A stretch of 64,000 nt of DNA. Origin: Timema cristinae (taxonomy: Eukaryota > Arthropoda > Insecta > Phasmatodea > Timematidae). Where the stretch lies: assembly GCA_039000515.1 (NCBI GenBank), contig JBCFYV010000012.1:113711126-113775125 (forward strand), given 5' to 3'. This document shows positions 1-64,000 of the stretch, piece by piece; position 1 is the first letter of the stretch, and each line of letters begins with the position of its first letter. Position numbers and translations under genes: made by a program. The notes below the pieces were generated by a model that did no database searches, was not told the DNA's origin, and worked only from the letters and a program-made list of their open reading frames with translations.

Positions 1-144
1 CAGCAGGAGCCTAAATAATGATCATTGATGTAATTAGGGATTCTTCTTGCACAGTGATAATTTAACGACCTGGGGACTCTGTGCTGGTCTGTTTCTACAA
101 TAAGTTTCTTTACTACTGTAGATTCGCACGTTCAACAAAAACAA

Positions 145-290
145 GGGAATGCCAGGCCTCCACCGTGGTTCGGATTCCACGTTAAACTGTAGGTCCTCCA
201 TTTCATCTCACAATCACCCTACCATTACACATTAGCGTAAGTGCGTATAACCCGAATGGGTAGTAAGACGCGGTGCTAATAATAATAATA
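145..290 (+). mobile_element. SINE family A, 5'-truncated copy with TSD
   Basis: The copy starts inside the family A body (gggaatgccaggcctcc) and runs to the shared tail (gggtagtaagacgcggtgct) and a short TAA run. The tRNA-like head is missing. An 11-bp direct repeat, aacaaaaacaa, lies at 134-144 and 290-300, as expected for target-primed insertion. The start point nearly coincides with that of the copy at 28,201. Confidence 0.85.
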
Positions 291-300
291 ACAAAAACAA

Positions 301-918
301 ACCCAGAGCAAAGCAGAAACATAACCACGTGACGAGCTATAAACCATTCACAATCTCAACCTCGTCGGCGTTGTCCACTCGGCATGGCTTGACATAACTT
401 CAGCTTAACTTTTTATGCGCGACAACATTACTATGACCCTATCTTACAAGCCGCGCCCAACAAGCTTAGCTTGCTACCTTTCAGGGTAAACGGAATGTGC
501 ATGACAAATATTTTGGTCACGTGCTAAGAATCCATCCATCCATTTACAAGTAGCCAGGATATAGATGAACAAAGTCCGTGGGAGCAAATGTCTATCTAGA
601 ATTGAAAACAAAGAAAAGGCAATATTGAATTGCAAGTTAATGCTGTCCAGGAGCAAATAATAGAGTGGGTGTTTATACTCGTCAGAGGAAGGAGGAACGT
701 GTCATCAGCAGATAAACAAGAGGCCTTAGGGTGAACTATTCGTTGACTACCCTCTCTTTCTGTTGGGGTCTAAGTATGATAGTGCTTAGAGTGCTTAGGT
801 GCGTCAAGTTCAGAAGCGGCCAACTTGAAAAATACTTAAAGTTCAGCAAGAAAGTAGCATCATTTTTTTTTTAATATTCCTCCTTCGTGAAGGTTTCATA
901 CTATTCGATTAGAATTAG
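301..918. other. No recognisable feature
   Basis: AT-rich sequence. I see no gene, RNA or repeat that I can support. Confidence 0.5.
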
Positions 919-933
919 TTTAGAATTTTATAA

Positions 934-1191
<258 letters not shown>

Positions 1192-1204
1192 TAGAATTTT
1201 ATAA

Positions 1205-1590
1205 AATTCACTTCTTTAAGCCCTACTAATTAAACATATTATCCACCTAAGTTTTTGACTCCAAACAGCTGATAGCCAGCCCACAACGTTGGCGTCATGC
1301 GCAAAAACCAAAATCCCCCTCCCCCCTACATTGTCTGTACGGGTAATACAGGCTGGCGTGGTGGCTGTAGCTTGCGAGATACAGAGAGCCAGCGAGGCCG
1401 GCGGGCGCGAGTCCTAGTGACGTCATACCCCCCCATGTCTGCGTGGAATCAATAACCAGGGCATACAGCGGAACTCACGCAGTCTCCCCTTCAACTACCC
1501 CGTACATATAGGCCACCAGCAGTGCAGTTAACAGCTATTGCCAAAAGGTTTTATACCCTGAATTTAAACAGAGTTTATTATCATAGCGTT
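1205..1590. other. No recognisable feature
   Basis: Mixed-composition sequence with a locally GC-rich, CpG-containing patch near 1350-1430. I see no coding or RNA signal that I can support. Confidence 0.45.
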
Positions 1591-1594
1591 AGAA

Positions 1595-1760
1595 CAATCG
1601 ATCAGAAATTCAAATCCCGGTCAGGTGTACTGAGGGTGTTTGTTTTTTAAAATTGTTTTTCTACGTACTATCCCTCCACGGTAGTTTGAGCACTTTTTTA
1701 AAAATTATATTTTCCTCAGTCCTACCCCACTTGTGTGAATGTGCTAATAGCTTACACAAG
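1595..1760 (+). mobile_element. Degenerate SINE family B fragment
   Basis: Carries the B-box remnant (attcaaatcccggtc), gtgtactgagggtg and the pyrimidine-rich body (ctatccctccacgg). The A box and the tail are not clear. No TSD was found. Confidence 0.6.
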
Positions 1761-1889
1761 ATCCGAAGGGAAAAAAAATAGACGGACCCGGTCGCTACGA
1801 GTAATCCAAAATGGTATTTTAAAATATTTAATTTTTGGGAAGAAAGGAATATTTAATCTGCCCTTTCTAAATTGACTGATTTTATTATG

Positions 1890-2010
1890 AAAGGGGAAAC
1901 CCCAATTTACCCTATAATAAATTGTTCCACGTATCGTAAATAGAAAGATCCCAGTACTATTGGTTCAGTAAACAAAGGCGCTACCAACTGAGCTAAGGTG
2001 TAGGACTAAT
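1890..2010 (-). mobile_element. SINE family E fragment (tRNA-derived)
   Basis: The minus-strand A-box side cttagctcagttggtagcgc is intact at the right end. The body portion aaaggggaaaccccaattt matches the other E copies. The region between them is diverged. Confidence 0.65.
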
Positions 2011-2174
2011 AGTTTTAAATGAATAAATATAAACTGCATCCTGAGTGATGTGTATTCTGTAGACGAGTTCTACAGTCCAATTTTCATAAAAAGAGCTATA
2101 TCTGGTAGATCAGGTGTCTCAACAAAACACGTATTTAAAATAAGTTGAAATAATGGCCAATTATGTAATAAAAA

Positions 2175-2455
2175 GTAACTTAATTTGCAAAAATAGCGTA
2201 GCGTTGGCGTGTATAGTGCCAACTTTCATGGATAGAGAGTGTCATGTGGTCAGCATAACGAACCCTCCGGTGTTAATTTCAGTTTTCTAGACCAGATTCA
2301 CTATCTCTTTATTCAAGTAGCTCCTCATTCGTCTTCGAGCTTAGTTTACCCCATTCCACACCCACTGATTCACAGAAAAAACCGGAAGCTCCGGGGATCG
2401 AACCAGAACCTCTGTATCTTTAGTCAGAATCTCTTACCACTAAACCACAAAACTA
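2175..2455 (-). mobile_element. SINE family C copy
   Basis: On the minus strand a tRNA-like head (gtttagtggtaagagattc, B box ggttcgatcc) leads into a body that includes tctagaaaactgaaatta and ctgaccacatgacac. The body aligns with the copy at 14.9-15.2 kb. Both share the bank of motifs around gtgtcatgtggtcagca. An open frame on the plus strand here is incidental. Confidence 0.65.
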
Positions 2456-2631
2456 AAAGTATTTAAAAAATATGTCTAATACATAAATCAAAAGTTGTTC
2501 TACGTCTATAAATAAAAACAAACCAATGATTTTTATAAATCCCCTACCAAATTTGGCGGCTTAAGTCTTTATTAAACCACCAGCCTTTTATTAATAGGTG
2601 TAAGAAGAAGAAAAGGAAGAACCATCTAAAA

Positions 2632-3044
2632 TAAGCCTGTTCAACTGATGGCCCGCGGGTCGTATGTGGCCCTCGACAACAGATTTTGCGCCCTGCGAGG
2701 CTATAGAAAAGTTTTATATATATATATATATAACGTCACACAGGAGTTCCTTAAAGATGATCCAACTTAAATTGTGTACATTTTAATATCTGTATTATTT
2801 GCTGTATTATACTGTGTATAAATTATATGAATAGTATGAATTGGATTAGATTAGAAAATTCAAAACAATTAATCTCAAACTAAACAAAATAACTCAGTAA
2901 AAAAACACTGGATTTTATATTTAAGTGTGTCAACTAAAAAACACATTGTTGACACTGTATAAGCCTAATTTCTACGTGTACGGCCACATACCATCTAGGA
3001 ATATAAAATGAGGCTTTTAGTTACCTTCAAGTTGGACAGCCCTG
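2632..3044. mobile_element. Non-autonomous hAT-like element (413 bp)
   Basis: The left end reads taagcctgttcaactg and the right end, inverted, reads cagggctgtccaacttg. This is the imperfect CAGGG…CAAC terminal pattern typical of hAT elements. The flanks atctaaaa (2624-2631) and atctaaat (3045-3052) form an 8-bp duplication with one mismatch. The left arm continues with a GC-rich tggcccgcgggtc segment. The interior is AT-rich, includes a short (TA)n run at about 2717-2732 and has no transposase frame. Confidence 0.7.
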
Positions 3045-3052
3045 ATCTAAAT

Positions 3053-3385
3053 AAAACAAGGGTACACTTAAGAACATTTAAGGTTTGAGCATAATTTAAC
3101 TCTTAATCAGAAGCTTAATTCCAAAAATGTGTTATTTATAACAATATAAGTAATTATATAATATGAAGTCACAAATTAGGTACTTGAATAAAAACCTTAA
3201 TGTGATATGGCCATTATTAATAATATGTTTTGATTCAGAGACAAATATAGACGCATATTATTAATAATAGATGATAGACTTATATTTTCAATGGAATAAT
3301 ACGGATTTTTTTCTATTTTGTTTTGCTTATACATAAAGTGAAAAAGTGACGTGTTGTGATCCCTGAAACTAGAGATAAGTCGTTT
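3053..3385. other. No recognisable feature
   Basis: AT-rich sequence with no supported gene or repeat. Confidence 0.45.
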
Positions 3386-3389
3386 GATT

Positions 3390-3970
3390 CTTTCACGTAT
3401 TTATACGTCAAGTCACGTTATCTGCAGCTGTCATTTTTGATAGATATTATCAATACCTATAAAATAACACTAATATAATACCAGTAAACCCTTGTGAAAC
3501 TTTCCCGCATTCAACCTTCCCCTCACCCCCCACTCCCCAAAAAAATGATTTAGTGTTTTTTTGGGTTGTTGAAATTAAATACTCAGCGAAGTGTATACTC
3601 AAAATAGCAAAGAGAGTTTATTTTTTGTAATTGATACAAAAAATTCTGTTAGATTTTTCTTTTAACTTAAATTTTAAGCAAACAATGTGTTTTAAAGTAA
3701 ATGAGTATGCTATGTCAGAAGTCGGTAAAAAAATCCTATCCACTGATAGGATCGCTGTAGGCTTTTTATTAGTTGAGAAAAAGGGATGTTGACAACAGAA
3801 ATAATATATAGAATGATAAAATGTGATATAAATGTTGGTCGCAAAGAAATATTTGTATTTTCTACAAACATCTTCCTATGAAAAGTTGGTATGATATTAA
3901 ATTTAGATAGAAGCGCGGAAATCTACGCTAAAAGTAGTTTAAAATGGAATGGACTTTTTTTTTTTTCCTA
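3390..3970 (+). repeat. Dispersed repeat family G, copy 1
   Basis: Contains tatacgtcaagtcacgtt, then cagctgtcatttttga, AT-rich sequence with tattacc-like motifs, and aatgttggtcgcaaagaaat followed by ttctacaaacatcttccta. The same order of motifs occurs at about 7780-8015. The motif pair catacgtcaagtc / cagctgtca also occurs, weakly, near 12.55 kb, and reversed near 60.65 kb. The class is unknown and no coding frame was found. Confidence 0.55.
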
Positions 3971-3979
3971 CAGTCTTAA

Positions 3980-4595
3980 AGACGTGATGTTAACCCACTT
4001 TTCGTTCAAAATCGTTCCAAGTTTACAGACACTTATTCCTGGAATAAAGAGTTGATTTTATATGTTCTTCTTGCCTTTCAACACACAAAAATACGTAAAG
4101 AAACAAAGCAGAAAACCTAAAGCCTATCTCACCCCGCTGCTTTCTCCGACGATAACGCCCCCCCCCCTCCCCCCAAGCATGCCGGGCCCCTTGTACCCAA
4201 CGCGAACATAAAAAACCTTGATTCTAAGTAATCACAACAAGAGGAAAATAAACAAGGTAGTAAAATAAATTCACGGGACAAGGGGTGAATAAAATCTTGT
4301 TAAGAACGTTAGAATTATTATTATTATGTGTTCTGTCTTACGACAGGTACGATCCTTTTGTCAGTGAATTTAGACCACCAATGCACCCTGTCCTCTGCCT
4401 CCTGCAGCTCCCAGAATGTTCTTATTTCCTTAAAGTCATCCAATATTTGAATTCTTGTCATCTAATATTCGAATAATCCTCTTTCTTCCTAAGCTCCTCT
4501 TTCCTTCAACCTTTCCTTTTTGACTTTGTGTTCAAGACAGTTAGTTCCTCCTAAGGATGTTAGGATGTGAAGTTTAAATTTATAAAAAAAATTCA
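3980..4595. other. No recognisable feature
   Basis: AT-rich, with a C-rich run near 4158-4175. The short open frame at 4285-4476 matches nothing I recognise. Confidence 0.45.
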
Positions 4596-4599
4596 ACAC

Positions 4600-4765
4600 T
4601 ATGGCTTATTATCCGGCTTATGCGCGCATGAGCTATAATTAAACTAACGTGCTAGGAATGAAAAGGTAGAATTTTAGTGAAAGTGTGCCCGCATTTGTGT
4701 GGAGAGAGTGGAAAACCATGCTCAGTACATCTGAAAGGGTTTCAAACCCCGATATTCTTTTCATT
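4600..4765 (-). mobile_element. Degenerate SINE family B fragment
   Basis: The minus-strand body is visible as tgcccgcatttgtgtggaga and gtggaaaaccatg, with a degraded tail side (cttattatccggcttat) and a B-box remnant (ttcaaaccccgat). Confidence 0.6.
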
Positions 4766-5073
4766 GGTAATTAATATCGTCTTATGAACACAAATCACCA
4801 GAGGTTAGTTTATATCTGATCTACTGGTCTAATGGTGGTCACACATTCTAAGGCATCACTCTCAAAAGAGACTTGATTTCGAATTAGATTGGCGATCAGA
4901 TTGTAAAACTAACCATAAATATCACATGGGGGCATTGCCGGAGTTACGTATGAGGGGTGTCTCTAGGAGGCGTACTATGTGGGGGGGGGGGGCCTTAAAC
5001 CCATATAAATAGCATCATTGCAGGTACGAGGGAAGGTAAAACTTAAACAACTTTTTGATTTCACATAAAAGTA

Positions 5074-5251
5074 ATATTCTGAAATTTTAAAAATGACACC
5101 TGGACACGGGAATCGAACCCAGGACCTTTGGCTTATTACGACAATGTTCTGACCACTGAGCTATCCAGGAATCGTCCCGTGCCCATGGTCATTCGAAGGC
5201 TCCCGGGATTGATTCCCGTGTCCAGGTGTCATTTTTCAATTTTCAGAATAT
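5074..5251. mobile_element. SINE family D: palindromic element of two opposed tRNA-like halves
   Basis: The left arm (atattctgaaa…aaatgacacctggacacggg) is the inverted complement of the right arm (…cccgtgtccaggtgtcattt…tttcagaatat), giving about 40-bp arms. The left half is a nearly complete minus-strand tRNA-like unit: cctggatagctcagtggtc, B box ggttcgattcc, acceptor-like cctgga/tccagg. The right half keeps only the T-arm side. Related copies lie at 10.1 and 18.1 kb. Confidence 0.75.
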
Positions 5252-5675
5252 GATATCTAGATGGTGTAAATCATCAATAAAAGCATATATAATAGCTTTG
5301 GTTATTTGATACGCTAAAAGTAATAGTAACAAAGTAAAAAAAGGGGGGAAGTAAGCTTGAGAGCGCAATAACTTATAAATGGTCAACGGAGACTTTATTG
5401 ATAAATCTTTCATGTGTCGGTGGGATTTTCATTTTGAATTTAAACTCTACACCCACCAATTTGCCTGTAGCTGATTATTTAAGGCAGGAAGAACAATATT
5501 GTGGGCATAAAACAATAAAATAAATTGAGTCAATGTTTTTTTTCTTGTTGGGGTTGTCACCCCGAACATCCCTCCCCCTTAGATCCGGCAATGCATGTGG
5601 GAAATTGCCACCCAGCCGGGAATTCTATCCCGATCTTCCCAGTCACCGTCGATCTAAGCACAATGAGAGGTGAAT
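5252..5675. other. Mostly unassigned sequence
   Basis: A more GC-rich patch at about 5545-5665 (gttgtcaccccgaacatcc) precedes a B-SINE fragment. It has a short open frame but no family that I recognise. Confidence 0.4.
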
Positions 5676-5679
5676 TACA

Positions 5680-5800
5680 CTATTGTGGTATGGAAGAAGG
5701 TGGAGTTTGAGAGGAAATGTGCCTTCATTTGCAAGAAAGGAGAGTGGAAAACCTCAGAACACCTTACCAGAGTTTCGAACCCTAAAACCTCACGTCACTG
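5680..5800 (-). mobile_element. Degenerate SINE family B fragment
   Basis: The minus-strand body shows gaggaaatgtgcc, tcatttgcaag, gagtggaaaacc and the B-box remnant gtttcgaaccct. Both ends are lost. Confidence 0.5.
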
Positions 5801-5804
5801 TAAA

Positions 5805-6655
5805 ACCCTGACAAGACCCTAATGAGACCTTTGTTCGCGTGCTCGCTGGTGTATCTGTGAGGTGAATAAAGGTGCTCCAAAAAGATGTTTTTTTAGAACC
5901 CTTAATCGCACCCACGCGCAGTTAATCTAGTGATATAAAACCATCCACACAGCAAGAGAAAGAAAAGATTTAAATGTTCTATTGAGGTCTTGAAGCCTTG
6001 GATGGGGGGTGAAAGGGGGAGAAAATGCTTTGCAACCCTCTCTTCCTCCAACCAATCCTTTTTTTTTTCATTCACTTCAATGCACAGTGGATTTGTTTGA
6101 ATTGCAATGAGAACCTCTCCCCCCCCCCTCATCGCACAACCTATCCTTCTAAGTTATATGCAAGGCAGAGGGTAAGGTATTTTTTTTCCACGAATTTATT
6201 TCGTTTCTTTTCTTTTCATACTAAGGATCAGAGCTTGTTCCTTTATTGGTTGTCGACTTTACTTTTCACGTTTCTACAGCCCCCCCCCCACCCCCTTTTG
6301 CCCTCTTTATCCTTTTTTTTCTCAAAGTCATTTCGGGATTAATTTCTCCTAACCCTTTTTTCCCTTTCTGTCCTTATCGCAACCCCCTTCTCCCATAACT
6401 TCTCCTACCAAAAGGTATTCTAAAAAGGAGTTTCTTTTTTTTCGGAAACCTCTGAAAAAGAAGAAGAAACTAAAAACATGATCTTCTTCGGTTGGTATCA
6501 ATCCACTCATGGCCTGGTTTCCGGGAACATTTTTTATATTATTTTATAAAGCACGTTACAAAAAGTGTAAGTAACTTTTATTAATAAAAATATATTCATG
6601 GTGATTTGTTTGTCTTCTCCTCTTTTAAAAAAAAGTTTTTATTTTATTTATAGTC
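5805..6655. other. Pyrimidine-rich unassigned stretch
   Basis: Long T- and C-rich tracts (about 6050-6070, 6110-6130, 6280-6330) keep a frame open on each strand by composition alone. I do not consider these coding. Confidence 0.5.
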
Positions 6656-6658
6656 TGT

Positions 6659-6890
6659 AACGGTGGTCACGAGGACAACGGCATCAGTTAGCGTCTTTGT
6701 CTGGTTTGCCCGTTATATGGAGGTCAGAGTTCGAATCCAAGACGAACGTACTGAGGTCAATTTTTATTTTGTTTTTGAATGGTTTCATCTTCTCTATCAA
6801 AGCAAGTTCAGGTACTTCTTATAAACTATACCTTCCTCAGTTTCGCCCTATTAGTTTAAATATGCGAATCATTCGGACGGGTGGTAATAC
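6659..6890 (+). mobile_element. Diverged SINE family B copy
   Basis: Head aacggtggtcacg, B box agttcgaatcc, then cgtactgaggtca, an AT-rich body with ccttcctcag and ctattagtttaaatatgcga, and the tail attcggacgggtggtaata. The open frame across it is a by-product. Confidence 0.65.
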
Positions 6891-7000
6891 ACGTGAACTA
6901 CAGGGCTTGAAGGGGGAGTGGCAAGGGGGAGTTGAAATCTCACTCTCATTTTAAATAAAATATACAATTCCTTCATCCTGATTCACTAATAAAAATACAA

Positions 7001-7288
7001 AGGTGACCTGGCGGTCTAGGGGTAAGGTGTCTGAATTCTGTGCTGGGGGTCCGGGGTTCAATCCTCGGCCCCGGCACAGATTTATCTGATTACCAAACCC
7101 TTCCTTCACCTCTGACAAGACGTGTATTAATCAAACTTGTGAATGTAGGGAATGCCAGGCCCCACCGTGGTTCGGATCTCACGTTAAACTGTAGGTCCTC
7201 CATTTAATCTCACAATCACCCTACCATTACACATTAGCGTAAGTGCTTATAACCCGAACGGGTAGTAAGAAGCGGTAATAATAATAAT
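7001..7288 (+). mobile_element. SINE family A, full length
   Basis: The A-box region ctggcggtctaggggtaagg and B box ggggttcaatcctcgg form the tRNA-like head. The body carries accaaacccttccttcacct, ccaccgtggttcggatc and tctcacaatcaccctaccat. The tail is acccgaacgggtagtaaga plus TAA repeats. Flanks around aatacaaagg occur on both sides (about 6995 and 7293), consistent with a short TSD. Confidence 0.9.
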
Positions 7289-7779
7289 CAAAATACAAAG
7301 GTTTCTAAATAATTATACTCGTATGGACTCCCTTAGCCTTAAAAAGGGATGCGGAGGTACAACAAAGCGATAAAAGCATCCCTTATTTGTTCACCTGCAA
7401 GGATTTGAATCCCTACCTTCTTAGTCTAAAATAATAAATCATATTAATTAATTGTGTATACACACGGGTTAGTTCAATATTTAAAAAAAATAATCATCTA
7501 TTGAAAAATTTGACTTAAAAGGGCCCTTACACGTTCAGTTATCCCGGTAGACTCGCCCGCACAAACTGGTTTGCACCTTGAAGACTGAGTATGTAGGGAA
7601 CCGTTTAGGGTTTACGGTATAGTTCTTGATTACTACTAGTTTCTTACCAAGTGCAGAATAAAATAATTTAACATACATAAATTCATACGTCTTGTATAAT
7701 GGTTGGGTGTTGCTGTATTGGTTTGGTTAAAGTTCGATTTTCATAAGAAAATTACAACTAAAAAAAATTATATCTACTT

Positions 7780-8015
7780 TCATGCATTCATACGTCAAGT
7801 CCTGTACTCATCAGCTGTCATTTTTTATATATAATAGTATTACCTTAAAAAATAACAATAATGATATATTAAAAAGTTATCAATGTTGATCGCAAAAAAA
7901 GAAAGGTGTTTTCATTTTCTAAAAGAGTCTTCATATGAAAATTGAACTCTAGTTTGAAAATAGTATGCTGTGGTATAAACGCAAGAACAAAAAATGAACT
8001 TCAATTCTTCAATTT
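7780..8015 (+). repeat. Dispersed repeat family G, copy 2
   Basis: Contains catacgtcaagtcctgta, cagctgtcattttttata, aatgttgatcgcaaaaaa and ttctaaaagagtcttcata in the same order as the copy at 3.4-3.97 kb, with moderate divergence. Confidence 0.55.
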
Positions 8016-8031
8016 TATTTTTAATCTTTTT

Positions 8032-8267
8032 TTAGTATCGCGTCTTAATACCCGTTCAGGTTTAACGCATAGGTACTAATTAAGCTTGTGTATTAAATAT
8101 GATTAAGGCTAATTATGAGAAAGTGTACCTGCAATTGCATAGAGGGAGAGTAGAAAACCATTTAGGAAAAAAACCTCAGTATACCCGACCTGGATTAGGA
8201 CCCTGATCTTTCTGTCATCGAAAGTACAGTCTGTTGAGAAAGTAGCATCTTATACCATGCAGCCACC
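8032..8267 (-). mobile_element. SINE family B, diverged
   Basis: The tail side tcgcgtcttaatacccgtt is at the left. The body has gtgtacctgcaattgcata and gagtagaaaaccattta. The B box is degraded (gattaggaccctgat). The head side accatgcagccacc is at the right. Confidence 0.8.
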
Positions 8268-8269
8268 AA

Positions 8270-9475
8270 AAAAATATATAATTTATCTTTAGCTTTACCT
8301 TCATGCAAATTAGTGTGCATTTTCTTTGAAATGTTGCATTTCTCATTTCCAGCCCATCAGTGTAATTAAATGCGGGTGGCCTGACGCGGCGAAAGAAAGG
8401 AGGAAAACACCTCCCCTCCCTCATGAATCCACCTCTCTCCTCACGGAATGATTGGGATTTCCCAAACTTAAGGGCCAGTCATCTCGAAAAATCATGGGAT
8501 CTAAAAATGCGTTAGGGGGCGTCCTTAAATTACGTAAGGGGTCTTTTTTAGGGTGGAGAGGTGTGTTCAGTATTTTCTTATGTTTTCTTACGAGGAGAAG
8601 GGCCAGTATCCATCTTACGGAATGTTTTTAATCATTGTTTATGGTGAGTCAAAATCAATTATTTTTGTCAGAAAATAAATTTAGACTTATTAATTATAAA
8701 AGCTCACTTATATGTTATCTACTTACTACAATCATTAAAATATTCTAAAATCTCATATCACTAGCTTTATTAACAATCTTTATGTCCAAACATAATTTAA
8801 CGATTCAAATAATTTAATTTACCTAATCGTAATAATTACGTTAGATAGAGGAAAGAGGAGGAGAATGAAGGAAAATCTTTACGATCACTTACCTGGGGTC
8901 GAAAGTATGAAAAAAGCCTAACGTAATTTAAGGACTCTCCCTAGGGGTAGGACAAATGCTCGGTAGGGGGTGAATATGACCAATCCCCACGACTCTATCC
9001 CCTCTCGAAGTGACCCCCCCCCCCCCACACACACAACACGTGGTCCTGTGGGAGAACAGGAAGAGGCCCTATTCTCATCCAATGATTTCCGATAATGCCG
9101 TGTATACACACTGCCCGGGAGGAAGTTTTTACCGGCGCTGGGGGGTGGGGGGAGGGATAGGGGAGAGACCGGGGTGCGATTTCTCCCCCCCCCCCCTTTT
9201 CGAGCACCCAGTGACAGGCCCTGACCCGGGAGACGAGAGATATCCGATCTGCCGGCTGGAAAGAGGTGGTCAGTCATCATTCTACCCTTCTAACTCCAGC
9301 CTCTTAAAAGGTATACCTAGGTAGCTGAGATATTGTCAGTCATAATAGGTCGCGCTTTTTGGTTGGATGTTGATAAAACCTTCAACAGTCCACGAGTTCG
9401 TTGTTTACTGGAATGAACACAAAACCATCTTCCATGACTCTATACATATTTTAACACCCATTAATGTTTCCCTGT
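8270..9475. other. Unassigned; GC-rich island with poly-C/poly-G runs
   Basis: At about 8995-9280 the sequence becomes GC-rich, with C13-type runs near 9014 and 9185 and G-rich runs between them. Frames are open on both strands, and at least three overlap. Overlapping open frames on both strands argue for composition rather than coding. I find no domain. Confidence 0.4.
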
Positions 9476-9477
9476 CG

Positions 9478-9672
9478 TAGCTTCATATGCTTTATAATCT
9501 AACTTAAGACTAGGATAAGCACAACACCCAGTCTCCGGTCGTTAATTTATCAATGTGAAACGGTAAAACCACATTTCCCCAATGATAATTTTTTTCGGCC
9601 ATGCCAGGAATTGAACCCGGGAACCTTAACTCAGTATACAGACACGCTACCAACTGAGCTAGAGAGTGTTTT
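9478..9672 (-). mobile_element. SINE family E copy
   Basis: The minus-strand head shows agctcagttggtagcgtgtc and the B box ccgggttcaattcctggcat. The body is gtggttttaccg… and ends acaacacccagtctccgg on the plus strand. It aligns with the copies at 21.9, 31.4, 38.3, 40.4, 46.7 and 55.2 kb. Confidence 0.8.
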
Positions 9673-9704
9673 TTTAATTACAATAATTACAATTACAATA
9701 GTAG

Positions 9705-9825
9705 ATTATGAACGAACCAGTGGTAACCAGGCTCCGGGATATCAACTAATGGAATATTTTCAACCACTGGTAACCAAGCCCAAGGACATAAAGTATAATA
9801 TTATGAACCAGTGGTAACCAGGTCC
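9705..9825 (+). repeat. Three spaced copies of an accagtggtaaccagg motif
   Basis: ccagtggtaaccagg, ccactggtaaccaag and ccagtggtaaccagg are spaced about 45 bp apart, each followed by a diverged spacer. This is a short decayed tandem array. Confidence 0.5.
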
Positions 9826-10099
9826 CAAAACAACAAACAATGGCGGGCTCCGAGCATCTGTGATTCAAACTAAGATTTTTAGTGGATAAGTTGAATGTAT
9901 GATTTAGACCCTAATTTTAATAGGAAGATCGTTATTTGATAAATAGAAAAGTTACTAGAAATGGGTTCATTAATTCATACGACAAATCATGTGATCTACA
10001 TATGTACCTTTGATAAAGGCCTATACAATGATATTTACATAATTTATAGTCTGAAATTACTGAACTGACTACACTTTTATATCGTCAGTGCGCGTGGAT

Positions 10100-10205
10100 A
10101 TGAGATCATGAGCGAGGGACGAATCCTGGATAGCTCAGTGCTAGAGTATTGACGTGCTAAGATCCCGGGTTCACTTTTATTATAATGTCAAGGTATCATT
10201 TTTAA
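10100..10205 (+). mobile_element. SINE family D, partial
   Basis: gggacgaatcctggatagct begins the tRNA-like part. A B-box remnant (gatcccgggttca) and the end tcaaggtatcattttt follow. The opposing left half seen in the 5.1- and 18.1-kb copies is not clear here. Confidence 0.6.
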
Positions 10206-10209
10206 ACAA

Positions 10210-11725
10210 ATTTAAATTAATTAAAGTGTATTCTCCTCCATACTAATATTCCCATAGTTAAAATTATTTGCAGATTGTGTGTTGATATTCATTAGTAATT
10301 ATTTAAAGAAGCCGTCATTCAAACCAAAACTCTTTGTGGTGAATTTAAATGTATGATATAGTTCCTTACCAACTCCAACAAGTAGGGAGCTACAGTGTCT
10401 TTAGCAAATGATATATATGCCACATATATATCTCCTACGTTTATTATGAGTTTATTACGTACCCAAGGTCGTAGCCAGCCAATAATGTCGGGAGGGGGGG
10501 TTGGTGGACACATCTCCCAATTTCCGGAAGCTAGAATTTTTTAAAAAAAGATACACCGTTCTAGAAGCTCTCTGAAGTGCTTTTTATGGTTACACAGCTC
10601 CCTAATTTGTACTTGTATCTTAATTTTGATATTGTTTGAACCATAAGTAAAGTCATATATATTTTATTCATAAAATTTCGGGGAGTGTTTGAAACCCCAA
10701 ACCTCCCCGTTTAAGGCCTTGTACGTATCTGAAAACATCATAGATCAAATCTTTCATTGTTTTAAGTTATAGCGATTCTTGTTCGATTTCGCCTTTTTGT
10801 TTCGTTTTCTTGGTTTTGATGCACGTTGCTTTTTTAGGGTTGAACTTAGCCATGTTCAATAAACACGCAAAATTATGATTTTTTTTTTAGAAAATGGCTA
10901 AAGAAACAGTACTCATATGACCTTAAATATATTTTCATAACTTTTAAGATATTTTTAATGTTAAATTCAATTTATAACCAGTAATAAAAGTTAAACTCAT
11001 ATATTTGTATACATTCATAAAGTTAATTGTAATATTCAGCTAAACACAAGGTTTAAAATCAAGACGCGTTTTGATGTACCAAGAGATGAGTTCCTTTGAA
11101 ACTTTGAGTTGAAGACTAAAACTAACACAATAAAATACTGTACAAGTGCAAAATTAATAAAGGAAAGAAAAAGAAACAAAATAAATGTCACAACTCGTCA
11201 CTCAGGTAGTAAGACGCGTTACTAGAAAAATCGCACTTAAGGGTGAGTCCTAGAGACCTGGCTAGCCCGATCCTTCCTTGGTCGGCTAGTCTGTGTTATT
11301 GGTAGGTACAGTCAAAGCAAGAAGTTTCAGGAAATGGACAAAACCAATTAACTTTTGTATTGATCAACGTGGTGTAAATAATAAAATTAAAGAGTAGAGT
11401 AGGACTAATAAACCAAACAAATTTGATATAACGACATTATGTACTACAAAATGATATAAAATCAAAGTATCGGGGTATAAAACAAAAAGTACTTGTATAA
11501 GATCAAAAATTATGTACTTTTACAACTATTAAATAGATTATAAATTAAAAACTATTAAATAGCTTATAAATTAAAAACTGATTTTATTTAAAATATTTTA
11601 AGTACATCATTGCATAGACTTCATATGCATGTATAGCTAGAATAAATTTAATTCCCATACATTAAATACTTTACCTTAAAATTAGTACGTAAAATGGATA
11701 AAATAGTAAGTTTGACTACTTACTG
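10210..11725. other. AT-rich unassigned stretch
   Basis: No coding or RNA signal. Direct repetition of ctattaaatag.ttataaatta occurs near 11,525-11,575. Confidence 0.45.
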
Positions 11726-11727
11726 TT

Positions 11728-11829
11728 ATCGATACTTTTCTTTCGATACTAGTACTGTATCGATATTTTCCTTCCGATACTTTTAATGAGTACACTATCG
11801 ATACTTTTTTTCCGATACCACATCCCTAC
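11728..11829 (+). repeat. CGATACTTTT repeats, possible hAT-type end
   Basis: Variants of atcgatacttttctttcgata recur four to five times. The block ends in ccgataccacatcccta. Inverted, that end (tagggatgtggtatcgg) resembles terminal sequences of hAT elements with repeated TATCGATA-type motifs. I found no partner end. Confidence 0.4.
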
Positions 11830-11908
11830 TTGTTATCCCTCAATGGCTTAAAGCCCGACCAATCAAAAACAGTTAGGTATGTTTGCTATTTTCTTAATAT
11901 CTGTTAAG

Positions 11909-12201
11909 ACAAGGTGACCTGGTGGTCTAGGGGTAAGGTGTCAAACTTCTGTGTTGGGGTTCCGGGGTTCAATCCTCGGTCCCGGCACAGATTTATCCGA
12001 TTACCAAACCCTTCCTTCACCTCTGACAAGACATCTTGTGAATGTGGAGAATGCCAGGCCTCCACCGTGGTTCGATCCCACGTTAAACTGTAGGTCCTTC
12101 ATTTCATCTCACAATCACCCTACTATTACACATTAGCGTAAGTGCGTATAACCCGAACGGGTAGTAAGACGCGGTGCTAATAATAATAATAATATTAATA
12201 A
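11909..12201 (+). mobile_element. SINE family A, full length with 14-bp TSD
   Basis: Complete head (cctggtggtctaggggtaag; B box ggggttcaatcctcggtc), body and tail (gggtagtaagacgcggtgct, then TAA repeats). The perfect duplication taatatctgttaag lies at 11,895-11,908 and 12,202-12,215. This is the best reference copy of family A. Confidence 0.95.
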
Positions 12202-12221
12202 TAATATCTGTTAAGGTTGTA

Positions 12222-12420
12222 CGGGTGACTTATGATGGGGTAGGGATAATGAAGGGAGCATTTTAAAGGTAATCTACCCGCAATTGCGTAGAAAAGAGGG
12301 GGAAACGATCCAGGAAATAACACTCTCAGTAGCCCGACCAGGATTTGAAACCTAATCTTCCCAAGCAGGCCAGTCTATCACGAGAGTGACACCTTAGAAA
12401 ATTTTACCACTGACGCGGTT
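12222..12420 (-). mobile_element. Diverged SINE family B copy
   Basis: The minus-strand body shows tctacccgcaattgcgtaga and gcccgaccaggatttgaaac (B box). The head side has cacgagagtgacacctta and ccactgacgcgg. It lies directly 3' of the A copy above. Confidence 0.75.
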
Positions 12421-12470
12421 GTATTTTGATATCATAACATGAATGTATAACACGTGCGGCAAACAAGCTA

Positions 12471-12691
12471 CAGTAGCCCCATGACTTCTTAGGTGCTGAC
12501 TGACATCTGACAGCTTTGAAAAGTTACCAGACCAAATTATGTATCCCTACGCCGAACCATATGATCTGCAAAAACATGTGTTTAGCAGCTGTCACTTCTG
12601 ACGGTAAAAATGTAGGTATATATCTAAATGTTGACTGTCAGAATTCAGCTGTGAGCTGTCAGTCAGCACCAAAGAAGTCATGAGGCTATTG
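12471..12691. mobile_element. TA-flanked MITE with ~40-bp TIRs
   Basis: The left end cagtagccccatgacttctt and the inverted right end caatagcctcatgacttctt match closely and continue with ggtgctgactgaca. The element is bounded by TA on both sides (12,469-12,470 and 12,692-12,693), the pattern of Tc1/mariner-type MITEs. There is no coding capacity. An internal cagctgtcacttctgac resembles dispersed family G. Confidence 0.7.
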
Positions 12692-12714
12692 TACTTGGCA
12701 TTGAGTAACAAATA

Positions 12715-13225
12715 TGGTTAAGAGAATTATTATTGTTACTGTTTCGATATTGAATGTTGTTGTTGTTGACAGTAGATAGTCTACTTTGACAATATTTACA
12801 TCACATAAAGATTGAAAGAGTCCAAGCAAACATTCCTGGGACGCTTACAAGTAGTTTTGGTTGGAAGGGCAGTTTAGAGAATTCTAACACATTTCTTTGC
12901 TGCCAACATTGATATAACATTTTACTAAATTATTTGTTTTATTTTATTAGTATTGGTAATGTCTACAAGTAAAAATCTACGATTTATACAAGTATATGTA
13001 CGTAATTTAAACCTTGAAATATCTCAAAAATGAAAATGTAAAAATTGTATAGCATATTATTATATTTAAAAAAACACTCTTAAATTATTTAGTTCCTTTG
13101 CAATCAAACATCAAGCAAAAATGTGTCATTCACTTTGTCGATTTAAAAACATTCATTTCTTTATTTCTTATTTAAAGAGAAAGTATTGTAAGCTTGAACA
13201 ATTTTTATCTCAAGAAAATGATGAA
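12715..13225. other. No recognisable feature
   Basis: AT-rich. The frame at 13,121-13,315 lies partly in the adjoining dispersed repeat and is not supported. Confidence 0.45.
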
Positions 13226-13229
13226 TCTT

Positions 13230-13760
13230 TACGTTTTAAGTGGTCCCTAACTCAAAAAATGGATTTTACATTTCTTCTTGTACTTATGTCTGTCTGTTCT
13301 TGGCCACAGATATGATCGAGTTTGATTGATTTTGTTCAAACTTTATATTTAGATATTGTCTCGGTATAGCTCGGGACTTCATTTCTACTCTCGCTTTTAA
13401 TTCAAGGGTAGTTAACTGATGATGATTATTTTGAGATATACGTTTTTAGAAAATGGCTTTAATGATTTTGTTTGGCATGTTAGGATTAATCTAAGATTTT
13501 CATAAGTTTCACCGGAGAAATTTTCGGAATTAGATATCTAACACTAAAATTAAGTTTACCGAAGCATAAAAAGAGAAACAAAGATTTTATCGAATTCCGT
13601 TCTATAGGTTTTGATTAAACTTTGTATCCGGCACTGATTCACATTAGAAACAAAATGAAAATGATAATTTTTCCAAGAAAATGATTTTGAGGGTACTTTA
13701 CACCAGCGGACATTTCTAATTTTGATATATTATCCGCAACTATTTGAGATAAAAACTAAC
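13230..13760 (-). repeat. Dispersed repeat family I, inverted copy
   Basis: Contains tgtctgtctgttcttggcc, atggctttaatgattttgtt, ttagatatctaacactaaaa and aaaaagagaaacaaagattt. In reverse complement these match the order of motifs in the copies at 25.9 and 36.4 kb (attgagagaagccattttg, tagggttggatatccaa, gacagacagacag). Confidence 0.55.
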
Positions 13761-13764
13761 TCAT

Positions 13765-14412
13765 CATTGTAAAGTCGTAATACAACTCAAAATAAAAAAT
13801 AATTGAAATATATTTTTATGAAACTAATAGTTTCAGAATTATAAACAAATACAATTTTATGGGGGTCTTTAAATATGAAATTTATTGCTATGCTTTTTGG
13901 TGGACAGGATGTTTCTTTTTTCTCAATGTTTATGTAACAGTATATATTATTATATTGATGCTCTTTGGTAGAATGTTTATGCAACAATATATATATAATT
14001 TAGTTTCACAAATATTTCACAGTTTTTAATAAATGTCTCTATTTTAATATAAATAAGAGAGGACAATCTGTGCGCTACACCGTATTATATATTATAATAT
14101 TTTTTGTGGTTTAAGATTTTTTCCTCTTATTTTTTTTTTTCAGACACTGCCAAGTTCATAAAGCAAATAACATAGCAAGTTTGTTCTGTTGAGGTTAATT
14201 ATTTCTCTTGTAATATGTGTATCCATACTAAATAGAGTTACATCCTTACAACAGACTTTCCTTTACATGAGTGCAAAATTTGTTTTAATTTACTTTCGGT
14301 TAAATATTTTATTTTCCCTGACTCAGCAGAATTATTCATATACTGTGAACTCTGGTGTGAATACTAAATATATGCTTACATTTGATGCGCTTGATGTTCA
14401 CATAATATGTTG
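13765..14412. other. AT-rich unassigned stretch
   Basis: Low-complexity AT-rich sequence. The short frames here (13,787-13,987 and 14,189-14,413) look incidental. Confidence 0.45.
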
Positions 14413-14416
14413 AGAT

Positions 14417-14650
14417 CCGCTTTGGTAGTCGAGTGGTCTAACGCACTACTCTCGCAGTAGACTCGTCTGCCAATGTCAGGGAGAGAAGGGATAAAATCCC
14501 TGTCAGGTATAATTAGGATGTTTTTTTTCTAATTTGTTTTCAAACTCTCTCCACGAAAATGCGGGTACACTTCCAATAAATTTCAACTTCCTCATCCCTA
14601 ACTAATCAGAGGAATATATTAGGATAGCCCGGGCGGGGGTAAAGTCTTGG
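14417..14650 (+). mobile_element. SINE family B copy
   Basis: The head ctttggtagtcgagtggtct and actactctcgcagtagactc is well kept. The B box is degraded (gggataaaatccctgtcag). The body includes gcgggtacacttcc. The tail is degenerate (agcccgggcgggggtaaag). Confidence 0.8.
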
Positions 14651-14924
14651 GGCAGGGGAAAATAAGTAGTTACAGGCACATTTAATAATTTAAAAACATA
14701 TTAATTAATGGCTCAATATTATATTGTAATGTTGGAAGAAAGTTAGTTAAGAATAAATGCACCCATATTAGCATGTAAATGTATGGAAAAACCACATCGA
14801 CGGATCATTTGTGGAAAACCAAACCGCAATGCACTCTTTCGAGATTTGAGTCTTGACCTCACTGGAAATCTTGTATATTGCGAGCCTGACGCCTGAAAAC
14901 GCGTAGAAACCAATGTAGGTTTTA

Positions 14925-15190
14925 CCTTGGCTACAGCTCCAGTAGTCCCGGGTTCAATCCCCCGGTGCATTCCAAAAATGTTCTGTGAAGCAGTCTGGAA
15001 CTGGGTCTAACTCAGCCTCGTGAGGACAAATGAAGAGCTCCTTGGATAAATAAGTAGCGGTTCCGGTCTAGAAAACTGATATTAACAGCAGAGGGTTCGT
15101 TGTGCTGACCACATGACACCCTCTCTCCGCAAATGTTGGCATTACTATCGCTAACGGCGGCGGCCACTCGGTCGCTATAACTCACTTGTG
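14925..15190 (+). mobile_element. SINE family C copy
   Basis: The head ggctacagctccagtagtcc with B box ccgggttcaatcccccggtg leads into a body containing ggtctagaaaactgatatta and gctgaccacatgacaccctc. This aligns with the copy at 2.2-2.45 kb in inverted order. The 3' end is unclear. Confidence 0.65.
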
Positions 15191-15194
15191 GGCT

Positions 15195-16185
15195 CACACC
15201 GTGGAGTTTTTTTAATACGTGTTATTTTGCGCAGAGCTGTACAGGAGCACCTTTGTTGTTAAAATGGAGGTAGTTACGACCCAGAAGGAGACAATGGAGG
15301 GGGCCATTAGTTTAAATGAGGGGCCTTACATGCCCACACTAAGTTGGAATGGCTTTTACTCAGTCTGGCGCTGGTTTAGCCTTTACCTTCACATACAGTC
15401 CGCACTTGTTAAATATGGACCTGCAGGGCCAGGAATGTGGTTAGAACGCGCGAATCTATCCTGAGAGCCGGTGGTTCTATCCCTGATAGCTACAATTATG
15501 TTCTCTCCCTCTCCGGAAGTGCTGTTTAAGGCGGCCGCCCTCGGCGAGATAAGTATCAATCGCTTGTCAGGCCACACGACTTAAAAATACAATGGTCTGT
15601 CTCGTTCTGTGTAACTACTTCTCTTATTCTGGATAAGTTTATACTCGCTTTCACTCTTCACTTATAACCACCCTTCGTCATGTCAATAAGAAAGAGGGGC
15701 AAGAAAACTATGAGACTTCTTATCTCAATGTAAAGAGGTGACCTCACTGCTATTTTTCAAATATATTAAAAAAAAATTTGTTAGTCCATCAAAAAATTAC
15801 TGTACTTGTTAGAGGAGGGTAGTATCATAGCTCAGCAAATATGATTAGTATTTATATTAATACAACTCAAAATATAGGATTGTTTGAATCTTTCAACTTT
15901 ATTTTGGCTTGAATCGTATTTTGAAATAACGCATCGTAGAATTAAATATTGCGTTTGAGCTAAACGTCTGCATGGAAATTTCTCTCTCACTGAGGTGGCC
16001 CCCTTAACTCATCAATCCAAGCGAATGCCAGTGCACTCCCTTAACCTTGCCCTTTCTCCATTTTGTTTTATTAGACGAGTATCAACCAGATCTCGTGAGA
16101 GACATGTTTTAATAAAATACTATATTTTTATTATAGTTAGTAACAACAAAATCTTCTATCGCGTATTACTACCATCCGTGCTATC
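15195..16185. other. Unassigned; one weak open frame
   Basis: An 81-codon plus-strand frame (15,219-15,464) lies in a stretch of more balanced composition. It has no motif that I recognise. The next 100 bp carry a tRNA-like B-box remnant (ggtggttctatccctg). The rest is AT-rich with no feature. Confidence 0.35.
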
Positions 16186-16189
16186 TGTA

Positions 16190-16335
16190 TTTAACTACAA
16201 TGATAAGAAAGGGGATAGGGTGGTAGAATTTGTAGTAAACACAGCCGCATTTGTTTGTAAGGAAAGTAGAAAACCATTCAGAGTAAATCTTCCTTCAGTA
16301 CACCCAACCAGGATTCGAACACGATTCCTCCACCA
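16190..16335 (-). mobile_element. SINE family B, partial
   Basis: The minus-strand body shows cacagccgcatttgtttgta, gtagaaaaccattcag and B box accaggattcgaacacg. The head is truncated. It is followed about 75 bp later by a B copy in the opposite orientation. Confidence 0.7.
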
Positions 16336-16408
16336 AAATAAAACATAATAAAGGAGCTTGATACCTTTTTCTTTGTGCCCACCGATGATAGCGGTAACAA
16401 AGTTACTG

Positions 16409-16650
16409 ACGGACTCGATAGTCGCGTGGTCTAACACGCTATTCTCACAGTAGACTAGACTGACGGGTAGATCGAGGTTCGAATCTTGGTCGGGTGTACT
16501 GAGGGTGGTGTTTATAAAAATAGTTTTACAATCTCCATCCACACGAATGTGGGTACACTTCCTCTAAATATAACCTTAATCGTTAAAACCATAAGCGTAA
16601 TCAGTATATACTCGTATAACACAACTGGTGTAAGATGTGGTGCTAAAAAA
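16409..16650 (+). mobile_element. SINE family B copy
   Basis: Head gatagtcgcgtggtctaaca and ctcacagtagactagactga. B box aggttcgaatcttggtc, then gtgtactgagggtggt. The body has cgaatgtgggtacacttcct. It ends gtaagatgtggtgctaaa with an A-rich tail. Confidence 0.85.
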
Positions 16651-16732
16651 AAAAGTTTGAACGGCTTTACCCACGAGAGTAACTTTTAGAAGAATCACAC
16701 CCGTGTAGATTGTAAACGTCTAGAGAGGATAG

Positions 16733-16765
16733 CGGGTAGTAAGACGCGGTGCTAAATAAAATAAA
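16733..16765 (+). mobile_element. 33-bp tail-only SINE insertion with 12-bp TSD
   Basis: The insert is just the last bases of the shared A/B tail (cgggtagtaagacgcggtgc, then taa and an AAATAAAATAAA-like end). The perfect duplication tagagaggatag lies at 16,721-16,732 and 16,766-16,777. It is an extreme 5' truncation and marks the 3' end of the retrotransposed RNA. Confidence 0.85.
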
Positions 16766-16799
16766 TAGAGAGGATAGATAATACCATGACGATAAATGA

Positions 16800-16893
16800 T
16801 GAGTGCCCGGCAGGGAATCGAACCCCGGCTAACGTTGTTCAAACGAAAGCGCGAGTCTAACGCACTTAAAACCGCTCGGCCATCACCGAGGGG
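16800..16893 (-). mobile_element. tRNA-Ser/Leu-like pseudogene or SINE head
   Basis: The minus strand reads tcggtgatggccgagcggtt, gcgttagactcgcgctttcg, then B box ggggttcgattccctgccgg. The A box, a long variable region and the B box are well kept, but I could not pair a clean 7-bp acceptor stem. A SINE head or tRNA pseudogene is more likely than a working tRNA. Confidence 0.55.
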
Positions 16894-16904
16894 TTCTGAT
16901 CAAA

Positions 16905-17440
16905 GGTTACCATCGAGCTGTGGAGTTAAGTGGTGAGAGGGTTTGAAGACTGAGATATCTTGGGACTTCAGATTTAAAAAAAACTTTCAAAAAATGAACC
17001 CAAGTAAGATAAAACTAGGGCAAGGAAAAAAAAGTTAAGATTTTTTTTTTATATTCCATCCGTTCTGCCTGACAGAACTGGTGATATCATGATTAGCATA
17101 TGGAGCACCTTGAAGAAGTAAAGGAAGTAGGTAGGATTGGGGGTTGGTGGAAGGGGAAGAGCGGAAAGCAGTATAAGTGGATTCGTGAGGTTCCGAAAGG
17201 TTTTTATTTGGAACTTAGCACCGATATCCAAATGCCACCCCCTATCGCCCCTTAGAATCCACGCCATACCTTATTACGCATTCGCACCAAGGGATCAGAT
17301 ACTCCTCACTCCCCTCCCCCCCTATTTCCCTAACCCACCCACAGTTAAAAAATAATGGTTCGGTAGTACTAGGAGTGAAGGGAAAAAAAAGTTTGCATTG
17401 AAAAATAATCGGAAAGTGAGATATCCAAGAAAGTTTTTTT
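16905..17440. other. No recognisable feature
   Basis: Purine/pyrimidine-skewed stretches keep overlapping frames open on both strands at 17,049-17,355. There is no domain, so I treat them as composition. Confidence 0.45.
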
Positions 17441-17447
17441 TACCTAT

Positions 17448-17540
17448 AACGGTGGATTAATGGTTTAAGACACCAGACTCGCATTGAGTTTGGTCGCCGT
17501 TGACAAAGGAGTAAGAGAGTTCGAATCCCTGTCGTCAAAT
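17448..17540 (+). mobile_element. tRNA-like SINE head, diverged
   Basis: ggtggattaatggtttaaga, cagactcgcattgagtttgg and B box gagttcgaatccctgtcg resemble a tRNA-Leu/Ser-type head. No recognised body follows. Confidence 0.5.
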
Positions 17541-17735
17541 CACTGAATAATTCAAGTGAACGTCAGTTTTACGTAACGGTATTACAGAAGAATAGTACCT
17601 TTACAAACATGCCAAGATTTAAAGAAACAAAGAATTTGCAATTATTGAACTTTTATCTGACAGAAGAAGTAGGAGACGAATCGTCAAGATAGTGTGGGTG
17701 AGAAAGATGCTTAAAATGAGAAGTTCTGTGGATAA

Positions 17736-17937
17736 TTAATTAATTAATATTAGCACCGCGTCTTACTACCCGTTCGGGTTATACGCTTTAAGTACTAATT
17801 ACGCTAATGGATTAGGAATTGGGAAGGTTGAATTAGAGGAAGTGAACCCGCATTTGCGTGGAGGGATAGTGTAAAACATTTAGGGAAAACCACCCCAGTT
17901 CACCGACCGAGATTCGAACTCGATCTCCCCGTCCTCA
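17736..17937 (-). mobile_element. SINE family B, 5'-truncated, with 12-bp TSD
   Basis: Tail, body and B box (gaccgagattcgaactcgat) are intact. The A-box part is missing. The perfect duplication ttctgtggataa lies at 17,724-17,735 and 17,938-17,949. Low divergence from the 934-1190 copy suggests a recent insertion of the same subfamily. Confidence 0.92.
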
Positions 17938-18104
17938 TTCTGTGGATAAATATCACACATTGCACAAGGAATTGGAAGAGGAATAAATAAGCTTGTTTTT
18001 AATGGATGAAAACAAATCCACACAATGAGTAAGTATATGAAAGACGAGACTTGGTGTATGAACTATTACAATTTACGGAAATCCATCGTATCTGAATAAT
18101 ATTC

Positions 18105-18330
18105 GAATACACTGAAAAATAAAACCTAAACACGGTAATCAAACCGGGACCTCTAGCTCTTAGTAGCTAACAATATTCACACGTCCATCACAGACTCTGC
18201 CCTAATATATGAGTGAATAATGGTCCTGAGTAAGGGACGATCCTTGGATAGCTCAAAGGTGGAGCATTGGAGCGCTAACCTGAAGTTCCAGAGATCGATT
18301 CCCGTGCCCTGGTGTCATTTTTCTTCTTAA
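18105..18330. mobile_element. SINE family D: two opposed tRNA-like halves
   Basis: The left half (ctaaacacggtaatcaaacc, gggacctctagctct) is a minus-strand tRNA-like unit. The right half (gggacgatccttggatagct, B box agatcgattcccgtg, ccctggtgtcattttt) is a plus-strand one. The arrangement is more complete than at 5.1 kb, so the palindromic structure looks like a family trait. Confidence 0.65.
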
Positions 18331-18339
18331 TCGATTGTT

Positions 18340-18875
18340 TTTTTTTTCTTTTAGTTCCTTGCAGAATTTTAAACATATTGTATCTTTGTGGATATTATCC
18401 GCATCTTTCTTGTTGGCCATAGTGACGTAATTGTGCGCTTTTAAAGTCTATAATCAATTATTAAGGGTTTTCCAAAAGGCATAGAGCGAACTAACGGTGA
18501 ATGTATGCGGATGCGACTTAATTCGTCATTAATATATGAATGCCGCCAAGTCTAATACATTGAATACAACTTTGACGTTGACGTGGGGTTTAGTGCGAAT
18601 TGAGCTCAAAAGTGTATGAACAGTTGCTTTATTTTATGGAAAGTAACAAACGCCAAAGAGATTACGGCTTATGAACACGCACTTATCAATTATGAAATGA
18701 GGTCAACACAAGATTTAAACAGGTTAACACCTACACCATTGATGCAAATACAAGGTTTCATATTTCTAGGTAAAATATATATATTCTATATAAGAAACAA
18801 TTTTAAAATTATGATTATTATTAAAAAGGAAAATTATGATTGTATTTAATTTTTACGTAGATATATAAAACCTTG
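18340..18875. other. No recognisable feature
   Basis: AT-rich. The frame at 18,616-18,849 has no recognisable motif. Confidence 0.4.

Positions 18876-18876
<1 letters not shown>

Positions 18877-18938
<62 letters not shown>
18877..18938 (+). repeat. (TG)n microsatellite
   Basis: An uninterrupted run of TG dinucleotides of about 60 bp. Confidence 0.97.
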
Positions 18939-18941
<3 letters not shown>

Positions 18942-19259
18942 GTATAATATACACGCCTGTATAAGTGTATAGTTTTACAAAAATGTAAAACATTCTATGC
19001 CATTTGTGGGCACAGATTCTGAACGTTGAGACAGCCGTTGCTGATAGTTTATGGAACGCGCCGTAAACTTGAGTTTTCCGCAACAAGATCAGCATTACTG
19101 TTATACAAATAGTATTCAAATAATGTTCAGGGGCTTTCCAGAGTCGACTTTACTGATGGGTGTGTGCGTGCGTGTGCGTGTGTGTAAGAAAGGCATTATT
19201 TTTTTCACTTTTTATAGCCAAATATTATTTCGGCTAAGATAAATCAAATATGCCTCCAG

Positions 19260-19550
19260 TATAAATATAGAGTTTACGTTTCTTCACATTGATATGGACA
19301 GTTGTTAAATATTTGTCTAAGGTGTCCTGGAATTTAAAAACAATTTTTTTTAGGTTTATCATAAAATAACAACGTGTTCATGACAGATATTCAATAACTA
19401 TTGATATCAGAACGTGATGAAAATTAGACTCTGTGTTTCTTCTACTGTAGAATATTTGTATATATTTTCGCTAAAAAAAGTTTTCTAAGAAAAATGCAAA
19501 AGTAATGCCTTTTTCTAATTTCTCCTTCCACCCCACCTTAAAATATAACC
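19260..19550 (+). repeat. Dispersed repeat family H, copy 1
   Basis: Contains gtgtcctggaatttaa, caataactattgatatca and ttccaccccaccttaa, in the same order as at 39.79-40.10 kb. No coding frame. Confidence 0.55.
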
Positions 19551-19614
19551 ATGCGCTCGTAATCTTTTTATTATTTTGTTTTATTTATTTAAGATAAGAA
19601 AGAGCGAATTAACA

Positions 19615-19890
19615 TTATTATTATTAGCACCGCGTCTTACTACCCGTTCGGGTTATACGCACTTACGCTAATGTGTGATGGTAGGGTGATTGTGAGATGA
19701 AATGGAGGACCTGCAGTTTAACGTGGAATCCGAACCACGGTGGCTGCCTGGCATTCCCCACATTCACAAGATGTCTTGTCAGAGGTGAAGGAAGGGTTTG
19801 GCAATCAGATAAATCTTTGCCGGGACCGAGGATTGAACCCGGCCGCCAGCATAGAAGTCTGACACCTTACCCCTAGACCACCAGGTCACC
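19615..19890 (-). mobile_element. SINE family A, full length with 11-bp TSD
   Basis: The tail (attattagcaccgcgtctta) is at the left. The head (ggtgacctggtggtctaggg on minus) is at the right. The B box is slightly altered (gggttcaatcctcgg). The perfect duplication gcgaattaaca lies at 19,604-19,614 and 19,891-19,901. Confidence 0.95.
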
Positions 19891-20007
19891 GCGAATTAAC
19901 AAATAACAATAAATTCACTGGCAGTGACTTTGGGATAAGATGAAAACACCATTATCAAGAGAGAATGTTTTTATGTTATTTATAATTCTTTATTAGTATT
20001 TATTTTT

Positions 20008-20232
20008 GTAGCGCATCCTAACACCCCTACTGCTAGATTCTCATTTAACCACACTAATGAAGTGGTATGAAAAAAGTTGAAATTTTAAAGGAAATGTGCC
20101 CAAATTTGCGTTGGAAGAAAGAGCGGGAAACATTTTATGAAAAACCACTCCAGTACACTCGGCAGGTATACGAACCACGACCTATCCTTAAAACCGCACA
20201 TTAGACTAGAAGACCTTGAAGATTAGACTACG
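20008..20232 (-). mobile_element. Diverged SINE family B copy
   Basis: The tail side gtagcgcatcctaacacccc is degraded. The body aatgtgcccaaatttgcgtt and gagcgggaaacattttatg is recognisable. The B box is weak (tatacgaaccacgac). Confidence 0.7.
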
Positions 20233-20239
20233 TGTGCTC

Positions 20240-20564
20240 AACTAATAGATTTTTTTTCTTCGTAAATTGGTATCTGTGCTGGCTACCTACTTTAAGTGAA
20301 CAGGACGAGGGTGGGGAATTACTTTAAATAAATCTAACCCCATTCGTTTATTTAAAAATTGAAAAAAAAAATAGTGCAGCTGACTTTGTTCGAACTTCAG
20401 GATTCTTAGGTTAGTAACTGTGTTAAAGCACTAGAATAGTCGTAAAGGAGTTCCTAAACGCCAGAAACCAAATAATTTTATAACATTCCTGGGTGGAGCT
20501 GTCCGGTAGTAGGAGGGCAAACAGGGGATGAGGAAAATACAATTGACAATACAATTCATGTTGT
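20240..20564. other. No recognisable feature
   Basis: AT-rich sequence leading up to the satellite block. Confidence 0.45.
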
Positions 20565-21268
20565 GACCCTCCTATTAAATGACATTCTATTCCCAAAGCT
20601 CCATTCTACGCTCCTATAACATTGTGTTGTGACCCTCCTATTAAATGACAGATCATTCTATTCACAAAGATCCATTCTACGCTCCTATAACAGTGTGTTG
20701 TGACTATTAAATGACATCATTCTATTCACAAAGATCAATTCTACGCTCCTATAACAGTGTGTTGTGACTATTAAATGACATCATTCTATTCACAAAGATC
20801 CATTCTACGCTCCTATACCAGTGTGTTGTGACTATTAAATGACATCATTCTATTCACAAAGATCCATTCTACGCTCCTATACCAGTGTGTTGTGACTATT
20901 AAATGACATCATTCTATTCACAAAGATCCATTCTACGCTCCTATAACATTGTGTTGTGACTATTAAATGACAGATCATTCTATTCACAAAGATCCATTCT
21001 ACGCTCCTATAACAGTGTGTTGTGACTTTAAATGACATCATTCTATTCACAAAGATCAATTCTACGCTCCTATAACAGTGTGTTGTGACTATTAAATGAC
21101 ATCATTCTATTCACAAAGATCCATTCTACGCTCCTATACCAGTGTGTTGTGACTATTAAATGACATCATTCTATTCACAAAGATCCATTCTACGCTCCTA
21201 TACCAGTGTGTTGTGACTATTAAATGACATCATTCTATTCACAAAGATCCATTCTACGCTCCTATAGC
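20565..21268 (+). repeat. 64-bp tandem repeat, 11 units, with five-unit higher-order structure
   Basis: Each unit contains gtgttgtgactattaaatga, cattctattcacaaagatc and cattctacgctcctata. The string ctcctata recurs at 20611, 20682, 20746, 20810, 20874, 20938, 21004, 21067, 21131, 21195 and 21259. Variants (gacagatcatt, aagatcaatt, tatacca, ataacatt) repeat every five units, about 321 bp. Short frames inside are products of the repeat. Confidence 0.95.
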
Positions 21269-21664
21269 AGTTACCTTTCGTTTCTCGAACATTTAGCTCT
21301 TAATGATCAACAGAAATATGTTGATCTTTGGACTTTTCAAAGGGAAAATGTCAACTTTTAAACTATGTTTACAAGTCTATACATGTATAGGGTCATAGAG
21401 CATAGCTTTTTGTTCATTCCAGTAAACACACTCATATAGTATTACCAGTTTTATACATATTTAACCTCAGCGCAACACCTGATTGGCAATATATATCACC
21501 TACCTAGTCATCCCCCTTACCACTCGTACAGCCCGGCATTCAACCCCATTATACACTTCTTCATTCAGGGTTGGTCAAACTAACCATGTAGGCCTTTATA
21601 TCCCTGAAGATTAATGTCTCACAAACCTTTTTACATGAATAAAACACTTTTTTTCCACATTTTA

Positions 21665-21860
21665 CAAGCACCAATAGTCATCACCAGTCTGCAGTTTCTA
21701 GTTTACCTATGACTGGGAGGTCTGGGTTTAAATCCCTGCCTGGTGTTGTAAGAATAGTTTACCCAGCCATCCTCTAAGCAAACGCGGACATGTCTTGATC
21801 TAAACATTCTCACTCATCTCTAAACACACATCATTCTAAATATGTGGGTAGCCTGGACAA
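21665..21860 (+). mobile_element. Degenerate SINE family B-like copy
   Basis: The B-box region aggtctgggtttaaatccct, the body tctaagcaaacgcggacatg and tctcactcatctc follow the B layout. The head and tail are poorly kept. Confidence 0.5.
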
Positions 21861-21884
21861 GTTTTTTAAAAAAATTAGAAATTT

Positions 21885-22105
21885 AACGTACACTTTCTGA
21901 AACGAATGATTATATCGGAACATGACTTATAAGACAACTTATACATAGAACAGACACAACACCCAGTCCCCGGCCGTTAATTCATCACTGTGAATGGGAA
22001 AACCCATATTTCATCAATGATAAATTTGTCAGCGATGCTGGGGTACAAACCCGGGACCCCTAGCTCAGCAGACAGATACGTTTCCAACTGAGCTAAGGTG
22101 ATGTA
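21885..22105 (-). mobile_element. SINE family E copy
   Basis: The minus-strand head agctcagttggaaacgtatc, B box gtcccgggtttgtacc and the body (cccatttcacagtgatgaat, ttaacggccggggactgggt) are well kept. It extends through the 3' part with cataatcattcgtttcag-like sequence. Confidence 0.85.
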
Positions 22106-22109
22106 CCCG

Positions 22110-22825
22110 GAAGAATAATAAGGAGTGGAGCACGAAATAGTGAAAGGGAGGAAGGGCTCATTATTATAACTTTGAATACCTACCCCCAGATGAACCTCCT
22201 TGGCTTACGTAAAACAAACGCTAGTTTGAATGAATGCCACAAACACACAAAGGCGGGGAAACTTCTGGAGTTTTCAAACATAAAAACCACTTTCCTTTAT
22301 ATTCCTCTTGAACAAATAGCGTCGGAAAAACCCTAATTTCAAATTACTTTTGTGTAAATATTCCAAAAAGGAGGATAAATTTTGTTTAAACGGTCTCGGT
22401 TAACCGCGAACTGCTCCCACCAATTTCTTCTGATTACACACGTGGGGTGTGGGGGCACACATACGGCACAGAGCTCCGCACATACGAGCCCCCCCCCCCT
22501 CCTCACGCCCCTGTGCCACACACGGGACTGGGGCGTGGCGGCCATCAAGATAATTACCACTTGCACCCAAGTTTCGAGTAAAGTCGAGACCTTTCTCTAC
22601 TTCAAGCGACGTGGGTAATAGTCCTTTGTTCTGTACGAAAATGTTTGTAAGTTACTGTATCAAAGAGTGAATATGTTACTAAGTCGACTGTACTGTACTT
22701 GCACAGGGAATAACCCAGACACTTTACGAAACAAGAGATGGATCTCATATCAAGAAGATAATATTATTCATAATATGTATTAATAGCTGAGTATGAAAGT
22801 GACTAGCAGAATGCATTATATCGTT
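22110..22825. other. Unassigned
   Basis: A GC-rich patch at about 22,430-22,530 has open frames on both strands and a C10 run. I recognise no domain. Confidence 0.4.
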
Positions 22826-22828
22826 TGA

Positions 22829-23645
22829 GTGGGGGATATATACAGAATGGATCTTTGTATGAATGTCTCAAAAACTAAGGTGTTGTTTTTTGATAAGGAT
22901 GAATCAGGAAATGATTGTCAGCTTAATAAAAAAGGAAAAGTATTAGAACAAGTGAATGATTTTGTGTATCTGGGCATAATGTTCTGTAAATATGGAAGGA
23001 TGGATGGTGAAATCGACAGATGGATTAATGCATCTCGGAGAGTAGTCGGATGTATGTTGACTATTGCAAAGAACGAAGTAGTATCAAAAGAGGTAAAGAT
23101 GGCGGTATATAAAAGTGTGTTAACGTCAACGTTGTTTCACGGATGTGAATCATGGGTTTGTCAGGAGAAACACAAAAGCAAGGTGAATGCGGTTGGAATG
23201 AGATTTCTAATAAATGTACATGTAAAAACTCGTGTGGACAGAGTCAGTAATAAATGGGTGCCGAAGGAGTGCGGTTTGAAGGGTAATCCAATAAGTCAAT
23301 GTGAAAGAAGTGTCTTGCGGTGGCTTAGGCATGTTGAGAGGATGAGCGTGGATCGAGTGACGTAACAATATATGAAGGTAAAGTGTGTGGATCAAAAGGA
23401 AGAGGTAGGCCATGTAAGACGTGGCTAAATTTTGTAGACGAATGTGTGAAAAAGAGAAACATTAAGAGTTTTAAGAATAAAAAGCATGTATGACTCGGTG
23501 TATGGATGTTGTTGAAGTGAAGGGAATATATAAGGATAGGGAAGTGTGGAGAAAGTTAGTGAAGATGGATTAAGTACGGAGTTATTTTTTTAGCTATATG
23601 CAGAGTTTCTTGCCTTCACCGTACGGGAATGGCGTGATTAGATAT
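22829..23645 (+). pseudogene. Non-LTR retrotransposon (LINE) reverse transcriptase 3' relic
   Basis: A 178-codon frame (22,829-23,365) matches the C-terminal part of LINE reverse transcriptases. It has MNVSKTKVLFFDKD, then VNDFVYLGIMF, the YKSVLTSTLFHGCESWV motif after the catalytic domain, and KECGLK and RSVLRWLRHVERM. After a stop at 23,363 the coding signal continues (KRKRGRPCKTWL-like, FVDECVKKRNIKSFKN). The 3' end is ggaatggcgtgattagatat, running into AT repeats. The catalytic YxDD region and everything upstream are absent, so the copy is 5'-truncated and dead. A second copy with the same 3' end lies at 32.7-33.4 kb. I do not assign a clade. Confidence 0.88.
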
Positions 23646-23699
23646 ATATTTGTATACCTATATATATATATAACACACATATATATGTATGCATGTAGC

Positions 23700-24275
23700 T
23701 GGGGAGAGGAGATGGGAGCGATTGGGGGAAGGAGAGGTGGGGTAGTATCCCCATTAAACCTGATCACAGATTTCACCCTGGTCAAAACCAAATATAATTT
23801 GTCCATCTGAAATTGTAATAACATTGGAAGTGTAACCGTCAAGGAAGTATTTGCTGATGACTTCACTCTCTTACTCGTTTTGTGAAGTAAATATTACCCA
23901 ATTAGATTGTTAACTACCAGCAGCAGCAACAACAACAACATTCAATATCAAAACAATAACAGTAGTTCTATACAACAAGCACAATGTGTTTAATTAGTCA
24001 GTGTCATTACCTAACGTGTTAAAACAATAATGTTTGTAATTCAAAAAGACGTAATTGCCGTTGATTTGTCGGAGACCGGACCGTTGAAGCAAAATATACC
24101 CCCTTCTGGTGATTAAATACGAGAGTATTATGTCTAGCTCGAGAATCGGAGCTCAGGAGTGCAGAAACTCGATGTCGTTTCGATTGAGAACTAAATGTAA
24201 CTTAGAGAATCGCGGCCAGTAGTAGAGTTAACTGACATACATAGAAACCGTGTACAACAGCACCGTGCAGTGGCG
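23700..24275. other. No recognisable feature
   Basis: Begins with an AG-rich patch. A CAA/CAG-rich stretch lies near 23,920-23,945. Nothing is supported as a gene. Confidence 0.4.
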
Positions 24276-24278
24276 TGG

Positions 24279-24512
24279 GCGGGTATCAGTGGAGACTAGA
24301 GAGACCTCCCGGGTATCAGTGGAGACTAGAGGGACCTCCCGGGTATCAGTGGAGACTAGACAGACCTCCCGGGTATCAGTGGAGACTAGAGGACCTCCCG
24401 GGTATCAATGGAGACTAGAGGACCCTCAGTGGAGACTAGAGGGACCTCAGTGGAGACTAGACAGACCTCCCGGGTATCAGTGGAGACTAGACAGACCTCC
24501 CGGGTATCGACC
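24279..24512 (+). repeat. 30-bp minisatellite, 8 units
   Basis: The unit is gggtatcagtggagactaga followed by gggacctccc. The core gagactaga occurs eight times. Unit lengths vary between about 18 and 32 bp because two units lost the gggtatc part. The frame open through it is a consequence of the 30-bp (10-codon) period. Confidence 0.92.
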
Positions 24513-24514
24513 CA

Positions 24515-25910
24515 GGTACTACTTACTCTAACACAGATTGCTGACACGACGGTCTCTCTTCTAACTTATCTATTATTCTAGATATGACTATCATCACATC
24601 AGTCTATAAGTGTGCCAAACACTCTCTAGTACTTTTTCTAATAAAACCCCTAATTTCAATCTCTTACTACCCCTCCTCCCCGACCTGAAACACCTAGGTA
24701 CGTGAAGGCGGGCGCCGACCATAGCATTGATCTTTGTTGGTATGCATGACATAATGGGAAGCCAAATAACCTTGGTTCAAATCCTTGTAGAAATATCGTT
24801 TTTCTAGTAATATACTTTTGAAAATACAAAGTTAAAACGAATCACTCCTTTTATGTAATGCCGGCTGCATCTGTATTTTTTTTTATTGATTGCGCCTCAA
24901 TGCTCCAGCGGGCGGCCCCTTTTAGAGATAATATTTAATTACCAAATACCAAGGAGAGGCGTGAGGTGAAATTTCTTTCAAGTTCTATCTTCCTCATCCC
25001 TTGCCCATGGCGTGAACATGCGGACCTGCACGGACGTGCATTAGGAAGCGGAGTACGGATATTTCACTACGAACGGAAATATCGCCGACTTCTAGTGAGA
25101 TCAAAACCAAAAGCAAAATGATATCGTAATTTATCGATCACGCCCTCGATTTCCTCCCTCTCCTCGAACCCCTTGTCTTAATGACGTCAGAGGCCCAATT
25201 TTCTCCACCATCACTAAGAGTCCTATTATCTTTAATCGAACCGCACTCTTTGGCTTCCACCTCCTTTTATTTTTATAAAAAAAAAAGCTTTGCTGTCTAG
25301 TATAAGACCACGATGCAGAAGCCGGTAAAAACATCCGACCTTTCCTAGTCTTCGGAGTTACATAAATTCCGGCAAAACGCCAAATTAATTTGGTTGTCTT
25401 CCAAGACGTGGGCCCCTTCAATTGGGGGACGTGAAGGGGATTTTTTTAAAACCACCCAAGTACCTTACCAGATTCTAAGATACTGTTTTCTGTGACAAAC
25501 TTAATTACTAATGATAAATAAAATACCAAATATTTGGGGTGTGCGAATATCTGTTTCGATGTCAATGCGAAGCTTGAAACATGCAAAGCAAAGTCGAAAC
25601 TGAAGTTAAAGATTGTTTTTGTCAAAAAAAATATATATTTTTAATTTTCTAAAAGTATCCATTAAGTAAAAATAAATATTTATAAGAAAATAAATGGTTG
25701 CACCGCAAAGACTCTCTCTTTTATCATAAAATCGAGACTTTACTAAAAGAAATAGTAAAATACATAAAACGAAATAATATACATTGTTGCATAAACACCC
25801 CATCAAAGAACCTAAATTAAATATTATACAGTGTTATAGAAACAATGAAGTAACATAAATCTCTCTGTTCAACAAAGAGCACACAGTAACAACCGATTTA
25901 ATTAGTTAAA
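24515..25910. other. Unassigned
   Basis: A weak tRNA-like B box (cttggttcaaatccttgt) sits near 24,770. The 96-codon minus-strand frame at 25,131-25,421 has no recognisable motif. Confidence 0.4.
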
Positions 25911-25911
25911 G

Positions 25912-26312
25912 ACCCCCTCATAAAAATAATATAGCTCAAAAACTTTTGCCGATATATTGAGAGAAGCCATTTTGTTTGGAATATTTATAAATGTTTAGAA
26001 ATGAAATTTAATCAAAATCGTTAGAGCCTATTTTGATAAAATCGACTTTTTCTCTTTTTGCCCTTCAGTAAACTATCCTTGATTTTAGGGTTGGATATCC
26101 AATTCCAAAAACCCCTCGGTACAACTCTATGAAAACCTTAGATAGCAAGTTTTAGCCCGATCGGTAAAATAGTTTAGGCTCTAGTCGGAGGTACAGACAG
26201 ACAGACAGACAGACAGACAAATGGAAAGTCAAAAAACATCAAGATTCAATCTTGAGTTAGATTTTTTTGACGATCACAATACTTTCTCTACCTCTAAGAT
26301 AGCGAGAAAGTA
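25912..26312 (+). repeat. Dispersed repeat family I with internal (ACAG)n
   Basis: About 400 bp containing gagagaagccattttgtttg, aaatcgttagagcc, tagggttggatatccaa, atcggtaaaatagtttaggc, then (ACAG)6-type repeats and agatagcgagaaagtaaaa at the end. The whole order recurs at 36.43-36.83 kb. No coding frame. Confidence 0.8.
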
Positions 26313-26367
26313 AAAACAATGTTACCAAACTGAATAGTTAGCATTACGAATACTTTTGTTTAGATAT

Positions 26368-26600
26368 TCATATTTCAGGTTATACACACATGCACTAATT
26401 AGGCTAGTGGTTTTAGGGATTAAGAAGGTTATATTAAGAGTGAGTTTACCCGCATTTGCGTGAAAGGAGATTGTAAAACCAGTTTAGAAAAGATCAGCCT
26501 CAGTACACCCGACTGAGATTCAAACTTCTCTCTCCCTGTCATCTGAGGTCTAGTCAATCACGAGAGTGACGTCTTAGACCATGCAGCCACCGAAGCAGGT
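26368..26600 (-). mobile_element. SINE family B copy
   Basis: The minus-strand body shows gtttacccgcatttgcgtga, the B box is cccgactgagattcaaactt, and the head side is cacgagagtgacgtcttaga and catgcagccaccgaag. The tail side is degraded. Confidence 0.82.
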
Positions 26601-26604
26601 CTAG

Positions 26605-27250
26605 AGTTAAATTAAATCTTTAAGTCGTGTGCTAATATAATAAGTTGTTTCATAAAGCGAACATTAAATATTCCCAGTAATAAATAAATAAACATACGAT
26701 TGAAACCTTGTGTTTCAACAATAAAATGCAAAATGTTATAAAGTGTTCATTTTAATTGCTTTTGCAAATTCTAATTTGGTAAACATTAAGAAAAGTGTAA
26801 ACAGTATCTCACAGGAACGGGTAATTATGTATAATAGTCTCTCAAGGACTTTGGATATCATTAGGTAGTTTCTAATTGTACAATAATTACAAAACAAACA
26901 AAGTGCAAATATTTATCATTCGTCCTCATTAACATCCTCTTTTAGAACTCTCCGTTAAAAGATGATCCTGAGAAATAAATTGCTTCCATTCATTGTGTTC
27001 TTAAGACTCGCTAGGTGAAGACTTACATTTTATGAGGCAGCATCCAACGAGCGCTTCGCGCAGTAAAAGTTTCGTTTTAACGACCGAGATATCTGGCGAG
27101 ACATCGTAAAACAAAAGAAAAAATTGTTTCAAGACCCCTTGACTAATTCTAGTCGGTTGAGTGATAAAAATAAAAGATTTACATCGGGTTTGCCGCTATT
27201 TTCTTAATACAGAATTCTCTGTGAAGTTGTTGTTTTTTTCTTTTCAGATT
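26605..27250. other. No recognisable feature
   Basis: AT-rich sequence with no supported feature. Confidence 0.45.
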
Positions 27251-27254
27251 TTTC

Positions 27255-27664
27255 CACTGGTTTGCAAATGGTCGATCGCGATCGATCGCTGGATCTCACG
27301 GATAGTTTTTCACTCGATCACGTAAGGAAACTTTAAAGTCGTTAATAGTCGATCGTTGAGTATTCTAAATTCATTTAAATGTATCAAGAACTATCAAATA
27401 TAATCTGAGTGTGACCAAAATTGCCTTAATTGATAACAATTGGTGATCTTATAGGAAAATAAAATATTTCACTAAAGAAAAGTGCATTTTATTTACTCTA
27501 AAAAAGAAAGGACACGCGTATTTGAGGAAATATTTAAATTAAGGATAAGTTGTATGGACAAAAATAATGTCCTATTCATAGAATGAAGAAACGAAGGTTG
27601 ATCGAGGGTCCTTTGATAAGTCTCCAAGTCGATCAGGGGCCTAAAAAATGGTTGTCGACCCCTG
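27255..27664. mobile_element. hAT-like non-autonomous element (probable)
   Basis: The left end cactggtttgcaaatggtcg with atcgcgatcgatcgc, and the inverted right end caggggtcgacaaccatt, resemble the CAGGGGT…GTCGATC ends of hAT elements. GATCGA motifs cluster at both ends. No convincing 8-bp duplication was found and no transposase frame is present. Confidence 0.5.
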
Positions 27665-27672
27665 CTTTAGAG

Positions 27673-27907
27673 AATACCGTTCGGGTTATACTCATATTTA
27701 CGGTTCACGTTAACTGTTTTGGGAAGAAGAAGGTCGCATTTAGAGGCAGTATACCTACATTTGAGTGGAGAGTGCAAAATCATTTGGGGGGAGGGGGGGG
27801 GAACACCCTTGATACACGCGACCAGGACTCAAACCTCCAATTTCCACACTGTAAGCAACCCCAGTATATTGCGAGAGTGACGCCGTAGACCTTTCAACCA
27901 TCGAAGA
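27673..27907 (-). mobile_element. SINE family B copy
   Basis: Tail side taccgttcgggttatactca. The body is atacctacatttgagtggag with a G-rich interruption. The B box is weak (ccaggactcaaacctcc). Head side ttgcgagagtgacgccgtag. It directly abuts the hAT-like element. Confidence 0.75.
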
Positions 27908-28200
27908 TGGTTTCTTAAAATTGGTTATCTTAACGACTTTGCCTACGTGATGATTTTGAAGATATTTTGCGAAGCGGGTTGCATCTTAACTCGACGCTCC
28001 TAAGCAGTCTAAGCACTATCACACTTAGACACTACTCTACAAAATATTAAGAGAAGGAAGAAAATGAAACGTTTACCTTGAGAAGGCTCTTGTCTATGTG
28101 CTGATAAGTGATAACCCTCTTCCTCTGACGAGTTTACACAGTCACTTTAGAATTTGCTCCTTGAAAACATTGAGTTGCTTTTTAATTTTATCTTTATCTT

Positions 28201-28330
28201 GTTGGGGAATGCCAGGCCTCCACCGTGGTTCGGATTCCACGTTAAACTGTAGTCCTTCATTTCATCTCACAATCACCATTACACATTAGCGTAAGTGCGT
28301 ATAACCCGAACGGGTAGTAAGATGCGGTGC

Positions 28331-28378
<48 letters not shown>
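28201..28378 (+). mobile_element. SINE family A, 5'-truncated, with TSD
   Basis: Starts gttggggaatgccaggcctc and runs to the tail and a ~45-bp (TAA)n array. The duplication tttatctt lies at 28,193-28,200 and 28,379-28,386. The body starts at almost the same base as in the copy at 145. Confidence 0.88.
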
Positions 28379-28379
<1 letters not shown>

Positions 28380-28389
28380 TTATCTTTTT

Positions 28390-29060
28390 TCCCATTTTAG
28401 AGAGACAAATGCTACCGCGGACTTTTTTAATCTTTATCCTGGCAGGAGGACTCCAACAAGACATTTTCGTGACTAAGTTAATTAGCCTAAGTTGTAGAGG
28501 ATTTATAGAACATTCGTTTTAAAAAAAAACTATTTCAAGATAAAAAATAATAATTTTGTGACAGTGTAGGACTATTTTTAGAATTATTTAAGAATTTATG
28601 GTTTTTAATCAACATTATATATTTAAAACTCGCTGAGTAAAAGGTAAATTCATTAACATGGGAAATCCTATCTTGACCTGCCATGACGTCACAGGTAGGC
28701 AAAGTCCATAAAGTAATGCCCTTGGTGTTTAGAAAAGGATAGATTTGACCTTGATGGGGAAAGTCATATTCTACCGTTGTTACGCAACTCAATTTTTTGT
28801 AAGGTGGATAACCTGTGTTCGAATCAACGTGCTTAGTTTACACTTCTCTTTTTTTTTTTTCTATGCAAAGGTCTACCATTGAAAGCTTGCAGTTTATTAT
28901 TTCAAACTCAAAAATATCCCAGTCGTGTTTACTTTCTAATTTAAAGAGAAAGTATTTTAGTCTTGAAAAATTAGGTTTTTGTAGTTTCTGGTACGAAATA
29001 ACACCTTCCAGAACGGACTTCGTAACAAATTCAGGGTAAGGCCCGTAGTTAATTTTTCAT
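28390..29060. other. No recognisable feature
   Basis: AT-rich. The frames here have no recognisable motif. Confidence 0.45.
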
Positions 29061-29065
29061 TTGCT

Positions 29066-29275
29066 GAGCTTATTACTACCCATCCGGGATATCATTTTGA
29101 AATTGGCATAAGGATAACAAAATTTAAAGAAAGTGATCCCACATTTGCGTGGATGGAGAGATGGAAACAGTTTATGTAAAATTCCTCAATAAACCAGACT
29201 GCCTTTCAAACCCTGATCTTCCAGTCAGTGACCAACCAGACAAATATTGATTTTGAGACATTTGTTCGCGTCCAA
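29066..29275 (-). mobile_element. Diverged SINE family B copy
   Basis: Tail side ttactacccatccgggatat, body gtgatcccacatttgcgtgg, degraded B box (gcctttcaaaccctgatc). Confidence 0.7.
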
Positions 29276-29324
29276 GGATTATATACAGATTAATTTAAGG
29301 TGCAAGCAATTAAGACAGAATGGT

Positions 29325-29495
29325 TAGGAAATGTAGCCTTAATGGCATGGAATGAAAGTGGGAAAGCCATAGTGATATGTTGATTTTGTAAAAAAAAAAA
29401 AATAATAATAATAATAACACCTGCCAGTGCACTCGGCCAAGATTTGAACTTGAACCTTCCCATAACCGTAAAACTAGTATATCGTGATCCTGATG
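29325..29495 (-). mobile_element. Probable SINE family B remnant interrupted by a TAA run
   Basis: gaaatgtagccttaatgg and gtgggaaagcc on one side, and agtgcactcggccaagattt (B-box side) on the other, flank an A/TAA-rich run. Confidence 0.4.
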
Positions 29496-29499
29496 ATAG

Positions 29500-29907
29500 A
29501 GATGAAAATATTCCGTTAAATTTTCCCCTGCGTCCTACTATAGGAAGATGAAGATGCTTGTTTGAGGAAGGTGGAACGTAGAACTATGAAGAGTACAAGG
29601 AAAAAATGGGGAAAATCACAATACACACATTTTCCAGGTAAATAACTTTTATATCTCAAACCCCTTAAGTACCCCAGCAAATACTTTTATTAAATCAATT
29701 TAAATATGAAAGAGATCTCTCTTTTAATCATAATCTAAGGTGCATTAGAAGAAAGGCCTCATGATTGTTTAACAGAGGGCAGCACTAACTCAAATTGAGT
29801 TGAAATTGGACTTTCCATATCCCCCCTCCCTTGCACCCTTTAAATATATTAGTTATATATATTGTATATATAAAAGAGACTATTGTATAATATATATAAT
29901 AGGTAAT

Positions 29908-29947
<40 letters not shown>

Positions 29948-30940
29948 ACATATATATTCAGCTCTCCAGGTAAAAAATTACGCAGGTTGTAAGGTGTGAC
30001 AAGACTTCGTATTTCCCCAAAAGAGGACTTGGGGGGGGGGAGGGGGTGTCTGCGACACCAAAGGGCAGCGCTACGTGAAGTCAAAGTAGACGCTGTATGC
30101 ACCTAGGGGTGTAGGCAACACACACATCACGCCACGCAAACCAACTCTATCCCCAACACACAGACACACGATGGTGCCAACGTATCAGACCGGCATTGCA
30201 CTGCTGACTGTCAACATGGAGATACATTCATTACACATTCCCCAAGATTGCGGACATAGAGATGAAGATTGATTAGTTTCCTAACACCCCAGGTGCACAC
30301 AGCATCAACTTTGATCGCCCTTAACGCCGCCATTTGGAACCCTCCGACCCCAAGTTCAACACGTGGAAATATTTGTTTGTGTTTTTGGGTGACAAGTGGG
30401 TGGGGGTGACCAAGTTTGTTAGTAAATACTCAATCCAAACAAATATTTAATAATGGTGATTAGAGATTTTAAACAAATGTCAGTAAAATGTTCAGATCGT
30501 TGAATCACATAGGAGGGTGATGTATTTGTAAAGGTTTTGACTTTTATATTTTAGTATTAACATATTAGGTCTACAGCAGACCCGACTTTAGTGACACGTT
30601 CAAACACCAAGCGCTGTAGCCGATAAATGAGTCTGAGAAGAGAAATGGAATCGCAACTATTGCTTTATTGTAAATAATCTGATAATGTTTATGGTGTTTA
30701 AGTTCTTAGGGTAAGGCCAGACTGGAGCGACCGAGCTTGAAAGATATAACTGGTTCTATTTTTCAAGAGCGCGCGCTCGAACCGGTACAGTCTAGTTTAC
30801 AGGCGCTGACAATATTATTATATTTTGGTTCATCGAGTGCTGGGAAAACTTCTCATTTTGACATTTTTATTACTATCGATAGGTTTAACACACTTGCTAC
30901 TAACGGCCTAATTTAATTAGTAAGGTCATAAACCATACTT
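29500..30940. other. Unassigned; (AT)n at 29,914-29,944
   Basis: Contains an (AT)n array with flanking AT-rich sequence, a G-rich run near 30,030 and an otherwise featureless interval. The minus-strand frame through the AT array is an artefact of the repeat. Confidence 0.45.

Positions 30941-30944
<4 letters not shown>

Positions 30945-30994
<50 letters not shown>
30945..30994 (+). repeat. (TA)n microsatellite
   Basis: An uninterrupted TA run of about 50 bp. Confidence 0.95.
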
Positions 30995-30995
<1 letters not shown>

Positions 30996-31059
30996 CTGAT
31001 ATGTTAAAATACTTCAATATCATAATCAAAGTACGCCTTTACAAATAAGAATCACCATT

Positions 31060-31215
31060 AACGTGGGGAGAGAATGAGAAAACCACAACAATAAATCACT
31101 TGTCAAAAAACACCCTCAGTTCACTGAGCCAAAATTCGAACCTTTGCCTCCTCGTCAACAACTATTGAGAGCTATCTGATAATCATGCACTCGCCAGTTA
31201 GGCCATACAGTCGCG
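31060..31215 (-). mobile_element. Diverged SINE family B copy
   Basis: Body taacgtggggagagaatgag and ctcagttcactgagcc, B box caaaattcgaacctttg. The head side is degraded (cactcgccagttaggccata). Confidence 0.6.
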
Positions 31216-31344
31216 CGCTTGCTCGCACGCTGAGAAGTAGCTGAAATCCCTTCCCCACCTACCCCAAAAAAAATATATATCAAAATTTTTCAACACATGG
31301 GAAATTTTCTGTTTCATGATATATTTGACTTCACGACTATCAAG

Positions 31345-31560
31345 GTATTTAACGCGCACTTTCTTAACCGATTGATTACATCAACAAATGACTTACTAAC
31401 TTAAATTTAGGACAGACACAACATCCAGTCCCTCGGCCGTTAATTAATTACTTTGTAAGGGTAAGGCCCCTTTCCACCAATGATGATTTTTTTCGACCAT
31501 CTCAGGAATCGAACCCGATACTCTTAGCTCAGTGGCCAGACACTTAAGCTACTAAAAGTA
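31345..31560 (-). mobile_element. SINE family E copy
   Basis: Body acaacatccagtccctcggc, ttaattaattacttt and tttccaccaatgatgatttt. B box tcaggaatcgaacccgatac. The head is partly lost after agctcagtggccagaca. Confidence 0.82.
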
Positions 31561-31628
31561 ACGGGTCAGCTGCGTGTCGTTATGACCTGAAGATTAGGAA
31601 AAAACAAACTTATTGCTACTCCGAATAA

Positions 31629-31934
31629 ATAAACGTATCCGCCATTCCACCTCGACCCGTGTTTGAAAGTTTGTCCGCTGTGGTTTGCGGGTCACCGAGT
31701 GTGGCTGATGAATATTTCAGGGTCGGGGAGGAGGAGAAGGGGACACGGTTGACGGACGTCGTAATTACAGCCAGCAGCGACGCTACATGACATGAAGCGA
31801 CGCGGTCGGACATATTCGGGGAGTGGCGGCACCTCGAATCACCCAACGTCCTAGTGACCTACCAGGCGAAGGGGAAGTTGGCGGCGCTGACGAGTATCGA
31901 GTTTGATCCTTTCCCGATCCATAATTCTAATTAA
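31629..31934 (+). pseudogene. Possible exon or pseudogene fragment in GC-rich sequence (function unknown)
   Basis: A frame stays open for about 100 codons apart from one in-frame TGA at 31,788. It reads VFESLSAVVCGSPS early and TYQAKGKLAALTSIEFDPFP near its end. The region is GC- and CpG-rich against an AT-rich background, and it lies outside the recognised repeats. A 76-codon frame is also open on the minus strand (31,616-31,846), so composition alone could explain both. I recognise no domain, start codon or splice sites. Confidence 0.25.
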
Positions 31935-32145
31935 GATGTGATATGTACAGGTGGGAATATGGTCTGAAGCTCAGGTTCGCCTGGTCTGCTTTACTGGTGA
32001 AATGAAGTTCTGGGATGAAATATTAAGCGGGATGTATTGAGAGTATTTTCATTTCCTAGATGGCTTTCCACTTTTACACCAAGAAAACGTGGTTACACTT
32101 CTTCTGAATCCTACCTCCGACATTGATATTCCATTAACGGGTTTT

Positions 32146-32310
32146 TAAGCACCGTATCTTACTACCCGTTCAAGCTATATGCTTATGCATTAATTACGCT
32201 AATGTGTTAGGGATGAAGAAGGTTGAATTTTGATGAAGTGTACCCACGTTCGTTTGGATATTCGAACCCAAGTAAAGTATATTGCGGGAGTGAGGCATTT
32301 AAAGTCCAGT
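32146..32310 (-). mobile_element. SINE family B, internally deleted
   Basis: Tail side agcaccgtatcttactaccc. The body runs to gtgtacccacgttcgtttgg and then jumps to a B-box remnant (gatattcgaacccaag). Head side attgcgggagtgaggc. Confidence 0.75.
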
Positions 32311-32444
32311 GGATCTCAAACATATTTTTGTACACGGCACACTATTATTAGTTGTAAATCTTCGGGGCACACTGAATGTGAAATCTGGCGACACTGAGAA
32401 TTGGTCATGCGCAGAGAGACTTCTTTCAGTTGAAAAGGAAATGC

Positions 32445-32448
<4 letters not shown>

Positions 32449-32478
<30 letters not shown>
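32449..32478 (+). repeat. (GT)n microsatellite
   Basis: A GT run of about 30 bp. Confidence 0.95.
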
Positions 32479-32480
<2 letters not shown>

Positions 32481-32704
32481 CCTCTAATCGACCAAAAATT
32501 GAAGGTTTGTCTAAGAAACGACAAGATTCTCACTTGTTACTCAACTCTTTGATTGGAATCCAATAAGTCCTCTGGAAAATAAATATTTGATGAAACTAAT
32601 TCCAATTTTAATTCATAAACAACATCATAACGTCCAGAAAGTCCCTTTAAGAACCCTGCCTTAGAGGCTAAACCACACGACCAATGAAACGGTTATAGGC
32701 GTTT

Positions 32705-33431
32705 TTAAAAATGCGGTTGGAACGAGATATCTAAGAAATGTGTGAGGTAAAACTCGTATGGAGATAGTGGGTAATGAATGGGTGTTGAAGGAGTGTGGTT
32801 TGAAAGGGAATAAAATAAGTTAATGTGAAAGAAGCGTTGTACCATGGTATGGGCGTGTTGAGAGGATGATTGTGGATCGAGTGACGAAACAAATATATGA
32901 AGGTAGAGTGTGTGGATCAAAAGGAAGGGTTAGAACACTTAAGGCTTGGCTAAATGTTGTAGACAAATATTTGTAAAAGAGAAAATTGAGAGTTTTAAGA
33001 ACAAAAGAGCATGTATGACACGTTGTATGGTTGTTGTTGAAGAGAAAAGAGTATACAAGGACAGGGAAGTGTGGGGAAAGTTATTATTATTATTATTAGC
33101 ACCGCGTCTTATTACCCGTTCCGCTTATACGCACTTACGCTAATGTGTAATGGTAGGGTGATTATGAGATGAAATGGAGGACCTACAGTTTAACGTGGGA
33201 TCCGAACCACGGTGGAGGCCTTGAATTCCACATATTCACAAGTTGTGATTAATACACGTCTTGTAAGAGGTGAAGGAAGGGTTTAGCAATCAGATAAATC
33301 TGCACCGGGACCCCTAGACCACCAGGTCACCTTGGAGAAAGTTAGTCAGGTTGGATTAGGTATGAAGTTGTTCTTTAAGCTATATGCACAGTTTCTTGCC
33401 TACCCCGTAAGGAAATGGCGTGATTATATAG
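32705..33431 (+). pseudogene. LINE 3' relic, second copy, split by a SINE
   Basis: Homologous to 23,187-23,645. It has gcggttggaacgagatatct, ggagtgtggtttgaa, gaaagaagcgttgtacc, ttgagaggatgattgtggat and ggatcaaaaggaagggttag, then gagttttaagaacaaaagag and gcatgtatgacacgttgtat (an ACMTRC-type motif). The coding signal is broken by stops and a frameshift. A family A SINE (33,084-33,333) interrupts it. The 3' end is resumed by cacagtttcttgcctacccc and ggaaatggcgtgattatata before the (TATG)n array. Confidence 0.85.
33084..33333 (-). mobile_element. SINE family A inserted in the LINE relic
   Basis: The (TTA)n tail is at the left, the tail motif slightly altered (ttacccgttccgcttatac), and the body complete. 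In the head the B-box region is deleted (tgcaccgggacccctagacc). Flanks ggggaaagtta (33,073-33,083) and ggagaaagtta (33,334-33,344) are the duplication with one mismatch. The SINE is therefore younger than the LINE copy. Confidence 0.92.
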
Positions 33432-34349
33432 GTATGTATGTGATGTATGTATGTAATGTATGTATGTATGTATGTATGTAATTTATGTATGTATGTAATG
33501 TATGTATGTATTTAATGTATGTATGTATTTAATGTATGTATGTATGTATGCATTTAATGTATGTAATTTATGTATGTATGTATGTATGTATGTATATATG
33601 TATGTAATGTATGTAATGTATGTAATGTATGTATATATGTATGTAATGTATGTATATATGTATGTATGTATTTAATGTATGTATGTAATTTATGTATGTA
33701 TGTATTAATGTATGTATGTATGTATGTATGTAATGTAATGTATGTAATGTATGTATATATGTATGTATGTATGTATGTATATATGTATGTAATGTATGTA
33801 ATGTATGTAATATTATGTATGTATGTATGTATGTATGTAATGTATGTATGTATGTATGTATGTATGTATGTATGTATGTATGTATGTATGTATGTATGTA
33901 TGTATGTATGTATGTATGTATGTATGTATGTATGTATGTATGTATGTATGTATGTATGTATGTATGTATGTATGTATGTATGTATGTATTAATGTATGTA
34001 TGTAATGTATTATGTATGTATTGTATTTAATGTATGTATGTAATTTTATGTATGTATGTATTTATGTATGTATGTATGTAATTTAGTATTATGTAATTGT
34101 ATGTATATGTATGTAATGTATTATGTAGTAATGTATGTATGTAGTATGTATGTATGTATGTAATGTATGTATGTAATGTATGTATGTATGTATATGTATG
34201 TATGTAATGTATGTATGATGTAATGTATGTAATGTAATGTATGTATGTTATGTATGTAATGTTATGTATGTATGTATTGTATGTATGTAGTATGTATTAT
34301 GTATGTATGTGTATTATTATGTATGAGTATGTTAATTTTATGTATTATG

Positions 34350-34380
<31 letters not shown>

Positions 34381-34395
34381 TGTATGTAATGTATG

Positions 34396-34429
<34 letters not shown>

Positions 34430-34667
34430 TGTATGTATATATGTATGTAATGTATGTAATGTATGTAATGTATGTATATATGTATGTAATGTATGTAATG
34501 TATGTATATATGTATGTATGTATTTAATGTATGTATGTAATTTATGTATGTATGTATTTAATGTATGTATGTAATTTATGTATGTATGTAATGTATGTAT
34601 GTATGTATGTATATATGTATGTATATATGTATATAATGTATGTAATGTATGTAATGTATGTATGTAC
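33432..34667 (+). repeat. (TATG)n array, ~1.24 kb
   Basis: TATG repeats with frequent phase breaks (taatgtatg, tttaatgtatg, tatatatg), and a long pure core at about 33,840-33,990. The array starts exactly at the LINE 3' end. The Met-Tyr-Val-Cys frames on the plus strand and their minus-strand counterparts are repeat products, not genes. Confidence 0.97.
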
Positions 34668-34699
34668 GCACGGCTTAATCTAAGGATTATAGATAAGGA

Positions 34700-34810
34700 A
34701 AGTAATTTGAAGGAAGTGCAACCCACAGAGATTATAACCTTAACCTACCCCTCGACACAGGAAACGTTGGTTGATAGGGAGAGTGACGCCTCAGACCGCG
34801 TGACCCACCC
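34700..34810 (-). mobile_element. Probable SINE family B remnant
   Basis: ttgaaggaagtgcaaccc is the body side. The head side is gggagagtgacgcctcagac and cgcgtgaccc. The middle is lost. Confidence 0.45.
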
Positions 34811-35300
34811 ATACGTTTCTACTGTGCATTGTTCTCTCGGGGCTCGTAGCCTCTGGTCTAGCCTCGCCAGGATCGATAGTAAGGGAGGAGGGGAGGGGGT
34901 ATGTCGCATGCACAAATACAGATTTTATCCTTCCAAGAATGTAGGTCAGCTTTGTCTCGCGGAGAGAGAGAAAAAAAACTCCTTTTAGTGGTCGCTTTAA
35001 AATCTGTAGAAAGTGAACTGGAACAAAAACTAGATTAAAAACTCAAAAGGTTTTCACTTTTTGAAACTTTTACACTTTATTTTCACTCGATTCATATATA
35101 TATATATATATATATACTAAATGGTACGGAACTCCACACGGACTTTCTCGCTCTATTGTTGGAAAATGGAGATATTTACTCAAAACTCCTAATATATATG
35201 AAACGAAATAATATACACTAACAAACCCAAGCATAAATTGGACTATACCTATGAAAAAAAAAATTTTTAGGCCCAGTTTTAAATTTTATAATTTTGTTTT
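34811..35300. other. Unassigned; short (AT)n at ~35,095-35,116
   Basis: No gene or repeat family recognised. Confidence 0.45.
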
Positions 35301-35325
35301 TAAAGAATTATTATTATTAATATAA

Positions 35326-35326
<1 letters not shown>

Positions 35327-35360
<34 letters not shown>
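35327..35360 (+). repeat. (TTA)n microsatellite
   Basis: A TTA run preceding the duplicated 100-bp segment. Confidence 0.9.
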
Positions 35361-35361
<1 letters not shown>

Positions 35362-35449
35362 ATAAATGCAATTCTTACGTATCCAATATATATAACATTT
35401 TTTAAAAGTTTGCAATCAAATGAATCGACCTTCATATCATTCCTCATGC
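35350..35449 (+). repeat. 100-bp duplicated segment, copy 1
   Basis: tcttacgtatccaatatata, agtttgcaatcaaatgaatc and gaccttcatatcattcct match 37,262-37,361 with only a few differences. The two copies are direct repeats about 1.9 kb apart. Confidence 0.85.
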
Positions 35450-35651
35450 CCTCATTTGTATGTTTGGATCGATAAAAAAATATCAATGTTGGGTCCACAA
35501 GGGTCAACCCTTCGTATTAAAATTTCAATTTCCGGTTAGAATTCTCGACCTTTTTTTAGGTGTTGCAAATCTTCATGCCACCGCATTGCAATTAAATTCC
35601 TTATTTATACATTTTGACCAATAAAAAATGTATTTGTCTATAGAGTCTAAA

Positions 35652-35921
35652 GGTGACCTGGCGGTCTAGGGGTAAGGTGTCAACTTCTGTGCTGGGGTCC
35701 GGGGTTCAATCCTCGGTCCCGGCACATATTTATCTGATTACCAAACCCTTCCCTCACCTCTGACAAGACATCTGGTTAATGTGGGGAATGCCAGGCCTCC
35801 ACCGTGGTTCGGATTCCACGTTAAACTGTAGGTCCTCCATTTCATCTCACAATCACCCTACCATTACACATTAGCGTAAGTACGTATAACCCGAACGGGT
35901 AGTAAGACGCGGTGCTGCTGC

Positions 35922-35984
<63 letters not shown>

Positions 35985-35991
35985 TAATAAT
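35652..35991 (+). mobile_element. SINE family A, full length with TSD and long (TAA)n tail
   Basis: Complete head (ggtgacctggcggtctaggg; B box ggggttcaatcctcggtc), body and tail, followed by a ~65-bp TAA array. The flanks tagagtctaaa and tagtctaaa are an imperfect duplication. Confidence 0.93.
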
Positions 35992-36049
35992 ATAGTCTAA
36001 AATGGATATAGATCGTTGTACAAACATTTCTCCTAATAGGTTTAAGGAA

Positions 36050-36250
36050 AAACAACATTTGAGAAAATCGATTTTTCCTCTTTTCGCCCTTTCTTAAACT
36101 ACTCTTAATTTTAAGTTTAAACAGACACACAGACAGACGTCATTGCAAAGCCCACTTTTTAAGGTTTGGGGGGTCTTGAGACGTCGACATCCATCAGCAT
36201 TTCAGGTTAAATTTGCTTTTGCGATCGTAATACTTTTATCTTTTGTGTTC
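36050..36250 (+). repeat. Dispersed repeat family I, partial copy
   Basis: gagaaaatcgatttttcctc, cttaaactactcttaatttt, an (ACAG)-type patch and gatcgtaatacttttatc follow the order seen in the fuller copies. Confidence 0.6.
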
Positions 36251-36431
36251 GAAATGTTAAAAAAAATATTTATTTACGTATAGCTGGAAAGTTATTGGTT
36301 TTATAAAAATATGCTTCAATTAAAATATTTGTATTATAAATAGATATACATATTTTCAATGATAAGTAATTTCATATCTCAAATAGTTTAAGAGATATTA
36401 TAAAAATAATAATTAATTCACCAGACCGGAG

Positions 36432-36830
36432 CCCTTAAAGTCATTTTGCCAAAATATTGAGAGAAGCCATTTTGTTTGGAATATTTATAAATGTTAAGAA
36501 ATGAAATTTAATCAAAATCGTTAGAGCCGATTTTGAGAAAATCGACTTTTTATCTTTTTGCCTTTCATTAAACTACCCTCAATTTTAGGGTTAGATATCC
36601 AATGCCAAAAACCCCTTGGGGCAACCCTATGAAAACCCTAGATACCATGTTTTAACCCGATCGGTAAAATAGTTTAGGCTCTAGTTGGAGGTACAGACAA
36701 ATTGAAAGTAAAAAACAACTTTTTTGGATTCAGGGGTCATGAAACGTCAAGATTCATTAAAATCATGAGTTTGATTTTATTTGACGATCACTATAATTTC
36801 TCTACCTGTAAGATAGCGAGGAAGTAAAAA
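36432..36830 (+). repeat. Dispersed repeat family I, near-complete copy
   Basis: tattgagagaagccattttg, aaatcgttagagccgatttt, tagggttagatatccaatgc, atcggtaaaatagtttaggc, then aacgtcaagattcattaaaa and agatagcgaggaagtaaaaa. The ACAG run is contracted relative to the 25.9-kb copy. Confidence 0.8.
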
Positions 36831-36845
36831 TAGAATACATTAATC

Positions 36846-36935
36846 CTCTTCGGTGGCCACATAGTCCAAGGCGCTAGTCTTTCAATAGACATGACTAAGT
36901 CTACCGTGAATTAGCCCCTCATGGGTAAACAACGC
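36846..36935 (+). mobile_element. tRNA-like SINE head (family B related)
   Basis: tcttcggtggccacatagtc and aaggcgctagtctttcaata match the B head. No recognisable body follows. Confidence 0.45.
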
Positions 36936-37261
36936 GCCTTAAGTTCACGCCTCATTTGTGCAAGAAAGAATCCGGAACAAACGAAACTTTTTGCGGAACA
37001 ATCCGGAACAAACGAAGATTTGAGTCCCAAGCTTCATGTCACCAGCGAACCAGACTAATCGAGTTTGACGTTTAGTCTGCGTGCACACCGATGCGGGTTT
37101 AGTCCCTGTAAGCCTATATTAAATGGTTAAAAATAAATTCAGTAGGACCTATATTGTGTTTTTAATCTCATATATTATCACCATTTGAAATATTTTTCTT
37201 GTCCAAAATTAACTGTTTTCCTTTGTGATATCTTACTACCCATTCAGGAAAGTGAAATAAA

Positions 37262-37361
37262 TATTATTATTATTAATATAAATGTAATTCTTACGTATCC
37301 AATATATATAATATTTTTTAAAAGTTTGCAATCAAATGAATCGACCTTCATATCATTCCTT
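37262..37361 (+). repeat. 100-bp duplicated segment, copy 2
   Basis: Near-identical to 35,350-35,449 and likewise preceded by an ATT-rich run. Confidence 0.85.
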
Positions 37362-37554
37362 AATAAAGACAAAAATAATATTTTGTTAGATTTCAACCAA
37401 ACTCTGCCTATTTTTCGGGTTTTTTCCCCAAAGACTGGAACCTAGCTTTACAAATTATTTTTGTCCATAAAATAAAATAAAAAAATTCTGGTTAATAGAA
37501 GTTTTTTTATATACGAAGTTTATTTAAATGTATATTTTATTTGATTTAGAGGAA

Positions 37555-37690
37555 ATATGCGTGGAGGGAGAGTGAGAAACCATTTAGTAAAAAAATATTT
37601 AAGTAAACCTTACCGGGAATAAAACCATTACTTTCCCATCACCGGTAAACCAAATTGTTGCCTTTGGTCGCATGGCCCATCGGTGAAAGT
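37555..37690 (-). mobile_element. Degenerate SINE family B fragment
   Basis: gcgtggagggagagtgagaa, accatttagtaaaa and a weak B-box side (ccgggaataaaaccatta). Both ends are lost. Confidence 0.55.
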
Positions 37691-37694
37691 TATA

Positions 37695-38080
37695 TTTTTA
37701 AATATATCTAGATAGTGCTCTCCGTATTTTCATGGTTCTAGCACGGCATCGTTTATTTAAAAAAAAAGCATTGTAACAGCGTAGTTAACTTATTACTAAT
37801 AAACGATACACGCCAGAATTACGACTCACCTGACATTTCCTTACTTTGTTTTGGTGTTGGCCACATTGTAATTATACCCTCTCTATTTCTCTCTCCCACA
37901 GGTAAATTATAGGGGTATGTCGAGTAAAGAAAAGAAAAATTAAACACGCAAATAAATAGTAAATCAATTTAATATATGGATCAAAGATTCTTTTCAAAAT
38001 CGCACCTAAAAAACAGGGTTTCACCAAAGCTAATATAATATGTAATAATATAATTTTTTTTAAACTTAATTAAGAATTGA
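37695..38080. other. No recognisable feature
   Basis: AT-rich sequence. Confidence 0.45.
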
Positions 38081-38084
38081 CAAG

Positions 38085-38255
38085 CTTCGGTAGCCGCATG
38101 GTCTAACGCGCTACTCTCGCAGTAGACTAGACTGCCGATGACGGGGAGATAGACGTTCGAATATCCGTCGGGTGTACTGAGGGGGGTTTATCCAAAATGG
38201 TTTTCCACTCTGCCTCTACGTAAATGCGGGTATACGGTGCTAAAAATAACTGGTA
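38085..38255 (+). mobile_element. SINE family B, internally deleted
   Basis: Excellent head (gcttcggtagccgcatggtc, taacgcgctactctcgcagt) and B box (gacgttcgaatatccgtc), then gtgtactgaggggggttta. The body jumps from aaatgcgggtata straight to cggtgctaaaaata, so most of the tail is missing. Confidence 0.88.
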
Positions 38256-38299
38256 CGTACAGTACAACACAATGGTTGCTTTTCATCTTCATAGAGGTA

Positions 38300-38445
38300 T
38301 TTAAAATGTACTTTATGAACCGACTGAATATATCAGCACACGACTTATAAAAGGGGAAACCCCAAATCCACTATTAATATAGTCTTTAGGCCATGCCAAA
38401 CCCGGGACTTAGAAGACAAACATGCTACCAAGTGAGCTAAGGTGT
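38300..38445 (-). mobile_element. SINE family E, partial
   Basis: taaaaggggaaaccccaaat, ggccatgccaaacccgggac and agctaaggtgtcaggcc correspond to the E body, B box and head. It is internally shortened. Confidence 0.65.
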
Positions 38446-38449
38446 CAGG

Positions 38450-38930
38450 CCACAACGGCTCATAGCAGCTTATTAAAACAAGTAGAGATGGATCAAATCA
38501 CTCGGCAATGGCGTGGTTGGTGCTAGGATAAGGAAGAGAGGGCAAAGAGATACTGAGCAATGGACTGAGAGAGAAATATAATGAGCAAGGAAAATAACGA
38601 ATAATAGCGAGTAAGGTTATGGGAAATAGAGTGGAAGAAAGAGACACGGTGAGGGATAAGGAAAGCAGGTAGGTAAAGAACGGGTGAGATCAAAAGAGAA
38701 AGAAAGAGAGAGAAAAGTATTGAGAAGGGAGCAAGGCCTTTGGGAACGTAGGGAGAGAGACGAATGACAAATCAAAGTGAAGGATGTCATTTAGAAAAGG
38801 GTCAGTAAACTAATGACGATTGTCCAGGGAACACGCGCCGACACCAAATAAATGTGACTACGGATGACAACGACAAACAGTGAGGCGATGGGGAAAGAGA
38901 AAGAGGCGTTCATCTCCTCCGGTACAGTTT
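38450..38930. other. Purine-rich unassigned stretch
   Basis: GA-rich sequence at about 38,530-38,770 with no coding signal. Confidence 0.45.
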
Positions 38931-38934
38931 TTAG

Positions 38935-39090
38935 GTAACGTAAATGTCGGAGTTTAAATCCCGGTTGGATGCACTGAGGATGGTTTAACCCCACAATTGG
39001 AGGTACATTTCCTCTAACCTCCTCTAAATTCCTCATCCCAATCCTATAAGTGTATATCTGGATAACCTGGACAGGTAGTAAGAGATGATG
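38935..39090 (+). mobile_element. Degenerate SINE family B fragment
   Basis: gtcggagtttaaatcccggt (B-box side), gatgcactgaggatggttta, then an abbreviated body and the tail ctggacaggtagtaagagat. Confidence 0.6.
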
Positions 39091-39479
39091 AGCAATAAAA
39101 ATCAAAGAGTTATTTTTTAATATTCACATTAGTTTATGAATATATTAAAAATTTAATAAAGCACTTTTTTTTAAAATATTTTCTTGCATTCAGTTATTTT
39201 AATAGTACATATTTTAGAAGTGGAAGTTTAATTTAAACGCTTATTGAGCGGGTCTGGCGCGTCATTCGCAAGAGCAATTTAATCCCTCCTTTCTTTGTTT
39301 ATTTATGAGTTTCAGATCGGATTAAATATTCTTTAATAAAAATACTTAGTGATATTTTGAATGATGGCGTTAGTAAAAATAGAAGGAACGAGGTCTACTT
39401 TGTAAAGCTAAATTAGTCGCAAAGAGTTTATGAAATTATATTTGATATAATAATTAGTATATTTGCGCCCATAATAAAC

Positions 39480-39700
39480 AGCAAACCATTCTGAACGTAT
39501 TTTCTGGTAACGGGAAGATCTGGATTCGAATCTCGGGTGTAGTGAAGGTGTTGTTTTTTTTCTTCATTAATAGTTTTTTACTCTTCCTCCTTTAAAATCT
39601 CTCTCTCTCTCTCTCCATGCAAATGAGGATATATTGCCTTTAAATTATACTTTCTTTATCCTTAACCCATTAGTTTAAGTAAATGCTTAAAGCTTTTAAG
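39480..39700 (+). mobile_element. Degenerate SINE family B fragment
   Basis: gatctggattcgaatctcgg (B box), gtagtgaaggtgttg, a CT-rich expansion near 39,598-39,615, then tgcaaatgaggatatatt and acccattagtttaag. Confidence 0.6.
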
Positions 39701-39784
39701 GGAACGCTAGAAAATGTGGTTTTTTTTTTGCAGTTTTTGTATTTTCACATTATGTTAGTCAAAATAAATGAAATATTTCTTCAG

Positions 39785-40095
39785 TAGAAACACGGAGTTT
39801 AATTTTCTTCACACGGTGACCTCAACAGTTGTTCAATATATGTCGAGGGTGTCCTGGAATTTAACGACAACTTTTTCCCTTCGTTTAAAAAGTTTCTAGT
39901 CTAATGCCGCTATACTCAATCATTATTCATAAGAGATTTTCAACAACTATTGATATCACCATGTGTAGATAGTTAAACTCAATGTTGTCACTGGAGCAAT
40001 ATTTGGGTTATTTTGACCAAAAAAAATGTTATGATATAAAAGCTGCAAAAACACTGGACTTTTATCGTGTACCCTACATCCCCATCTTAAGAGTG
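39785..40095 (+). repeat. Dispersed repeat family H, copy 2
   Basis: gtgtcctggaatttaacgac, tcaacaactattgatatcac and ctacatccccatcttaa keep the order seen at 19.26-19.55 kb. Confidence 0.55.
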
Positions 40096-40319
40096 GTAAG
40101 ACGAGGTGCAAAAAATATATAAATATATGCATGGCCCAAACCTTGTATCCATGTACAGAACATATATAGTTACAGTTGCGTCCACATCGATGGACACACG
40201 AACAAAGGCGTCAGCCTCTTGTTTGGTTTGTCTGTGATGGGGTATAAACTTACTTCATTCAAAATTCCAGCCCATTATCTTCTCTTTCCCCCCTCCCCCC
40301 CCGTCCCTTTATTTAATGT

Positions 40320-40525
40320 ATTTATAGTGCACTTTCTGAACAGACTGATTAAAACCAACATACTACTTAATAAACTAACTTAAATCTAGAACAGACACAA
40401 CATCCAACCCCCGTTCGTTAATTCAATAGGGGGAACCCATATTTCACCAATGATACGTTTTTAGGCCATGCCAGGAATCAAACCTGGGACCCTTAGTCCA
40501 ATAGACAAACATTCTACCGAAGACT
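40320..40525 (-). mobile_element. SINE family E copy
   Basis: tgcactttctgaacagactg, acaacatccaacccccgttc and tttcaccaatgatacgtttt. B box gccaggaatcaaacctggga. The head is degraded. Confidence 0.8.
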
Positions 40526-40620
40526 ACTATATTTTACGGCTTTAGTGAAAATATACAGAAGATAGCTTAACTAGGACGGGTAGTAAGAACCAGAGATAAT
40601 AAAAACAACTTTTGAGGACA

Positions 40621-40850
40621 TACTTCCACAGATTTGTTTTGTGGACAGAGTCTTACTACCCGTCCGAAATATCTGAATACTTCCACAGATTTGTTTTGTG
40701 GACAGAGTCTTACTACCCGTCCGAAATATCTGAATACTTCCACAGATTTGTTTTGTGGACAGAGTCTTACTACCCGTCCGAAATATCTGAATACTTCCAC
40801 AGATTTGTTTTGTGGACAGAGTCTTACTACCCGTCCGAAATATCTGAATA
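40621..40850 (+). repeat. 57-bp tandem repeat, 4 near-identical units, containing a SINE tail segment
   Basis: The unit contains tacttccacagatttgtttt, gtggacagagtcttactacc and cgtccgaaatatctgaa. Units start at 40621, 40678, 40735 and 40792. The stretch gtcttactacccgtccg is the inverted shared A/B tail. Just upstream, gacgggtagtaagaacc (40,575) is the same tail in the other orientation. Frames stay open on both strands because 57 is a multiple of 3. Confidence 0.95.
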
Positions 40851-40969
40851 CTTAACAATATATGGGGGTAGGGATGAGTTAGGTAAAATATTTGGTAAAT
40901 GTACCTTTCGTTTATCCTGTATGATATCAAGTCTACCTTGCGTTGTCCTACTATGGCATAGCTTATAAG

Positions 40970-41175
40970 AAAGAGCCATAGTGCGATACGTCATGGTTAG
41001 ATGGTTACCGTTAAAGGTAAACGGAGTGTACCTGCGTTGACGTGGGAGGATGGTGGAGAACCATTTAATAAAAAACAATCTCAGTACACCCAGTTGGGGC
41101 TCAAATCCTGACCTCCTTGTTTCGGCGATTCATCTATTGCGAGAGGGACGCCTTAGAACATTTAACCACCTATGG
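40970..41175 (-). mobile_element. Diverged SINE family B copy
   Basis: aaacggagtgtacctgcgtt, ggatggtggagaaccattta, B box cagttggggctcaaatcctg, head side tgcgagagggacgccttaga. Confidence 0.75.
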
Positions 41176-41285
41176 CTGGTCAGATGAGTTTAATTTTTAA
41201 ATTTGATATGATTACAAATTAATTTAAAACGGTATGTTGAAGTGTTTCATCAAAAACTTTTATATTAAAAAACTAATTAAAAATT

Positions 41286-41490
41286 TCATCTTAGTATCCG
41301 TCCGGGAAAAACACACATTTTTATCACTTTAAATAGGTTGGTAGGAGTAGTAAATAATGTAAAGGAAAATATACTCGCATTTGCATGGAGGGAGTTTGGG
41401 AAATGATTTATTAAGGAAAAAACTCAATATATCTCGGATGGGATTCAAACCCCGACCTCCTCATCTACCGGAAAATCAGACCAGATGGGT
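41286..41490 (-). mobile_element. Diverged SINE family B copy
   Basis: catcttagtatccgtccggg (tail), atatactcgcatttgcatgg (body), B box gggattcaaaccccgacc. The head is lost. Confidence 0.72.
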
Positions 41491-41536
41491 TTGAAATTTT
41501 GTCCACGTAATCATCGATGTAGGAAACATAAAAACA

Positions 41537-42250
41537 ATAATTGATAGTAAGGTTGTGTGTTCTTTTTTATTATTTTTATTCCCTTCTCCTTATTTTAAAT
41601 AGGTTTTAGTTTTTCTTCTATGACGACGACATGCTTCGGTGATTTTTCACCATCTTCAAGTCTAAGGAAAACCAATGTTATCTCAAATTATTGTAAACAA
41701 ATATGTTATAAAAATATGAATTTAAAAAGAATAAACATTAGAAATTGAAATAGCTAAGAGATACTATAATGTAATATACGAAATATTAAATAGATAATCA
41801 TTTAAATTAACATGCTTATAAAATATCCGATTTGTATTAATGATGATTGATTTTACTTCATACTGTTGGAAAGTTTGTGAAATTTTACGGTTTGATATGG
41901 AATAATTTTTAGTGAGTTTCAAAAACTTTTCAATCTATGAAGTAAAACTAATCATCTTTAATACAAATAAGGTATGTATAAACTTGTTAATTTAAATGAT
42001 TACATATTTAATATTTCGTATACCACATATAGTTTCTCTTGGCTATTTCCATTTATAATGTTTAATTTTTCATAACGTTATGACATACTTTTATACAATA
42101 ATTTGAATTAACATTGGTTTTCCTCAGACTTGAAGATGGCGAAAAATCATCGAAATATGTCGTCGTCAAAGAAGAAAACTAAAACGTTTATAAAATAAGG
42201 AGACTATAACAAAATAATAAAAAAGAAGATATGACCTTACTATCAATTAT
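41537..42250. repeat. ~715-bp foldback (long palindrome)
   Basis: The outer arms ataattgatagtaagg and ccttactatcaattat are perfect complements. The match continues imperfectly for more than 300 bp each side: gacgacgacatgcttcggtg on the left against catcgaaatatgtcgtcgtc on the right, and tcttcaagtctaaggaaaac against cctcagacttgaagatgg. The loop is about 30 bp near 41,890-41,925. No coding frame was found. It could be a foldback transposon or an inverted pair of retroelement ends. Confidence 0.85.
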
Positions 42251-42387
42251 CATTACTCCTTGCCAAATAAACATGAACATTATTAGAAATAAAAATACTA
42301 AGTTAATTTAGCCACCACCTTAAATTAAACCAAGGTCCCTTAAAAGTATGAGACCTAGCCCACCATTCCAAAAATAACACAATAGGG

Positions 42388-43572
42388 AAGGGGTGGCCAA
42401 ACAGTCGATCGTGATCTAACGATCAACCACGGCCCCTAGTTTGGTCAATCAACTGGTCGATCGATCAAAAAATATTTAGAGAAAGAAAATGAAATAAAGG
42501 TTTTGCAGATTTTTCTCAAATCAACATTAGAAAATCGAAATATTGAAGCTGTCTGACTGATGACCACTTTCAATCCTGCCTTCATTTATGACAGAGTGAT
42601 TAGGTACTCACATCCAACAACAAACTATCCTAAGATTATTCGGCGTCATGTATCAACTTAACAGTCAAGTGTTTGATGAGAAAACACCTGTTCCAGGAAA
42701 ATTTTACATTATGTGGTTTGCACGACCTAAGTTTACCTGGATGACAGCTCGAAATGTTACTATAAATTAATCCCTAATATATAACTTCACCAACAGCTGA
42801 CATCTATCACTTTGGATGACTGTAATAAAAGCGGGTGGTAATATATTAATGTGATAGTTAACCACAGTAATTTAGGCCAATATTATTTATATATTTATTT
42901 GAGGACGGACACAAAGTTTATTTATAGTTTTATTCCACTTAAAAAAATATTCACACCACTTTCACAGAAACTTCTAACGAACATAACTTCAAAATGGAGA
43001 CAGACGAATCTAAACCATATGGTTGAACATGATGGTAAACAAGTTGTTTACAATGATGCAGGCACGCAGTTGATGAAAATATTTTATTCAGTTAAATATT
43101 TCAAAATAAGATAAAATAATCATAAAATCATTTATTGTATGTAAAAGAAATGACAACAATTTTCTCTTTTCCAAGTAAATACGATGCCTGTATTAAAATA
43201 TATTGATGTGTGCACTATATTACACAAAATCAGTAACGTTCCAAAACGACAGGTAAGTACATTTAATTATGTTTAAAATATTGTTTCAAGTTGGATAAAA
43301 AGGAATTATTTAAAAAAAATGAAATAGTATGAGAAAATTTAAGTTTACGTTATTTTAAATGTAATATATAAAAGGTAATTAAAGATATTTACATTTATAA
43401 CAAAACAGTGATCTTTTACAAGTGTTGGCAACCCAAAACCTAAACATATGATTTTAGAACTGTCATCCAGGTAAAAACCTATCGTGAACAGTCTGTATGT
43501 TTATGTAGTAGATGGCAAAAGATTTTCCTTCCCCGTAGAAAATCTCTAGATCAAAAAGTCTAGCCACTCTTG
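42388..43572. mobile_element. Possible hAT-like element (1.19 kb, degenerate)
   Basis: The left end aaggggtggccaaacagtcg with gatcgtgatc, and the inverted right end caagagtggctagacttttt with gatctagagatttt, resemble the CAGGGGTGGCCAAAC…GATC ends of hAT elements. The complementary pair acctggatgacag (42,736) and ctgtcatccaggt (43,460) supports inverted ends. The flanks match only 5 of 8 bases. The frame at 42,851-43,114 is not recognisable as transposase. Confidence 0.45.
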
Positions 43573-43574
43573 CT

Positions 43575-44120
43575 ATAAAGGTTTGATCCCCCCCCCCCCC
43601 CCCCTACCTCCTTCTCTCAAACAAACCAAAACATAGTTCCATCATCCACACAAATTCCATAACAATAGTTTTTGAACCATCACTTATTTTTCCAAAAATA
43701 CCGATATATTAGGCCTACCATTAAAGTGTATATCAGCGAACGCATATTTGAAGGTTACATTCCACCCCATACCCCCAGCCCTTCCTCCCCTTTTCCCCGC
43801 ACATAGGTCACGAGTGTAGGTAAACCTAAAAAAACAACTTTAAAATGTACAAACATGGTGTCGGGTGAATTCCTCGCCTGTTGTAATTAGTTTACCCGCG
43901 AAATGTCATGAGGGCGCCTGTCAAGCACGCAACCCGCATATCCTCTGGCCCTCACATCCTCCCCTACCCCCCTTTGTTTTCACCCCTACCACACCGTATG
44001 TTCAAACGTACTACTGACGTTTTAATAACGATGAATATATAACACCGGCATATGTTTTTTTATCAACGCATTGAGTTTAAAAAATATGTATTAATCCCAA
44101 TGTTTTTATATATAATGAAG
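43575..44120. other. Unassigned; C15-type run near 43,590
   Basis: No gene or repeat family recognised. Confidence 0.45.
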
Positions 44121-44124
44121 GTAT

Positions 44125-44250
44125 AATTTAAAGTAAACGTACCCGTATTTGCGTGGACGGCAAGTGGGAAACAGCTTGGGGAAAACCACCTTCAATACAC
44201 ACTGACCTGAATTAAAACCCCGACCTCCTAGTCGCTAGTTATCGGACACA
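44125..44250 (-). mobile_element. SINE family B fragment
   Basis: taaacgtacccgtatttgcg, aagtgggaaacagcttgggg, B-box remnant ctgaattaaaaccccgacc. Confidence 0.65.
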
Positions 44251-44254
44251 TTAG

Positions 44255-44575
44255 TTTTAATGGGAGCGTTCACAATGGGATACCGGTGACGAACACTGTA
44301 TGTAGTTCTGAAAACTAGCAACAAGCAGTCGGTTGTTGATTCCACATCAAGCACACTGATTTATTATTCTGGTTCTATCTTTGAGTTTAGATTCAACCAA
44401 CCCCAAATATTTTATAGGTTATGGAGAAATTTGTCCTGCCACTTGGAATACCTCATATAGACAAATAATGGGTAGGACAAGTCTTTCTTCAACCAATCAC
44501 GCAGCAGAGGATTTGTTTAGAAGCACTAGTAACAAATAGTTCCTCCTCACTGAGTGAATTTAAAACAATAACAAA
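44255..44575. other. No recognisable feature
   Basis: Nothing that I can support as a gene or repeat. Confidence 0.4.
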
Positions 44576-44579
44576 ATAA

Positions 44580-45411
44580 CTAAAATGTCACCCAGTTTGT
44601 CGACAGTGAAGTGTCGGACACCGGTGTCCTAGTATAAAAAGACCCTTGCTGACACATTTTCGAGTTGGTCGCCGTGACTTTCCAAGTTTTCTGCCTTCGT
44701 TCATCGATGTTCCTCTGCCAAGTGATCCTTGGCATAAGCCCCGACATCGGCGCCCTTGCAGTTTCCATTCCAGATCTTCTCTTGAGACGTTATCCTCATC
44801 CCCCTGGGGATTGTGGCCGAGCCATCACCACTTGCGACGGTCTGAGCTCCGATTGGATGGGATTCTGATTTTGTTTAGCTCCACAACTATTCATTTGACA
44901 CTAACTTTGGCCACCATAGGCCTCAATTGGTCCCTTAGTCACCTGATGATGAAAGTCTGCAGTCTCTTCTATCACCACTTGCAACGGTCTGAGCTCCGGT
45001 TGGATGGGATTCTGATTTGGTTTAGCTCCACAACTATTCATTTGACACTAACTTTGGCCACCATAGGCCTCAATTGGTCCCTTAGTCACCTGATGATGAG
45101 AGTCTGCAGTCTCTTCTATCACCACTTGCAACGGTCTGAGCTCCGGTTGGATGGGATTCTGATTTGGTTTAGCTCCACAACTATTCATTTGACATTAACT
45201 GTGGCCACCATAGGCCTCAATTGGTCCCTTAGTCACCTGATGATGAAAGTCTGCAGTCTCTTCCATCACCGCTTGTAACCAACCTTCTGGTCTCCAGTTG
45301 TATCGGCTTCTGTTTGTTTTAGTTCCACAACCCTTTATCTAACATTAACTTTGGCCACCACAGGCCTCAATTTGTTCCTTAGTCATTTGTTGATGAACGT
45401 TGGTAGTCCCT
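44580..45411 (-). pseudogene. RTE-clade-like LINE C-terminal relic with internal 147-bp tandem repeat
   Basis: On the minus strand, degenerate frames spell the end of RTE-type reverse transcriptases in order: a FINK-like start, WWPK…LW, PIQ-ET-R, RRKWWWLGH, then NPQGDEDN, REDLEWKLQGRR, RITWQRNIDE and KTWKV. In full-length elements these correspond to the WP-x-ISN-x-LW, RRWRWIGH, NPQG and RGRP-x-TW segments. Frames shift between segments and stops are present, so the copy is dead. The segment from WWPK to RKW is present four times. The plus-strand 210-codon frame at 44,646-45,278 is the antisense shadow. A perfect palindrome ggacaccggtgtcc lies at 44,616-44,629. Confidence 0.72.
44824..45411 (-). 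repeat. 147-bp tandem repeat, 4 units
   Basis: atcacca/cacttgc starts units at 44824, 44971, 45118 and 45265, exactly 147 bp apart. Units 1-3 are nearly identical. The fourth (right) unit is clearly more diverged. Each lies within the RTE-like coding relic. Confidence 0.93.
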
Positions 45412-45484
45412 GGTACAAGTGTCTAGCTGTTTTCCATGTATCACATCCATTGAGAAGGAACTACTTCACAGTGATCTAAAACAG

Positions 45485-45640
45485 GAGTGGGCAACCCTGT
45501 CGTCAATAGCTACAAATAGAGAAATCGCTATAAAAGTGGGGTGAATTTGAGTTTGTCAACTGTCATAAAAAAAACTTTTTCCCGGCGCTGGTTGTACCGT
45601 GATATTTCCTGAGTATCATTGGAAGCATTCCTATTTATGA
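45485..45640 (+). mobile_element. Possible solo hAT-type end
   Basis: caggagtgggcaaccctgtc at 45,485 resembles a CAGGGGTGGGCAAC-type hAT terminus. I did not find its partner end, so the boundary is unknown. Confidence 0.35.
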
Positions 45641-45858
45641 ATGAGTCATTGACGCAGCACTACCACCAATACTCCCTTCCACTCTCTTTACCTACGCTTC
45701 GTTTCATCTCTCCCTTTATAGACAAAGGGATTGTCAAATGTTGCATTGAATTGTCTTATATTTTCAGTCTGAATAATTTTCATGATTTGCAAATGAGACA
45801 GTTGTGAGTAGTCAAAGTGTACGTATCTTAAATAAACTTGTTGGGGCCTCTGATTTAA

Positions 45859-45862
45859 AAAA

Positions 45863-45956
<94 letters not shown>

Positions 45957-46220
45957 GCACCACGTCTTACTACCCGTTCGGGTTATACGCACTTACGCTA
46001 ATGTGTAATGGTAGGGTGATTGTGAGATGAAATGAAGGACCTATAGTTTAACGTGGAATCCGAACCACGGTGGCGGCCTGGCATTCCCCACATTCACAAG
46101 ATGTCTTGTCAGAGGTGAAGGAAGGGTTTGGTAATCAGATAAATCTGTGCTGGACCGAGGATTGAACCCCGGCCGCCAGCACAGAAGTCTGACACCTTAC
46201 CCCTAGACCACCAGGTCACC
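45859..46220 (-). mobile_element. SINE family A, full length, with ~95-bp (TTA)n tail
   Basis: A long TTA array at 45,864-45,957, then agcaccacgtcttactaccc, the complete body and the head (ccctagaccaccaggtcacc on plus). The B box is intact (gaggattgaaccccgg). The flanks ttaaaaaaa on both sides are a low-complexity duplication. Confidence 0.93.
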
Positions 46221-46224
46221 TTAA

Positions 46225-46430
46225 AAAAAAAGTTTGATATTTATTATAGATTTTCTATAAAAATAGCCCTACATTTATCTACAAATAAGATATTTAGTAT
46301 TATTTTTTATCTCAGTTATTTTCGTAATAGCATGGCTGATGAACCCAAAGAGTCACGATCGTTTATGTTGCGCCACCTTGAAGCTCACTATAATTATATC
46401 ACTTTAAGAATGTAAAATAATTTAACAAGT
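46225..46430. other. No recognisable feature
   Basis: AT-rich sequence. Confidence 0.4.
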
Positions 46431-46434
46431 TCAT

Positions 46435-46640
46435 AAACGCACCGGGAGGCATTAGGACTAAACGTCAATCTCGTCTTGTCTGGTGTTCCGGTTACGTGGG
46501 AGGTCGGTGTTCGAATCTCAGCCCGATGTACTGAGGATGGTTTTTCTCTAAAACTCTTTCCAACCCTCCTTACACAAAATACTTACCTTCCTACTAGTGT
46601 AATTAAATGCGTGTACGCCGAACGGGTAGTAATACGCTAA
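46435..46640 (+). mobile_element. SINE family B, diverged head
   Basis: B box gtgttcgaatctcagccc, gatgtactgaggatggtttt, body tttccaaccctccttaca, tail gtacgccgaacgggtagtaa. Family E sequence follows immediately. Confidence 0.75.
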
Positions 46641-46641
46641 G

Positions 46642-46900
46642 TACCGACATCTTAGCTCAATCTGTATAGTATGTCTACCTACAGAGCTAAGAGTCCCTGG
46701 TTTGATTCTCTGCAAGGTAATAAAAAATGTATCGTTAGTGAAATGTGTTTTCCCTTTCACAGTGATGGATTAATGGCCGGGAGGGGGGGGGGAGGGGAAG
46801 TGTTGTGTTTGTTCTAAATTTAAATCAGCTTATAAGTCTTGTGCTGATATAATCGGTCGGTTCAGAAAGTGCATCTTAAATACCTCAAAAATAAAATAAC
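46642..46900 (+). mobile_element. SINE family E copy
   Basis: Head ccgacatcttagctcaatct, B box ccctggtttgattctctgca. Body tatcgttagtgaaatgtgtt, cacagtgatggattaatggc and a G-rich run, then gctgatataatcggtcggtt and cagaaagtgcatcttaaata. This gives the family's + strand order. Confidence 0.82.
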
Positions 46901-47047
46901 TAACACGCAAAGCAAAAATAAAAAAATACAAGTTCAATAAAAAAGAGTCGTTCGATTCGAGCGATTCGTTCGTTACACATCTCTTTCTAATATTGTGTAT
47001 TGCCCGCCAGGGCTTACGAGCCTCTACTTGCCACCGCCGTGTTGCGG

Positions 47048-47667
47048 AGATCACTTAAGTTGGCCCCCCCACCTCCTCAAAATTAAAATTTAAATACACC
47101 ACCGTTTTGCACCTATTTTGCACCGTTTTGCACCCAAGTATTACGTTTTGCACCCTAACCCAAGAGACGGTACGACTGTTTATGTTAAGGGGGGCCAAGT
47201 TAAGGGTAGCCCCCCCACTATCAAAATGTTGGATTTTTTTCATGCCATCTTAAAAGTCCTGTTTTGCACCGTTTTGCACCCAAGTATGGCGTTTTGCACC
47301 TGAATAGTTTTTCAAGAAAAAAATATTTAAAACGGGAAAAGGTGGGGGGGCCAAGTTAAGTGTAGCCCCCCCACTCACTGATTGGGGTTTTTTTCAATGC
47401 CAAAATAAATGTCCCGTTTTGCACCTTTTTGCACCCAAGTATGGCGTTTTGCACCTGAATAGTTTTTCAAGAAAAAAATATTTAAAATGGAAAAAGGTGG
47501 GGGCGCCAAGTTAAGTGTAGCCCCCCCAACTCACTGATCGGGGTTTTTTTCAATGCCAAAATAAATGTCCTGTTTTGCACCGTTTTGCACCCAAGAATGG
47601 CGTTTTGCACCCTAACAGATTCGCTAGAAAATAATATCTAGTATACAAAAGAATTAAGTCGTTGGAC
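47048..47667 (+). repeat. Left TIR with ~150-bp subrepeats
   Basis: About four subunits are marked by gttttgcacc at 47145, 47291, 47445 and 47602. They are separated by ccaagttaagtgtagccccc and fcaagaaaaaaatattta-like segments (…tttttcaagaaaaaaatatt…). The motif TTTTGCACC occurs about 13 times. Similarity to the right arm ends near the shared cgttggac at 47,660-47,667. Confidence 0.92.
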
Positions 47668-47733
47668 CTTCCCTCCACACCCTCAAATTAAGAATGTATA
47701 TATAACAACGTTTTATACATATTTAGCACCGTT

Positions 47734-48177
47734 TTGGACCTTAATAGTTTTTTAAGAAAAATAAATAAATTTAAAGTTAAAAAATGTTCGGTAGTCAAGT
47801 TAAGTGTAACTATCGGAAAACTATCATTTTTTAAGTACAATAAAAACAATTTTATCTACAAATCAAACAACATTGACCAAACATTTTTTTTAATATCTCA
47901 AATTTTCAAAAAGTATTATTTTTTTCGTAAACTACCCTCAAATTATTTATATTTGTTAAAAGTAAATATATATCTTCTTATTTATCATGATAAACAATTA
48001 ACAGACACCCATTTAAATAACATATTAAAATACTTTTTGAAAGATTTCAAATTTTCTAAAATTTATCATATATAAACTAAACTTAAATTAATATAGTTTA
48101 TTAAAAGCAATATACATTATTATTAAATCGTGTAAAATAGTCCTCAATTGGCAAAATTGTAAACTCTATTTTCAAAA
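47734..48177 (+). other. AT-rich interior of the long-TIR element
   Basis: A 113-codon frame (47,734-48,075) is rich in Lys, Asn, Ile and Phe, as expected from AT-rich sequence. I recognise no domain. I do not call it a gene. Confidence 0.4.
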
Positions 48178-48415
48178 AACCCGCTTCAGTGGCAGAATTG
48201 TCCAAGGCGTCAATATCCTGTTAGACTGGCCTGCTGGAGATGGGGAGATCGATGTTCGAATACCGATCGTGCCTACTGGGGGTATTTTTTCCTCATTAGT
48301 TTTCCACTCTCCAACGCAAGTGCAGGTAGATCACCTCTAAAATGATTTTTTTCTCCTCCCTACCCCATTAGAGTAATAATAATATATGCGTATAAGCTGA
48401 ACAGGCAATAAAACA
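48178..48415 (+). mobile_element. SINE family B nested in the long-TIR element
   Basis: Head cccgcttcagtggcagaatt, B box tgttcgaataccgatcgt, gcctactgggggta, body caacgcaagtgcaggtagat, tail aagctgaacaggcaataaaa. Its divergence suggests that the host element is not recent. Confidence 0.75.
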
Positions 48416-48529
48416 ATGGAATTAAATTTTTTTTCTTTTTCAAACTACAATTGTTCAAATATAAGTAATCAGCACTAGTGTTAAATGTATTGTTTAAGAT
48501 AAACCAATAATTATGAAATTATTATTTTT

Positions 48530-49030
48530 GTAAATAACTTGCCAGATACCCATTTTGAGCCAAATCGTTAACATTATTTTCAAAACATTTAAAATTCGAT
48601 AAAAAATCGGTATTTGGTAAACTACCCTTTAGTGAATTTTTCCCTAAAAAGCAAATGTACATTTTATTTTGTCATTTTGAAAAATACCCAGATTAACATA
48701 TTTAACCAAACCGTTTAAGCCATTTTCGAAAATCATTTGACTTTACAGAAATGATTCTTTATTAAACTACACTAGAATAAAATTTACTCAAGTGTACAGT
48801 GTTATTTGTTAGATCAAACACTAGCTCGATATAAAATTTAAACAAAATTGGTAGAGCCTTCTCTAAATATTTGTAGTTTTCAAAATTCACTCTTAAATAA
48901 ACTACCGTTAATATAAAGATTAGTGTCAAAATCAACACAAACTCCCAAAGTATAGCCATTCAATTTTGAACAAAATCATTCAAACAATTTAGTATCTATA
49001 TTCAGAAACAGAAAGAATTGTAAAATCCAC
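48530..49030. repeat. Degenerate tandem-like AT-rich repeats related to family I
   Basis: aaactacc recurs near 48,618, 48,755 (as aaactaca) and 48,898. Each is preceded by sequence like agccattttcgaaaatc, as in family I (attttgagaaaatcg…attaaactaccct). The repetition is weak and spaced irregularly at about 140 bp. Confidence 0.4.
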
Positions 49031-49034
49031 TTTT

Positions 49035-51325
49035 TTAATTCAGGAGAAAATAAACTTAAATCTTCATAATAATCTTTAGATTGAAAATGTTCATGATTAC
49101 AATAAGTCTATTTTCTCTCCATATGATAAAATTAGAATCCATAAAAAAAAATAAAGGTTAAACTATATTTAGAGCATATTTTCTAACTTGTGAATAGTTA
49201 TTTCTTAAAAGTCAAACATTTAAATATAAAATACAGTTGTTATTTAAATTCTACATAAGATTCAAATTATTTTTTCTAAAATATATTAAACATTCTCAAC
49301 TTTACAAATTTGGATTAAAATATGTTGGGGCAAATATTTTACATCTCTCAACTGTATAGCTAGGACCATTTCAAGTTAAATAAAACATTTTATTCAGCAC
49401 AAAAGTGTGTCTATTAACTGGACCTAAGAACTATATTTTTCACTATTTCAGGCTATTATAAAAAAAACTACTTAATGAGCCATGGTCCGGGATATAAAGT
49501 GCCTCGTTATATTATAATTAATAATTTCCATTAATGAGAAAAATTGTTTCTTAAATTCTAAATGTCAATGGAAATAAGTCTTAAACTTTATTGTGTGTAT
49601 ATATATTAATCAAACATTTATAATAATATAGTAATATAGGAAAATAGTAGATTTATAGTATTAAAGATGCCCATGCACACCCTTCCAGGTCGAACACATT
49701 CCATAAAAGATGCTCAACTAGGGTAGTTCTGTTCTTACATTGATCACGTGGGCAAGATAACCATCAGGACCGACAGTTGCTCAGCAAGCATTTTTAAGAT
49801 AGCGTTAAGAAACGTTTTCAGAATTTCTTAAATTTAAAGTAACTGAATATTAAGAAAAACAGGGTATACCATTAATATTTAACATAGTAAACCCGTCAGA
49901 AAAGGTCACCAGCTATACTGTCTCTCTTATTCATGCTCACCTCTCTTCCTTAATGTGTGGTGAAAGGGGAACAAGGAATTAATATCCAGTGAAATATAAT
50001 AACTCTAAAAATAAGGATAGCCTTTAATTATTGACCATCACAGATTCCAGATATTATACTCTTAATAGTATAAATGAAAATTACCAATAACAACCGTTCA
50101 CATAAAAGAATTAAGATAAAGAAAACACAAACATTAATAACATAAATGAAAATACCCAACAACAATTCATGACAATTATGACTTAAAGAACTGCGATAAA
50201 ACCAACAAATGCAATAATGCTCCTTACCCTTAACATTAAAATAATACACCAAGGAAATATATTGTAAGTAAGACGTTCCCCTTCCCACCCCAGTAGCATT
50301 ACAGGTGCTCTACAAGTAACTATATTATAACAGGAGAGATACTCAAAACATAAACCTTTCACCACCGTTTTTCCGAAACATTAATTTTCCAAGACACGCA
50401 GGCTGAAATATGAGGTTAAAGAACATAGAACAATTAAACTCACCGAGCTCATCTTACCACCAAATAAAATGATTACTCGTATATGAAACCCTTACTCTCT
50501 GTCACTAGGTTAGTGATCACGCAGAGTACGAAAACCTGCATTGCATCCACAAAAATTGAAGATTGGAAGAGGAACAGATGACCAACTCAAAAACTCCAAA
50601 AAACCTTTTCTTACGCGTCCTTTCTCTAAAAAAGCTCCACACATTGTATCAAACCACCAATAGATGGCAAAACGTTAATGTTTTTACTAAACCTAGTTCT
50701 CACATAAAAAGAAACAATAACTATTAAACATTTAAAAACCAAAGAGAAATTAATTCAGATAACTAATAATGAAAACAAAGGAAAATTAATGCGTAAATTA
50801 ATATTGTTAAGAAAATAGTTCTGAAGTTATCAACGTCAGTGTCACCATCTGTCGATCTTGCAAAACACTCAACCCAGACCCCTCCCTTCCTTTGGGCATG
50901 TCATTGATGTTAGATACCATTTGCTATGCTGGACAAAAAATGTAAGTAAAGGCAGGCTACGAACAATAAGTGTAAAGACTACAACATAAGCTGCATCATA
51001 AATTGAATTTATCAGTCTCATTCTTGAATGTCTACAAAAGTGGGCTATATATATGACTGTCATCCAAACCACTTTTGAAAACATACGGCAATGAACAACA
51101 TGGTTTATCCTAGGATATCTTGGAAACAAATAAAGCAAATACTCATTGACAGCATTGGTGATATTGAATTCCACTGACCAGCTCGAATAAACTAACCGTA
51201 AATATCTTATTTAAAAAAAAAGAAATGTTTCTATCAATGCAATATTTAATTGTGATAATGATACGAATGTGAACATGCGGTGTATTTATGATGCTCTTTT
51301 ACTCTGAAAGTGCATAAATTACGCT
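49035..51325. other. Interior of the long-TIR element, unassigned
   Basis: AT-rich to about 49,650, then more balanced composition. It could hold the degraded 5' part of the coding region that becomes recognisable at 51,330. The 101-codon minus-strand frame at 50,869-51,174 shows no recognised motif. Confidence 0.4.
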
Positions 51326-51329
51326 CGCT

Positions 51330-52676
51330 ATGACATACAATGAGAGACAAGTGTGCCGTTTGTGTACTGACAATATGCAGCCAATCCCAATTTACCAAAC
51401 CACTAGAAACAAAAGTATTGTCAATCTGCTTTATGGATTGGGCTTCTCGATTAAGTATATCTGTCTTAACAGGTATGAGACTCAAATCGCAGAGTGTGAT
51501 ATGAATGATGTCTGGAGGAATAATGGAGTGTATTTACTTGCAAATATGGTCAAGAGCTGATATATATTTTTCGCAATAGACATTGTAGATTTTATGGAAG
51601 ATACCTCTAATGGAAAAAAAAAATTACACATGCCACAGCGCTGGCCATTTATCAGCGAAAAGAAGCAGATGACAGTATAGAAGTTCTTCAACTGTGTAAA
51701 ACGTCTGGAAACTGTGCAATATACATTCCTGACTGTTCAACTGTTATTAGAGATTGTTTTATGCCATCTAAACAGATTCTAAAATTCAAAACTTATCCTG
51801 ACTGCAGCCAATTTCTGTAGGCCACCCTGGTATTACTGACATGAAGGGATGGTTTATAGGGAAGATATCCACAAAATTAGAGGTGCTTCCCTGCAAGATG
51901 GCACACAATGTGTAAGTTAAGACATGAGTGGAAATTCAAATATTTCAACATGGGCCACCTTCATTTCTCATATAACCACATCTTTGCCAATAACTGCGGT
52001 TCATGTTACCTCACTGATACTTGCGCCACCAACAGAATAGTCAGCATTGTTAACAGTTATATTTCAATTACCAAGTATTAACCATCTAGTAATGGGTCCA
52101 CAAAAAGTCAGTGCTTAATTTTGCCAGGATTTCATGCCTTCACTGGCTGTGTTACCACATAATGTTTTTCAGGCAAATCAAATTTGGGAGTGTGTTGAAG
52201 AGGGAATAGAAAAATTTGTCTGTAAACTTTATATGCCATGATCTACAGTAACGACAGTGGGAGAAGTAAGATGGTATATTTAATAAAAAGTGAAATCTGA
52301 AAATATGCCACCCAAGTTGTCTGCTCTAAAATTCTCTATATTGAGGGATATTTTATTAGTGCATAATTTGGAACAATGATTTTACTGCTCATCCAAATAT
52401 ACCATCTCCTGAACCGGGCTATGGTTTGGAAGCTAGTAATGGTTATTATGTTCTGAAAATTACAGACATGCCACCAGCACCTTTAGAAATATTATAGCTC
52501 ATAAAATGCTATTGAAAAACAAACTGCCTCTCCAAATTGTGCTCCTGTTGCCGTAGTTATCTACCGTGCACCGATATGTTTTTGTGTCCAAATGATGATT
52601 CTCAGAAGTGTGAAACCAGTAGCCCTCTTTATTCCCATGATGATGAATACTGTGATTGTAATAACTTAGAATTATA
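51330..52676 (+). pseudogene. Decayed gene of an expanded metazoan family (FHAFTGC motif, C-terminal Cys-rich tail)
   Basis: Conserved blocks appear in order on the plus strand across frames: ICRLC-type start with NMQPIPIYQ and SIVNLLYGLGFSIKY (51,330-51,470), FFAIDIVDFMEDTSNGKK (51,567-51,620), then after a frameshift at a run of A's HATALAIYQRKEADDS and CAIYIPDC, ILPGFHAFTGCVTT (about 52,110-52,160), LSALKFSILR (52,320), TDMPPAPLEIL (52,465), and a Cys cluster KTNCLSKLCSCCRS…PCTD (52,510-52,585). I recall this layout from large, poorly characterised proteins expanded in cnidarian, mollusc and arthropod genomes, with a DTD/HAxTGCDTT-type core and a CXC-like tail. There are several stops (51,558; about 51,820; a TGA within the Cys cluster) and shifts. 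The gene sits inside the long-TIR element, so it may be element-encoded or captured cargo. Confidence 0.7.
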
Positions 52677-53539
52677 ACACAGCATTTACAAACAATATTC
52701 TAACGCACAGTAATAATTTTCTCTTATTTGTATTGTGCATTTTTTCTATTTACACTGAATAACAAATGCATGAGAAAATTAATTATATTATGTGATTACT
52801 GTAAGAAATATGGTTCAGTAAATGTTTCAACTTATCTTTTTTTAATTTCCAAAACAAAGTTTTTGCAAGAACACTTAATTTCTCGCAAGCCTTGAATGTA
52901 AAAGATTTTTCCTAATGCTTTATTTAGAGTTAAACACAGTTATTTTTAAAGTATATCATTTTTAGAAGTCAATAATGCCATTGAACAAGTTAAGTTATTA
53001 CATTAATGTTCACATCTGCTGAGGGAATATTAATCTAATGTTTTCATAGCTCTGGGACCCTTAATGTTAGTGATAGGGAGGCCATAAATATTTCAAACTA
53101 AAGATTATTATAATTGTTACCATTAGTAAATCTAAAAACATTAATTTTCTTACTACCATCAAAACTAATAGAAAAAAGTTAAAATGTTTAGCGTTTATTA
53201 ATATTTCTGGAGATAATAGGTTAATTACATGCTGTCAGCCAAATTGTAGAAAAATGTATTAGCTTTAATTTTAGTTAGTGTGGACTTTTATATTATAGAA
53301 TCTATGGAAATTACAGTCAATAATGTTGTAACAAGTAACATGATATTTACCATTCCCCTGCGCCACACATCCCTGCCCTACAACCCTCCCCCCCCCCCCT
53401 CTCCCTCACCCACTCATGATTTTTGGAAGTGGCAACATGTGTTTTGAACTATATGGGGTGCCAATTAATAACTTAAAAAAACAAGGCAATACTGTATCAC
53501 AAATTCACACGGCAAGCCAGTTGCTCCTCCGCCAGGAGA
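52677..53539. other. 3' interior of the long-TIR element
   Basis: AT-rich, with a C10-type run near 53,390. No gene recognised. Confidence 0.45.
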
Positions 53540-54132
53540 GTCCAACGATTTGATTTCTTTGTATCTTAAATATTTTTTGTCTCGCTAATCTTTTAGGGTG
53601 CAAAATGGTGCAAAACAGGAATTTTATTTTGGCATTAAAAAAACACAATTATTGAGTTGGGGGGGGGCTACACTTAACTTGGCCCCCCCACCTTTTTCCG
53701 TTTTAAATATTTTTTTCTTGAAAAACTATTCAGGTGCAAAACGCCATACTTGGGTGCAAAACAGGACATTTATTTTGGCATTGAAAAAAAACCTCAACCA
53801 TTGAGTTGGGGGGCTACACTTAACTTGGCGCCCCCACCTTTTTCCATTTTAAATATTTTTTTCTTGAAAAACTATTCAGGTGCAAAACGCCATACTTGGG
53901 TGCAAAACGGTGCAAAACAGGACTTTTAAGATGGCATGAAAAAAATCCAACATTTTGATAGTGGGGGGGCTACCCTTAACTTGGCCCCCCCTTAACATAA
54001 ACAGTCGTACCGTCTCTTGGGTTAGGGTGCAAAACGTAATACTTGGGTGCAAAACGGTGCAAAATAGGTGCAAAACGGTGGTGTATTTAAATTTTAATTT
54101 TGAGGAGGTGGGGGGGCCAACTTAAGTGATCT
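53540..54132 (-). repeat. Right TIR with ~150-bp subrepeats
   Basis: Inverted copy of 47,048-47,667. The outermost ~290 bp are almost identical, and inner subunits differ by small indels (for example a missing gttttgcacc pair). GGTGCAAAA motifs occur about 11 times. Confidence 0.92.
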
Positions 54133-54141
54133 GTGTTGCGG

Positions 54142-54515
54142 TATGAGGAAGCCAGGAGAGTGTGTGTGTGTGTGGCTCATTGGGGTGGGGTGGGGGAGGA
54201 GGGGGGGGAGAGGAGGCTGCTCGTCAGTTCGAAGTGAAGATTCCGTCCCGTCATAACGCACTTCCCCCGGCTCGGCGGTTATCGGAGTTTGCGGCTTGTA
54301 ATAAAGCCCCTGGTTACTCATCTTGCGGAGGTGCTACGCCCCCTGTTCTCCACTTCTGCGCCCTCTATGAGTCATTACGGAGAATATACCGCATACCGAG
54401 AGATGGAAACCTACATTTCAAGGGGTCGAGAACATCACTCTACAGAGCTCTAAGTTCGCTGTGAGGCAAGTTACTACGTTTTGCGCGGGAAAATATGAAT
54501 TATTATATTTTGTAT
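54142..54515. other. Unassigned, GC-richer flank
   Basis: A short (GT)n and G-rich run at about 54,160-54,215, then balanced sequence with a 100-codon plus-strand frame (54,162-54,464) that I cannot assign. Confidence 0.35.
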
Positions 54516-54519
54516 TTAT

Positions 54520-54755
54520 TTGGGCCTCGTGTCTTACTACCCGTCCAGATTATAAACATACAATAGCATTTCTTTAAAAGGAATGTGTAAGGTAGACATT
54601 TTTTTAATAAATTTGAGCGGAGGAAGAATGGAAAACTATTTCGAGAAAAAAACCTCATTACTACTAACCGGGATTCTAACCCAGGTCTCCCCGTCATTGG
54701 TGGTACAGTATACTGCGAGAGAGACGCCTTAAACGATTGAGCTACTGAAGAGAGT
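54520..54755 (-). mobile_element. SINE family B copy
   Basis: Tail ctcgtgtcttactacccgtc, body gagcggaggaagaatggaaa, B box accgggattctaacccagg, head side tgcgagagagacgccttaaa and gagctactgaag. Confidence 0.82.
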
Positions 54756-54759
54756 TATT

Positions 54760-55135
54760 TGGAGGGTACTACTTGCATTGGTTCAAGGTAATAATAACAG
54801 GGTCTCAAAATTAAAAATAAAATTCAGACATAGTTCCCGGTTTTCCTGGAGGAAAAAAACTCCCGATTTTTTAAAACGCTTTTCCTTCGGTTGTGAGACT
54901 AAGAATGAATTATTCTGAATGTTTGGTGGGTTTTTTTTCTAAAAGTGGTGTTGTACACGGCACGAAATTATTTTAGTAAGTAAGTAAGTATTATTAGTTA
55001 AGTACCTCTTTAAGATATTTGAAGTGGTTCATCTCCGTCAAATTTTGAAATTTTAATGCCCCTATAAGCTAGAAGCACGTGCCTTTATAAATTACCGACA
55101 GACGACAAAATTCCAAACAATTTTCCCGTGATTTG
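54760..55135. other. No recognisable feature
   Basis: Contains a short (GTAA)-type run at about 54,977-54,990. Confidence 0.4.
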
Positions 55136-55137
55136 TC

Positions 55138-55375
55138 CGACACCTTAGCATGTCTATATAGTGAGCCAAGGGTCCCGGGTTCGATTCCTGGCATGGACAA
55201 AAAATATATCAATAGAGAAATGTGGGTTTCCCCTTCAATAGTGATGAATTAACGGGATAGGGGGCTGGGTATTGTGTTTGTTTTAGATTTAGATTTACGT
55301 AGGTATAAGTAGTGTGCTGATATAATCAGTCGTTTTAGAACCTGCACGTTAAATGCATAAAATAAAAATAAAATG
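55138..55375 (+). mobile_element. SINE family E copy
   Basis: Head caccttagcatgtctatata, B box tcccgggttcgattcctggc, body agaaatgtgggtttcccctt and agtgatgaattaacgg, then gtgctgatataatcagtcgt and tgcacgttaaatgcataaaa. Well preserved. Confidence 0.87.
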
Positions 55376-55379
55376 TTCT

Positions 55380-55697
55380 TTCTTTCTTTTTCTTTTTTAC
55401 CGAGGCACCAAATTCAAGCCTTATTCCCAGTTTTCCTGATTTTCCCAATCAGTGGCCAACCTGAAAAATTTACCATCCTAGGCAAAGAGAAATAAACTCA
55501 AATTTGGTATTATTATTAATATTTAAGGGAGGGGTGGAGGCCTAAACACACATTTCAGTTGCCTACGGCCTTGACAAAAGCCTTGGGCCACTTTTTCTTT
55601 CATGCCATTTTTAAGATGTACGAATAAGCTTTTTATCGTTTGTTCCAGAGCAAGTTGACACCCGCTTACCCCCACCAACTCTTGTTCTATCTCTCTT

Positions 55698-55734
<37 letters not shown>

Positions 55735-56185
55735 TCCCCGACGGTCAAGCTTCATATGACAAGGATAATCCTGTCACAAACAGTGAGGGGAGGGGGGGGG
55801 ATATAAGTATACGACTGTCTCCGGGGAAAGAAGGAGAGTAGTTTGGTGGGGGGGGCCATGACCCTCCCCCTAAAGAACGACCTAGGGTTGAAGGAAATGG
55901 GTAAGAGGTCATGACCTTGCGGGCTATGATCTTCTTCACTATTTTTCAGCCCATCACCCACCTGTCCGACACGATTACAGTCGCATAAAAAACACTCCGT
56001 TTTATATATACATACTCGCTTTACTCACTGGGGGCTCAGTCCCCAAACCCCCAGTGAGTGTAAACTAATGTAATTCCAGCGTTGTTTTATTTTTACAATG
56101 TTATGATTCTAGCTGTCCCATAAGCGTGTTGGAAAATTTAAAAAATCTGTAGAAATGTGCAAAATTTACCTAAAAACAAAAGAAT
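55380..56185. other. Unassigned; (CA)n at 55,701-55,731
   Basis: A CA array followed by a GC-rich, G-run stretch at about 55,780-55,880 with overlapping minus-strand frames caused by composition. A near-perfect hairpin sits at 56,022-56,061. Confidence 0.45.
56022..56061. repeat. Hairpin-forming inverted repeat
   Basis: tactcactggggg and cccccagtgagtgta are complementary arms around a loop of about 13 nt (ctcagtccccaaa). Confidence 0.85.
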
Positions 56186-56189
56186 CTAG

Positions 56190-56470
56190 CTATGGTGCAA
56201 TCCGTTTTTTGATAGGTCTTACCGTTTAGCCACAAGAGACCTCCAAAGAAAGGTCCGTACCGACTTTAAAGTTGCTCCGCCATTATTTTTTTTGGGGGGG
56301 GGGGGGGGGGGAGTTAAAAAAATATATTTTTTTTAAGCTTTTTGGAATTTTCTCGTCAGTTACAGGTTATAAGCTATAAGTTTGCCAAATTTCAAGTTTC
56401 TAACTCATCTATAAGTGGGTAAACATTAATGTCAGTGGGTGAGTCAGTCATGTGGCTGTATAGTAGAGTG
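56190..56470 (+). repeat. Dispersed duplicate, copy 1
   Basis: A 74-bp stretch starting gataggtcttaccgtttagc is identical to the one at about 57,209. After a G17-type insertion the match resumes (gtcagttacaggttataagc, tttgccaaatttcaag). It continues past the point where copy 2 diverges. Confidence 0.88.
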
Positions 56471-56474
56471 AAGT

Positions 56475-57185
56475 GATGATAAGCCCGGATTTTTATGCAA
56501 AATGCATGTTTTTTACATATCTAAAGGTATGTGGAAATAATATACTCTGTAAATCGCGCCTTAAAAGACAATTTGGCCGGTGTTTGATAGTGCATCGTAA
56601 TCGCATATTTTATGGGAAAATGATTCTACATGCGTATTTTATAATTTTTAAGTAAAAATCATTTACTTCGTACTGCCTTACTTTGTCCACTTTATTGTTA
56701 TCACCATTTACTAATTAATCAATTAAATTTCTGCAGTCAATTGGTATAAAACTAACCACAAATACGTGCTTGTTGTAGTGTTTTCTGAATATGTTCGAGA
56801 AAAACACCGTACAACCTAAACACTCCGAAATTCACTATCATGATAACTGTAGTGGGGGGTCGGAGTAAATTAACCTGCAGTCTCATCTTCTCTGAAGGAT
56901 CAATTTCGGTCGCATTGTCTTAAGAAACCACGGTGTTGCTAAAAATTGCAATCGATAGTTTGGTGATTTTAAATTTAAACCCCGTGTTCAAAGATTCGTC
57001 AAATTACAAAAAGTTTCTGGTAAATATTAATACAGAGAATTCCCCCGAACCAGATTAATGCACAGATGTTTGCAACTGAAGACATCATGCGATTGTTCAA
57101 AGAATTTCATGTTATGATTAAACACTTCGCTTGCTCGTTGGAGATCGCTCAAAACACGTGTGTTCTTTGCAAGTGGTGTAAAATA
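56475..57185. other. No recognisable feature between the two duplicates
   Basis: AT-rich. The 60-codon frame at 56,473-56,655 shows no recognised motif. Confidence 0.4.
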
Positions 57186-57189
57186 AATG

Positions 57190-57360
57190 TAATCCTAGCA
57201 GAAATTTTTTGATAGGTCTTACCGTTTAGCCACAAGAGACCTCCAAAGAAAGGTCCGTACCGACTTTAAAGTTGCTCCGCCATTTTGAAATTTTCCCGTC
57301 GGTTAAAAGCTAGAAGCTATAAGTTTGCCAAATTTCAAGTGGCTTTATAGTGGTATATAT
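57190..57360 (+). repeat. Dispersed duplicate, copy 2
   Basis: gataggtcttaccgtttagc, ccgtaccgactttaaagttg and tttgccaaatttcaagtggc match copy 1 in direct orientation, about 1.0 kb downstream of it. It lacks the poly-G insertion. Confidence 0.88.
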
Positions 57361-57734
57361 AATTCTTCAATGGCAGACCTAGCAGCTTCACAGAAGAAAA
57401 TCTCAGTAGGAATTTCCTTATATACTGTAACAACCATGAATAAGGCAAGATTTTCAACAAACAAGTAGTTTATTTGATTTTTGTTCATTTTTGTTCATTT
57501 TTGTCACATTTTATGGTACACAATTTTCACACTTTTGTGCATATTTTACTATTTGATTGTGCATAAGGATCCGGGCTTTCTCTCTCTCTCTTCTCTCTCT
57601 CTGTATATATAAATATTTGAAATAATTAGGTGAGAGGTTAGATTGTCTTATTATCGTCAAACTCCGAGTATCAAGTCGAACCTAACAGGAAATTAATAAA
57701 TATCTAATTTTAAAACTTAGATATGTAAATTAAG

Positions 57735-57950
57735 AGGCACTGTCGTAATAGACTGGACTGTCTTTTGCTGGAAGATCTGGGTTGGAATATCTTTCAGGTG
57801 TACTGAGTTTGTTTTCCAACTCTCCCTTCAAGCAAATGCGGGCACAATTCCTTCAAATCCAACTGTTCTCATTCTTTAAAAAATTAGCTTAATTATTACA
57901 TATGGGTGTAACGCGAACGGGTAGTAAGACACGGTGACCAAGAAAATAGA
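57735..57950 (+). mobile_element. Diverged SINE family B copy
   Basis: gcactgtcgtaatagactgg (head), B-box remnant atctgggttggaatatctt, caggtgtactgagtttg, body caagcaaatgcgggcacaat, tail gtaacgcgaacgggtagtaa and gacacggtg. Confidence 0.75.
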
Positions 57951-57954
57951 AGAG

Positions 57955-58205
57955 TAAAGAATTAGTCGCCCATCCCCAGGTATTGAACACAGGACAGAAC
58001 TAGTCCTATTAAACAAGATCAAAGTTTATGAGAATAAATAGAGGTCGAGATCAAACCCTTAAGTATACTAAACGCTCAAGATCAAAGTTTGAGTAGGCCT
58101 ACTCGCAGAACCCTATTTTCCTTCCATTCTGGTAATAATTCTTGCCAAAATTATTATTTTTCCTCCATCTTTGTAAAAGCCATTGAAAAACTTATTGCAT
58201 TTTGT
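57955..58205. other. No recognisable feature
   Basis: No supported feature before the minisatellite. Confidence 0.4.
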
Positions 58206-58209
58206 GCGT

Positions 58210-60300
58210 GTCAAACTCTACCCGCCACCGTGTGTTAACCAGACTCTACCCACCATCGTGTGTTAACCACACTCTACCTACCATCGTGTGTTAACCACAC
58301 CTCACTTTCCATCGTGGTTCAACCACACTCTACCTACCATCGTGTGTTAACCAGACTCTACCACCATCGTGTGTTAACCACACTCGACTTACCACGTGTG
58401 TTAACCAGACTCTACCACCATCGTGTGTTAACCACACTCTACCTACCATCGTGTGTTAACCACACTCACTTACCATCGTTGTTAACCACACTGACCACCA
58501 CCGTGTGTTAACCAGACTCACCCACCATCGTGTGTTAACCACACTCTACCTACCATCGTGTGTTAACCACACTCGACTTACCACCGTGTGTTAACCAGAC
58601 TCTACCCACCATCGTGTGTTAAACACACTCGACCACCATCGTGTGTTAACCACACTCTACCCACCATCGTATGTTAACCAGACTATACCCACCATTGTGT
58701 GTTAGCCACACTCACTTACCACCGTGTGTTAACCACACTCGACTCACCATCGTGTGTTAACCACACTCTACCTAACATCGTGTGTTAACCACACTCTACC
58801 CACCATCGTTGTTAACCAGACTCTACCCACCATCGTGTGTTAACCACACTCTACCCTACCATCGTGTGTTAACCACACTCTACCTACCATCGTGTGTTAA
58901 CCACACTCGACTTACCATCGTGTGTTAACCACACTCTACCTACCAGCATATGTCAGTACACACTCTACCCACCATCGTGTGTTAACCACACTCTACCCAC
59001 CATCGTGTGTTAACCAGACTCTACCCACCATCGTGTGTTAACCACACTCGACCCACCACGTGTGTTAACCACACTCACCACCACCATGTGTTAACCAGAC
59101 TCTACCCACCATCGTGTGTTAACCACACTCGTACCACCATCGTGTGTTAACCACACTTGACCCACCACCGTGTGTTAACCAGACTTCTACCCACCATCGT
59201 GTGTTAACCACCTCTACCTACCATCGTGTGTTAACCACACTCGACTTACCACCTGTGTTAACCAGACTCTACCCACCATCGTGTGTTACCACACTCGACT
59301 TACCATCGTGTGTTAACCACAACTACTACCCACCATCGTATGTTAACCAGACTATACCCACCATTGTGTGTTAGCCACACTCTACTTACCACACGTGTGT
59401 TAACCACACTCGACTCACCATCGTGTGTTAACCACACTCTACCTAACATCGTGTGTTAACCACACTCTACCCACCATCGTATGTTAACCAGACTCTACCC
59501 ACCATCGTGTGTTAACCACACTCTACCCACCATCGTATGTTAACCAGACTATACCCACCATTGTGTGTTAGCCACACTCTACTACCACCGTTGTTAACCA
59601 CACTAACTCACCATCGTGTGTTAACCACACTCTACCTAACATCGTGTGTTAACCACACTCTACCCACCATCGTATGTTAACCAGACTCTACCCACCATCG
59701 TGTGTTAACCACACTCTACCCACCATCGTGTGTTAACCACACTCTACCTACCATCGTGTGTTAACCACACTCGACCTACCATCGTGTGTTAACCACACTC
59801 TACCTACCAGCATATGTCGTCACACTCTACCCACCATCGTGTGTTAACCACACTCTACCACCATCGTGTGTTAACCAACTCTACCCACCATCGTGTGTTA
59901 ACCACACTCGACCACCACCGTGTGTTAACCACACTCGACTCACCACCATGTGTTAACCAGACTCTACCCACCATCGTGTGTTAACCACACTCGACCACCA
60001 TCGTTGTTAACCACACTCTACCTACCATCGTGTGTTAACCACACTCTACCCACCATCGTATGTTAACCAGACTATACCCACCATTGTGTGTTAGCCCCAC
60101 TCTACTACCACCGGTGTTAAACACATCGACTCACTCGTGTGTTAACCACACTCTACTAACATGTGTGTTAACACACCTACCCACCATCGTATGTTAACCA
60201 TACTATACCCACCATTGTGTGTTAACCAACTCTACCACCATCGTATGTTAACCACACTCTACCTACCAGCGTATGGCAGTCACACTATACTACTCGGCGT
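58210..60300 (+). repeat. ~28-bp minisatellite, ~2.1 kb
   Basis: The unit is close to ctctacctaccatcgtgtgt followed by taaccaca. Variant units (accattgtgtgttagcc at 58,692, 59,358, 59,557 and 60,080; accagcatatgtc at 58,944 and 59,807) recur in ordered blocks, so larger segments have been duplicated. The frames at 58,260, 59,144 and 60,161 are products of the repeat. Confidence 0.96.
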
Positions 60301-60304
60301 GTAT

Positions 60305-60760
60305 AAAAAGGTCGACCTCCTTTTGAATACACAATACCTGAAAATATAGATAAGAATTGCGTGTTAAAGGTATATCAAAAAGTAATAGGAACTTCATTTA
60401 TCTAAAACGAGATTGGAAACGTAAAAAAATACTCATATATATATATTATTTGTTCAACCCTTGTAAAATCTATTCATGTTACGATAGCTGACTTCTGTTA
60501 TGTCAATAGTAATGGTGACAAGTCACTTAGGGGGTTGTATAGTCACAGCACGGTTAACAGAGGGGGGGATTTAAAATACTACTTGAATATAGTTTTTTGG
60601 GGGTAAATAATAAAAAGTGTAGCTATTTTTTTTTATATCCTTATTTAGGTTAACAACAGCTGAAGATAGCATTACTTGACGTATGAAATTAGTTTTAGTA
60701 CCTTTCGTAACTCTCATCGTGTTATTACAGTAGTCAAATGAATTAAACTATTTCCTTAAC
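60305..60760. other. Mostly unassigned
   Basis: Near 60,650-60,690 cagctgaagatagc and tacttgacgtatgaa resemble dispersed family G in reverse. Otherwise nothing is recognised. Confidence 0.4.
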
Positions 60761-60764
60761 CCAC

Positions 60765-60985
60765 ATTGGTAGACGCGGTGACAAATATTAAAGTCTGATT
60801 CTAAGTTAACGTGGGAGATTAGAGTTCAAATCCCGACAGTGTTTACTGAATGTGATTTTACTTAAACGGTTTACCACTTTCCCTCTACATGCGAATTTGG
60901 GTACATTTCTTCTAAATTATATATTTTTGTTCTCTATCCCATTAACTTAATTAAATGCGAACGGGTAATATGGAGTGTTGAAAAT
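60765..60985 (+). mobile_element. Diverged SINE family B copy
   Basis: B box agagttcaaatcccgacagt, tttactgaatgtgatttta, body ctacatgcgaatttgggtac, tail aaatgcgaacgggtaatatg. Confidence 0.72.
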
Positions 60986-60989
60986 ACAT

Positions 60990-61396
60990 AAATAATATAT
61001 AAATCAAATAGGTTGAACAATAGAGAAACTACTTAAAACTGAGCGAATCATTTTTAAAACCCTTCACTTATTGACTTATTGTAGAAACATCCCCTACCCA
61101 CTTAGCCCGCCAAGGGTGCCTAACATATGTGAATTCCCCCGCCTCCCCCCCACCCCCCGGCTCACATCCTTCGTTCCCCCTTCATATGCACACGATGGAG
61201 GAGGATAAGGTCCACATGTCATATTTTGTGAATTTCCTCATTCCCTCTCTTTCTCATGACACACGTTAATAAATTATGTGGTAGGGAGTGCGTGTGAATA
61301 AAAACTCCCCCCTGCCCTCTCGCCCTTCCCTTAACTTTCCGCGACCCCTATAAGCGTTTGAGTCAACGAGCGACACGTCACTGGCGATTCTGTCGC
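60990..61396. other. No recognisable feature
   Basis: Contains C-rich runs near 61,140-61,160. No supported gene. Confidence 0.4.
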
Positions 61397-61656
61397 CATG
61401 GAGCAAGGAGGATAATATGTTTTAACGAGCATTTTCCCATGGAACAAGGAGGATAATATGTTTTAACGAGCATTTTCCCATGGAACAAGGAGGATAATAT
61501 GTTTTAACGAGCATTTTCCCATGGAACAAGGAGGATAATATGTTTTAACGAGCATTTTCCCATGGAACAAGGAGGATAATATGTTTTAACGAGCATTTTC
61601 CCATGGAACAAGGAGGATAATATGTTTTAACGAGCATTTTCCCATGGAACAAGGAC
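61397..61656 (+). repeat. 41-bp tandem repeat, 6 units plus a partial
   Basis: Units start at 61397, 61438, 61479, 61520, 61561, 61602 and 61643 (partial). Each reads catggaacaaggaggataat then atgttttaacgagcattttcc. Only the first differs (gagcaagg), so the expansion is recent or homogenised. Confidence 0.97.
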
Positions 61657-61659
61657 AAA

Positions 61660-62090
61660 GAACAAAGACATTTCAAAATGCCCCTTTTTCTATATTGTAC
61701 GTATTTGTTTCTTTGTAATGTTTTAAAATAAACATAAAGGAAAAATAATTATATGTAAAAATATGTAAGATACGAAGATCTTTGGCGTATTTTTGTTGCT
61801 AATATATGTTTGAAAAATACTATAGGCCTAATCATTTCGCCTATGTATTTTTACTGATTTGTTCATAGTGATAGACGATCTCAATTCTGAGTTTAAAGAA
61901 CTATGTTTGATGCCCGGTCATATGACTGGCTATCAGGGGCACCGGAACGTTTTTGGAAAAAGGGGGGGGGAGCAAAATGATGTTAAGTCCATGCTAAGTT
62001 AAGTTGAGCAAAAAAAAGTAAGTGAACAATCATAACTTAGCACCACTATCACAGAGTCACTATGTGATAGGTTCTGTGCATATATATTTT
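61660..62090. other. No recognisable feature
   Basis: AT-rich sequence with a G9-type run near 61,960. Confidence 0.4.
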
Positions 62091-62095
62091 TTTAA

Positions 62096-62112
62096 ATCAT
62101 GTATATATACAT

Positions 62113-62182
<70 letters not shown>

Positions 62183-62214
62183 GATTTATGATACACATGA
62201 TATATCAATGTATA
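62096..62214. repeat. (AT)n array inside nested inverted arms
   Basis: The AT array (62,117-62,180) is bracketed by atcatgtatatata / tatatatacatgat, and on the other register by tacattgatatat / atatatcaatgta. The block could form a long hairpin. Confidence 0.88.
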
Positions 62215-63435
62215 AAATAAAGTTGAAAAGGGGTCAAAGAAAAATAAACACCAGTAAATAAAATCAAGACTTATAAAAGCGATATTTAATAACCAATAAG
62301 ACTCAAATTACATTAACATAATTGTATAATCATCACTATTTCATCCCGATCGTTTTTATGGATCGTTCCATGTCTTCTTATATATGGAATACACTTATTT
62401 TAATTTCCCCGACATAGCTAAAAAACAATATATCAGAGACTAGTTGGACTCGTGTGTGTAGAATATTAAGAAAATAGTAAACCATGAAAGTAAAAGATGA
62501 GACTATTAAAAAAACAATTTAATTGGTAGCAAGAATTATGATTAAATCATTCCACAATTTTTCCTAAAACCTGCCACTGTCCCCTCCTCTCACCAAAAGC
62601 AATAAATTGGGTGGGTGGCTATGCACCCCCCCCCCTCCCTTCTAGTTCCAGCACCTATGCTGGCGATGTCACTAAATTATATATTATCATAGTTTCCAAA
62701 TAAAATATACTAAGTCTGTTAAAAAATAATCACTTCATTTATGCTGTCTCCTAATAACATTTAATTCAAAATCAAATTTTTTTAAAAAACTATTACTGTA
62801 ACATAAGTTTTGCTAATGAATAAAATAAACAAGACGACATTTTAATGTACGACTGTACAAAAATATGTTTACGTCTGTATCACATCTATCTTATGTGTCA
62901 TAGTGGTAAATAAATCGGGTAAACGAGCCCGTTTATTTAGTTATTGTTATCGATTTTTCATGCTAGACAGAAAATATCAACGCAGCGACAAAGTGGTCAT
63001 TAGGTCCTCAATAATTGTCCAATTATTTACCCTAACATGATCTGTGACACGATGGATGGAAACGTTTCAAGGTAAATAGGAAGTGTTGATAAACCAAGTC
63101 TTTAGTTGTGATGGATTTTTTTGGGGTTTTTTTGCCTTTGACTCGGAAAAAGGTTTTCTTATTTGTTTGTTTCTAACCATTTCCTTATGCAATAAGAAAA
63201 AGGATTAATATAAAGTCCACACCGACGGTCATATGATTTTTATGTTTCTGCGCAGCACGAGAGAATGATATTAACAAAATCAGGGACCCATCAATAATAT
63301 ATTTTCATCGACATTTTGAATAAAACGTTGTTTTTTTCAGCATAGAAATATTTAATTATCCGTTTGTCTGAGAATTAAAAAAAAACTCCAGAACAGAAAT
63401 TAATTTATTCCTACTCCTTCATTAACGAGCAACAG
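62215..63435. other. AT-rich unassigned stretch
   Basis: A C10-type run lies near 62,625. I see no gene, RNA or repeat family that I can support. Confidence 0.45.
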
Positions 63436-63439
63436 AACC

Positions 63440-63560
63440 GCTTCGGTGGCCGCGTGGTCTAACGCGTCACTCTTACAGTAGATCAGACTGCTGATGACAG
63501 AGAGATCAAGGTTCGAATCTCGGTCGAATGTAATGAGAGTGATATTTCCTAAATAATCTA
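63440..63560 (+). mobile_element. SINE family B head, 3'-truncated
   Basis: Excellent head gcttcggtggccgcgtggtc and taacgcgtcactcttacagt, B box aggttcgaatctcggtcg, then atgtaatgagagtgatattt. It stops where the inverted copy begins. Confidence 0.85.
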
Positions 63561-63565
63561 TTCTA

Positions 63566-63772
63566 TAACCACGTCTTACTGGGTTATATTCTTATATTGT
63601 AATTACGCTAAGGTAAAAGGGATGAGTAAGGTTGAATTTAGAGTAAATGTACCAACATTTTCATGGAGTGAGAGTGTAAACACGACCGAGATTCAAGCTC
63701 TTATGTCCTCGTTATCGGCAGTCAATTCTATCGTGAGCGCCTTAGACTATTCGACCACCAATGCGGGTAAGT
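63566..63772 (-). mobile_element. SINE family B copy, inverted to its neighbour
   Basis: Tail side accacgtcttactgggttat, body gtaccaacattttcatggag, B box acgaccgagattcaagctc, head side cgtgagcgccttagac and gaccaccaatgcggg. Confidence 0.8.
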
Positions 63773-63889
63773 ATTATTAATCTTATTTTATAGACCTAGA
63801 TCTTATTTTATATGACCTATTAAAAGTTACATACACAGATCACATGACTTGTACCACTAATTTTTGAACAATATTCATGAAATAGTTTC

Positions 63890-64000
63890 GACCACGCCCT
63901 CAGGCCAGGAAAGATTGTAAAACCCACTTTTTTTTTTCAAGTTCGGGGACGTATTAAACGTCAAGATTCACCATAATCTCAAGGTCAAAAGTATTTACGA
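63890..64000 (+). repeat. Dispersed repeat family I, edge fragment
   Basis: attgtaaaacccactttttt, aacgtcaagattcaccataa and ctcaaggtcaaaag resemble the 3' half of the 36.4-kb copy. It is cut by the window end. Confidence 0.45.

Follow-up and report, generated by a model that had tools for sequence, protein, structure and literature searches.

Which enzyme moves a Timema cristinae element that has long inverted arms and duplicates 9 bp of its target, yet was first described as holding no recognisable transposase and as being of unclear superfamily? The element lies in a 64-kb stretch of contig JBCFYV010000012.1 (64,000 nucleotides, hereafter the window), and its features are collected in Table 1. 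The 7,085-bp span, the inverted arms of about 600 bp and the perfect 9-bp target site duplication (TSD) given in the preliminary description were all confirmed, coordinates included. The first 620 bp match the last 593 bp in inverse orientation at 89.4% (blastn); the outermost pairing without gaps spans 169 nt with 94% complementarity, and the terminal 300 bp of one arm align with those of the other over 299 bases at 99.3% identity. Both arms contain tandem units, and long terminal inverted repeats (TIRs) with internal tandem repeats characterise foldback-type elements as a structural class. The left-arm units include TTTTGCACC motifs and inverted near-copies of the terminus, which are candidates for additional transposase binding sites. 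No Rfam match was obtained for 46500-54700 at E values up to 0.1; a stretch at about 48180-48290 appears tRNA-like by eye only, and ARAGORN made no call there.

Table 1. Features of the element and its immediate flanks, in window positions
Feature	Position	Strand	Remarks
Transposon	47048..54132		7,085 bp; long inverted ends
Left 9-bp TSD	47039..47047	.	GTGTTGCGG
Right 9-bp TSD	54133..54141	.	GTGTTGCGG
Left terminal inverted repeat	47048..47667	+	starts AGATCACTTAAGTTGGCC
Right terminal inverted repeat	53540..54132	-	
Left-arm tandem units	47189..47611	+	~155-bp units, 2.7 copies
Right-arm tandem units	53607..53908	-	~146-bp units, 2.1 copies
Interior block	47668..50884	.	no recognised gene
Relic, N-terminal half of gene	50885..52106	+	through first candidate catalytic Asp (FFAID.VDFMEDT)
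Shared internal deletion junction	52106..52106	+	~715 codons gone, P0145 residues 372-1085
Relic, C-terminal end of same gene	52106..52656	+	nuclease end (LPGFHAFTG) and cysteine-rich tail

With the first 301 bp of the element as query, at least 127 matching stretches were found in the host genome (40 of 579 candidates scored). The exact 18-bp terminus AGATCACTTAAGTTGGCC occurs 134 times in the 1.29-Gb genome (63 forward, 71 reverse), while its reversed sequence, used as a control on the same genome, gave 0 + 0 occurrences; thus, the recurrence of the element is not due to chance. Among the 100 places listed of these 134, 26 neighbouring termini face each other at less than 20 kb, with spans of 5.8-7.5 kb in 21 of the 26, shorter in three and longer in two. 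Twenty-eight copies, including that of the window, were examined, and both ends are present in 24 of them; a single end was found in the stretches examined of L021, L026, L027 and L028. Two pairs of copies on different contigs (L024/L025 and L031/L032) match in both their left and right flanks, so each pair was counted once. The two-ended copies with these pairs merged, together with an older copy (L037), make up a set of 23 distinct insertions. The window copy is ~91-99% identical to the other long copies across most of its length. Twenty-one copies exceed 6 kb, with both members of each doubled insertion counted. In 15 of these, the two arms show 98.7% identity or more over their outer 300 bp, and the most divergent pair of arms stands at 82%. 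Such high identity suggests that most insertions are fairly recent, or that the arms have been kept similar by conversion. Arm sequence returns several times in inverted blocks at L027:7501-9991, an arrangement reminiscent of rearranged foldback elements.

The duplication at the insertion site is of fixed length. A perfect 9-bp TSD flanks 18 of the 23 distinct insertions; in four others the 9-bp repeat has one mismatch and in one (L030) three mismatches. Perfect duplications of exactly 6, 7, 8, 10, 11, 12 or 13 bp were found at none of the 23. When flanks of different insertions were paired as a control, 0 of 506 combinations agreed at 9 bp and one of 506 at 8 bp. No strong motif is apparent among the 18 targets with perfect duplications. 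The older copy L037 is flanked by a perfect 9-bp TSD (GGTGCGAGG) and shares its outer terminal motif with the young copies. The length of a TSD mirrors the placement of the two cuts made by the transposase. The counts of termini and TSDs confirm the initial view that the element is a DNA transposon duplicating 9 bp of its target, and show that it is present in many full-length copies; neither of the findings named at the outset as speaking against it, a lack of further copies or flanks devoid of 9-bp duplications, was encountered.

The statement that no known transposase is recognisable inside finds no support. The frames at 51.3-52.7 kb resemble a known metazoan protein type, and the element contains a 1.8-kb relic of a gene from a family whose proteins combine a probable DDE core with a nuclease and a tail of eight cysteines (Cys8). 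Aligned to the related protein P0145, the window covers residues 136-274 and 315-371 up to position 52106 and residues 1086-1219 from that position onward; similarity starts earlier, at 50885-50894, with P0009 and P0185, and reaches 52656 with P0196. With the deletion between the two parts, the second candidate Asp and the candidate Glu are gone, together with a helical insertion and the bulk of the nuclease; the relic retains only the first Asp of the candidate triad. The same deletion point is crossed in a single alignment by 21 of 24 copies (19 of 22 distinct insertions), the remaining three copies being short derivatives. With the gene of L037 as query, 35 of 40 relic loci scored are continuous across the deletion point, four are split by gaps of no more than 0.2 kb, and one contains the N-terminal part only. 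The relic of most younger copies has lost a further ~168 bp. An intact open reading frame common to the copies was sought and none was found; the longest stop-to-stop frame in the 24 copies measures 135 aa. In L034:4862-5152 and at the equivalent place in L033, ~290 bp of extra sequence splits the relic; about 160 bp of this insert match two stretches of L037, one of them near its end.

Pfam gave nothing above cut-off for single open reading frames or for the six frames of 47701-50903, and NCBIfam gave no match for two pieces; the scans made gave no sign of a provirus. A read-through version of the relic retrieved only two proteins: P0001, 47% identical across 36% of the query, and P0002, a predicted Timema douglasi protein that is 83% identical across 9%. 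Because P0002 holds pieces of the transposon relic, this public model is probably a chimeric gene prediction.

Searches with P0001 and P0076 yielded 91 and 163 related proteins (120 of the latter listed), whose source organisms, where named, are mostly animals. Two of them, P0164 and P0185, are attributed to a bacterial metagenome-assembled genome (Sedimenticola) and P0071 carries a bacterial gene name, labels that probably reflect contamination or misnaming; no relative was found among the viral and prokaryotic contigs scanned with A2 or in phage records. For the relative P0019, the top VIA rows are DDE transposases and RAG1, and no Foldseek match reached E ≤ 0.001; PDB sequences gave no match to P0001 at E values up to 1. 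In the family alignment the candidate acidic triad is conserved, as are other acidic columns. A nuclease of the XPG type (XPG/FEN1 fold) is found in the same protein within this family. The C-terminal tail shows eight Cys columns; of 50 aligned sequences, 25-29 extend to any one of these columns, and 23-27 of those have Cys there. DUF6589, the Pfam entry of unknown function under which part of the family falls, would belong to a probable transposase core. The combination of DDE domain, XPG-type nuclease and Cys8 in one protein is a hallmark of Academ transposons. The T. cristinae genome also contains two unbroken distant relatives (G000:C12:16857493-16860438 and C7605:119389244-119392183), with open frames of 1,124 and 1,269 aa that align to P0145 residues 132-1198 and 132-1197 at 25-26% identity; these could be either active elements or domesticated genes.

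These features suggest that the element is probably a non-autonomous cut-and-paste DNA transposon descended from an Academ-type ancestor and mobilised in trans with a 9-bp stagger. The ancestor would have been a larger element, perhaps of ~9 kb, encoding an Academ-type transposase, a single chain that combined a DDE/D catalytic domain with an XPG/FEN1-like nuclease and a Cys8 tail. One such ancestor would then have lost ~715 codons of the gene, and the shortened element would have gone on moving through the transposase of an unseen autonomous relative. This enzyme would recognise the AGATCACTTAAGTTGGCC termini, probably also their repeated inner near-copies, and cut the target with a 9-bp stagger. 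The present form would thus be a non-autonomous element with long, internally repetitive, foldback-like ends, and no autonomous copy was found. The ends, the 9-bp TSD, the relic and the deletion common to the copies were observed directly; that the relic derives from the mobilising transposase, that its core is of the DDE type and that it belongs to Academ are each inferred.

Several observations bear on whether the gene belongs to the element. The relic also occurs in the older relative L037, which counts in favour of its being the element's own gene; the left block of the young copies (48197-50897, ~2.7 kb) has little counterpart there, which counts against it, as does the failure to find an autonomous copy. 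Also in favour, an exact terminus lies less than 9 kb away at 16 of 25 relic loci on contigs with listed termini, several of these loci being already-known copies; L037, whose terminus deviates at a few bases, scores as a miss in this count. In an incomplete choice of 57 of 123 protein matches, distant families included, 33 have a terminus within 9 kb and 24 do not. On the other side, there is no sign of selection on the gene after the subfamilies diverged, and this idea was set aside: the differences between L037 and L036 are distributed across the codon positions (60, 45 and 34), and other pairs behave alike.

Assignment within Academ is complicated by the TSD. AcademH elements are reported to have TSDs of 9 or 10 bp and AcademX elements TSDs of 3 or 4 bp, lengths that Kojima and Bao tie to a helicase and a nuclease, respectively (PMC10045372). 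The element resembles AcademH in its 9-bp TSD, but the family of its relic has a nuclease; no Pfam helicase was found in the six frames of 47701-50903, and the content of the deleted middle is known from relatives only. It resembles AcademX, as far as the general architecture of Academ goes, in the probable DDE core, the XPG/FEN1-fold nuclease and the eight C-terminal cysteines of the relic's family, but differs in its long arms with tandem units and in its TSD, and was not filed as AcademX because the 3-4 bp TSD is lacking. Provisionally, the element is therefore regarded as a non-autonomous, foldback-like family that contains the relic of an Academ-type gene, the likeness to Academ being one of architecture, compared by description. 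The superfamily is accordingly less unclear than initially stated, since the relic is Academ-like, although the TSD length is unexpected and a Mutator-like origin keeps some weight. A more tentative suggestion is that the relic represents an insect lineage of nuclease-type, XPG-bearing Academ elements with a 9-bp TSD instead of 3-4 bp and long foldback-like ends. If true, this would break the reported coupling of accessory enzyme (helicase or nuclease) with cut stagger, and a nuclease-type relative with a fixed 9-bp TSD would make the idea of Kojima and Bao (PMC10045372) directly testable.

The main rival is a Mutator-like element (MULE) with an acquired gene, since Mutator-related elements have the same TSD and long arms. 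A non-autonomous, foldback-type MULE would have captured, or been invaded by, an Academ-type gene before spreading, and a MULE transposase would act in trans; this is considered unlikely. The 9-bp TSD falls within the 8-11 bp range given for MULEs (PMC6446971), and ~9-bp TSDs with long TIRs, partly with internal repeats, are reported for MULEs and for the Mutator-related foldback elements Tm1 and Rehavkus (PMC3169594, PMC6446971). These differ, by description, from the present element, whose relic gene comes from another family. Tetris, a foldback element of Drosophila virilis, is likewise non-autonomous, with long arms containing tandem units and TSDs of 8-9 bp, but is described as without apparent protein-coding capacity (PMC4079207), in contrast to the gene relic found here. 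The genome is rich in MULE domains: 150 of 413 candidates were scored, and every listed one exceeds the cut-off, many of them being free of stops. However, the six frames of 47701-50903 in the window copy contain no MULE domain, an absence that counts for little because the copies are non-autonomous, and the nearest of 62 MULE matches listed on eight contigs lies 36 kb from a listed exact terminus, in contrast to the 16 of 25 relic loci mentioned above. Most arthropod MULEs have a conserved G/C in their first three terminal bases according to a 2026 survey whose main text makes no mention of Timema or Phasmatodea (PMC13359780), whereas the present ends start with AGA. Short inverted pairs of 16-26 nt occur inside the element, and four of them bracket the relic (the best 21 nt, 95%, 49066-49086 with 53091-53111), which counts against the relic being the element's own gene and makes a nested insertion with very short ends conceivable. 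However, no inverted pair longer than 26 nt surrounds the relic within the element, and a nested Academ with long TIRs of its own was provisionally set aside for this reason.

It is still less probable that the DDE-nuclease-Cys8 family forms an undescribed superfamily, a lineage separate from Academ that produces 9-bp TSDs. The TSD departs from that reported for nuclease-type Academ (PMC10045372), Pfam covers the family in part only, as DUF6589 and mostly below cut-off, and the whole word DUF6589 was not found in the open-access papers searched; against this stands the Academ hallmark combination in one protein. A segmental or assembly artefact, which the two insertions present on different contigs might recall, can practically be discounted, since the 23 insertions are distinct and 18 of them are bounded by a perfect 9-bp duplication specific to the site they entered, against none in the control.

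No earlier report of this transposon family was found in searches of the open-access literature, and an insect genome gains with it a clean family of mostly recent insertions for dating. Elsewhere in the window, three tandem arrays were noted: ~75 copies of a 28-bp unit with 84% matches and strong GC skew (58215-60272), ~300 copies of the unit GTAT (33432-34666), and 10.9 copies of a 64-bp unit with a longer 321-bp period (20572-21271). A tRNA-Ile gene with anticodon aat was called by ARAGORN on the minus strand at 5098-5169.
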